From NCBI GenBank assembly GCA_022510525.1, contig JAFLTH010000023.1:1-38608 (forward strand): a DNA stretch of 38,608 nucleotides, read 5' to 3'. The position numbers were made by a program, and so were the translations under genes. This DNA comes from Lachnospiraceae bacterium. Its GTDB lineage: Bacteria; Bacillota; Clostridia; Lachnospirales; Lachnospiraceae. A model generated the notes under the pieces. The model was given only the letters and a program-made list of their open reading frames with translations, made no database searches and was not told where the DNA came from. Below, one piece after another: positions 1 to 38,608 of this stretch (its first letter is position 1; each line of letters starts with the position of its first letter).

Positions 1-70
1 ATCCCCTGTTAATTATGCCCTTGTCCCGACTCCGACGCCTCTCCATCCGTCCCCCTCACAAATTTCAATT
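1..70. repeat. Left terminal copy of an inverted repeat
   Basis: This stretch matches the reverse complement of 38533-38606 closely. The first 20 bases (ATCCCCTGTTAATTATGCCC) are identical, then comes a short variable C-rich patch, then about 27 identical bases starting GACTCCGACGCC, a few differing bases, and the shared inner edge CACAAATTTCAATT. The complement is G-rich, with GGGG runs. It codes for nothing recognisable and lies just upstream of the first promoter. A dispersed chromosomal repeat at a contig break is the simplest reading. Confidence 0.85.
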
Positions 71-75
71 TAGTC

Positions 76-104
76 TTGTCATAGTTCCTTATTTATCTTA
101 CAAT
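76..104 (+). promoter_or_regulatory. SigA-type promoter for the Na/Pi symporter gene
   Basis: TTGTCA (76-81), a 17-base spacer and TACAAT (99-104) lie just inside the terminal repeat, about 50 bases before the first start codon. Called from hexamer match and spacing only. Confidence 0.6.
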
Positions 105-156
105 AGAAGTGAATTTTCTTTTAAATCGGAGTACCAAGGAAGGATAAAAGATAAGC

Positions 157-1788
157 ATGAGTCTGGAGATAATTCTTTCGATGGCGGGCGGTCTTGGCCT
201 GTTCCTGTTTGGAATGAGGGTCATGAGTGAGAGCATTGAGAAAGTTGCCGGCGCCAAACTTAGACAGATATTGGAACAACTAACAACTAATCGTTTTACC
301 GGAATTTTAGTCGGGGCTGCCTTTACTGCCATTATCCAGTCATCGTCAGCCTGTACTGTCATGGTAGTCAGTTTCGTAAACTCTGGTCTGATGAATCTGT
401 ATCAGGCGGCCGGTGTTATATTCGGTGCCAACATCGGTACTACAGTCACATCACTTTTGGTTTCCTTTAAATTAGAAAGAATAGCGCCTGTTATTTTATT
501 GATTGGCGTAATAATGGCTATGGTATGTAAAAAACAAAAACATACCAAATTTGCTGAAATCATTATTGGTTTTGGTATTCTGTTTATGGGTCTAAGCGCT
601 ATGTCGGGAGCTATGTCCGGTATGAAGGATTCACAGGCAGTACTTGATATGTTTGCCTCTTTGAATTCACCGATTATTGCGATTTTGCTGGGAACGGTAT
701 TGACTGCAATAGTACAGAGCTCATCGGTTACGGTCAGCATTATGGTTTTGATGGCAAATCAGGGATTGCTGGGTCTGGATATGTGTATGTACATTATCTT
801 AGGCTGTAATATCGGTGCCTGTATGTCTGCGCTGCTTGCATCGCTCACCGGTAAAAAAGATGCCAAAAGGGCAGCTTCAATCCACCTTATTTTTAACGTT
901 ATAGGAACTGCCATAGTATTTGTTATATTTATGCTGGGTGTGGATCAGGTAGTAGCCGTGCTGTCATCGGCAGCCCATAATGATGCGGGACGTGTCGTAG
1001 CATATGCCCATATAGCGATTAAGCTTTTCCAGGTTATTATAATGTCACCGTTTATAGGTGCAATAGTCAAACTCACTTACATAGTCGTACCGGGTGATGA
1101 TCAGAAGATTGGTTATCGTGAAAGTCACCAGCTTAAGTACATAGGTGAAAAGGTGGTATTTAATCCGGCCACTGCAATAGTTGAAGTTATCAAGGAATTA
1201 GACCGTATGGCATCTTTGGCCAGCGAAAATCTTAATCGTGCCATGAATGCACTTGTAACTATGGATGAGGAAGAGATTGAAGAGGTATATGCGGTTGAGG
1301 AGAATATAGATTTCCTAAGCCATGCAATTTCGGATTATTTGGTAAAAATCAATCAGACAACTCTGCCTATAGAAGATTTGAAGAACATAGGCGCTCTTTT
1401 CCATGTGGTTAACGATATTGAACGTATTGGTGACCATGCCGAAAATATAGCGGCTGCGGCCAGAAACAGGATAGAGGCAGACGTTTCCTTAAGCAAAGAT
1501 GCTCAGATGGAACTTGGCAGTATGCTTGATATGGTCAATACAATACTCAGATTTTCTATGGAAATGTTTGCAAAAAGTTCAGATGAACATGAGGAAGATG
1601 TGAATCATCTCGAAGAGGCAATCAATGAAAAAGAGAAAGAACTTCAAAAGAAACATCTGGAGCGTTTGACCAATAATGAATGTACACCGGAGGCAGGAGT
1701 GCTGTTCTCTGATGTCACATCAGGTCTTGAGAGGATTGCCGCACATGCCGTTAATATTGCTTTTGCCACAGTAAGTATGGATGTATAA
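157..1788 (+). CDS. Na/Pi cotransporter family protein with C-terminal PhoU-like domain
   Basis: Predicted membrane symporter that imports phosphate with sodium (NptA / PF02690 family). The two inverted halves are visible: QSSSA at residues 61-65 with GANIGTT at 90-96, and QSSSVTVS at 187-194 with GCNIGAC at 216-222. These paired QSSS motifs are the family hallmark. Eight or so hydrophobic segments fill residues 1-320. Residues from about 345 to the end are acidic and helical, with the ERIGDHAENIA and ERIAAHAVNIA pattern of PhoU repeats, as in many bacterial members. The length of 543 is normal for the fused form. The start is the ATG after a GGA-rich stretch, and a good promoter lies upstream. 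Next gene is 54 bases on, same strand. Phosphate import is the family inference; other anions cannot be excluded. Confidence 0.93.
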   Translation: MSLEIILSMAGGLGLFLFGMRVMSESIEKVAGAKLRQILEQLTTNRFTGILVGAAFTAIIQSSSACTVMVVSFVNSGLMNLYQAAGVIFGANIGTTVTSLLVSFKLERIAPVILLIGVIMAMVCKKQKHTKFAEIIIGFGILFMGLSAMSGAMSGMKDSQAVLDMFASLNSPIIAILLGTVLTAIVQSSSVTVSIMVLMANQGLLGLDMCMYIILGCNIGACMSALLASLTGKKDAKRAASIHLIFNVIGTAIVFVIFMLGVDQVVAVLSSAAHNDAGRVVAYAHIAIKLFQVIIMSPFIGAIVKLTYIVVPGDDQKIGYRESHQLKYIGEKVVFNPATAIVEVIKELDRMASLASENLNRAMNALVTMDEEEIEEVYAVEENIDFLSHAISDYLVKINQTTLPIEDLKNIGALFHVVNDIERIGDHAENIAAAARNRIEADVSLSKDAQMELGSMLDMVNTILRFSMEMFAKSSDEHEEDVNHLEEAINEKEKELQKKHLERLTNNECTPEAGVLFSDVTSGLERIAAHAVNIAFATVSMDV

Positions 1789-1842
1789 GATTAAACGTCT
1801 TATTGAAGCAGTCAGGCGGCATATGGAAAGGAAGTAACTAAA

Positions 1843-2274
1843 ATGAAGTATAATTTTGGAGATTCATGGGATGGCTTCGATGCAAAGCAGTATGTATATG
1901 ATGAGCATAAGGAAAAAAAATGGCGTACCGGTATCTGGAAATTATTGGCTTGTATTATGTTACTTATAATTATATATATTGTTAAAGACCATATTGATGA
2001 AATCCGTTATGTAAATAAAGGAACTATGATAGAAGCAGAATATGATGCCCAAAAGGGGATTGCACGATATAGGGACGATAATGGGAATCTGCACACATAT
2101 AATCTGAGCAGTTATTATGTTTCGGCCGATGATAGCGGCACACTGCAGATGTATTATATAGGAAGTCCTAAGTATGCAAGACCACGCAATTCCTTAGCTT
2201 CAAGGTTGTTTTTTTATTTCTTTTTCGGGGGACTGCTTGCATTATGCATATGGAGATGTAAGAAAAACAGTTAA
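1843..2274 (+). CDS. Small two-pass membrane protein, function unknown
   Basis: Not recognised as a named family. The 143-residue product has a charged N-terminus, a hydrophobic helix at about 32-48, a polar middle domain of roughly 70 residues rich in Tyr and Asp that resembles a small beta domain, and a second hydrophobic helix at about 120-137 ending in a basic tail (RCKKNS). This suggests a polar domain held between two membrane helices, probably on the outer face. AAGGAAG lies 9 bases before the ATG. It follows the symporter by 54 bases with no terminator between them, so it may be cotranscribed. It ends just before the strong promoter at 2281. Confidence 0.75.
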   Translation: MKYNFGDSWDGFDAKQYVYDEHKEKKWRTGIWKLLACIMLLIIIYIVKDHIDEIRYVNKGTMIEAEYDAQKGIARYRDDNGNLHTYNLSSYYVSADDSGTLQMYYIGSPKYARPRNSLASRLFFYFFFGGLLALCIWRCKKNS

Positions 2275-2280
2275 TAATAC

Positions 2281-2309
2281 TTGACACATAAACATAATAT
2301 TGCTATAAT
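2281..2309 (+). promoter_or_regulatory. Consensus promoter of the NlpC/P60 hydrolase gene
   Basis: A perfect TTGACA (2281-2286), 17-base spacer and perfect TATAAT (2304-2309) sit about 95 bases before the hydrolase start. The leader that follows is AT-rich, with a direct repeat TTTGTAATA / TTTGTAACA near 2320-2337 and a TTACGTAA palindrome, possible regulator contacts. Confidence 0.85.
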
Positions 2310-2403
2310 AACAACACATTTGTAATATTTGTAACAATTACGTAATAATTATAGCAATAAATGTAATTGTTTCGTTAAATATAGAAAGGCATGGTTATAA
2401 TTA

Positions 2404-3645
2404 ATGAGACGTAAAGAATTGTGCTGCTTTTTGACCTTTGTTATGCTATGTCAGCCCATCAGGATATTGGCGGCAGAGACAGATGTCAATGCACAGACTC
2501 AGATACAGAGTGAAGTTGAAACAAAAGAAGAACATTCTACGGTACAGTCGGTTCTGGACGGGATGTCGGTAGGCATAGATGCAATGATAGGCATGGATTC
2601 AGTGGCAGTTGGCGAAGATTCGGAATTCGATGAAAAAGATACGGAAGCTGATGACGAAATCAAGGATAGTGATAGTACCGAAGATTCAGATACGGTTTCA
2701 GGAATTGCCGATGCATTAGGTGAGCCAATCGGTATATCTTCGTTGGTTGAAGCTGATAAGTCCAGAGAAGAATATGCCAAGGCATATGAAGATGCCAAGA
2801 ATGCTAACTGGGGTTATACCAATTTAGGTATAGCCAATGTAGATAATAATTTGAATATCAGGGCAGTTGCCGCGGAGGATGGCAGACTTGTAGGTAAGCT
2901 TCCCAAGGATGCAGCCTGCGAAATAATCGATTCTGATGGAACGTGGGCACATATTAAATCCGGTAATGTAGAGGGATATGCAAGCTGTGATTATCTCATT
3001 ACGGGAGTGGCTGCGAAGCATAGAGCAGAGGAACTTGTTTCCACTATAGCAACGGTTACCACCGATACCCTGAAAGTAAGGGCTGAGGCAAATACCGATT
3101 CCGAAGTTATTACAATGGTTCCTAACGGAGAGCAGCTGGAAGTAGTGGAGTCCGAAGGAGAATGGGTTAAGGTTTATCTGGACGATCAGGAAGTATATGT
3201 ATATGCTGATTATGTTGAGGTAGACGCCAAATTAAATACGGCGATTACAATGACCGAGCTTCTGTACGGGCAGGGTGTTTCAGATGTGCGTGTTGATCTG
3301 TGCCAGTATGCCAAGGAATTTCTTGGTAACCCGTATGTATGGGGCGGAACCAGTCTTACCAAGGGAGCGGATTGTTCCGGTTTTGTTCTCAGTGTATTTA
3401 AGAAATTCGGTGTTTCCCTTCCGCACTATTCGGGATCACAGGCAAATTGCGGAACCAAGATAAGTCTTTCCGAAGCTAAGCCGGGAGATCTTGTATTCTA
3501 CGGAAACGGTAAACGCATCAATCATGTGGCTATTTATATCGGAGGCGGTCAGGTTATACACGCCAGCAGTCCTAAGACAGGTATTAAGATTTCCAATGCA
3601 ACTTACAGGACTCCGATTAAGGTTGTAAGGATTTTATACGATTAA
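2404..3645 (+). CDS. Secreted SH3b-NlpC/P60 peptidoglycan endopeptidase
   Basis: Cell-wall hydrolase expected to cut stem peptides in peptidoglycan. Residues 1-24 look like a signal peptide (basic start, hydrophobic core, LAA-type end). Residues 30-125 are a low-complexity acidic linker. Two bacterial SH3 domains follow at about 141-198 and 216-275, each with the NIRA / KVRAE start and GYA or VYADYVEV end typical of wall-binding SH3b. The NlpC/P60 domain covers about 295-413. Its triad is visible: Cys324 in GADCSGFV, His374 in NHVAIYIG and His387 in HASS. The GAAAGG that could serve as ribosome binding site is 14 bases from the ATG, longer than usual. It stands as a single gene between a consensus promoter and a hairpin terminator. 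Well-supported family call; substrate bond inferred. Confidence 0.94.
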   Translation: MRRKELCCFLTFVMLCQPIRILAAETDVNAQTQIQSEVETKEEHSTVQSVLDGMSVGIDAMIGMDSVAVGEDSEFDEKDTEADDEIKDSDSTEDSDTVSGIADALGEPIGISSLVEADKSREEYAKAYEDAKNANWGYTNLGIANVDNNLNIRAVAAEDGRLVGKLPKDAACEIIDSDGTWAHIKSGNVEGYASCDYLITGVAAKHRAEELVSTIATVTTDTLKVRAEANTDSEVITMVPNGEQLEVVESEGEWVKVYLDDQEVYVYADYVEVDAKLNTAITMTELLYGQGVSDVRVDLCQYAKEFLGNPYVWGGTSLTKGADCSGFVLSVFKKFGVSLPHYSGSQANCGTKISLSEAKPGDLVFYGNGKRINHVAIYIGGGQVIHASSPKTGIKISNATYRTPIKVVRILYD

Positions 3646-3668
3646 ATAAACATGCGCATAGCTATAGA

Positions 3669-3704
3669 AGAGCTGTCCGGTATAAATGTCCGGATAGCTC
3701 TTTA
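3669..3704 (+). terminator. Intrinsic terminator after the NlpC/P60 gene
   Basis: AGAGCTGTCCGG and CCGGATAGCTCT form a hairpin with a small loop, followed by a short T-rich run. One pair is a wobble. It lies 24 bases after the stop codon. Confidence 0.7.
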
Positions 3705-3730
3705 TGTGCTTTATAAGAAAGGACCGTAAT

Positions 3731-5209
3731 ATGGAAATATGGGCGAAATGCAGGGCCGGATTCAAGAACAGGCTTCCGCAATATATGCTTAATTTGCTAA
3801 TGCTTTTCATCTTCTGGGGAGGACTCCTTAGAAAAAGTTATAATTACGATACCGTTTATCATATGGTAGTGGACGATGCCGATGTTATGACCAGAATCAG
3901 AGGAGGAAGGTATGCTGCGGCATTGATAGATTATCTGCTCCTTAAGCTTGAACTTCGTACAACGAGTAATATCAGTATTACAATATTTTTTAGCTTAATT
4001 GTATTTGCGGCGGCAATGCTCATAATGCAGCTAATATTTGAAAGGTATATGCCTGATGACAAGTGGGCTAAGGCAGGGTTTTACTGCGGGCTTAATCTTG
4101 TTTTTTTGAATGTGCTGTTTGCCGAATTACTGATGTTTAGCGAATACAGCATATATTATGCTTTAGCGTATCTGGCAGCGGCGGCAGGAGTATTTTATTT
4201 TATAAGAGGTAAATATCTGCCTATGCTGCTTATGTATGTTACAGCGGTATCTTTTTATCAGAATGCCGTAGTATATGCAGCTATTCTGGCAGCCTTTTAT
4301 ATCTATCTGGATGAAAAAACGCTGTTGTCATTAAGAGCAGTCGGGCGTGAGATTGCGGCAGTTACGACCTGCATAGCCATAGGTGCGCTTGATCTGCTAA
4401 GCATAAGGGTTTTGGAGAAGCTTAATATGATTCCGCTTTCCGCCAAGGTGTCGGGAATGGGAAATATGGCTGAAAAACTTTCCGAGGCGGCTGCAAGTTT
4501 TGTGTCCCTAAACAAGAACGCCGCAGGAATATTCCCTAATTTGTGGCTGCCTCTGCTGTTTGCGGCACTTATCTGGATAATGATAATTTATAGTCGGATA
4601 AAAGAACAGAATTTTTTGGGTATAATTTTCCTGTTTATTGTATGCCTGGGAAGTTATATACTATTATATATAATACCTTTTGCATCAATAGATTTTTATT
4701 TTCCACCTAGGCTGTCTTTTTGCTTTTTTATGATAAACGGACTTCTTATGGTTTCGTCATATGCCGTAAGCATTAAGAGTCTGCATAGGCTGCTTGGAAT
4801 AGCGGGAGTTTTTTATATATTTATACATCTTTTCTTCTCCGGTTTAATAGTTTCGGATCATTTTGTGAGCAATTCACTTGATGAAGTATATGTGAATATG
4901 CTGTATGATGAGATAGTAAGATACGAAAATGAAACCGGCATAGAGGTGAAAAAACTTGCTGTTATGAAAGATGCCTATTCACCGTCCGTATACCCGCAGG
5001 TGGATGTTGCTTCGGGACAGATAAACGAGAGGGTGATAGATGCGGTTCCGGTCTCGATTGTTCAGGTAGTAACCGGGAGGGTTTTGGAAAGAGTAGATAT
5101 GCCAAGGGATATAAGAGAGCGGTATTTTAAGGATAAAGACTGGGATTATTTTAGTCCGAAAGAGCAGATTGTAATTGAGGGTGATACGGTCTACTGGTGT
5201 ATATTCTAG
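3731..5209 (+). CDS. GtrII-like membrane glucosyltransferase domain protein
   Basis: Polytopic membrane protein of about 492 residues, with a basic start, roughly ten hydrophobic helices up to about residue 385 and a polar C-terminal stretch of about 100 residues. The first loop after helix 1 carries VVDDADVMTRIRGGRYAAALID, matching the acidic D-D-D plus GR pattern of the Glucos_trans_II (GtrII) family, which uses polyprenyl-phosphate sugars to decorate surface polysaccharide. An earlier in-frame ATG at 3704 falls in the terminator tail. AAAGGA seven bases before 3731 supports the start given here. No obvious glycan genes flank it, so its acceptor is unknown. Family call is moderately firm; glucose specificity is not shown. 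Confidence 0.75.
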   Translation: MEIWAKCRAGFKNRLPQYMLNLLMLFIFWGGLLRKSYNYDTVYHMVVDDADVMTRIRGGRYAAALIDYLLLKLELRTTSNISITIFFSLIVFAAAMLIMQLIFERYMPDDKWAKAGFYCGLNLVFLNVLFAELLMFSEYSIYYALAYLAAAAGVFYFIRGKYLPMLLMYVTAVSFYQNAVVYAAILAAFYIYLDEKTLLSLRAVGREIAAVTTCIAIGALDLLSIRVLEKLNMIPLSAKVSGMGNMAEKLSEAAASFVSLNKNAAGIFPNLWLPLLFAALIWIMIIYSRIKEQNFLGIIFLFIVCLGSYILLYIIPFASIDFYFPPRLSFCFFMINGLLMVSSYAVSIKSLHRLLGIAGVFYIFIHLFFSGLIVSDHFVSNSLDEVYVNMLYDEIVRYENETGIEVKKLAVMKDAYSPSVYPQVDVASGQINERVIDAVPVSIVQVVTGRVLERVDMPRDIRERYFKDKDWDYFSPKEQIVIEGDTVYWCIF

Positions 5210-5238
5210 AAAATACTCTTTTCTAAATTTTCTGAATA

Positions 5239-5247
5239 TGATATAAT
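5239..5247 (+). promoter_or_regulatory. Extended -10 promoter for mecA
   Basis: TGATATAAT is a TGn-extended -10 element. The -35 region is poor. It lies about 110 bases before mecA and directly before two hairpins. Confidence 0.55.
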
Positions 5248-5250
5248 AAA

Positions 5251-5296
5251 CGTAAGCCTTGCGGCTAACGTTACAAGAATTACTCCGTAATTCTTG
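5251..5296 (+). promoter_or_regulatory. Two tandem hairpins in the mecA leader
   Basis: Hairpin A pairs CGTAAGCC (5251-5258) with GGCTAACG (5263-5270), one mismatch. Hairpin B is a perfect 10-bp stem, CAAGAATTAC (5274-5283) with GTAATTCTTG (5287-5296), and a 3-base loop. They begin at the predicted transcript start, so they would lie at the very 5' end of the mRNA. No T-run follows, so these are not simple terminators. Function unknown; mRNA stability or a protein site are possibilities. Confidence 0.55.
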
Positions 5297-5357
5297 AGAG
5301 GGTGTTTAGAGTTGAGATGTTTTAGTCAGGTTTACAGGAAGAAAGTAGTTGAGATAA

Positions 5358-6020
5358 ATGAAATATAAGAAAATTAATGAAGCAACTATTCAATGTATTA
5401 TTTCAGAAGAAGATATGGAAGAATACGGACTTACTATTGCGGATATCTTTGAGCGGAATGAAAAGGGCGAAGGATTCTTACGTGATGTAGTGGAAAGAGC
5501 CCATGATGAAGTCGGTTACCGACTCAAGGGTGATAATATTGCAATGCAGATTACGCCTATTCGTGATGAAGGGTTAGTGATTACTTTTTCTGATGCAGGA
5601 ATCGCAGGATTTCAGAATATGCTTGAACATATTAAGGAAGTACTTTCGGGAATTGATTCCGAAAGCATGCGCGATGCAATAAGAGCATTGGCGGAGAATG
5701 ACATACCACAGAAAAATAATCTGGAAGATACCTGCCGTATATTTATATTCTCGTCACTTAATCATGTGATGCGGTACTGCGTTTCCATACCGCCTAATTT
5801 GACGATAAGAAGTCATCTATATAAAGAAAGAGAATATTATTATCTTGTTATTGAGAAGAATCGCCTTTCAAAGAAGAATTTTAATAAGATAAGTGCGCAG
5901 GCGGTAGAATTCGCAGGTCTGATAGTACCGACAGAGGAAAAACTCATTTATCTGGGAGAGCATGGAGAGTGTATGATAAAAGACAGGGCAGTTAGCCGGA
6001 TGCGCCAGATATATCAGTAA
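5358..6020 (+). CDS. mecA: Adaptor protein MecA
   Basis: MecA-family adaptor that delivers substrates to the ClpC-ClpP protease, known in Bacillus for ComK turnover. The 220-residue length and two-domain plan fit: an N-terminal substrate-binding region (ISEEDMEEYGLTIADIF at about 16-32, then ERAHDEVGYRL), an acidic variable linker at about 95-120, and a C-terminal ClpC-binding domain from about 125 with a YYYLVIEK strand. Shine-Dalgarno is weak: AGGAAG is about 20 bases from the ATG, with only GAG nearer. The leader carries two hairpins and its own extended -10 promoter; a terminator closes the gene. Whether it controls competence here is unknown. Confidence 0.9.
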   Translation: MKYKKINEATIQCIISEEDMEEYGLTIADIFERNEKGEGFLRDVVERAHDEVGYRLKGDNIAMQITPIRDEGLVITFSDAGIAGFQNMLEHIKEVLSGIDSESMRDAIRALAENDIPQKNNLEDTCRIFIFSSLNHVMRYCVSIPPNLTIRSHLYKEREYYYLVIEKNRLSKKNFNKISAQAVEFAGLIVPTEEKLIYLGEHGECMIKDRAVSRMRQIYQ

Positions 6021-6045
6021 TTAATATACATAATAACGATTAAAT

Positions 6046-6076
6046 GTCTGCATGTGAGAGCATGCAGACTGTTTTT
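6046..6076 (+). terminator. Intrinsic terminator after mecA
   Basis: GTCTGCATG and CATGCAGAC form a perfect 9-bp stem with a TGAGAG loop, followed by TGTTTTTG. It separates mecA from the helicase gene. Confidence 0.88.
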
Positions 6077-6128
6077 GTGAAAAAATGTTGACAAATGCAA
6101 TAAGTTATCTGAGAGGAATGTAATTATT

Positions 6129-7754
6129 ATGGAGGAAAATAGACTTAAATTTAGGGATTCCGGAGTTGATAAGCGGATTATCCGGGCAGTGGAAGAGATG
6201 GGTTATGACTATATGACACCGATTCAGGAACAGGCAATCCCTGTTTTTCTTTCGGGTAAGGATGTGATTGGACAGGCTCAGACCGGTACGGGTAAAACGG
6301 CGGCATTTGGTATTCCGATTCTTCAAAAGATTAATCCGGATAACAGGAACCTTCAGGCAATTATTTTATGTCCAACCAGGGAGTTGGCAATTCAGGCTGC
6401 GGATGAGCTGCGTAAGTTTTCCAAATATATGCATGGAGTCAAGGTATTGCCCATATACGGAGGGCAGGATATTGGAAGGCAGATTAAGAGTCTAAAAGGG
6501 GTTCAGGTTGTTGTGGGTACACCGGGGCGTGTTATGGATCATATGCGACGCCATACAATGAAAATGAATGATATTCACACCGTAGTACTGGATGAAGCCG
6601 ATGAAATGCTCAATATGGGCTTTCGTGAGGACATAGAGACCATTCTTAAGGAAGTACCGGAGGAGAGACAGACCGGTCTTTTTTCTGCAACTATGCCTAA
6701 ACCGATTCTTGATATTACCAAGATGTATCAAAAGGATGCCGTTTTTTTAAAAATGACTCCTAAGGAAATTACAATATCACTTATTAAGCAGGCGTATTAT
6801 GTGGTACAGCACAAAAATAAGGAAGAGGTTTTATGCCGGCTTATGGATTATTATGACCCTGCCAGAGCTTTGATTTTCTGCAATACAAAGCGTATGGTAG
6901 ACGAGCTGACCGAGAACCTGAAAAAGAGAGGTTATGCGGTAGAGGGTCTGCATGGCGATCTTTCACAGCATCAGCGAGATACCGTTATGAATCTTTTTAA
7001 AAGCGGAAATGCAGCAGTATTGATTGCTACGGATGTGGCTGCAAGAGGAATCGATGTTGATAATGTGGAGGCAGTTTTTAATTATGATGTGCCTGATGAT
7101 ATAGAATACTATGTGCACAGAATCGGAAGGACCGGACGGGCAGGTAAAACAGGGCGTTCATTTACACTTGCAACCGGCAGGGATATACGTAAGATACGCG
7201 AAATCGAGAGGATATGCCATACCAGGATTAAAGAGAGAAAAGTTCCTGCCGCAATGGATATTACAGCCAGAAAGGCAGATAAAATATTAAATGAATCTGA
7301 AGAAGTAATTGCCGGACAGGATTTAACAAAGGCTATAAAATTTCTGGAAGAACGCATTGCATTGGGAGAACATGACGCGCTTCAGTATGCGGCGGCATTT
7401 ATGAAGATGAAACTGGGCGATGATATTCAGGATATTAAGCAGGAGCGTTCACGCTCAGATTGGCTGCCGCGCGGTAGGAAGAACCGAGACGGCGAACGTA
7501 TGAAGTCCGGGAAAGGTAAATCGGATAAGGGTAGGTCAGGAAAGAATAAAACTGACCGTGATAGTCAAAAGAAAGACAAATTAAATAAAGGAAGCTCAGA
7601 TAGAGATAAATCCTATAGGGATAAATTTGAAAAAGAAAAGCCAGTAAAAGAAAGACAGGATAAAAGACATAAGGATAAATCATACGACAGAAGAGAAACG
7701 GAGTTGAATACAAGATATTCCGCACTTAGAATTAAGACGAAAAAGCAGAATTAA
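6129..7754 (+). CDS. DEAD-box RNA helicase (CshA/DeaD-like)
   Basis: ATP-dependent RNA helicase for RNA turnover, ribosome assembly or cold growth. All motifs are present in order: Q-motif around residues 25-35 (MTPIQEQAIP), motif I AQTGTGKT 50-57, Ia PTRELA 82-87, Ib TPGR 131-134, II DEAD 155-158, III SAT 186-188, V ATDVAARGID 300-309 and VI HRIGRTGR 330-337. After about residue 445 the protein becomes a disordered tail rich in Lys, Arg, Asp and Ser, usual for RNA binding in this group. I see no clear C-terminal DbpA-type RNA-recognition domain. GAGAGGA lies about 10 bases before the ATG. A TTGACA at 6088 lacks a -10 partner, so the promoter is unclear. It converges on the metalloprotease gene with only six bases between. 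Confidence 0.95.
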   Translation: MEENRLKFRDSGVDKRIIRAVEEMGYDYMTPIQEQAIPVFLSGKDVIGQAQTGTGKTAAFGIPILQKINPDNRNLQAIILCPTRELAIQAADELRKFSKYMHGVKVLPIYGGQDIGRQIKSLKGVQVVVGTPGRVMDHMRRHTMKMNDIHTVVLDEADEMLNMGFREDIETILKEVPEERQTGLFSATMPKPILDITKMYQKDAVFLKMTPKEITISLIKQAYYVVQHKNKEEVLCRLMDYYDPARALIFCNTKRMVDELTENLKKRGYAVEGLHGDLSQHQRDTVMNLFKSGNAAVLIATDVAARGIDVDNVEAVFNYDVPDDIEYYVHRIGRTGRAGKTGRSFTLATGRDIRKIREIERICHTRIKERKVPAAMDITARKADKILNESEEVIAGQDLTKAIKFLEERIALGEHDALQYAAAFMKMKLGDDIQDIKQERSRSDWLPRGRKNRDGERMKSGKGKSDKGRSGKNKTDRDSQKKDKLNKGSSDRDKSYRDKFEKEKPVKERQDKRHKDKSYDRRETELNTRYSALRIKTKKQN

Positions 7755-7760
7755 TGCGCA

Positions 7761-8354
7761 TCACAGCACCAGCTCCCGCCCATGTTCTTTTAACCACTTT
7801 CTGGCATTGCGATAGTCGGGATATGCGGCTTCAACAGCCTGCCAGAAGGCTTTGGAGTGATTCATATGGGTGAGGTGGCAGAGTTCGTGAACTACAACAT
7901 AATCCAGAATTGCGGGAGGGGCGAGCATAAGTCTCCAGTTAAATGAAAGTGTACTCTTGCTGCTGCAGCTTCCCCATCTGGTTTTCTGGTCACGTATGGA
8001 AATGCGTTTATATGTACCGCCTGTAATGGCATTGTAATAGGCGACTCGTCTGGGAATATAAGAGCGGGCCGCTTCTTTATACCGTGATTCAAGGGCTTTC
8101 CTTTGTATTTCTGATAAATCGGAGTGCGGTTTGTTGTTAATATTTTCGCGGATTTTCAAATAGTGAGTGATTATCCAGCGGCTTTTTTTCTCTGCAAGCT
8201 GTATTATCTGACGGCTGCCTGTACGAAGCGGTACCCTAAATACAATGGCGGCATCTTCATTTATGGAGATAGAGCAGGTTTTTCTTTTGCTTTTTATAAC
8301 GGTATACGGAAGTTCATATACGGTTCCGTTATATGAAATTGTAAGGGTTTGCAT
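7761..8354 (-). CDS. YgjP-like zinc metallopeptidase (DUF45 family)
   Basis: Predicted zinc metalloprotease of the YgjP / COG1451 family (197 residues, usual for the family). The zinc site is clear: HELCH at 156-160, third ligand His166 in MNHSKAFW. The preceding DQKTRWGSCS block (122-131) is the family signature. The N-terminal half is the usual beta-rich domain with a basic KSKRKTCSISI strand. Substrates of these proteins are poorly known. The gene faces the helicase gene, with no terminator visible between. A promoter-like TTGATT-16-TAAAAT lies upstream on the minus strand. Confidence 0.88.
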   Translation of the reverse strand: MQTLTISYNGTVYELPYTVIKSKRKTCSISINEDAAIVFRVPLRTGSRQIIQLAEKKSRWIITHYLKIRENINNKPHSDLSEIQRKALESRYKEAARSYIPRRVAYYNAITGGTYKRISIRDQKTRWGSCSSKSTLSFNWRLMLAPPAILDYVVVHELCHLTHMNHSKAFWQAVEAAYPDYRNARKWLKEHGRELVL

Positions 8355-8441
8355 TATGGTCCGGGACTCCTTTGTCAGGGTTATTTGTCAGAGTTTTATT
8401 GTTTGAGTTCTTTTCAAGGTTTGTTTATTATTTATGGATAT

Positions 8442-8469
8442 CATTTTAGCATATTTCATTTGTAAATCA
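8442..8469 (-). promoter_or_regulatory. Likely promoter of the YgjP-like gene
   Basis: Read on the minus strand, TTGATT, a 16-base spacer and TAAAAT lie about 90 bases upstream of the start codon. Hexamers only, so tentative. Confidence 0.4.
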
Positions 8470-8537
8470 ATAGTATATATGTTAGTATGAATGTTGGGTG
8501 TTTATTTTAATTGTTGATTCAGTATAGGAGCAGTAGC

Positions 8538-10004
8538 ATGTATGATTTGAAAAAAGAAGACATGAATGTAGAACATAATAATCATACAAGAAACAGGGAT
8601 GAAAAGCGTGCAATTCAGCAAGCGAAGCGTAACAGACAGGTAAGGATGTATAAAATCTGTATAGCAGTGTTTGTCGTACTTTTTGTATGTGCAGGCTGCG
8701 GTGCGATAATCTGGAATCTTCCTTCGCTTAAGCTTTCAAGGATGCTCTCTGCCGGGGATAAGTATACTGAAAGCGGAGATTATGTAAAGGCAAACGATTC
8801 CTATGAAAAAGCACTTAAAATTGACTCCGGTACGGTTGAAGCATATCGCTGTCTTGCCAATAATGATTTAGAGCAGGATAATAGTACGGCAGCCAAGAAA
8901 ATCCTGTATTCCGGTTGGGAGAATACTCAGGATGAGAGTCTTTTGCATTATTACTGCGTTGTAGTATTAAATGAAGCGGTTGCACAGATCAATGAAAAGA
9001 AGTGCAGTATGGAAACAGTCGATAAATGCCTGCAGGTATTGAATATTGAGAAAGATAACGAGGATGCACTTCATCTTTTGGATGTCTGCTATGACAGGCT
9101 CTATACCGGAAGATATGAGGATGATGCCTTCACCGTTTTTTTAGAGGATACCGCTATGAAAGAAGATGAAGCGGAGGAAGTATCATTAAGTGATATATTG
9201 ATTGACAGTATCTCTTTTGAGGATGTTCCGAATGATATTATGACAAGCAGTATTTCAAAAAATGCTTCCAAATATGAAAATTATGAAAATCAGCTTCGGA
9301 GCCTGCTTGCATTGTATGAAGAGACAGAGTCGGATGCGATTGAAAAAATAATTGCGCAGTATGCGTTGCTCGATATAGAATATGTTTATTTTAGCGTAAA
9401 TAATTTGACTAAATATTACAAATTACTGGAAGATGTATACGAGGCCGTTCAGGATAAGTCAATAGAAGAATTGATGGAATGTCTCTCTCAGGCAATAAAA
9501 GTACAGGAAGATTTTGCCGATATATTTACAGAATTTGCACAGGGTAATTATGAAAGTGCCAAAGACTTTATAGTAAGTGATACATATGTAAATTTGAGAG
9601 ATTCTTTTATAAACGGAGAAAGCGGTTATTGGGAGGGAAGTGCCGCCGTTCCGCTCAATCAGGATCAGATGGTACTTCATAAGACAGATGACGGTTTTAA
9701 ATTCTTTTATCCGGACTATGATGATTATGAGAATACACAGGGTGTAATTACCGTATGGGGAAGCAGACAGCTTGATGATGGGGTGCAGAGAACAACCATT
9801 TCTTATGAGCCGGTTTCTCAAAACGGAGAATATTATCCTCATACAGAGTATGTAATAAGTTATGAATACAGTAATGTCCTTAAAAATGGAACTGATATAA
9901 AAATGAATTACCGTTTAAACACTACCACCACAACAGAGGAAGGCGCAGAAACCGAAGCTATCGGCGACTGGGGCGGTGAACATGAGTGGAAGACCAGTTA
10001 TTAA
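8538..10004 (+). CDS. Membrane-anchored TPR-like protein
   Basis: 488-residue protein with no named function. Residues 1-33 are basic and Asn-rich (cytosolic), followed by one hydrophobic helix at about 37-58 and a large extracytosolic part. Just after the helix is a TPR-like unit (AGDKYTESGDYVKANDSYEKALKI, shown here in pieces: AGDKYTESGDY then SYEKALKID) and a second weaker helical repeat. The middle is acidic and helical, and the last 120 residues look beta-rich with many Tyr and Thr. An upstream TTG in frame at 8511 is less likely: ATAGGAG sits 7 bases before the ATG used here. gpmI starts 24 bases after the stop. A surface or division-related scaffold is possible, but nothing in the sequence proves it. 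Confidence 0.75.
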   Translation: MYDLKKEDMNVEHNNHTRNRDEKRAIQQAKRNRQVRMYKICIAVFVVLFVCAGCGAIIWNLPSLKLSRMLSAGDKYTESGDYVKANDSYEKALKIDSGTVEAYRCLANNDLEQDNSTAAKKILYSGWENTQDESLLHYYCVVVLNEAVAQINEKKCSMETVDKCLQVLNIEKDNEDALHLLDVCYDRLYTGRYEDDAFTVFLEDTAMKEDEAEEVSLSDILIDSISFEDVPNDIMTSSISKNASKYENYENQLRSLLALYEETESDAIEKIIAQYALLDIEYVYFSVNNLTKYYKLLEDVYEAVQDKSIEELMECLSQAIKVQEDFADIFTEFAQGNYESAKDFIVSDTYVNLRDSFINGESGYWEGSAAVPLNQDQMVLHKTDDGFKFFYPDYDDYENTQGVITVWGSRQLDDGVQRTTISYEPVSQNGEYYPHTEYVISYEYSNVLKNGTDIKMNYRLNTTTTTEEGAETEAIGDWGGEHEWKTSY

Positions 10005-10028
10005 TATTTTATAAAAGGAGATAAAAAA

Positions 10029-11570
10029 ATGGCAAAGAAACCCACAGTATTAATGATTTTAGATGGCTACGGCCTGAATGAAAAAAAAGAAGCCAACGCG
10101 GTTGCACAGGCTAAAACACCGGTTATGGACAAACTGATGTCGGAGTGTCCTTTTGTTAAAGGAAATGCAAGCGGAATGGCAGTGGGACTTCCTGATGGGC
10201 AGATGGGAAACTCTGAAGTCGGTCATCTGAACATGGGTGCAGGCCGCATCGTATATCAGGAACTGACCAGAATAACCAAAGAGATTCAGGACGGTACTTT
10301 TTTTGAGAATCCCGCACTTCTTGATGCAGTGAACAACTGTAAGAAGAACGATTCATCACTTCATATGTACGGACTTTTATCAGACGGTGGCGTGCACAGT
10401 CATAACACCCATCTCTATGGCTTGCTTGAGCTTGCAAAAAGAAACGGTTTATCGAAGGTTTATGTACATTGTTTCATGGATGGTCGTGATACGCCTCCTA
10501 TGAGCGGAAAAGGTTTTATAGAAGATTTGGAAGCAGAGATGAAAAAGATTGGAGTTGGAGAAGTTGCCACCGTGACAGGCCGTTACTATGCAATGGACAG
10601 GGATAACAACTATGACAGAGTAGAAAAGGCTTATATGGCGCTTACCAAAGGCGAGGGAGTTGCAGCTGACAGTGCAACGGGCGGTATCCAGGCATCTTAT
10701 GATAAAGAAGAAACCGACGAATTCGTAAAACCCATTGTAGTTATGAAAAACGGCGCTCCGGTTGCCACAATAAAAGATGGAGATTCTGTTGTATTCTTTA
10801 ACTTCAGACCCGACAGGGCAAGAGAGATTACCAGAAGCTTCTGCGATAATGACTTTACAGGCTTTAACAGGGAAAAGAGACTGGATCTTACCTATGTATG
10901 TTTCTCCGACTACGATCCTACCATTCCGAACAAAGAAGTTGCCTTCCATAAAATCTCGGTTACCAATACCTTTGGTGAGTGGCTGGCAGCTAACAATATG
11001 AAACAGGCAAGAATTGCGGAAACCGAAAAATATGCGCATGTTACATTCTTCTTCAACGGTGGTGTTGAGGAGCCTAATGAGGGCGAGGACAGAATTCTGG
11101 TAAATTCCCCCAAGGATGTTGCAACTTATGACTTAAAGCCGCAGATGAGTGCGTATGAAGTGTGCGACAAACTGGTGGGCGCAATCAAGTCCGGAAATTA
11201 TGATGTTATAATAATAAACTTTGCCAATCCCGATATGGTTGGCCATACAGGAGTAGAAGCAGCAGCAATCAAGGCTGTTGAAGCAGTGGATGAATGTGTG
11301 GGAAAAGCCGTGGATGCAATCAAGGAAGTGGACGGCGTAATGTTCATCTGTGCAGACCATGGAAATGCCGAGCAGCTTGTTGACTACGAGACGGGAGCAC
11401 CTTTTACCGCGCATACTACCAATCCCGTACCGTTTATTCTGGTGAATGCAGATCCGGCTTATAAGCTTCGTGAGGGCGGTTGTCTTGCAGATATCGTACC
11501 GACCTTGATTGAGCTTATGGGTAAGGAACAGCCAAGCGAGATGACAGGTAAGTCTCTTCTTGTGAAATAG
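10029..11570 (+). CDS. gpmI: 2,3-bisphosphoglycerate-independent phosphoglycerate mutase
   Basis: Glycolytic enzyme that interconverts 3- and 2-phosphoglycerate using two manganese ions, in the cytosol. The 513-residue length is standard. Visible features: metal-binding LDGYG near the start (Asp12), the phosphoserine loop DGQMGNSEVGHLNMGAG with the nucleophile Ser62, HCFMDGRDTPP near 150, FFNFRPDRARE near 260, CADHGNAEQ near 440 and AHTTNPVPF near 460. These are alkaline-phosphatase-superfamily metal and substrate motifs. AAAAGGAG is well placed before the ATG. The gene follows the TPR protein by 24 bases and ends at a clear terminator; it is not with other glycolytic genes here. Confidence 0.97.
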   Translation: MAKKPTVLMILDGYGLNEKKEANAVAQAKTPVMDKLMSECPFVKGNASGMAVGLPDGQMGNSEVGHLNMGAGRIVYQELTRITKEIQDGTFFENPALLDAVNNCKKNDSSLHMYGLLSDGGVHSHNTHLYGLLELAKRNGLSKVYVHCFMDGRDTPPMSGKGFIEDLEAEMKKIGVGEVATVTGRYYAMDRDNNYDRVEKAYMALTKGEGVAADSATGGIQASYDKEETDEFVKPIVVMKNGAPVATIKDGDSVVFFNFRPDRAREITRSFCDNDFTGFNREKRLDLTYVCFSDYDPTIPNKEVAFHKISVTNTFGEWLAANNMKQARIAETEKYAHVTFFFNGGVEEPNEGEDRILVNSPKDVATYDLKPQMSAYEVCDKLVGAIKSGNYDVIIINFANPDMVGHTGVEAAAIKAVEAVDECVGKAVDAIKEVDGVMFICADHGNAEQLVDYETGAPFTAHTTNPVPFILVNADPAYKLREGGCLADIVPTLIELMGKEQPSEMTGKSLLVK

Positions 11571-11582
11571 TTGTATATAAAT

Positions 11583-11609
11583 AAGGAGCTGTCAAGGCAG
11601 CTCCTTTTA
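11583..11609 (+). terminator. Terminator between gpmI and pyrI
   Basis: AAGGAGCTG and CAGCTCCTT form a perfect 9-bp stem with a 6-base loop and TTTTA after it. It directly follows gpmI and, read the other way, directly follows pyrI, so it may serve both. Confidence 0.85.
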
Positions 11610-11611
11610 TC

Positions 11612-12049
11612 TTAATCAAAATCCCTGCGATTATATTTCTCTTCACAATATTTGCAGCGGTAAATTTCTTCTTTCTCATCAGCCAGAACAAAAATATGCG
11701 GAAGTTCCTGCTCAATGGAAGTTATACATCTTGGATTTTTGCATTTTATGATATTCTTGATTTCCTTGGGGAGAATCAGATCCTTTTTGTCTACAAGGTC
11801 TCCGTCTTTAATTACATTTACCGTAATATTGTGGTCGATAAATGCCAGAACATCCAGATTAAGAGTATTTATATCACACTCCACTTTAAGTATGTCCTTT
11901 TTCCCCATCTTATTGCTGCGGGCATTTTTGATAATTGCAACCATACAGTCCAGCTTGTCCAGCTGCAGATGATGGTATATTGACAGGCTCTTGCCTGCCT
12001 CGATATGATCAAGTACAAAACCTTCTTCTATTTTTCCTACATTTAACAT
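11612..12049 (-). CDS. pyrI: Aspartate carbamoyltransferase regulatory subunit
   Basis: Regulatory chain of aspartate transcarbamoylase, which binds nucleotide effectors and links catalytic trimers. At 145 residues it is of normal length. The start has the family pattern (IEEGFVLDHIEAGKSLSIYHHL) for the nucleotide site, and the C-terminal zinc module is intact: Cys103 and Cys108 in CKNPRC, Cys132 and Cys135 in CKYC. It lies downstream of pyrB in the same direction with a 62-base gap and its own GGAGG six bases before the ATG. This implies an allosterically regulated, class B-type enzyme, unlike the PyrI-free enzyme of Bacillus. Confidence 0.95.
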   Translation of the reverse strand: MLNVGKIEEGFVLDHIEAGKSLSIYHHLQLDKLDCMVAIIKNARSNKMGKKDILKVECDINTLNLDVLAFIDHNITVNVIKDGDLVDKKDLILPKEIKNIIKCKNPRCITSIEQELPHIFVLADEKEEIYRCKYCEEKYNRRDFD

Positions 12050-12111
12050 ATTCTTCCTCCGTTTCTATTCAGGGTTTAATCTGACAAATCAATTGACATA
12101 TTAATGTGAGG

Positions 12112-13026
12112 TTATACGTGTATGTTCAATAACGTAAGTATCAGTGCCATTCTCACGTACATACCGTACTGCACCTGTTTAAAGTAAACCGCTCTGGGGT
12201 CATCGTCTACCTCAACCGAAATCTCGTTGACACGCGGAAGAGGATGCAGCACCAGCATATCGTCTTTCGCCATTGCCATCTTGGTCTTATTAAGTATATA
12301 GAAATCTTTCAAGCGTACATAATCTTCTTCATTAAAGAAACGCTCACGCTGAACACGGGTCATATAAAGCAGGTCCAGATTAGGCATACATTCTTCCAGA
12401 CGGATTACTTCTTCGTAGTCAATTCCTTTTTCCTTAAGCATATCCGTAATATAGTCAGGAACCTTAAGTTCCGGAGGAGATATGAAAATAAAGTGTATGT
12501 CAGGATATCTGACCAGCGCATCAATAAGTGAATGGACGGTGCGTCCAAACTTAAGGTCACCACAGAGTCCGATTGTGAAGCTGCCAAGCCTTCCTTTGAG
12601 AGAACGAATGGTTAAAAGGTCTGTAAGAGTCTGTGTCGGATGCTGATGTCCGCCGTCTCCGGCATTTATGACAGGAATGCCGGATCTGCTTGCGGCAACC
12701 ATAGGGGCTCCCTCCTTGGGATGGCGCATTGCACATATATCTGCAAAGCAGGAGATGACTCTAATCGTATCCGAAACGCTCTCGCCTTTGGAGGCGGAAG
12801 AGGATCCTGCATCCGAAAAACCAAGCACCTGTCCGCCCAGGCTCAGCATAGCTGATTCAAAACTTAATCTTGTACGTGTACTGGGTTCGTAGAAACAGGT
12901 CGCAAGTTTTTTTCCGTCACAGGCATGCGCATACTTTGCGGGATTTTTTTCAATATCATTTGCCAGATCAAAGAGTGAATCCAGCTCGGCAGTTGTAAAA
13001 TCAAGGGGATTCATTAGATGTCTCAT
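12112..13026 (-). CDS. pyrB: Aspartate carbamoyltransferase catalytic subunit
   Basis: Joins carbamoyl phosphate and aspartate, the committed step of pyrimidine synthesis. The carbamoyl-phosphate loop [13 protein letters not shown] is near residues 45-57, with HPTQTLTDL near 130 and [10 protein letters not shown] near 265. Two ATGs lie close together. The first, at 13032, is only three bases from GGAAGGAG; the second, at 13026, has nine bases and gives the common MRHL start, so it is preferred (304 residues). pyrI follows at 62 bases. The leader between the promoter-like region near 13040-13070 and the start is very short, with no room for a PyrR attenuator, so control probably differs from the Bacillus model. 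Either start is possible; function is firm. Confidence 0.95.
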
Positions 13027-13081
13027 TGGCATGTACTCCTTCCGTTTATTATATATAGTTATTCAATGTAGTAATTCAAAA

Positions 13082-13110
13082 AAATAGAAGAGATATGCTC
13101 TCTTCTATTT
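13082..13110 (-). terminator. Terminator of the nitroreductase gene
   Basis: A perfect 12-bp stem (13082-13093 with 13099-13110) around the loop TATGC. On the minus strand the right arm runs into a T-tract (TTTTTTG). It lies directly after the nitroreductase stop and before the pyrB promoter region. Confidence 0.88.
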
Positions 13111-13117
13111 AAAATAG

Positions 13118-13660
13118 CTATGATTGAAATGATAATAAATCATCCACCGTTTTCCGCTTGGGAGCGGTTGGTGTTTCGTCAGGATAACCTATCGGAATTA
13201 AGGCAACAAGTTCACGGTCTTCCGGTAATTCTATCATGGACTCAATTTTTGCCTGATCAAAGATGCCTAAAATAACGGAACCGACACCTTTGTCATATGC
13301 TGCAAGACAAAAAGTCTGTGAAGCAACGCCTGCATCATACATCTGCCAGGTATCTTTACGCGGGGTAGTGAAAGAACCGTCTCTTTCATAACCGCATCTG
13401 TTCTTAATGACAGTAACGGCAATCAGCATAGGTGCATTTTCAATTATATTTCCATTGCCGGGAAATGGAGTGGTACCTTCTTTGGCAATTTTATCCTTTA
13501 ACTCTCCCTCTATGGCAATGTAGCGTGTAATCTGAGTATTCTTCCAGCTTGGTGCAAAAGAAGCCGCTTCAACGATTTCGGCAAGAAGCGCATGGTCAAT
13601 CTTATCTGCCTTGAACTTGCGGATGCTTCTGCGTCCTTTTATACATTCATTTACTGTCAT
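13118..13660 (-). CDS. Nitroreductase family flavoprotein
   Basis: FMN-dependent oxidoreductase of the nitroreductase family, 180 residues. The RRSIRKFK block at about 10-17 is the usual FMN-phosphate contact, and SFAPSWKNTQ at about 34-43 matches the A-PSW-N-Q element. GVGSVILGIFD at about 125-135 and VALIPIGYPDE near 150-160 are the later family motifs. The physiological substrate cannot be told from sequence. AAGGAGG is well placed before the ATG. It is a single-gene unit with its own promoter about 90 bases upstream, a leader that may fold, and a strong terminator. Confidence 0.92.
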   Translation of the reverse strand: MTVNECIKGRRSIRKFKADKIDHALLAEIVEAASFAPSWKNTQITRYIAIEGELKDKIAKEGTTPFPGNGNIIENAPMLIAVTVIKNRCGYERDGSFTTPRKDTWQMYDAGVASQTFCLAAYDKGVGSVILGIFDQAKIESMIELPEDRELVALIPIGYPDETPTAPKRKTVDDLLSFQS

Positions 13661-13752
13661 AAGACACCTCCTTATAGTAGCGATTTAGCAATACCGGTTT
13701 GAGCCACAGGCACAAACTTGTGGGTGCAATTTCTAATTTCACCCTATATATT
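13661..13752 (-). promoter_or_regulatory. Possible structured leader of the nitroreductase gene
   Basis: Between the predicted transcript start and the ribosome binding site there are about 90 bases with several pairing options: GGGTG with CACCC across an AT-rich loop, CACAA-AC-TTGTG, and the rival pairings CCACA with TGTGG and GCAC with GTGC. It does not match a riboswitch class I know. Pairing is by eye only. Confidence 0.35.
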
Positions 13753-13758
13753 GTGTAT

Positions 13759-13787
13759 ATAATACCACAAACTTAACAGGGTTTCAA
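13759..13787 (-). promoter_or_regulatory. Promoter of the nitroreductase gene
   Basis: On the minus strand, TTGAAA (13782-13787), 17-base spacer, TATTAT (13759-13764). Confidence 0.65.
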
Positions 13788-13797
13788 TCCAAAAATG

Positions 13798-13826
13798 TTG
13801 TGGAAAAATTTTTATTATGATATAGT
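13798..13826 (+). promoter_or_regulatory. Promoter of the PH-domain gene
   Basis: TTGTGG (13798-13803), 17-base spacer, TATAGT (13821-13826), about 43 bases before the start codon. It is back to back with the nitroreductase promoter. Confidence 0.55.
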
Positions 13827-13868
13827 AGTATAAAGTGATTTTATTCAAAAGAAAGCAGGTGCATACAT

Positions 13869-14237
13869 ATGGAATATCAGGAGAAAAAAAGGTGGTTATT
13901 CTTCGGTTTGCCTTTTACATTTACAAGCTATACAATAGGTGAGGAAGTGATCACTATCAGAAGCGGGCTGCTAAATACCCGTGAAAATGACTGTTATATG
14001 TATAAGGTACAGGATGTGGAGCTGGAAATAAGTTTGCTTGAGCGTATATTCAGACTTGGTACAATTGTCTGCTATACGGGGGATACAACACATCCTACCC
14101 TTCGTATAGAGCATATCAAAAACGCCAGAGATATCAAAAACTTCATATTGAAGGAGTCGGAAGAGGCAAGGCGTAAGCGCCGTACCTTAAATACTCTGGA
14201 TATAGGTTCAGCTCCGTTAGATGATGCGGACCTATAA
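13869..14237 (+). CDS. Bacterial PH-domain protein (DUF304 / YdbS-like)
   Basis: A 122-residue protein that appears to be a lone bacterial pleckstrin-homology domain. The pattern SYTIGEEVITIRSGLLNTRENDCYMYKVQDVELEISLLERIFRLGTI (residues about 19-65, described in pieces) is typical of bPH_2: a strand with G-L-L, then R-x-x-D-x-x, then a short helix after SLLERIF, then a final beta strand pair and the helix NARDIKNFI. No membrane segment is seen, unlike YdbS or YdbT, so it should be cytosolic. AGGTG precedes the ATG. Its own promoter is back to back with that of the nitroreductase gene. Role unknown. Confidence 0.8.
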   Translation: MEYQEKKRWLFFGLPFTFTSYTIGEEVITIRSGLLNTRENDCYMYKVQDVELEISLLERIFRLGTIVCYTGDTTHPTLRIEHIKNARDIKNFILKESEEARRKRRTLNTLDIGSAPLDDADL

Positions 14238-14240
14238 AGC

Positions 14241-14657
14241 TTAACTTTTGGACAGCCTGTCATTTTCCATAAGGAGACGCTCAAACAAAAGTCCGGAGAC
14301 GAACCAGCAGGGTGTATAATCAAGGCGTATTACCTTTCCGATGTTCCATCTGGAGCGTTCGTAATTCCATGGGCAGAGTCCTTTTTTGGACAGCAGGGTT
14401 CCGGATACGAATTCACATAAAAAGATGATGCCTGTATATACCAGACCGCGGAATATTAAGTTTCTGCCTTTTAGCATGCGGCCTACCGGGGTTAGGAAAG
14501 CTGCCAGTCCATATATGGGAAACATCCATATGGAAGTCCTTCCGGATAGTCTTAAATCTCTTTTGCGCAGTGAGTGGAATGCCGTAAAGATGATTTCCAG
14601 ACACCAGCCAAGCAGCCCGCAGTGAATAAAGTTTTTGATAAAGTTTTTCATAATCAT
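14241..14657 (-). CDS. CmpB-family membrane protein (putative ABC transporter permease)
   Basis: Small polytopic protein of about 138 residues matching the family annotated as putative ABC transporter permease (PF06541, CmpB type). Characteristic pieces are FIHCGLLGWCLEIIFTAF near the start, the RTSIWMFPIYGLAAFL stretch, the GTLLSKKGLCPWNYERSRWNIGK region (seen as CPWNY then WNIGKVIRLDY) and the end PCWFVSGLLFERLL. About four hydrophobic helices are visible. An upstream start at 14807 would overlap folC by 80 bases and adds no family sequence, so the internal ATG is used, although no Shine-Dalgarno is evident there. No ATPase partner is nearby, so a transport role is doubtful. It converges on the PH-domain gene with three bases between. 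Confidence 0.78.
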   Translation of the reverse strand: MIMKNFIKNFIHCGLLGWCLEIIFTAFHSLRKRDLRLSGRTSIWMFPIYGLAAFLTPVGRMLKGRNLIFRGLVYTGIIFLCEFVSGTLLSKKGLCPWNYERSRWNIGKVIRLDYTPCWFVSGLLFERLLMENDRLSKS

Positions 14658-14662
14658 AGAAT
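14635..14662 (+). promoter_or_regulatory. Candidate promoter of the folate operon
   Basis: TTGATA (14635-14640), 16-base spacer, TAGAAT (14657-14662), about 65 bases before folC. It overlaps the start of the divergent CmpB-family gene, so the two could interfere. Confidence 0.45.
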
Positions 14663-14726
14663 GCCCGGAATTTGCCGGTTCTATACAGGATAGGAAATTC
14701 CTGAAATGCAGCATAAGGAGAACGAG

Positions 14727-16058
14727 ATGATCTATAAAGAGGCGGCCGAATATGTGGAATCCCTGCAGGGATACGGTTGTGTGCCGGGACTTGAGAGTAT
14801 ACGACAATTATGTGCTTATTTAGGTAACCCTCAGGATAGTTTGAAATTCGTACATATTGCAGGTACGAACGGAAAAGGTTCCGTACTTGCCTATGTATCG
14901 ACCATACTTACGGATACGGGTTATAAGGTGGGAAGATATATATCGCCGGCAATAACCGATTACAGGGAGCGGTTTCAGATAGACGGCAGGATGATTTCCA
15001 AACAGGGATTCTGCAAATATCTTGAGCCTGTAAAAGAAGCGGCTAAGCGTATGGTTTCGAACGGAAAACCGCACCCCACTCCTTTTGAGATAGAAACCGC
15101 AGTAGCGTTTTTATATTTTCTGGATAAAAGATGCGATATTGTCATAATTGAAACCGGAATGGGAGGAACCCTGGATGCAACAAATATCATAAAAACACCG
15201 GTATGTGTTGCGTTTACCTCAATAAGCATGGATCACATGGCGTATCTTGGTGCATCTTTAGAGGAAATAGCCGCTAACAAGGCAGGCATTATCAAGGAAA
15301 ACATTCCTGTAGTATCGGTTTTACAGAAACCGGAAGCGGCAAAGGTTATAGAAAATGAAGCCGGAGCGAAAAATTGTGATTTGATCATTGCCGATCCGGA
15401 TAAAGCGGTTAACATAAAATATGGATTGACAAAACAGACCTTCAGTTATGGAAGATATAAGAAAATAGAAATTTCAATTCCGGGTAAATATCAGATACAT
15501 AATGCGATTACCGCAGTTGAAATAATAGATGTGTTAAATAAAAAAGGCTTCCCGGTATCAGAAGAGGCGCTGCGCACCGGATTTGCCAAAACCGGATGGC
15601 CCGGACGTTTTGAGATAATCGGACGAGGGCCGCTCTTTATTGCGGATGGAGCCCATAACGAGGATGCGGCGCTTAAACTTGCACAGTCCATAAGTTTTTA
15701 TTTTACAAACAAAAGAATCATTTATATAATGGGAGTATTAAGAGATAAGGATTATAACAGTGTGATAAGCGCAACTCATCGGTACGCGGAACAGATTATT
15801 ACGGTGACGCCTCCGGCGGGGGCGAGGGCGCTTAGCGGATATGAGCTTGCTAATGTTGTGAGAGAATATCATAACAGCGTAACTGTTGCGGACAGCCTCC
15901 TGGAGGCGGTTGAGCTTGCCTATCTGCTTGCCGGGAAAGATAAGGATGCGGTTATAATTGCATTCGGTTCCCTGTCTTTTATAGGAGAACTTACTAATAT
16001 AGTAGAGCATAGGGATATGATCAGGAGAGATTCTCATGGTAAATCAGAAGAAAATTGA
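14727..16058 (+). CDS. folC: Bifunctional folylpolyglutamate synthase / dihydrofolate synthase
   Basis: Adds glutamate to dihydropteroate and to folates. The Mur-ligase-like ATP loop GTNGKGSV is near residues 43-50, followed by [14 protein letters not shown] (the S-P-H/A folate loop), [11 protein letters not shown] near 140, SMDHMAYLG near 165 and the C-terminal ligase domain with DGAHNEDAA near 305. AAGGAG six bases before this ATG decides the start over an in-frame ATG at 14706, giving 443 residues. It opens the folate cluster, and its 3' end overlaps folE by 23 bases, so they should be translated from one mRNA. Normal length and complete motifs. Confidence 0.95.
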
Positions 16059-16599
16059 GGAAGCAGTGAAGTTATTTTTGGAAGGCATCGGTGAGGATAT
16101 TACCAGAGAGGGGCTTATAGAAACACCGGAGAGGATTGCCCGCATGTGTATCGAGCTTTTTGCCGGAATGGATGAGACTGCTAAGAGTCATCTGCAGAAA
16201 ACTTTCTCTGTAAGTAATAATGATATAGTGCTTGAGAAGGATATTACATTTTATTCGGTGTGTGAGCACCATCTTTTGCCTTTTTACGGGAAGGCACATA
16301 TTGCATATATACCGGATGGTAAAGTAGTAGGACTTAGTAAACTTGCACGTACGGTGGAGGTTTATGCCAAAAGACCTCAGATACAGGAGCAGATGACCGT
16401 ACAGATTGCTGAGGCGCTTATGGAGCATTTAAGACCTAAGGGCGTTATGGTTATGCTTGAGGCCGAGCATATGTGTATGACTATGCGCGGCATAAGGAAA
16501 CCGGGCAGCAGGACGGTAACGATAGCTAAGAAAGGCTGCTTTGAAGAAGAACCTAAATTGCAGGACTATTTTTTTAATTTAACAGGAGGAAAAATATGA
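16036..16599 (+). CDS. folE: GTP cyclohydrolase I
   Basis: Zinc enzyme that opens GTP to dihydroneopterin triphosphate, first step of folate synthesis. Zinc ligands are visible: Cys76 and His79 in [10 protein letters not shown], and Cys147 in EHMCMTMRG. Other signatures are the ETPERIARM helix near 30 and VVGLSKLAR near 98-105. At 187 residues it is a standard type I enzyme. It starts inside the last codons of folC, with AGGAG eight bases before the ATG inside folC. Its TGA overlaps the folP ATG (ATGA), a sign of coupled translation. Confidence 0.97.
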
Positions 16600-17402
16600 A
16601 AATAGGGAAAAAAGAATTTATCACAGGCAATACTTATGTAATGGGAATTTTGAATGTGACTCCGGATTCGTTTTCGGACGGGGGCAGGTATATGAAGATG
16701 GACGATGCGCTTGCCCATGTGGAGGAAATGATTAAAGAAGGTATGGATATTGTGGATATCGGCGGAGAATCCACAAGACCGGGGTATACTCAGATATCGG
16801 ATGACGAGGAGATAAGCAGGGTAGTTCCCGTGATAGAGAGGGTAAAGGCGGAGTTTGATATTCCTATATCACTTGATACATACAAGAGCAAGGTTGCAAA
16901 AGCGGGAATTGATGCAGGTGCAGATATGATAAATGATATCTGGGGACTTAAACATGATGATAAGCTCGCAGAAGTAATAGTGCAGACAGGGGTACCGTGC
17001 TGTCTGGTACACAACCGTAAGGATGCGGATTATAAGGACTATATGAAAGAGATATTACTGGATTTTGAGGAGTCTATAGAACTGGTACGCAAGGCCGGGA
17101 TTGCAGATGATAAGATTATTCTGGATCCGGGAATCGGGTTTGGTAAAACGTATGAAAATAACCTGGAAATCATTAGGAGACTTGAGGTTTTGCACAGTTT
17201 CGGATATCCGATCATGCTTGGCACAAGTAGAAAATCAGTGATAGGTCAGGCGCTTGATCTGTCTGAATCGGAGCGGGTTGAAGGGACGATTGTTACAACT
17301 GCCTTTGCTGTAAAGAAAGGCGCAATGTTCTTAAGAGTACATGATGTGAAAGCAAATGTAAGAGCTATCAGAATGACAAGAGCAATTCTGGACGGAAGAT
17401 AA
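16596..17402 (+). CDS. folP: Dihydropteroate synthase
   Basis: Condenses hydroxymethyl-dihydropterin pyrophosphate with p-aminobenzoate; the sulfonamide target. Motifs: [15 protein letters not shown] at about 16-30, [10 protein letters not shown] at about 54-63, [10 protein letters not shown] near 92, NDIWG near 113, DPGIGFGKT near 175 and LGTSRKS near 205. Length 268 is normal. It overlaps folE by four bases with AGGAGG before the ATG, and folBK follows by 25 bases. All loops look intact, with no sign of a resistance insertion, though single changes cannot be judged here. Confidence 0.97.
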
Positions 17403-17427
17403 AAAACAGTAAAGGAGCAGCATATAT

Positions 17428-18282
17428 ATGGATGAAATTATTATTGAAAATTTGAAGGTTTATGCTTATCACGGAGTCTATAAGGAAGAAAATGAAAAAG
17501 GGCAGAATTTTTACGTAAATGCCGTACTCTATATGGATACCAGAAGAGCGGGAAATGAGGATAAGCCTGAGCTTACTACCAGCTATGGGGATGTATGTCA
17601 GTTTATTTATAATTTTATAAGCAAGAATGTATTTAAGCTTATAGAGGCGGTTGCCGAAAAGACTGCAGAGGCTGTACTTTGCGAGTTCCCGTTGATTGAT
17701 GCAATTACTTTGGAAATACGTAAGCCTGAAGCTCCGATTGGTTTGGAATTCCAGTCGGTATCCGTCAGAGTGACCCGCAGATGGCATATGGCATGTATAG
17801 CAGTAGGCTCAAATATCGGCGACAGACAGAAATATATTGAAGGCGGTATTGAGGCACTTGCACAGGATAACAAATGCAAGGTAGTAAAGAGTTCAGAGTT
17901 AATACGAACAAAAGCTTACGGAGAAATAGAACAGGATGAATTTTTAAACGGTGCGCTTGTAGTGAAGACATTGTATACACCGGAAGAACTGTTGAATAAA
18001 ATACTGGAAATAGAAGCGGCTGCAGGCAGAGAACGCAGAGAGCATTGGGGCCCCAGGACACTGGATATGGATATCATATTCTATGACGATATGATCATAA
18101 ATACCGATTCCTTGAACATTCCCCATATAGATATGCAGAACAGAGATTTTGTGCTGGAGCCCTTAGCCCGTCTTGTGCCTTATGTGGTACATCCGGTTCT
18201 TGGCAAGACGGTTATACAGCTGCTTGAAGAAGTTCAGAAGTCAGGAGAAAAGCATGTCATCGACTCGGAATATATACATTAA
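17428..18282 (+). CDS. folK: Fused dihydroneopterin aldolase - HPPK (FolB-FolK)
   Basis: One chain carrying two successive folate steps. Residues 1 to about 118 are FolB: IENLKVYAYHGVYKEENEKGQNF with the Y-x-x-H-G-V-x-x-x-E core, then ELTTSYGDVC and the IRKPEAPIG element near 92-100. Residues from about 122 are FolK: ACIAVGSNIGDR, then ELIRTKAYG, FLNGALVVKT, GPRTLDMDIIFYDD with the two magnesium aspartates, and the end block NRDFVLEPLA. The fusion channels dihydroneopterin toward the pyrophosphate used by FolP. AAAGGAG is about 10 bases before the ATG. Its last codons overlap the next gene by 29 bases. Such fusions are known in Clostridia. Confidence 0.95.
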   Translation: MDEIIIENLKVYAYHGVYKEENEKGQNFYVNAVLYMDTRRAGNEDKPELTTSYGDVCQFIYNFISKNVFKLIEAVAEKTAEAVLCEFPLIDAITLEIRKPEAPIGLEFQSVSVRVTRRWHMACIAVGSNIGDRQKYIEGGIEALAQDNKCKVVKSSELIRTKAYGEIEQDEFLNGALVVKTLYTPEELLNKILEIEAAAGRERREHWGPRTLDMDIIFYDDMIINTDSLNIPHIDMQNRDFVLEPLARLVPYVVHPVLGKTVIQLLEEVQKSGEKHVIDSEYIH

Positions 18283-18838
18283 ACCGCTTACGCTTTATGA
18301 AGCAAAAGCTGTCTATATTGGAAATGCCCACCGGGATTTTCCGTCAAATGAACTTAAGCCTTTTTCCATGATAGAGAGGTTATGGAATAGAGGGTGCTAT
18401 AATGGTTATGGATTTTATGAGGCGGATATTTTACGGGCATATGCCTTTCTGATGGCAGATGGTTCTACCAATATGCTGCTGGTGGATTATTTTGCGGTGT
18501 GCGAGAACGCAAGGGGAAAAGGATATGGTACGGAAGCGCTTGCGCTGTTAAAGGAAACCTGCATGGAGCGGAACGGTATAATATTCGAAGTAGAGGATGA
18601 GGACTCTGCTAAGTCCGAGGAGGAAATACTGATTCGCAGACGAAGGATTGCATTTTATGAAAAGTGCGGTGTAGTAATGACCAATGTGAGAAGTCATGTC
18701 TTTGGTGTGGACTACAGGCTGATGGTGATGCCGCTTGCTGACAGAGATGCCGGAGAAGGCATTGGTGAGAAACTGACTTCCTTGTATAAGCTTATGCTGC
18801 CAAAATGGGAGTTTGACAGTGTTTTCAGGCTTAGATAG
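18254..18838 (+). CDS. GNAT family N-acetyltransferase
   Basis: About 194 residues with a GNAT fold. The acetyl-CoA loop is visible as ENARGKGYGTEAL near residues 93-105, following a strand with MLLVDYFAV, and the later FYEKCGVV near 135-142 is the usual motif B. Substrate unknown. AGGAG six bases before the ATG at 18254 decides the start inside the end of folK; an in-frame ATG at 18173 lies deeper in folK and lacks a site. It is probably made from the folate operon mRNA, but a folate link is not implied by its sequence. Confidence 0.87.
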   Translation: MSSTRNIYIKPLTLYEAKAVYIGNAHRDFPSNELKPFSMIERLWNRGCYNGYGFYEADILRAYAFLMADGSTNMLLVDYFAVCENARGKGYGTEALALLKETCMERNGIIFEVEDEDSAKSEEEILIRRRRIAFYEKCGVVMTNVRSHVFGVDYRLMVMPLADRDAGEGIGEKLTSLYKLMLPKWEFDSVFRLR

Positions 18839-18847
18839 GTAGTTATT

Positions 18848-19441
18848 ATGGGTGGATTAAAATTATACTGTATTATAGGCATAATCTTTTTTGGCTGCTT
18901 TTATCCACGTTTACTTGTACGTGCTATGTGTGAACCGAGACCAAATAGAAAGCAGCTGATAAAGACTAAAAGAGGGTACTATATACTATATGGTATTGTA
19001 CAGACATTTTATATTGTTCTGGTTTATATGATGGCCGTCAGTATGGGATTCTTTCCTGCGCTTAACAGGTTTGATTATTTTATGCGGTTGACATTTAGTG
19101 ACAGACAGTATATTTATGACAGGCACTCTGAATATGATGTTGACCTTGATAAGAATGCGTCATATTATTATTTTGATGCAGGAGTAAGCGGACAGGAACT
19201 GGTGGACTTATTGGAATATATTGTGGTAGAAAGGACATACACCTATAAAAGGTATCAACTGGAAGGTTTTAAGATACAATATGATATAGAAAAAGAATGC
19301 TATCTGCTTAAACTGAATGATGTATCCTATTGTACTATAACCGTTGATAGAAAAGGTCTGCTTAAAAGAGCAGGCTATAAATGGGAAGATGAAAAACTGA
19401 AAGTGAGATATGAATTTTTAAATGGCGCCGCTGAATACTGA
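18848..19441 (+). CDS. Two-helix membrane protein, function unknown
   Basis: Unrecognised 197-residue protein. Hydrophobic helices lie at about 5-22 and 48-68, separated by a basic loop (RPNRKQLIKTKRG). The remaining 125 residues are polar and Tyr-rich with alternating beta-like stretches, probably extracytosolic. It starts nine bases after the acetyltransferase stop, with AGG eight bases upstream, and its stop codon lies within the loop of the operon terminator. The arrangement marks it as the last gene of the folate run. Confidence 0.72.
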   Translation: MGGLKLYCIIGIIFFGCFYPRLLVRAMCEPRPNRKQLIKTKRGYYILYGIVQTFYIVLVYMMAVSMGFFPALNRFDYFMRLTFSDRQYIYDRHSEYDVDLDKNASYYYFDAGVSGQELVDLLEYIVVERTYTYKRYQLEGFKIQYDIEKECYLLKLNDVSYCTITVDRKGLLKRAGYKWEDEKLKVRYEFLNGAAEY

Positions 19442-19454
19442 GGCGCCATTTTAA
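19421..19454 (+). terminator. Terminator at the end of the folate run
   Basis: AATGGCGCC (19421-19429) and GGCGCCATT (19442-19450) form a perfect stem, followed by TT. The stop codon of the last gene is in the loop region. Confidence 0.82.
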
Positions 19455-19497
19455 TATATTTTTTTTATTTCAATTTGGTTTACATAATATGCATACT

Positions 19498-20532
19498 TTA
19501 TCTTATGTTTTCCATAGCCGCATCCCTTGCAGCATCAAACGTGGTGACATATGTACCGCCGAATGTACTGGTCTTGTATACGGGAACCGGCTCATTGAAA
19601 AGGTTAAAGTACACATATTGGGAAGTAATGTTTATATTCTCATAAACGCCTTCGATAACGGTTTCGTTATTGGTTCCGTCAATATACATTCTTTTTAATG
19701 CCGGATTAGTCGAAGAACTGGTCTGGTAGTATATGTAATAATCATATACATTGAAGAAATCAACGCGGTCGTTGGTCAGCATTTCCACAACATCACCTGA
19801 TAACGAGTAACGGCATAATCGATAGTTGTTGGCAACATCCATATAATATATGTATCCGTCCTGATAGATTGGATTCCAGATGTCGCTTTGCCATACTTTG
19901 GTAATATTGTCACTTCTGGTGTTCAGTGTATAGAGGGAATGGTCATCCTGAGTACCGTTGAAATAAATACTGCCGTTTACATATGAAACCGGATTGATGA
20001 TATAGTCTGCAACGGTTGTCTTATCGGACTTATCAATCTTAATCTTGGAAAGACTGGCTCCGCTTTTCGTGTCAAGATCCTGATAGTAGAGATAGTTGCC
20101 GCAAAGCTGCATTGTAACCGCGAAAGTCCTGTCTAAGCAGACGGTATGCTTACCTTTTCTGTCACTGCGGTAGATACCTGCGGTACGATTCATAAAACCT
20201 AAGCCGGTGCCGTTGGTTCCGCTTTCCATATAGTAATAAATGTACTCACCACCGGCATTGATGGATGCAACTGTGTTGCTTCCTATCTTCCTTATTTTGG
20301 TTTCGTCGGGATTCATGCAGTAGAGGGTATTATTATCATAGGCATTTGAAAAAAATACCTGTTCCTCAGACTCACAAAAGAGACCGCCGTTATTTAAGTT
20401 TCCTGCGGTATTTCCTACAGTGGATTCATCATTAAACTGAATCCTGCTTGTAAGAACCATAACGGTAAAAAGTAAGGCCACTACTAAAAATATACAACAT
20501 ATAATTATAATACTTTTTTTATTGGTTGACAT
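19498..20532 (-). CDS. DUF5050 beta-propeller-like protein with membrane anchor
   Basis: 344-residue protein with a basic start and one hydrophobic helix at about 8-28, then a large extracytosolic region. That region repeats a strand pattern of the type G-x-Y-I-Y-Y-x-x with YIYYMD, YIYYQT, YLYYQD and YIYYYM at regular intervals of roughly 40 residues, the signature of DUF5050 and a likely beta-propeller. No enzymatic residues are recognised. AGGAG seven bases before the ATG at 20532 decides the start; a TTG 24 bases upstream would overlap that site. Divergent from pheA, sharing the 150-base intergenic stretch. Likely a cell-surface sensor or binding protein; role unknown. Confidence 0.82.
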   Translation of the reverse strand: MSTNKKSIIIICCIFLVVALLFTVMVLTSRIQFNDESTVGNTAGNLNNGGLFCESEEQVFFSNAYDNNTLYCMNPDETKIRKIGSNTVASINAGGEYIYYYMESGTNGTGLGFMNRTAGIYRSDRKGKHTVCLDRTFAVTMQLCGNYLYYQDLDTKSGASLSKIKIDKSDKTTVADYIINPVSYVNGSIYFNGTQDDHSLYTLNTRSDNITKVWQSDIWNPIYQDGYIYYMDVANNYRLCRYSLSGDVVEMLTNDRVDFFNVYDYYIYYQTSSSTNPALKRMYIDGTNNETVIEGVYENINITSQYVYFNLFNEPVPVYKTSTFGGTYVTTFDAARDAAMENIR

Positions 20533-20603
20533 AACAAGTCTCCTATACCTCTTCAAAAATTATTTATATTATAACGTAATCTTATTTATAGTATAGTATT
20601 AAA

Positions 20604-20657
20604 CCGGCTTGCTATCAAGTGTGATTTTGGTATAATATATTAAAAAGAGCAAGCCGG
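20604..20657. promoter_or_regulatory. 10-bp inverted repeat bracketing the pheA promoter
   Basis: CCGGCTTGCT (20604-20613) and AGCAAGCCGG (20648-20657) are perfect inverted copies, 44 bases between centres. The left arm overlaps the -35 element and the right arm lies just after the predicted transcript start. Confidence 0.6.
20609..20636 (+). promoter_or_regulatory. Promoter of pheA
   Basis: TTGCTA (20609-20614), 16-base spacer, TATAAT (20631-20636) preceded by TGG, an extended -10. Confidence 0.7.
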
Positions 20658-20682
20658 ATGACATTTGAAAGGAATAAATACT

Positions 20683-21810
20683 ATGGATTTACTTGAACTT
20701 AGAAAGCAGATTGATGAGATTGATAAGCAGATTGTAGATCTTTATGAGAGGCGTATGAATATTTCGTCGCAGGTAGCGGATTATAAAATAGAAACCGGAA
20801 AGAAAGTCTTTGACAGGGAGCGCGAACTGGACAAGCTTCGCAGTGTAAAAGAGCTTACACATAATGAATTTAACGCTCATGGAATTCAGGAATTGTTTGA
20901 GCAGATAATGTCAATGAGCAGGAAGCTTCAGTACAAGAAACTTTCCGAAAAAGGCAGCTTAGGTAAACTGCCCTTTATTGGAGTCGATTCGCTGGATGTT
21001 AAAAGTGCAAGAGTGGTATTTCAGGGTGCGGAGGGTGCCTATTCCCAGATGGCTATGCTTAAATTCTTTGGGGAAGATGTCAACGGCTTTCATGTAGACA
21101 CTTTCAGGGATGCCATGTGTGCTATTGAAGAGGGGAGTGCGGACTTTGCCGTGCTTCCGATTGAGAATTCAACTGCGGGCATAGTTAATGAAATCTATGA
21201 CCTGATGGCAGAGTTTGAGAATTACATAGTCGGGGAACAGATAATAAAGATTGAGCATTGTCTGATGGGCTTGCCGGGTACTAAAATAGAGCAGATTAAG
21301 ACGGTTTATTCGCATCCACAGTCTCTTATGCAAAGCTCACGTTATCTTAATGACCATGCTTCATGGCGTCAGGTAAGCATGCAGAACAATGCCTTTGCGG
21401 CAATGAAGGTAAAAGAAGACGGTGATATAAGTCAGGCAGCAATTGCAAGTGAACAGGCTGCAAAGATTTACGGGCTTGATATTCTTGAGAAGGGGGTAAA
21501 TCATTCCCATACCAATTCTACAAGATTTATCATTGTGACCAATCAGAAGATTTTTTTGAAGGACGCAGGAAAGGTAAGCATATGTTTTGAGGTACCTAAT
21601 GAAAGCGGCTCATTATACCATATGCTTTCACATTTTATATATAATAATCTGAATATGACCAAGATTGAGAGCCGTCCGCTGGAGGATAGAAACTGGGAGT
21701 ATAGGTTTTTTATTGACTTTGACGGGAATCTGGCTGACAGTGCGGTTAAAAATGCACTGAGAGGACTTAGGGATGAGGCCAGAAATATGAGGATATTGGG
21801 GAATTATTAA
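20683..21810 (+). CDS. pheA: Bifunctional chorismate mutase / prephenate dehydratase
   Basis: Turns chorismate to prephenate and on to phenylpyruvate, the phenylalanine branch. Residues 1 to about 85 are the helical AroQ chorismate mutase (LRKQIDEIDKQIVDLYERR, then VADYKIETGKKVFDRERE). Residues about 108-285 are the prephenate dehydratase, with FQGAEGAYSQ, AVLPIENSTAGIV and the NSTRF motif near 280. Residues about 290-375 form the ACT regulatory domain with ESRPLEDRNWEYRFFID, where Phe feedback binds. AAAGGA nine bases before the ATG supports this start (375 residues). It leads a long same-strand run. The promoter sits inside a perfect inverted repeat. Confidence 0.96.
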   Translation: MDLLELRKQIDEIDKQIVDLYERRMNISSQVADYKIETGKKVFDRERELDKLRSVKELTHNEFNAHGIQELFEQIMSMSRKLQYKKLSEKGSLGKLPFIGVDSLDVKSARVVFQGAEGAYSQMAMLKFFGEDVNGFHVDTFRDAMCAIEEGSADFAVLPIENSTAGIVNEIYDLMAEFENYIVGEQIIKIEHCLMGLPGTKIEQIKTVYSHPQSLMQSSRYLNDHASWRQVSMQNNAFAAMKVKEDGDISQAAIASEQAAKIYGLDILEKGVNHSHTNSTRFIIVTNQKIFLKDAGKVSICFEVPNESGSLYHMLSHFIYNNLNMTKIESRPLEDRNWEYRFFIDFDGNLADSAVKNALRGLRDEARNMRILGNY

Positions 21811-21843
21811 TACGGACGAACTCGGTGAATGGAGTATATGATA

Positions 21844-23136
21844 ATGAGAGAAGAAGAACTGATAATATATAAAGATTTTGAAGACGGTGATTTGCTGCAT
21901 GATATGGTGTATTTGATGGAGCATTACAGGGAGGATAAAAGTACGGCATCGCTATATGACTGTATGCACAGACTGCTTGAGATTGCGGCATCGCATGGTT
22001 TTTATGGGAATCTGTGGCATTGTTATCTGGCGAATCTGCTGGTGAATAATGAGAATAGTTATAGTGTGTCCTGTGAGATAAGGGGGAATGTTCAAGGTAC
22101 GATAAATGAGCTGGTGCTGCACGACATACAGATTTTTAAAGAGTTTTATGACTATGATTTCAGTGATATGATAGAATGGTTTAAGGTGCCTGAGTTTAAA
22201 ATGGTACTTAATTATACCAGCTCTTTTCAGGAGAGCAAGGTATATAATTTAAGGATACGTGACAGGATATGTCATCTGGCACAACGCTTTAATTCCGATG
22301 ATACGCCGGAAGCTATGAAGGATACGCTGACGGAATTTTATAAGGATTACGGGGTTGGAAAGTTTGGTTTACATAAAGCATTTCGAGTAAGAAGTGATGA
22401 TGGCCGGACGGTTATTGAGCCGATACTTAATATTGCACATGTGCATCTGGATGATCTGGTAGGATATGAGATTGCCAAGAAGAAGCTGGTAGATAATACC
22501 GAGGCGTTTGTAAATGGAAAGAAGGCAAATAACTGTCTGCTGTTTGGTGATGCCGGAACCGGTAAGTCGTCCAGCATTAAAGCGATAGCGAATGAATATT
22601 ATGATATGGGTCTGCGTATCATTGAGATATATAAGCATCAGTTTCAGTCATTGAATGATGTTATTTCACAGATTAAAAACCGCAATTATAAATTCATTAT
22701 ATATATGGATGACTTAAGCTTTGAGGATTTTGAAATCGAGTATAAATATCTGAAGGCCGTAATTGAAGGCGGATTGGAAAAGAAGCCTGAGAACATACTT
22801 ATATATGCTACTTCCAACAGAAGGCATCTGGTGCGTGAGAAATTCAGTGACAAAGAAGACCGTAAGGATGATCTTCATACAAACGATACGGTACAGGAGA
22901 AGCTTTCGCTTGCTTCAAGATTCGGAGTAACGATTTTCTTTTCCTCACCGGATAAGAAGCAGTTTGAAGAGATTGTAAAAGTATTGGCGAAGCGCCATAA
23001 CGTGGAGATAGAGGAGGATGAACTGCTTGCACAGGCAAATAAATGGGAACTTGCGCATGGCGGCTTGTCGGGAAGGACAGCGCAGCAGTTTGTGGATTAT
23101 TTACTTGGACAGTATAAAGGCAGGGAAGCACAATGA
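21844..23136 (+). CDS. DUF815-family AAA ATPase
   Basis: ATP-binding protein of the DUF815 / COG2607 family, about 430 residues. The N-terminal 195 residues are helical and family-specific. The ATPase core follows, with DDLVGYEIAKKKL, Walker A GDAGTGKSS at about 235-243, Walker B KFIIYMDDLSF near 300, and a sensor-like ILIYATSNRRHL near 325. The molecular role of the family is not known. Three ATGs lie close together (21829, 21838, 21844); GGAG is nine bases from the third, which is preferred. Its last four bases overlap ppx (ATGA), and pheA ends 33 bases before. Coupling with ppx and ppk1 hints at a role near polyphosphate, which is inference. Confidence 0.85.
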   Translation: MREEELIIYKDFEDGDLLHDMVYLMEHYREDKSTASLYDCMHRLLEIAASHGFYGNLWHCYLANLLVNNENSYSVSCEIRGNVQGTINELVLHDIQIFKEFYDYDFSDMIEWFKVPEFKMVLNYTSSFQESKVYNLRIRDRICHLAQRFNSDDTPEAMKDTLTEFYKDYGVGKFGLHKAFRVRSDDGRTVIEPILNIAHVHLDDLVGYEIAKKKLVDNTEAFVNGKKANNCLLFGDAGTGKSSSIKAIANEYYDMGLRIIEIYKHQFQSLNDVISQIKNRNYKFIIYMDDLSFEDFEIEYKYLKAVIEGGLEKKPENILIYATSNRRHLVREKFSDKEDRKDDLHTNDTVQEKLSLASRFGVTIFFSSPDKKQFEEIVKVLAKRHNVEIEEDELLAQANKWELAHGGLSGRTAQQFVDYLLGQYKGREAQ

Positions 23137-24704
23137 AAACTTTTGCGGCAATAGATGTAGGCTCATATGAGCTGTCAATGAAAATTTTTGAAGTCTCAAA
23201 AGAGAATGGATTAAAGGAAATCGATTATATAAGGCATCGTATTGATTTGGGAACGGATACTTATGCCACCGGAAAAATCAGCTATGAGAGAGTGGATGAG
23301 CTTTGCCGGGTGCTTAGAGAGTTTAAGCTGATTATGGCAGGTTATCAGGCGGATGACTATAAGGCATACGGAACCAGTGCTATCCGTGAGACTGATAATA
23401 CATCCATAGTCTTAGACCAGATTGAGCAGCGTACCGGTATCAAGATAGAGGTACTGAGTAATTCGGAACAGAGATTTCTTGATTACAAGTCCATTGCTTC
23501 CAAAGGAAAGGTTTTTAATAAGATAATCGAAAAAGATACAGCAATTCTGGACATAGGCGGCGGAAGTATACAGCTTTCACTTTTTATAAAGGATTCACTT
23601 GTAACTACACAGAATATGAGGCTGGGCGTTCTGAGGCTTCAGGATAGAATGAGCGTTCTGAATATTAGACCAAGCCAGTATGAGAATATTATAGATGAAA
23701 TTATAAGTTCCCAGCTTTCCGTTTTTAAAAAGCTGTATCTTGATGAGCGTAAGATTGAAAATATCATTGTAGTGGATGATTATATATCTGCGGTCATGGA
23801 ACGCAGCATGGAAAATAAATCGTTAAACACTGAGAATGAATCGGGATTAAATATGACAGATGTGTCAGATTCTTGTATCGAGGTTGACGATATTAACTCC
23901 GTTTTTCAAAATATATTTAAGAAGTCTACGGCAGAATCTGCAAGAATGCTGGGTATGCCGCAGGAGAGTATACCGCTTTTGTATATTTCGGGAGTCTTGC
24001 TTAACCGTGTCGTTAAGATGATGAATGCCAGGCGTATCTGGGTACCGGGTGTGACCTTATGTGACGGTATTGCATATGAGTATGGTGAAAAGAAAAAAAT
24101 TATAGTGGCGGAACATGATTTCGAGCAGGATATAATTGCCTGTGCACAAAATATCAGCAAACGATATATGGGCAGTAAGCGCAGGGGAGAGACACTTGAG
24201 AAGATTGCACTTACTATTTTTGACAGTATGAAAAAGGTACACGGATTGGGAAAAAGAGAAAGACTGCTTTTAAGGATTGCAACGCTTCTGCATGACTGCG
24301 GAAAATATATCAGTCTGATGAATCTGGGGGAATGTTCCTATAACATTATAATGTCTACCGAGATAATAGGACTTTCCCACATGGAGAGAGAAATTGTTGC
24401 CAATGTTGTAAAATATAATCATCTGGATTTTAATTATTATGAAGTCATAGGTCAGGATGTTAACCTTGACAGGGAGGCATATTTAAAGATTGCAAAACTG
24501 ACCGCGATACTAAGGATTGCCAATGGGCTTGACAGAAGCCATAAACAGAAGTTCAGGGATGTAACGGCAGCGCTTAAGGATGAGCAGCTTATTATAACTA
24601 TTAACACATCAGTGGATATTACATTGGAAAAGGGTTTGTTTTATAAAAGGGCGGACTTCTTTGAAGAAGTTTTCAGTGTAAAGCCTGTTATAAGGCAGGA
24701 ATAG
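23133..24704 (+). CDS. ppx: Ppx/GppA phosphatase family protein with C-terminal HD domain
   Basis: Likely exopolyphosphatase or guanosine pentaphosphatase, 523 residues. The ASKHA-type fold shows AIDVGSYELSMKIFE at the start, YGTSAIRETDN near 86, IEVLSNSEQRFLDY near 105 and the phosphate loop DIGGGSIQLS near 140. A loop of about 30 acidic residues near 230-255 is unusual. The C-terminal part has the HD-like LLHDCGKY (His387, Asp388) and later VKYNHLDF, as in E. coli Ppx domain III. It overlaps the DUF815 gene by four bases and precedes ppk1 by 18. Ppx and GppA activities cannot be separated by sequence alone. Confidence 0.9.
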   Translation: MKTFAAIDVGSYELSMKIFEVSKENGLKEIDYIRHRIDLGTDTYATGKISYERVDELCRVLREFKLIMAGYQADDYKAYGTSAIRETDNTSIVLDQIEQRTGIKIEVLSNSEQRFLDYKSIASKGKVFNKIIEKDTAILDIGGGSIQLSLFIKDSLVTTQNMRLGVLRLQDRMSVLNIRPSQYENIIDEIISSQLSVFKKLYLDERKIENIIVVDDYISAVMERSMENKSLNTENESGLNMTDVSDSCIEVDDINSVFQNIFKKSTAESARMLGMPQESIPLLYISGVLLNRVVKMMNARRIWVPGVTLCDGIAYEYGEKKKIIVAEHDFEQDIIACAQNISKRYMGSKRRGETLEKIALTIFDSMKKVHGLGKRERLLLRIATLLHDCGKYISLMNLGECSYNIIMSTEIIGLSHMEREIVANVVKYNHLDFNYYEVIGQDVNLDREAYLKIAKLTAILRIANGLDRSHKQKFRDVTAALKDEQLIITINTSVDITLEKGLFYKRADFFEEVFSVKPVIRQE

Positions 24705-24722
24705 AAGGGCAGGTTATTAAAT

Positions 24723-26849
24723 ATGACAGATACATCGGAATTTTCCAAAGCTGAAAATTATACTAACAGGGAACTTAGCTGGCTTCTTTTCGAAAAAAGG
24801 GTACTGAGCGAAGCAATGGATGAGCAGCTTCCGTTATTTGAGAGGCTTAAGTTCCTAAGCATTACCGCGTCCAATCTGGATGAATTTTTTATGGTCAGGG
24901 TTGCGTCTTTAAAAGATATGGTGACAGCCGGTTACAGTAAAAAGGATATTGCGGGACTTACGCCTATGGAGCAGCTTGAAAAAGTAAGTGCAGAAACTCA
25001 TGAACTGGTTAAGCAGCAATATGCTACATATAACCGGTCGCTGCTTCCCAAGCTTTTGACGCATGGACTTCGTGTGATCGGGCGCCATGAAGATCTTACA
25101 AAAGTAGAAGCAGAGTATATTGATAAATATTTTGAAGATAATATTTATCCGGTTCTGACTCCTATGGCAGTGGATTCATCCAGACCGTTTCCGCTTATTC
25201 GCAATAGATCTTTGAATATCGGAGCTCTTGTTAAGAAAAAAAGCGGAGAAGGAGAACTGGAGTTTGCTACCGTACAGGTGCCGAGCGTACTTTCGAGGAT
25301 AGTTTCGATACCCTCCGAAAAAGATAAGGCAGTTATACTTCTTGAAGAAGTTATTGAAAGGAATATTCATAAGCTGTTTTTGAACTACGATATTGTATGC
25401 GCATATCCGTTTAGAATTATGCGTAATGCCGATTTGCCGATAGAAGAGGATGAGGCTGAAGATTTGCTTGAAGAAATAGAAAAGCAGCTTAAGAAAAGAC
25501 AGTGGGGTCATGCAATCCGTCTGGAAATAGAGGAAGGAATGGATGAGAGGCTGCTAAAAATCATTCAGGATGATCTTGAGATAGGGAACGAGGATATATA
25601 TCCGATCATGGGACCCTTAGATATGACTTTTCTGATGAAAATGTATGATCTGGATGGATTTGATGACCTTAAAGAACATAGTTATATAGAACCTCAGCCC
25701 GTGCCACAGCTGCCGGAGGATGCCGATGTGTTTGAGAAGATACGGGAAGAGGATATATTGATGTTTCATCCGTATCAGACCTTTGAACCGGTTGTACGTT
25801 TTATAAGGCAGGCTGCAAAGGATCCTAATGTGCTTGCAATAAAGCAGACCCTCTACAGGGTCAGTGGTAATTCTCCGATCATAGCCGCACTTGAACAGGC
25901 GGCGGATAACGGAAAACAGGTTTCCGTTCTGGTAGAGCTTAAGGCAAGATTTGATGAAGAGAATAATATAGTATGGGCAAGGAGGCTTGAAAAAGCCGGC
26001 TGCCATGTTATTTACGGACTGCTTGGATTAAAGACCCACAGCAAGATTACATTGGTTGTACGTAGGGAAGAAAACGGTATAAGGCGTTATGTGCATCTGG
26101 GAACCGGCAACTATAACGACTCTACAGCCAAGCTTTATACTGATTTGGGGCTTCTTACCTGCTCTGAATCCATAGGCGAGGATGCAACAGCCGTATTTAA
26201 TATGCTTTCCGGATATTCTGAGCCGCGCTCATGGAATAAATTATCCCTGGCACCGTTGTGGCTTAAAGACAGGTTCCTATATCTTATAAACAGGGAAAAA
26301 GAATATGCCCTTAACGGACGTCCGGCAAGGATCATTGCCAAAATGAATGCGCTCTGTGACAAGGATATAATTGAAGCGTTATATGAGGCCGGAGCTGCCG
26401 GAGTAAAAATAGATCTTATAATCAGAGGCATCTGCTGCCTTAAGACAGGATTGCCGGGAATCAATGAAAATATCAGTGTTCGTTCTATTGTCGGAAATTA
26501 TCTTGAGCATGCAAGAATATTTTATTTTGAGAACGGCGGAAAATCCGAGTACTATCTTGCAAGTGCGGACTGGATGCCAAGAAATCTGGAAAAGCGCGTT
26601 GAGATTTTGTTTCCGATAGAGAAACCCGAATTGCAGAGAAAGATTATGTATATACTGGAATCTCAATTAGAGGACAATGTAAAAGCTCATATTCTGAATT
26701 CTGACGGAGTCTATGAGAAAGCTGACAGGGAGGGAAAGGAAGCTTTTAATTCACAGCTTGCTTTTTGCGAGCGTTCAAGAGCTGTGGCCAGAAAACAGGA
26801 AGAGATGGTTGACAGCCGGGTTTTTATTCCGGAAAGGCATGGTGATTAA
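24723..26849 (+). CDS. ppk1: Polyphosphate kinase 1
   Basis: Makes inorganic polyphosphate from ATP, reversibly, usually at the membrane. Family features: YTNRELSWLLFEKRV and FLSITASNLDEFFMVRVA in the N-terminal domain, a head domain to about 320, then two PLD-like catalytic domains. His439 in KTHSK matches the autophosphorylated histidine of E. coli (His435), and His458 lies in VHLGTGNYN; a second catalytic half has IIRGICCLKTG and ADWMPRNLEKRVE. Length 708 is typical. Located directly after ppx, so synthesis and breakdown enzymes are coexpressed. maf starts one base after its stop. Confidence 0.97.
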   Translation: MTDTSEFSKAENYTNRELSWLLFEKRVLSEAMDEQLPLFERLKFLSITASNLDEFFMVRVASLKDMVTAGYSKKDIAGLTPMEQLEKVSAETHELVKQQYATYNRSLLPKLLTHGLRVIGRHEDLTKVEAEYIDKYFEDNIYPVLTPMAVDSSRPFPLIRNRSLNIGALVKKKSGEGELEFATVQVPSVLSRIVSIPSEKDKAVILLEEVIERNIHKLFLNYDIVCAYPFRIMRNADLPIEEDEAEDLLEEIEKQLKKRQWGHAIRLEIEEGMDERLLKIIQDDLEIGNEDIYPIMGPLDMTFLMKMYDLDGFDDLKEHSYIEPQPVPQLPEDADVFEKIREEDILMFHPYQTFEPVVRFIRQAAKDPNVLAIKQTLYRVSGNSPIIAALEQAADNGKQVSVLVELKARFDEENNIVWARRLEKAGCHVIYGLLGLKTHSKITLVVRREENGIRRYVHLGTGNYNDSTAKLYTDLGLLTCSESIGEDATAVFNMLSGYSEPRSWNKLSLAPLWLKDRFLYLINREKEYALNGRPARIIAKMNALCDKDIIEALYEAGAAGVKIDLIIRGICCLKTGLPGINENISVRSIVGNYLEHARIFYFENGGKSEYYLASADWMPRNLEKRVEILFPIEKPELQRKIMYILESQLEDNVKAHILNSDGVYEKADREGKEAFNSQLAFCERSRAVARKQEEMVDSRVFIPERHGD

Positions 26850-26850
26850 T

Positions 26851-27438
26851 ATGAAAATTATATTAGCATCCGCTTCCCCCAGAAGGAAAGAACTTTTGAA
26901 ACAGGTGGGCATATCATTTAAAACTATGCCCAGTACAAAGGAAGAAAAAATTACAAAGGAAACTCCGGAAGAAATTGTAGAGGAACTTTCTTATCAGAAG
27001 GCAGTTGATATCTGTGCACAGTTAGAAGAGAGCATGAAGGAAGATTACGTTGTTATTGGCGCAGATACTATTGTTTCCGCTTGGGGCAAGGTAATGGGTA
27101 AACCAAAAGATAAGGAAGATGCTTGTATGATGCTTGAGCAGATTCAGGGAAAGAGTCATCAGGTGTATACGGGTGTTACATTAGCCTGGAAGTATAAAGA
27201 TACTCCGGCAATGTTTCATACCTTTTATGAATGTACTGATGTGACGGTGTTCCCTATGAACGCCGATGAGATAAAGAGTTATGTAAACTCGGGAGAACCT
27301 ATGGATAAGGCGGGAGGTTATGCTATACAGGGACAATTTGCCGCTTATATACAGGGAATCTGCGGGGATTACTTTAATGTGGTCGGGCTGCCGGTAGGCA
27401 GGGTGTATCAGGAGATGAAACAGAGGAATTTGGTGTAG
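26851..27438 (+). CDS. maf: Maf-family nucleoside triphosphate pyrophosphatase
   Basis: Hydrolyses non-standard or modified NTPs, a house-cleaning enzyme often linked to septum control. Signatures: LASASPRRKELLKQ at residues 5-18, a VIGADTIVSAWGKVMGKPKDKEDA block near 68-92 with the catalytic aspartate, SHQVYTGVTLA near 104-114 and the DKAGGYAIQGQFAAYI run near 152-167. The 195-residue length is normal. GGTGA six bases before the ATG supports 26851; a longer frame reaching back to 26713 lies inside ppk1 and adds nothing family-like. Last recognisable enzyme of the polyphosphate run. Confidence 0.93.
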   Translation: MKIILASASPRRKELLKQVGISFKTMPSTKEEKITKETPEEIVEELSYQKAVDICAQLEESMKEDYVVIGADTIVSAWGKVMGKPKDKEDACMMLEQIQGKSHQVYTGVTLAWKYKDTPAMFHTFYECTDVTVFPMNADEIKSYVNSGEPMDKAGGYAIQGQFAAYIQGICGDYFNVVGLPVGRVYQEMKQRNLV

Positions 27439-27507
27439 CGGGGGACTCCGAGATGTGCGGGCGGTGAAAAAGGTTAATTTATTTGATATGAAAGGGAGAA
27501 GAGAATT

Positions 27508-27765
27508 ATGTTTGATGATGCTGTTTTAAAATGTTTTTTGGAGAAGCAGGGACAGTTGTTTCCGAAGGATGTAGTAGAGACATTGGAAGAGGCTGAGAAT
27601 TTCTTGGAAGAGTGCATGGCTGTTGTCGTAGACTCTGTGCAGGAAGTCTGGGATTATTTTGATGCCGCGGGAATAGATATAGAGAATGCTGACGAAGAGG
27701 AGATATTGGAGGCTGACGAAGTCTTTGATATAGGCGATGGACGGTATCTTATTGTTGAATGTTAA
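27508..27765 (+). CDS. Small acidic protein, function unknown
   Basis: An 85-residue, strongly acidic protein (many Glu and Asp, notably the stretch NADEEEILEADEVFDI) with no signal or membrane segment. It reads as a compact helical protein with a C-terminal beta end (DGRYLIVEC). The coding pattern and GGGAG about 9 bases before the ATG support it as a real gene. It follows maf by 69 bases and precedes a terminator, so it may be the last gene of the pheA-to-maf run. I have the impression that similar short proteins occur in Lachnospiraceae, but I cannot assign a function. Confidence 0.75.
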   Translation: MFDDAVLKCFLEKQGQLFPKDVVETLEEAENFLEECMAVVVDSVQEVWDYFDAAGIDIENADEEEILEADEVFDIGDGRYLIVEC

Positions 27766-27805
27766 ATTGTAATCCGCATGTCAGCAATATGCATATGAGT
27801 ATAGC

Positions 27806-27846
27806 AAATAGGCAATAACATTAATAGTTATTGCTTATTTTAGTTT
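27806..27846 (+). terminator. Terminator before brnT
   Basis: AAATAGGCAATAAC (27806-27819) and GTTATTGCTTATTT (27827-27840) pair with one bulge-type mismatch around a 7-base loop, then TAGTTTT. It ends the preceding run and isolates brnTA. Confidence 0.75.
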
Positions 27847-27854
27847 TACTATTG

Positions 27855-27883
27855 TTGACAAATAATTACTGTATAATTATAAT
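27855..27883 (+). promoter_or_regulatory. brnTA promoter with twin palindromes
   Basis: TTGACA (27855-27860), 17-base spacer and TATAAT (27878-27883). The expected transcript start is at or next to the ATG at 27890. Two copies of the palindrome ATAATTAT (27873-27880 and 27884-27891), 11 bases apart, span the -10 and the start codon, a layout suited to two BrnA dimers. Confidence 0.7.
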
Positions 27884-27889
27884 ATAATT

Positions 27890-28177
27890 ATGGAATATAT
27901 AAAATTTGAGTGGAACGAAAATAAAAATCAAATAAACTTAAAAAAACATAAAATTACGTTTGAGGAAGCAAAAGCAGTATTTTATGACGAGAATGCATTG
28001 GTTATTGATGATCCGGATCATTCAGAAGATGAAGAAAGATTTATAATTTTGGGTCTTAGCAGTAAAGCAAATCTTCTGGTAGTCTGTCATTGTTGTAGGG
28101 AAACTGACACAGTAATACGTATTATATCAGCCAGAAAAGCAACTGCAGCTGAAACAAATCAGTATAATGAATTTTAG
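27890..28177 (+). CDS. brnT: BrnT-family toxin
   Basis: Ribonuclease toxin of the type II BrnTA system, expected to cut RNA and slow growth when free. The 95-residue length and pattern fit BrnT: IKFEWNENKNQINLKKHKITFEEAKAVFYDE at the start (F-x-W-D/N-x-x-K-x-x-x-N-x-x-K-H), then the DDPDHSEDEERFIILGLSSKANLLVVCHC strand region and IRIISARKATAAE, with the RIISAR motif that precedes the C-terminal helix. It has no Shine-Dalgarno, and its start codon coincides with the predicted transcript start. brnA follows after 15 bases. Confidence 0.92.
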   Translation: MEYIKFEWNENKNQINLKKHKITFEEAKAVFYDENALVIDDPDHSEDEERFIILGLSSKANLLVVCHCCRETDTVIRIISARKATAAETNQYNEF

Positions 28178-28192
28178 AAAGAGGTGACCAAT

Positions 28193-28402
28193 ATGAGGGA
28201 AGAATATGATTTTTCTAATGCGAGAAGAAATCCATATGTAAAAAAAGCAAAAAAGCAGATAACCATAAATCTTGACAGCGACACTATTGATTATTTTAAG
28301 GCTCAGGCAGAGCGTTCCGGAATACCGTATCAGACCTTGATTAATCTATATTTATCAGATTGCGCGACAAAAAAAAGAGAACTTCGGATGTCATGGAAAT
28401 GA
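28193..28402 (+). CDS. brnA: BrnA-family antitoxin
   Basis: Antitoxin partner and likely autorepressor of brnTA. The 69-residue product has an N-terminal stretch for toxin contact (YDFSNARRNPYVKKAKK) and then a ribbon-helix-helix domain, with the strand KQITINLD followed by two helices (DTIDYFKAQAERSG and PYQTLINLYLSDCA). AGAGG seven bases before the ATG supports 28193; a GTG nine bases earlier overlaps that site. Downstream, 16 bases on, begins the first long hairpin. Confidence 0.9.
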   Translation: MREEYDFSNARRNPYVKKAKKQITINLDSDTIDYFKAQAERSGIPYQTLINLYLSDCATKKRELRMSWK

Positions 28403-28418
28403 TTTGATAGATAATGCG

Positions 28419-28498
28419 GCACTTGCATAAATACTAAGTTTCCTTTGCGTCTCTGGCTCCGACAATGAGCAAAGGAAACTTAGTATTTATGCAAGTGC
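28419..28498. repeat. 80-nt hairpin element, copy 1
   Basis: Perfect 30-bp stem, left arm 28419-28448 and right arm 28469-28498, around a 20-base loop GTCTCTGGCTCCGACAATGA. It starts directly after the stop codon of the HAD gene on the minus strand. Copy 2 at 29335-29414 shares the loop in the other orientation, and stem differences are compensated. No T-run follows on the minus strand. Confidence 0.92.
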
Positions 28499-29305
28499 TT
28501 ATTCTAGCACAGACCACATATATTCAGCAAGCCCGTCGTTGTCGTTATCCTTTTGGGTGATGACATCGGCGGCTTTTTTTACTATATCGGGTGAATTCAG
28601 CATAGCGATTCCACAGCCTGCGGCTTCTATCATAGAGATATCATTTTGCGCATCGCCGGCGGCATAGGTGTCCTCCCTGGAAACTCCAAAATGCTCATAT
28701 ATATAACGAACGGCATTACCTTTTCCGGCATCATGGACAAAGAGTTCCAGATAATAATCGTTGGAAAATATAGAACTTATCTTATCCGATGCCCAGTCAG
28801 AAATAGAGGTTCGGAAATTGGTAAGCTTGTCATGGTCTTTTAGGTCAATGGCAAGCATTTTAAAAGGTTCTTTGGGCAAAGCCGAAGCATAGTCATCTGC
28901 AATCACCAAAGGAAGGTGAATCCTTCTGCGATAATAAATGATTTCCGCATCTTCACTATCACATACTATAGCATCATCGGTATAAGTATGTATATGAAGT
29001 CCGCATTCCCTTGCCCGTGCCTGCAAATAGGACACATAAGAAAGCGGCATTCTTTTTTCAAGGATTGCCGTCTTAGAGTCACAGTCATAAATTTGAGTAC
29101 CATTGCTTGCGATAATTATAACTCCATCATAATCAAGCCCAGACTTTTCTTTAACTTCAATTATACTGTCAAGCGGCCTCCCCGAAGAAAGCACAAGTTT
29201 ATTCCCGGCAGCGGTAAATTCATCCAGGAACTTCTTAGTTCGTACAGAAACTTTACTTTCCTTATTAAGCAGCGTCCCATCTAAATCCGTAAACAAAATC
29301 TTCAT
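28499..29305 (-). CDS. Cof-type HAD-superfamily phosphatase
   Basis: Haloacid-dehalogenase-like hydrolase of the Cof / subfamily IIB type, acting on small phosphates such as sugar phosphates or cofactors. Motif I is LFTDLDGTLL (residues 4-13) with the nucleophile Asp, motif II is LVLSSGRP near 40, and motifs III and IV are the later lysine region and GDAQNDISMIEAAG near 215-230, the magnesium site. The 268-residue length fits. A longer frame to 29368 is encoded by the hairpin itself, so the start is taken at MKILF; GGGG is the only ribosome-site-like sequence. It lies between two long hairpins and follows the PHP gene in direction. Confidence 0.92.
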   Translation of the reverse strand: MKILFTDLDGTLLNKESKVSVRTKKFLDEFTAAGNKLVLSSGRPLDSIIEVKEKSGLDYDGVIIIASNGTQIYDCDSKTAILEKRMPLSYVSYLQARARECGLHIHTYTDDAIVCDSEDAEIIYYRRRIHLPLVIADDYASALPKEPFKMLAIDLKDHDKLTNFRTSISDWASDKISSIFSNDYYLELFVHDAGKGNAVRYIYEHFGVSREDTYAAGDAQNDISMIEAAGCGIAMLNSPDIVKKAADVITQKDNDNDGLAEYMWSVLE

Positions 29306-29334
29306 TACAATACGCCCCATTTTATATATTGCAT

Positions 29335-29414
29335 GGAATTGCATAAATACTAAGTTTTCTTTGCTCATTGTCGGAGCCAGAGACGCAAAGAAAACTTAGT
29401 ATTTACGCAATTCC
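29335..29414. repeat. 80-nt hairpin element, copy 2
   Basis: Arms 29335-29364 and 29385-29414 pair over 30 positions around a 20-base loop TCATTGTCGGAGCCAGAGAC. The single imperfect pair (29343 with 29406) is A-C on the plus strand but G-U on the minus strand. Relative to copy 1 the loop is inverted. It begins two bases after the PHP stop codon and ends 29 bases before the HAD start. Confidence 0.92.
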
Positions 29415-29416
29415 CC

Positions 29417-30265
29417 TCAACATATATTAACTGAATTTCGTATTTTAATCAACACCTCTTCAGGAACAAACAACTTCCCGTATCCGACAGCCAAATCCAG
29501 CCCCGGTTTGTTACTGCCATGGAAATCGGACCCACCACTGTGAAGGAGGTCATACTTTTCGGCAAGAGCAAACATATCTCTCTCATCTTGATTTGTATAT
29601 GAAGAGTATATAGTTTCGATTCCCATAAGTCCGGCATCCTTGAGTGTTCTTACAAGAGCATCCAGACGGTCCTTACCCATATGATAGAGTGTCGGGTGGG
29701 CGAGGATAGGAACCCCATCGGTCTGTAAAACAAGCTCAACAGCCTGTGAAGGTGTGATTTTTTCCCTGGGAACAAAATATTTACAGTGGTCGCCCACATA
29801 TTGTGAAAAGGCATCGGCACGGCTTTTTACATAGCCATGATTTGTAAGATAACCGGCATAATGTGCTCTTGTAATGACAGCCCCCGGAAACTCTGCAAGG
29901 AGTTTTTCATAAGTGATATCAATACCGGCCTCATTCAGATTGTTACACATCTTGATGTTACGAGCAATTCGGGCATCAACAAAGGCCTTAAGTCTTGCCT
30001 GGAATTGGTCATTTTTATATTGGATAAAAAGCCCCAGTATATGAATATCCTTACCTTCATATTCCGTAGAAAATTCAATGCCCGGAATCACTTCAACGGG
30101 TTTATCATCTGCATAGGAGATTGCCTCGTCCAGACCGTCTGTGGTATCATGGTCAGTCAGTGCAAAGGCAGACAGTCCCCTCTCCAGAGCATAGTCCACA
30201 AGCTCTATCGGAGTATAGCTGCCATCTGATTTATTTGAATGTACATGTAAATCTACCCGATTCAT
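29417..30265 (-). CDS. PHP-domain phosphoesterase (RNase AM / nucleotide phosphatase type)
   Basis: Metal-dependent phosphoesterase of the COG0613 type, 282 residues, whose relatives trim nucleotide bisphosphates or RNA 5' ends. Motif 1 is DLHVHSNKSDGSY (residues 4-16), motif 2 is FALTDHDTTDG near 39-49, with EVIPGIEFSTEYEGKDIHILG near 61-81 and the later ILAHPTLYHM near 195 and GGSDFHGSNKPG near 250. All metal ligands are present. GAGG six bases before the ATG decides the start; frames reaching further back overlap the ABC-F gene. One base separates its start from the ABC-F stop, so the two are cotranscribed. A hairpin follows its stop at once. Confidence 0.92.
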   Translation of the reverse strand: MNRVDLHVHSNKSDGSYTPIELVDYALERGLSAFALTDHDTTDGLDEAISYADDKPVEVIPGIEFSTEYEGKDIHILGLFIQYKNDQFQARLKAFVDARIARNIKMCNNLNEAGIDITYEKLLAEFPGAVITRAHYAGYLTNHGYVKSRADAFSQYVGDHCKYFVPREKITPSQAVELVLQTDGVPILAHPTLYHMGKDRLDALVRTLKDAGLMGIETIYSSYTNQDERDMFALAEKYDLLHSGGSDFHGSNKPGLDLAVGYGKLFVPEEVLIKIRNSVNIC

Positions 30266-30266
30266 A

Positions 30267-31901
30267 TTAATCCTCATCGGTCGCAGTACTTGTATAAACA
30301 GTACGTTTTCTTGCCATTTCATCATTTTCAAGATACTCATCATAAGTGGTGATCTTGTCAATTATGGTTCCATCAGGAAGGATTTCTATAATCCTGTTAG
30401 CCGTAGTCTGTACTACCTGATGGTCGTGACAGGAGAATAGCTCCACTCCCTTAAATTTTATCATACCTTCATTGAGAGCGGTGATAGCTTCCATATCAAG
30501 ATGGTTTGTAGGCTCGTCAAATATCAGGCAGTTAGCGCCGCTTATCATCATCTTGGAAAGCAGGCAGCGCACTTTTTCACCACCGGAAAGAACCTTTACT
30601 TTCTTGACACCGTCATCACCCGCAAAAAGCATGCGGCCCAGGAAACCACGCACATAAGTCACGTCTTTTACCGAAGAATATCCCATCAGCCACTCGGTAA
30701 TAGTATAATCGTTGTCAAATTCCTCCGTATTGTCCTTGGGGAAGTAAGCCTGTGATGTGGTGACTCCCCATTTATAAGAACCCTCATCCGGTTCGATTTC
30801 ACCCATTAAGATCTTAAAAAGTGTGGTCTTGGCAAGTTCGTTACCGCCTACAAAAGCAATTTTATCATCATGTCCGACAATAAACGAAATATTGTCTAAA
30901 ACTTTCTCTCCGTTGATAGTCTTACTGATGCCTTCAACGGTCAGGACTTCATTACCGATTTCACGCTCCGGTCTGAAGTCTATATATGGATATTTTCTGC
31001 TGGATGGCTTGATGTCATCCAGTTCAATTTTTTCAAGGGCACGTTTTCTTGAGGTAGCCTGTTTTGATTTGGAAGCATTTGCGGAGAAACGGGAAATAAA
31101 TTCCTGCAGCTCCTTAATCTGTTCCTCTTTCTTCTTATTGGCTTCTTTGCGCTGCTTGATTATAAGCTGGCTGGATTCATACCAGAAATCATAGTTTCCT
31201 GCAAACAACTGAATCTTACCATAATCGATATCGGCAGTATGTGTACATACTTTGTTAAGAAAATAGCGGTCATGGGAAACTACAATAACCGTATTTTCAA
31301 AGTTTATCAAAAATTCCTCAAGCCAGGATATGGCATCCAGATCAAGATGGTTGGTAGGCTCGTCCAGAAGAAGAATATCCGGATTACCGAATAAGGCCTT
31401 GGCAAGAAGCACCTTAACCTTTTCATTACCGTTGAGGTCACTCATCATACTGTAGTGCAGTTCGGTTTCAACTCCCAGACCGTTAAGCAGCATAGCGGCA
31501 TTGGATTCAGCATCCCAGCCGTCCATTTCCGCAAATTCGGCCTCTAACTCACTGGCACGTATACCGTCTTCATCGGAGAAATCCTCTTTGGCATATATAG
31601 CGTCCTTTTCTTTCATAACTTCGTACAGACGTTGATTTCCCATGATCACAACATCCATAACGGGATATGAATCATATTTAAAGTGGTCTTGCTCAAGTAC
31701 AGAAAGACGCTGCCCCGGAGTAATTGCAATGTCGCCGTTTGTGGTATCAAGTGAGCCTGAAAGTATCTTAAGAAATGTAGACTTTCCGGCACCGTTTGCA
31801 CCTATAAGACCATAGCAGTTTCCTTCCGTGAATTTGATGTTTACATCTTCAAATAAAGCCTTCTTGCCTACTCTATAAGTTACATTGTTTGCACTAATCA
31901 T
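30267..31901 (-). CDS. ABC-F family ATPase (YbiT/YkpA-like)
   Basis: Soluble twin-ATPase protein of the ABC-F group that acts on ribosomes, without membrane segments. ABC1: Walker A GANGAGKS 34-41, signature LNGNEKVKVLLAKAL and Walker B LLLDEPTNHLD near 184-194. A charged linker with KKKEEQIKELQ follows. ABC2: signature LSGGEKVRCLL and CLIFDEPTNHLD are normal, but its Walker A reads GGNELAKTT near residue 350, lacking the second Gly of the canonical G-x-G-K. The LNGNEK signature is typical of the YbiT/YkpA group. The last base of its stop is one base from the PHP start. It has its own promoter. Antibiotic resistance is not implied. Confidence 0.93.
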   Translation of the reverse strand: MISANNVTYRVGKKALFEDVNIKFTEGNCYGLIGANGAGKSTFLKILSGSLDTTNGDIAITPGQRLSVLEQDHFKYDSYPVMDVVIMGNQRLYEVMKEKDAIYAKEDFSDEDGIRASELEAEFAEMDGWDAESNAAMLLNGLGVETELHYSMMSDLNGNEKVKVLLAKALFGNPDILLLDEPTNHLDLDAISWLEEFLINFENTVIVVSHDRYFLNKVCTHTADIDYGKIQLFAGNYDFWYESSQLIIKQRKEANKKKEEQIKELQEFISRFSANASKSKQATSRKRALEKIELDDIKPSSRKYPYIDFRPEREIGNEVLTVEGISKTINGEKVLDNISFIVGHDDKIAFVGGNELAKTTLFKILMGEIEPDEGSYKWGVTTSQAYFPKDNTEEFDNDYTITEWLMGYSSVKDVTYVRGFLGRMLFAGDDGVKKVKVLSGGEKVRCLLSKMMISGANCLIFDEPTNHLDMEAITALNEGMIKFKGVELFSCHDHQVVQTTANRIIEILPDGTIIDKITTYDEYLENDEMARKRTVYTSTATDED

Positions 31902-31942
31902 ATCAATAACCTATGCCTTTCTTTCAACCTATTACCCATTAT

Positions 31943-31970
31943 ATTATACACAAACCAGTCTTTTTTTCAA
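31943..31970 (-). promoter_or_regulatory. Promoter of the ABC-F - PHP unit
   Basis: On the minus strand, TTGAAA (31965-31970), 16-base spacer, TATAAT (31943-31948), about 40 bases before the start codon. Confidence 0.68.
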
Positions 31971-32068
31971 GAAAAAGTCGGTATATGATTGATTATAGGT
32001 AATGACAGACAAGACATTGCCTGAAAAATTGTAATAATACAACGGAAAAAGAAAAGGAGATGCATAAG

Positions 32069-33154
32069 ATGAAAGATGAAAAAACTACAGAAAAGAGTAT
32101 GGAAAGGAGTATGGGGAGCGTGGGTAACGGGGAAGTTTTGCTGGAACTTGAAAAGCAGATGATTTATCTGCGATACCTGATTGAACACGGCAGAACAGAA
32201 AAAAGTAACAATATGAGCTTTGCGGAGTGGTTCAGGGAGTGGATGGATAAGTATAAGAAGAATACCGTAAAGATGGGCACTATCAATGTATATAACAAGC
32301 ATTATTCCATATATCTGGATAAACCTTTGGGCGGGCGGCGGTTGGTTGACATTAATGCAGAAGATATACAGGAACTGCTTAACAATATGGCAAACGAGGG
32401 GTACTCTGACAATACTATAAAGCTTACTTATTGCATATTATCGGGAATTTTTAAACAGGCATATAAGAATGAACTTATACCAAAGGATCCTTTTATAAGG
32501 ATAACCAGACCAAGAGGCACAAAGGCAAAGGAGCGGGTGGCTTTTACAAAAGAACAGCAGGAGCTGTATATGTACTATGCACAGGGCTCTCATCTGTGCA
32601 ACCTGTTTCAGCTGGCAATCTGCACCGGTATGAGAAATGGTGAACTTGCAGGACTTTTGTGGTCTGATATAGATTTTAAAAACCGGGTAATTCATGTAAG
32701 GCATACATTGATTGTAAAAGACAGCGGCGGATATGTGCTTGATACGCCCAAAACAAGAACGAGTGTTCGCGATATTCCTATGATTGGAAAGGCCTATGAT
32801 ATACTTAGAGCTCAGGAGAAAGATTACAGGCGGATGAATAACGGAATTACCGGGATTAAAAGTAATGACTTTGTTTTCTCGGTTATGAATGAACCGATAA
32901 GACGTAAGACGATAAGTCGTGAAATTGAATGCATGCTTGAGCGTATGAGGGCGGACGGGGTGGAGTTTCCGTATTTCACATTACATGCCACACGGCATAC
33001 TTTTGCTACACGCTGTATAGAAGAAGGAATGCAGCCACAGGTGTTAAAAACTATTTTGGGACATGCCACATTGGGGATGACAATGGATCTGTATTCACAT
33101 GTACTGCCGGACTTTAAAAGGGATGCAATGGAAAAAGTTGCAAACGCTTTTTAA
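32069..33154 (+). CDS. Tyrosine recombinase / phage-type integrase
   Basis: Site-specific recombinase of the lambda-integrase family, about 361 residues. After a charged N-terminus, the core-binding domain spans about 50-150 (SFAEWFREWMDKYKK, then the DNTIKLTYCILSGIF helices). The catalytic domain carries Arg189 in CTGMRNGELAGL, a lysine region around TPKTRTSVRDIP, His306-x-x-Arg309 in HATRHTF, His332 in GHATLGMTMDLY and the nucleophile Tyr342. All catalytic residues are present. AGGAG nine bases before the ATG at 32069 is better placed than the ATG at 32060. No excisionase, relaxase or phage gene is near, so it is solitary here, and I cannot name its att sites. Confidence 0.92.
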   Translation: MKDEKTTEKSMERSMGSVGNGEVLLELEKQMIYLRYLIEHGRTEKSNNMSFAEWFREWMDKYKKNTVKMGTINVYNKHYSIYLDKPLGGRRLVDINAEDIQELLNNMANEGYSDNTIKLTYCILSGIFKQAYKNELIPKDPFIRITRPRGTKAKERVAFTKEQQELYMYYAQGSHLCNLFQLAICTGMRNGELAGLLWSDIDFKNRVIHVRHTLIVKDSGGYVLDTPKTRTSVRDIPMIGKAYDILRAQEKDYRRMNNGITGIKSNDFVFSVMNEPIRRKTISREIECMLERMRADGVEFPYFTLHATRHTFATRCIEEGMQPQVLKTILGHATLGMTMDLYSHVLPDFKRDAMEKVANAF

Positions 33155-33192
33155 ATAATTTAATATATTATGTTGTAATTTTGAGATTTCTC

Positions 33193-33222
33193 TTGAAGTT
33201 TAAGATAAGGTTTTGATATTAT
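33193..33222 (+). promoter_or_regulatory. Candidate promoter of the GDPD gene
   Basis: TTGAAG (33193-33198), 18-base spacer, TATTAT (33217-33222). A TATAAT at 33228 lacks a -35 partner. Confidence 0.45.
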
Positions 33223-33263
33223 GAAACTATAATGTATACACTGGATTAAAGGAAGTTATTAAC

Positions 33264-34127
33264 ATGAAAAAGATGAAGAAAAAAAGCAGGATTACCAAAA
33301 TTAAACTGGCGGCAGGCATTGTAGAATGCGTTATAAATGCTATATTATTATATCTGTTTATGATAATGCCGCGTATATTCGGGAAACCCGATAAAGAGCC
33401 TCATACGGGAGCGCTTTATGCCCATAGAGGGCTTCATAATAACGATGCAGGTATACCTGAAAACTCAATGAAGGCATTTGAAAGAGCCAAAGAGGCAGGT
33501 TATGGAATAGAGCTGGATGTACAGCTTACAAAAGACGGGATTCCTATCATTTTCCATGATTTTACGCTGGAACGGATGTGTGGAGTTTCCGATAAAGTGG
33601 AAAACCTTACATATGAACAGCTTAACAAACTCACCCTTTTAAATACTGACGAGAAGATACCTACATTGAAAAAATTTCTTGATATGGTTAACGGTGCGGT
33701 TCCTCTTATTGTGGAACTTAAAGTCGAAATGACTAATCTGGCGCTGTGTCCGGCAGTACAGGGACTGCTTGATGATTATAAGGGAGTGTATTGTATTGAA
33801 TCCTTTAATCCGTTAGTGCTTCTGTGGTACCGCATAAAACGAAATGCTATAATGCGAGGTCAGTTATCAACAAATTTCCGACTTGATGGTAATTATAAAA
33901 CCCCGTTATATTTTGTGCTGACACATCTGCTTACAAACTTCGTTACAGCCCCGGATTTTATTGCTTATAACTGCCGTTTTAAAAATGAGCCGGGTCGTTT
34001 AATCTGCAGAAAGCTATATAAGAATCTTGCGGTTGGATGGACTGTGAAGAGTCAGCAGGAGTTAGACAGCATCAGAGATGACTTTGACCTGTTTATATTT
34101 GACAGCTTTATTCCGGAGGGGAAATAG
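33264..34127 (+). CDS. Glycerophosphodiester phosphodiesterase family protein
   Basis: Membrane-anchored GDPD-fold enzyme, 287 residues, expected to hydrolyse glycerophosphodiesters or related lipid headgroups. A basic N-terminus and one hydrophobic helix (about 15-38) are followed by the TIM-barrel domain. Active-site residues are visible: His54-Arg55-Gly in AHRGLHNNDAGIPENS with Glu67, the metal pair Glu83 and Asp85 in ELDVQLTKDG, and His98 in IFHDF. The later VELKVE supplies another metal ligand. GGAAG eight bases before the ATG fits. It is separated by 133 bases and a promoter from the DUF362 gene, which belongs to the next unit, and stands alone after the recombinase. Confidence 0.9.
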   Translation: MKKMKKKSRITKIKLAAGIVECVINAILLYLFMIMPRIFGKPDKEPHTGALYAHRGLHNNDAGIPENSMKAFERAKEAGYGIELDVQLTKDGIPIIFHDFTLERMCGVSDKVENLTYEQLNKLTLLNTDEKIPTLKKFLDMVNGAVPLIVELKVEMTNLALCPAVQGLLDDYKGVYCIESFNPLVLLWYRIKRNAIMRGQLSTNFRLDGNYKTPLYFVLTHLLTNFVTAPDFIAYNCRFKNEPGRLICRKLYKNLAVGWTVKSQQELDSIRDDFDLFIFDSFIPEGK

Positions 34128-34155
34128 CTGCTTTTACTTTAATAAAATAACTAAG

Positions 34156-34185
34156 TTGATTTTATATGCATACCTATAGTATAAT
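34156..34185 (+). promoter_or_regulatory. Promoter of the DUF362-plsC-glgX unit
   Basis: TTGATT (34156-34161), 18-base spacer, TATAAT (34180-34185), about 75 bases before the DUF362 start. Confidence 0.65.
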
Positions 34186-34260
34186 ATACTCATATTATTA
34201 CCATATCTTGTATAATTCAATGTTTATAACTAAAAATAAACCGTAAAGGAGATATTTGTT

Positions 34261-35142
34261 ATGGCATCCAAAGTATATTTTTCAAGGGAAATCACACCTG
34301 AAAAAGTAGTCGAACTTTATAAACTCTTAAATATTGACTTATCCGGTCAAACGGCAGTCAAGCTTCATTCCGGAGAGGCGGGTAACCAGAACTTTTTAAA
34401 ACCCGAATTCTGGAAGCCTATTATTGAAACCGTAAAGGGCACCGTGGTTGAGTGTAATACCGCATATGACGGTGAGCGTAACTCTACACCCAAGCATATG
34501 AAGCTTATGAAAAAACATGGCTGGGAGCAGTATTTTACCGTGGATCTGCTGGATGCGGAAGGACCGGATATGGTGCTGCCTATTCCTGACGGTAAGGCTA
34601 TTAAAGAGAACTATGTCGGAAAAAATATGGAAAACTATGATTCAATGTTGGTGCTTTCACACTTTAAAGGTCATCCGATGGGCGGTTACGGCGGAGCTAT
34701 TAAGCAGCTTTCTATCGGCTGTGCTTCAAGTGAGGGTAAGAGTTATATTCATTCCGCAGGTTATACCAAGGATCAGACAATAGTGTGGGACCATTGTGCC
34801 GAGCAGGATAAGTTCCTGGAGGCTATGGCTGACTCCGCATCTTCCGTAGTGAAGTATTTTAACGGAAAAATTGCTTATATAAATGTTATGAAGAATCTCT
34901 CGGTTGACTGTGACTGCTGTGCGGTTGCGGAAGACCCCTGTATGAAGGATATCGGTATACTGGCGTCACTTGACCCTGTTGCAATCGATCAGGCTTGCTT
35001 GGATCTGGTTTATGCCGCAAAGGATGACCCCGGACAGGCGCATTTTCTTGAGAGAGTTGAATCACGACATGGAGTTCATACCATTGAGGCGGCAGCAGAG
35101 CTGGGCTTTGGCTCAAGAGAGTATGAACTTAGCGAAGTATGA
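34261..35142 (+). CDS. DUF362 domain protein
   Basis: 293-residue protein of the DUF362 family, whose members are often joined to iron-sulfur domains. Visible family pieces are VKLHSGEAGNQNFLKPEFW near 34, VECNTAYDGERNSTPKHM near 63, LVLSHFKGHPMGGYGGAIKQLSIGCAS near 130-156 (in two parts) and ILASLDPVAIDQACLDLV near 237. There is a cysteine cluster DCDCCAVAEDPC near 220 in place of a full ferredoxin domain, so an Fe-S role is possible but not shown. Function of the family is unclear. AAAGGAG is upstream of the ATG. Its last bases overlap plsC (ATGA), so the two are coupled. Confidence 0.85.
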   Translation: MASKVYFSREITPEKVVELYKLLNIDLSGQTAVKLHSGEAGNQNFLKPEFWKPIIETVKGTVVECNTAYDGERNSTPKHMKLMKKHGWEQYFTVDLLDAEGPDMVLPIPDGKAIKENYVGKNMENYDSMLVLSHFKGHPMGGYGGAIKQLSIGCASSEGKSYIHSAGYTKDQTIVWDHCAEQDKFLEAMADSASSVVKYFNGKIAYINVMKNLSVDCDCCAVAEDPCMKDIGILASLDPVAIDQACLDLVYAAKDDPGQAHFLERVESRHGVHTIEAAAELGFGSREYELSEV

Positions 35143-35855
35143 GGCGCATATTATTAATGGTGTTTCGGCTTTTCTTAAAGACACCATACTACTTTTTTTG
35201 TATATGGAGATGCGGGAAAAAGGCGGATATAACTTTAGAAGAGTCCTATGCGTGTGTCAAAAAAGTAACAAAGGCTGCAAACCGCGCAGGAAGAGTTACA
35301 ATCGAAGCGCATGGATTGGAAAATATACCGAAGGAAAACGGTTTCATCTTTTTTCCAAATCATCAGGGGATGTTTGATGTGCTGGTGTTTCTTGATTCAT
35401 GCCCTGTGCCCTTTTCCTTTGTCATCAAGAAGGAAGCAAGTAATGTGATACTTCTTAAGCAGATAATCGCGGCGCTTAATGCGATACCCATTGACAGGAG
35501 CGACATTAAGCAGTCGCTAAATGTTATAAACCGGGTTGCCGATGAGGTTAAAAAAGGAAAGAATTTCTTAATCTTTGCTGAAGGGACGCGCAGCAAGATG
35601 GGCAATAAACTGCTTGACTTTAAGGGAGGGACTTTTAAAAGTGCTCTTAAGGCTAAGTGTCCTATAGTACCCTGTGCCCTTATTGATTCTTTTAAGCCGT
35701 TTGATGAAAAATCAATTAAACCAGTTACGGTAAAACTCATATATCTTAAACCCATGTATTATGAGGAATATGCTTCTATGAAGACGAACGAAATTGCGGA
35801 TGAAGTTAAGCGCAGAATCGAAGAGGCAATAGCGAGTCATACATCTGCTTATTAA
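35139..35855 (+). CDS. plsC: 1-acylglycerol-3-phosphate acyltransferase (PlsC family)
   Basis: Membrane enzyme that adds the second acyl chain to lysophosphatidic acid on the way to phospholipids. The 238-residue protein has a hydrophobic N-terminus (about 1-25), the block I site PNHQGMFD with His75 and Asp80, FVIKKE near 99, and block III FAEGTRSKMG near 146-155, then VPCALIDS near 180. NHQGMFD keeps the H-x4-D spacing. It overlaps the DUF362 gene by four bases and is followed by glgX after 25 bases. Acceptor specificity is inferred from the family. Confidence 0.9.
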   Translation: MRRILLMVFRLFLKTPYYFFCIWRCGKKADITLEESYACVKKVTKAANRAGRVTIEAHGLENIPKENGFIFFPNHQGMFDVLVFLDSCPVPFSFVIKKEASNVILLKQIIAALNAIPIDRSDIKQSLNVINRVADEVKKGKNFLIFAEGTRSKMGNKLLDFKGGTFKSALKAKCPIVPCALIDSFKPFDEKSIKPVTVKLIYLKPMYYEEYASMKTNEIADEVKRRIEEAIASHTSAY

Positions 35856-35880
35856 GTATTTGATTTAGGGAGGATTGGAC

Positions 35881-38007
35881 ATGAATGCTAAGCATCATAT
35901 GCCTAAGCGCGGCGTTAAGCTGCAGCCATTGGATGAAATAGATGGATTCAAGGTACGTCCCGGATTTTACAGCAGGAACGGAGCGACTGCAACGTCTAAT
36001 GGGGTCAGTTTTACGATTCATTCCGTAGGAGCGACAAGCTGTACGCTGCTTTTGTTTCACCCAAGAGAAACAGAGCCTTATGCGAGGCTTAAATTTCCGG
36101 AATCCTACCATATCGGAAATAATTATTCCATGCTGGTTTTTGGATTGAATATAGAGGAATTTGAATACGCATTTCAGATAGAAGGTCCTTATGATGAAGA
36201 AAAAGGTCTGCTTTTTGATAAAAATAATGTGCTTTTAGATCCATATGCAAGGGCGGTTACGGGTCAGAGAGAATGGGGAGAACGTCCTGAAGGCGGAAAT
36301 GATTTTGTGTATCATGCCAGAGTAGTTGAAAACAACTTTGACTGGGGAAAATTAAAGCAAATAGAGAGACCCTTAGAGGACATGATAATATATGAGATGC
36401 ATGTCCGGGGCTTTACTAAGGATTCATCCTCCGGAGTAAGCGCAAAGGGTACATATGAGGGGCTTCGTCAGAAAATTCCGTATCTGAAAGATTTGGGAAT
36501 CAATACGGTTGAGCTTATGCCGATTTTTGAATTCGATGAAATGGAAAGCGCCAGAATAGTAGACGGAGTGCAGTTATACAATTACTGGGGCTATAACACT
36601 GTCTGCTTTTTTGCACCCAATACAGGCTATTCTTCGGTGGTGGAGCATAACCACGAAGGAGATGAACTGAAAGAGTTGATATATGAGTTAAAAGAAAACG
36701 GAATTGAGGTTATTCTTGATGTTGTATTCAACCATACGGCAGAGGGAAATGAAAATGGTCCGTGCTTTTCTTTTAAAGGTATTGACAACAATGTTTACTA
36801 TATTCTGACTCCGGACGGTAAATATTATAATTTCAGCGGCTGTGGTAATGTAATGAACTGCAACCATCCGATGACCCGCCGGTTCATTATTGAGTGTCTG
36901 CAGTTCTGGGTTACGGAGTATCGTGTTGATGGTTTCCGTTTTGATCTTGCATCTATCCTTACGCGCGACCAGAAGGGGGCGCCTATGGCGGAACCTCCGA
37001 TCATAGAGATAATAGCCCGCGATTCCATTCTGGGAAAAACTAAGCTGATTGCCGAAGCCTGGGATGCAGGCGGTCTGTATCAGGTTGGAAACTTCCCGAC
37101 TTTTGGCAGATGGTCGGAGTGGAACGGAAGATACCGTGACGACCTGCGGCGCTTCTTAAAGGGGGATTCCGGTATGGCAGGAACTGCAATTGCAAGAATC
37201 ACCGGTTCCCGTGATATGTACAGCCAGTTGGATCCGGGACATTGTGCGTCAGTCAATTTCCTGACCTGCCATGACGGTTTCACCCTTTATGACTTATATT
37301 CATACAATGTCAAGCACAATGAGAAAAACGGCTGGGGTAATACTGACGGAGACAACAACGGACACAGTTGGAACTGTGGTGTAGAAGGGGAGACAGATGA
37401 TCCCGCGATAGAAAGTTTGAGACGTCGAATGGTCAAGAATGCCTTTGCCACACTTATGTGCAGCAGGGGACCGGCAATGTTCTTTGCCGGAGATGAATTC
37501 TGCAATACGCAGTTTGGAAACAACAATGCATATTGTCAGGATAACATAACTTCATGGCTGGATTGGAACAGACTGGATGAATACAGGGAGATACATGACT
37601 TTTTCCGCTATATGATTGCATTCAGGAAGAAACACCCTGTATTAAGAAAATCCACAGCACAGTCAGCAGCATCATTTCCTGAAATAAGTATACACAACGG
37701 TTATCCATGGAATAACGGAACCGATCACAATAGCAGACTCATCGGTATAATGTATGCCGGAAGAAATGAAGAGGATACCGAGGATGATATTGTATTTTAT
37801 GCAATGAATGCATACTGGGAGGTACTTCATATGCAGCTGCCGGAACTGCCTAACGGACTCCGGTGGAAGGTATGTGTGAATACTTTTATGGATTATGAAG
37901 ATGGAAAAAACGTAGAAGAACATACGGAATTTAGCAACAATCATCTGGTGATTCCACCGCGGACAGCTGTGATATTTGTGGCGGAGGAGATGTCTAAGAC
38001 CTTTTAA
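35881..38007 (+). CDS. glgX: Glycogen debranching enzyme, GlgX / pullulanase type
   Basis: GH13 enzyme that cuts alpha-1,6 branches in glycogen or related glucans, cytosolic. Residues 20 to about 130 are the CBM48-type beta domain with RPGFYSRNGATATSNGVSF. The barrel follows: YEMHVRGFT near 172, ELMPIFEF near 214, DVVFNHTAEG near 282, the nucleophile Asp355 in DGFRFDLAS, acid Glu392 in IAEAWD and Asp465 in TCHDGFTL. Length of about 708 is typical. A TTG two codons upstream is in frame, but GGAGG sits seven bases before this ATG. It shares the DUF362-plsC promoter and ends at a terminator. No other glycogen genes are visible. Confidence 0.94.
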   Translation: MNAKHHMPKRGVKLQPLDEIDGFKVRPGFYSRNGATATSNGVSFTIHSVGATSCTLLLFHPRETEPYARLKFPESYHIGNNYSMLVFGLNIEEFEYAFQIEGPYDEEKGLLFDKNNVLLDPYARAVTGQREWGERPEGGNDFVYHARVVENNFDWGKLKQIERPLEDMIIYEMHVRGFTKDSSSGVSAKGTYEGLRQKIPYLKDLGINTVELMPIFEFDEMESARIVDGVQLYNYWGYNTVCFFAPNTGYSSVVEHNHEGDELKELIYELKENGIEVILDVVFNHTAEGNENGPCFSFKGIDNNVYYILTPDGKYYNFSGCGNVMNCNHPMTRRFIIECLQFWVTEYRVDGFRFDLASILTRDQKGAPMAEPPIIEIIARDSILGKTKLIAEAWDAGGLYQVGNFPTFGRWSEWNGRYRDDLRRFLKGDSGMAGTAIARITGSRDMYSQLDPGHCASVNFLTCHDGFTLYDLYSYNVKHNEKNGWGNTDGDNNGHSWNCGVEGETDDPAIESLRRRMVKNAFATLMCSRGPAMFFAGDEFCNTQFGNNNAYCQDNITSWLDWNRLDEYREIHDFFRYMIAFRKKHPVLRKSTAQSAASFPEISIHNGYPWNNGTDHNSRLIGIMYAGRNEEDTEDDIVFYAMNAYWEVLHMQLPELPNGLRWKVCVNTFMDYEDGKNVEEHTEFSNNHLVIPPRTAVIFVAEEMSKTF

Positions 38008-38013
38008 ACAATA

Positions 38014-38054
38014 AAAAAATGTATCCCGGGGAATATCCCTGAGATACATTTTTT
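38014..38054. terminator. Bidirectional terminator between glgX and the last small gene
   Basis: AAAAAATGTATC (38014-38025) pairs with GATACATTTTTT (38043-38054), with an inner GGG/CCC stem. A-run on the left and T-run on the right make it usable from both strands, matching the convergent genes. Confidence 0.88.
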
Positions 38055-38093
38055 CATATGGTTTGCGGTAAATCTTATTCTTATGCCGTTATT

Positions 38094-38309
38094 CTAGCAA
38101 TACTCCCGCATATTGATAAAATTGTAATAAGGAAGAGCATTTCTGGTATATCCGCTTGTGAAGATGTGGATATCTTTTTGCTTATTTTCTTCCTTCTCAC
38201 ATGCCTCGTCAAGTACCCGTGCGAAAACCTTCCTTGGAGTATCTGACGGGTTCTGCTTGGACTGGTGTTTTTTCTCATCGGAATTAACTTTCTTAAGAGG
38301 CGGTATCAC
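38094..38309 (-). CDS. Small basic-acidic protein, function unknown
   Basis: A 71-residue frame if it starts at the GTG at 38309. It is a plausible gene: lysine-rich start, a helical DEACEKEENKQKDIHI stretch and a well-formed C-terminus, SGYTRNALPYYNFINMREYC. Small proteins ending in the S/T-G-Y-T-x-N-A pattern occur, as I recall, in Lachnospiraceae, with no known role. The frame is open upstream for 17 more codons, reaching an ATA that follows AAGGAGGG by 10 bases. So the true start may be a non-standard ATA at 38360, a GTG at 38309, or the start may be damaged. It converges on glgX through a shared terminator. Confidence 0.55.
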   Translation of the reverse strand: MIPPLKKVNSDEKKHQSKQNPSDTPRKVFARVLDEACEKEENKQKDIHIFTSGYTRNALPYYNFINMREYC

Positions 38310-38390
38310 CGAAACCGCTTGAACTTTATAAAGCGCTTCATATCCGTATATTGCTTCTTATCCCTCCTTGGATCTACTTTGTTTAGTTCT

Positions 38391-38516
38391 AATATATATA
38401 TCGGCACAAAATTGGTGTTATGTAGACCTAATTTTAAAAAAATTTAATTTATTTTTGTGAAATTGTAATCAATTCAAACTATAAATATATAATTTAATAC
38501 AGCCGATATATATATT
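38391..38516. repeat. AT-rich stretch between perfect 15-bp inverted repeats
   Basis: AATATATATATCGGC (38391-38405) and GCCGATATATATATT (38502-38516) are exact inverted copies with 96 bases between. The interior is very AT-rich with no gene. It lies where the promoter of the small minus-strand gene should be. It may hold operator sites or be a tiny mobile element. From 38310 to the end I see no other coding sequence. Confidence 0.55.
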
Positions 38517-38532
38517 TTATACCATTTAATAC

Positions 38533-38606
38533 AATTGAAATTTGTGTGCGGTAGGGGACGGATGGAGAGGCGTCGGAGTCGGGGCGGGGCATAATTAACA
38601 GGGGAT
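38533..38606. repeat. Right terminal copy of the inverted repeat
   Basis: Reverse complement matches positions 1-70: shared outer ATCCCCTGTTAATTATGCCC, shared 27-base middle block, and shared inner edge CACAAATTTCAATT, with small differences in a C-rich patch and after TCCCC. The G-rich strand here contains GGGGCGGGGC and could form a quadruplex. Probably one copy of a dispersed family. Confidence 0.85.
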
Positions 38607-38608
38607 GT

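Follow-up and report, generated by a model that had tools for sequence, protein, structure and literature searches.

At one locus of a Lachnospiraceae genome two long hairpins with the same loop stand at the stop codons of two neighbouring genes, which raises the question whether they are palindromic mobile DNA or a structured RNA element kept by selection, the two readings proposed in an earlier note made from the sequence alone. The window, by which we mean the whole stretch of 38,608 nucleotides that was analysed, is contig C106 of a draft genome of 189 contigs (G000, the own genome), and the genome of a sibling species (G026) was used for site-by-site comparison. Our analysis led us to consider it probable that the hairpins belong to a dispersed, non-coding, fold-back DNA repeat family, REPIN- or MITE-like in kind.

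Hairpins and genes in the window

The locus is organised as follows.

28419..28498, + strand: hairpin copy 1; arms 28419-28448 and 28469-28498; apex 28449-28468, reading GTCTCTGGCTCCGACAATGA on the + strand; covariance-model match
28499..29305, - strand: gene for a HAD-type hydrolase (Pfam Hydrolase_3); stop directly at copy 1; start ATG 29303-29305, a start chosen by us
29335..29414, - strand: hairpin copy 2; arms 29335-29364 and 29385-29414; apex 29365-29384, with the same apex sequence on the - strand; covariance-model match
29417..30361, - strand: gene for a PHP-domain protein (Pfam PHP)

Coordinates and pairing bear out the earlier description of two 80-nt hairpins with 30-bp stems and 20-nt loops at the HAD and PHP stops, the spacing from stop to hairpin being 0 nt for HAD and copy 1 and 2 nt for PHP and copy 2. 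All 30 pairs of the copy 1 stem are Watson-Crick, and copy 2 has 29 Watson-Crick pairs and the one unmatched position already noticed, A-C on the + strand and G-U on the - strand. The loop is indeed inverted, that of copy 2 being the reverse complement of that of copy 1, and the stems differ on both sides together, with GCAC/GTGC in one copy and GGAA/TTCC in the other, and a C-G pair replaced by T-A. Copy 1 lies between convergent frames (HAD on the - strand and a 72-aa frame on the + strand that ends at 28402), and copy 2 between the PHP stop and the HAD start. Folding on either strand is far beyond chance, with z values against shuffled sequence of -13.6 (+) and -13.0 (-) for copy 1 and of -11.3 (+) and -12.2 (-) for copy 2. 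No T-run follows the stem in either window copy on either strand, in agreement with the earlier statement that these are not ordinary terminators, and comparison of the window with Rfam gave 0 matches at the gathering score.

Copies in the own genome and its sibling

Local duplication of one hairpin was rejected as the source of the pair, because a DNA search revealed many further copies elsewhere, several of them at contig ends. Loop-bearing pieces of the element number 43, with 26 in G000 and 17 in G026 (48 matches minus 5 chance matches), some of them probably halves of a single copy split across contigs; an extra G026 copy (C103), beyond these pieces, was read from another locus. By DNA similarity the element was detected in 2 of the 77 genomes of the genus, the own genome and G026, and in a collection scan all 16 exact core matches fell in the MAG Lachnospiraceae bacterium HAN047.

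At the syntenic site of G026, where the flanking genes align at about 90%, neither window copy is present. The C168 copy of G000 corresponds to a clean empty junction in G026, with no clear target duplication, and the C90, C180 and C119:8443 copies are also missing there; in the case of C180 the absence may be due to deletion, since eight bases matching the element end remain. At least eight loci are common to the two genomes, two contig-split halves being counted as one. In G026:C145 (L198) a run of N stands where G000 has its C164 copy, possibly an unassembled copy.

The element is thus multi-copy, intergenic, found in both orientations in its own species and present or absent between siblings. 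Moreover, two near-identical copies in other genomes of the genus, G015 and G039, are bordered, immediately beyond an outer inverted repeat, by 12-bp direct repeats that differ between the two; a flanking 12-bp duplication was seen in 2 of 81 copies, with a chance control of 0.25% for 12 nt or more. The many copies, the empty sibling sites, the occurrence in both gene orientations and the 12-bp repeats of these two copies strongly support the reading as a palindromic mobile repeat. Both window copies stand at stops; copies of the own family occur in both orientations to genes, and at three sites they lie between divergent genes. Viral contigs scanned for the element gave 0 matches, and plasmids and phages, searched with an own-family (family-1) copy only, gave no lead.

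A wider family defined by structure

A covariance model of 26 own-family copies retrieved diverged relatives from G015, G020 and G039, and had no match outside the own genome across 299 Lachnospiraceae genomes. A second model, made from ten copies of G015 and G039, matched 13 of the 77 genus genomes, the own included. With both strands of the palindrome counted there were at least 59 matches each in G015, G020, G036 and G039, and the distinct places among the matches listed were at least 42 in G015, at least 35 in G020 and at least 34 in G039. Eight of the 299 genomes, which represent 298 genera of the family, were matched, one of these being the own. Feet and a long stem of the same kind are present in 4 of the 297 genomes of other genera (15 places in G232, 10 in G222, 6 in G259 and 1 in G227), and the matches in G083, G151 and G362, also of other genera, look like chance on closer inspection. 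A copy passing the scan was obtained from 34 of 40 fetched regions, but not from L280, L284, L286, L287, L295 and L302. Further copies, for which the earlier note had proposed to look in related genomes, exist in G000 and G026, and diverged relatives in the wider genus; a large repeat family was largely missed by DNA similarity, which reached 2 of the 77 genomes as against 13 by the structure model.

Read in the direction that gives the window apex as GTCTC...ATGA, the element consists of a CAG foot, about 30 bp of arm, the apex, the second arm and a CGT foot. Typically the feet are CAG on one side and CGT or CGTC on the other; in many copies one foot is CGTC, CGTG or CGCC, and its first C is paired in the stem. 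The hairpin is about 80-110 nt long, with a stem of about 28-30 pairs and an apex of about 18-28 nt that contains a small inner hairpin. Conservation within a species is found in the apex, the foot motifs are likewise retained, and the arms are largely free in sequence, differing greatly between copies, yet complementary to each other in those full copies that were inspected. Outer helices are present in addition in some copies, and a subset has an outer inverted repeat (TAGATAATTGC...). A second subfamily with another apex (GAGTTGCCACCGCATCCGAA) was seen in the own genome, at G000:C169:12377-12460 (L250) and G000:C133:23113-23198 (L260). At G039:C229 (L239) and G039:C276 (L242) two closely spaced copies point in opposite directions, an arrangement that resembles inverted REP pairs.

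With an E threshold of 1, an Rfam search of 14 further loci returned only tRNA, TwoAYGGAY beside the element, and MIR847, the last as a match on one element far below its gathering score. In G020 and in G050 the TwoAYGGAY RNA (RF01731; L246:1086-1252 and L245:2055-2150) is no more than about 500 nt away from a copy. In the literature on such repeats in these bacteria, titles and opening lines of abstracts gave no description of the element. We read it as a new hairpin family of one (gut) Lachnospiraceae genus and a few other genera.

Origin of the paired changes in the arms

The paired changes, which the earlier note had seen in two copies, proved real and family-wide. An alignment of 26 rows, 24 of them distinct, was made from the 43 pieces by removing 18 that are cut by contig ends and adding the C103 copy; 97.4% of its cells pair. 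Copies were located in this study through their apex, a model score or a palindrome scan, a procedure biased towards conserved and well-paired ones. Two-sided changes occur at 17 of the 30 pairs of this alignment, at 14 of 30 pairs in an alignment of G020 and G050 copies, and at 10 of 33 pairs in a further alignment, levels that were reached by 0 of 500 shuffles in each case. A cross-species MAFFT alignment was set aside because its stems were misaligned.

Such strong covariation speaks for a structured cis-acting RNA in the neighbouring transcripts, kept by base-pairing selection at many loci, an explanation that we regard as possible but doubtful. At some shared loci the changes can be followed at the DNA level. 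At C37/C103, where both copies have the same rare loop variant, the outer arms of the G000 copy are made up of the left flank, which can still be read in G026, and of its inverted copy on the opposite side, and a one-base deletion is found in both arms. At C126/C44 neighbouring bases, a two-base block, are altered together in both arms. Inverted flank-to-flank matches of at least 9 nt beyond the stem were found in 16% of copies, compared with 5.8% of shuffled flank pairs.

In E. coli, template switching is documented to turn imperfect palindromes into perfect ones (PMC7202029), and the events at C37/C103 and C126/C44 fit such switching. Since some of the paired changes are copies of flank sequence or deletions in both arms, for which a DNA template switch accounts directly, the argument for RNA is weaker than it looks, and matching arm changes alone are no proof of RNA function. 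Most likely, DNA-level arm copying and a requirement for the hairpin together underlie the covariation. Template switches during replication of the palindrome would keep the arms complementary by rewriting one arm from the other, and might pull flank sequence into an arm. This suggests caution in structured-RNA calls, since strong covariation in bacterial intergenic hairpins may stem from a DNA process.

Wobble pairs and the orientation of neighbouring genes

Strand-specific wobble had been taken in the earlier note as a sign of a transcribed structure. With the apex read as in copy 1 (+), G-U outnumbers A-C by 30 to 4 in the 26 own-family copies, where a single conserved column holds 15 of the 30, and by 14 to 3 in 10 copies from G015 and G039. 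In 20 copies of G020 and G050 the ratio of G-U to A-C is 5:11, and in 34 copies of five species (G015, G020, G036, G039 and G050), partly the same copies, it is 13:19, with 6 of the 19 at a shared bulge near the apex. A strand preference therefore exists in two subfamilies, where it speaks for the cis-acting RNA, but it is not general and is not seen in G020 and G050, and half of the own-family wobbles come from a single column.

Gene neighbours were assigned by a simple longest-ORF rule, by which PHP was missed as left neighbour of copy 2. With this rule, the right-hand gene in G000 and G026 is on the same strand as the element in 12 cases and on the opposite strand in 13, so that the wobble-preferred strand is not simply the gene strand; this even distribution and the sites between divergent genes argue against an RNA that acts on the adjoining transcript. 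In the other subfamilies the next gene is on the same strand in 41 cases and on the opposite strand in 18, a count that includes orthologous copies of the G020/G050 and G035/G037 pairs and derives its excess largely from G020, where 17 of 19 copies are on the strand of the next gene. Moreover, an SD-like motif and start follow in 22 of the 34 copies of the five species named above, and in 14 of these 22 the start lies 51-68 nt after the stem. Both observations favour the cis-acting RNA. Against it stand the 18 downstream genes that were scanned, of 22 found, which have varied and unrelated functions, including gltB, Hsp33, argS, a PTS transporter and ruvA, as well as the missing Rfam match; a regulon was rejected on the same ground of unrelated downstream genes. 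In G026:C153 (L134) and G020:C24 (L264) apparently the same gene, glutamate synthase, is directly preceded by copies that differ in apex and stem, the assignment being based on a GATase_2 domain for L264 and on the N-terminal sequence for the G026 gene.

Divergence of shared copies

At seven loci shared by G000 and G026 (nine comparisons) the element differs at 18 of 639 positions, as against 83 of 736 in the adjoining 60-nt flanks. The count for the element leaves out C37/C103, which is rearranged, and C115/C107, whose apex is lost in G000, and it compares the halves of two copies separately, their apex being counted twice. The loop subtype is kept in 8 of 8 shared loci. Likewise, at three sites common to the G020/G050 and G035/G037 pairs the element differs at 0 of 82, 1 of 82 and 2 of 78 positions, and the adjoining 45-nt flanks differ at 37 of 263.

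Since shared copies diverge far less than their flanks, some function is likely, which counts against purely selfish DNA; indeed, slow divergence and kept loop subtypes would not be shown by neutral mobile DNA and weigh against the mobile-repeat reading that we prefer. The same low divergence adds to the case for a cis-acting RNA. These comparisons argue for function at retained sites or for a lowered mutation rate, and repeat smoothing by assemblers may contribute to the low divergence. From the sequences, a function of the retained copies seems likely, possibly as RNA. The proposal of a structured RNA kept by selection, the reading favoured in the earlier note, is thus upheld as far as the paired changes are real, the shared copies are conserved and selection on structure is plausible, but paired changes and wobble are weaker evidence for it than had been claimed.

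Further points that count against the mobile repeat are the co-orientation in G020, the G-U lean in two subfamilies, the presence of duplications in only 2 of 81 copies and the lack of an intact Y1 gene in G000 and G026. Tentatively, the element might be defined by structure, its arms of nearly free sequence being copied from each other so that complementarity and not sequence is inherited, with retained copies recruited as hairpin leaders or ends of transcripts and, in one species, standing at a nearly constant spacing ahead of start codons; we hold this to be a conceivable but less probable account. In the mobile-repeat reading, copies would spread by transposition of the hairpin, for which apex and feet might serve as recognition sites, and copies beside gene ends would be tolerated or useful, some of them then being kept by selection on the folded structure.

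Relation to known mobile hairpins

Among known elements, REPINs come closest. REPINs, which are REP doublets of Pseudomonas, are described as mobile hairpins with frequent compensatory changes (PMC3116915), and REPs are stated to cluster close to 3' gene ends, with stems of 5-13 bp in GTAG/CGTC-tagged REPs (PMC3733652); TnpA-REP and its hairpin substrates are treated in PMC8266576 and PMC6006769. In common with REPINs, the element is a short, dispersed, intergenic hairpin of the non-autonomous mobile type, about 80-110 nt long, with many copies and frequent arm-to-arm compensatory changes. However, in REPINs a variable spacer separates two conserved REP ends that are inverted to each other, whereas here the apex is conserved and the outer arms vary. 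Palindromes often near stop codons are shared with the GTAG/CGTC REPs, and a short foot motif may be (an unpaired GTAG or CGTC in those REPs, CGTC or CGTG at one foot here), but the stem of about 30 bp is far longer than their 5-13 bp, the CGTC overlaps the stem, and the apex of about 18-28 nt contains an inner hairpin.

REPINs go with a RAYT gene, and membership in a REP/REPIN system already on record, with a RAYT (Y1) transposase as its mobilising enzyme, would be in line with the mobility, the compensatory changes and the position of REPs at 3' gene ends. We nevertheless consider it unlikely, given the long stem and the reversed arrangement of conserved and variable parts. Moreover, the search of G000 and G026 for Y1 transposases yielded no intact gene but only decayed Y1_Tnp fragments (PF01797, IS200-like) at G000:C159 (L160) and G026:C3 (L159 and L161), and the family-1 core is absent from the fetched surroundings of these fragments. 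With MITEs the element has in common its non-coding nature and the many copies, and terminal inverted repeats with a target-site duplication may be represented, on two copies, by the outer inverted repeat and its 12-bp duplication; it differs in that most copies are without a recognisable duplication and that there is a long inner hairpin with covarying arms. An assembly or binning artefact, or a set of ordinary intrinsic terminators, is highly improbable, since, although many contigs end inside the element and the genomes are drafts, copies of differing sequence lie inside contigs of several genomes, terminators do not need a conserved apex, and the window copies are without the T-run that terminators have after the stem.

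The loci at which arm copying can be followed between species offer natural material on palindrome correction and on the spread of hairpins outside Proteobacteria. Both ends of the window contig (1-75 and 38533-38606) lie in a second dispersed repeat (AAATTGAAATTTGTG...GGGGACGGATGGAGAGGCGTCGGAGTCGGG...), which has 41 BLAST matches in G000 and 28 in G026 (E up to 1, weak matches included), many of them at contig ends.
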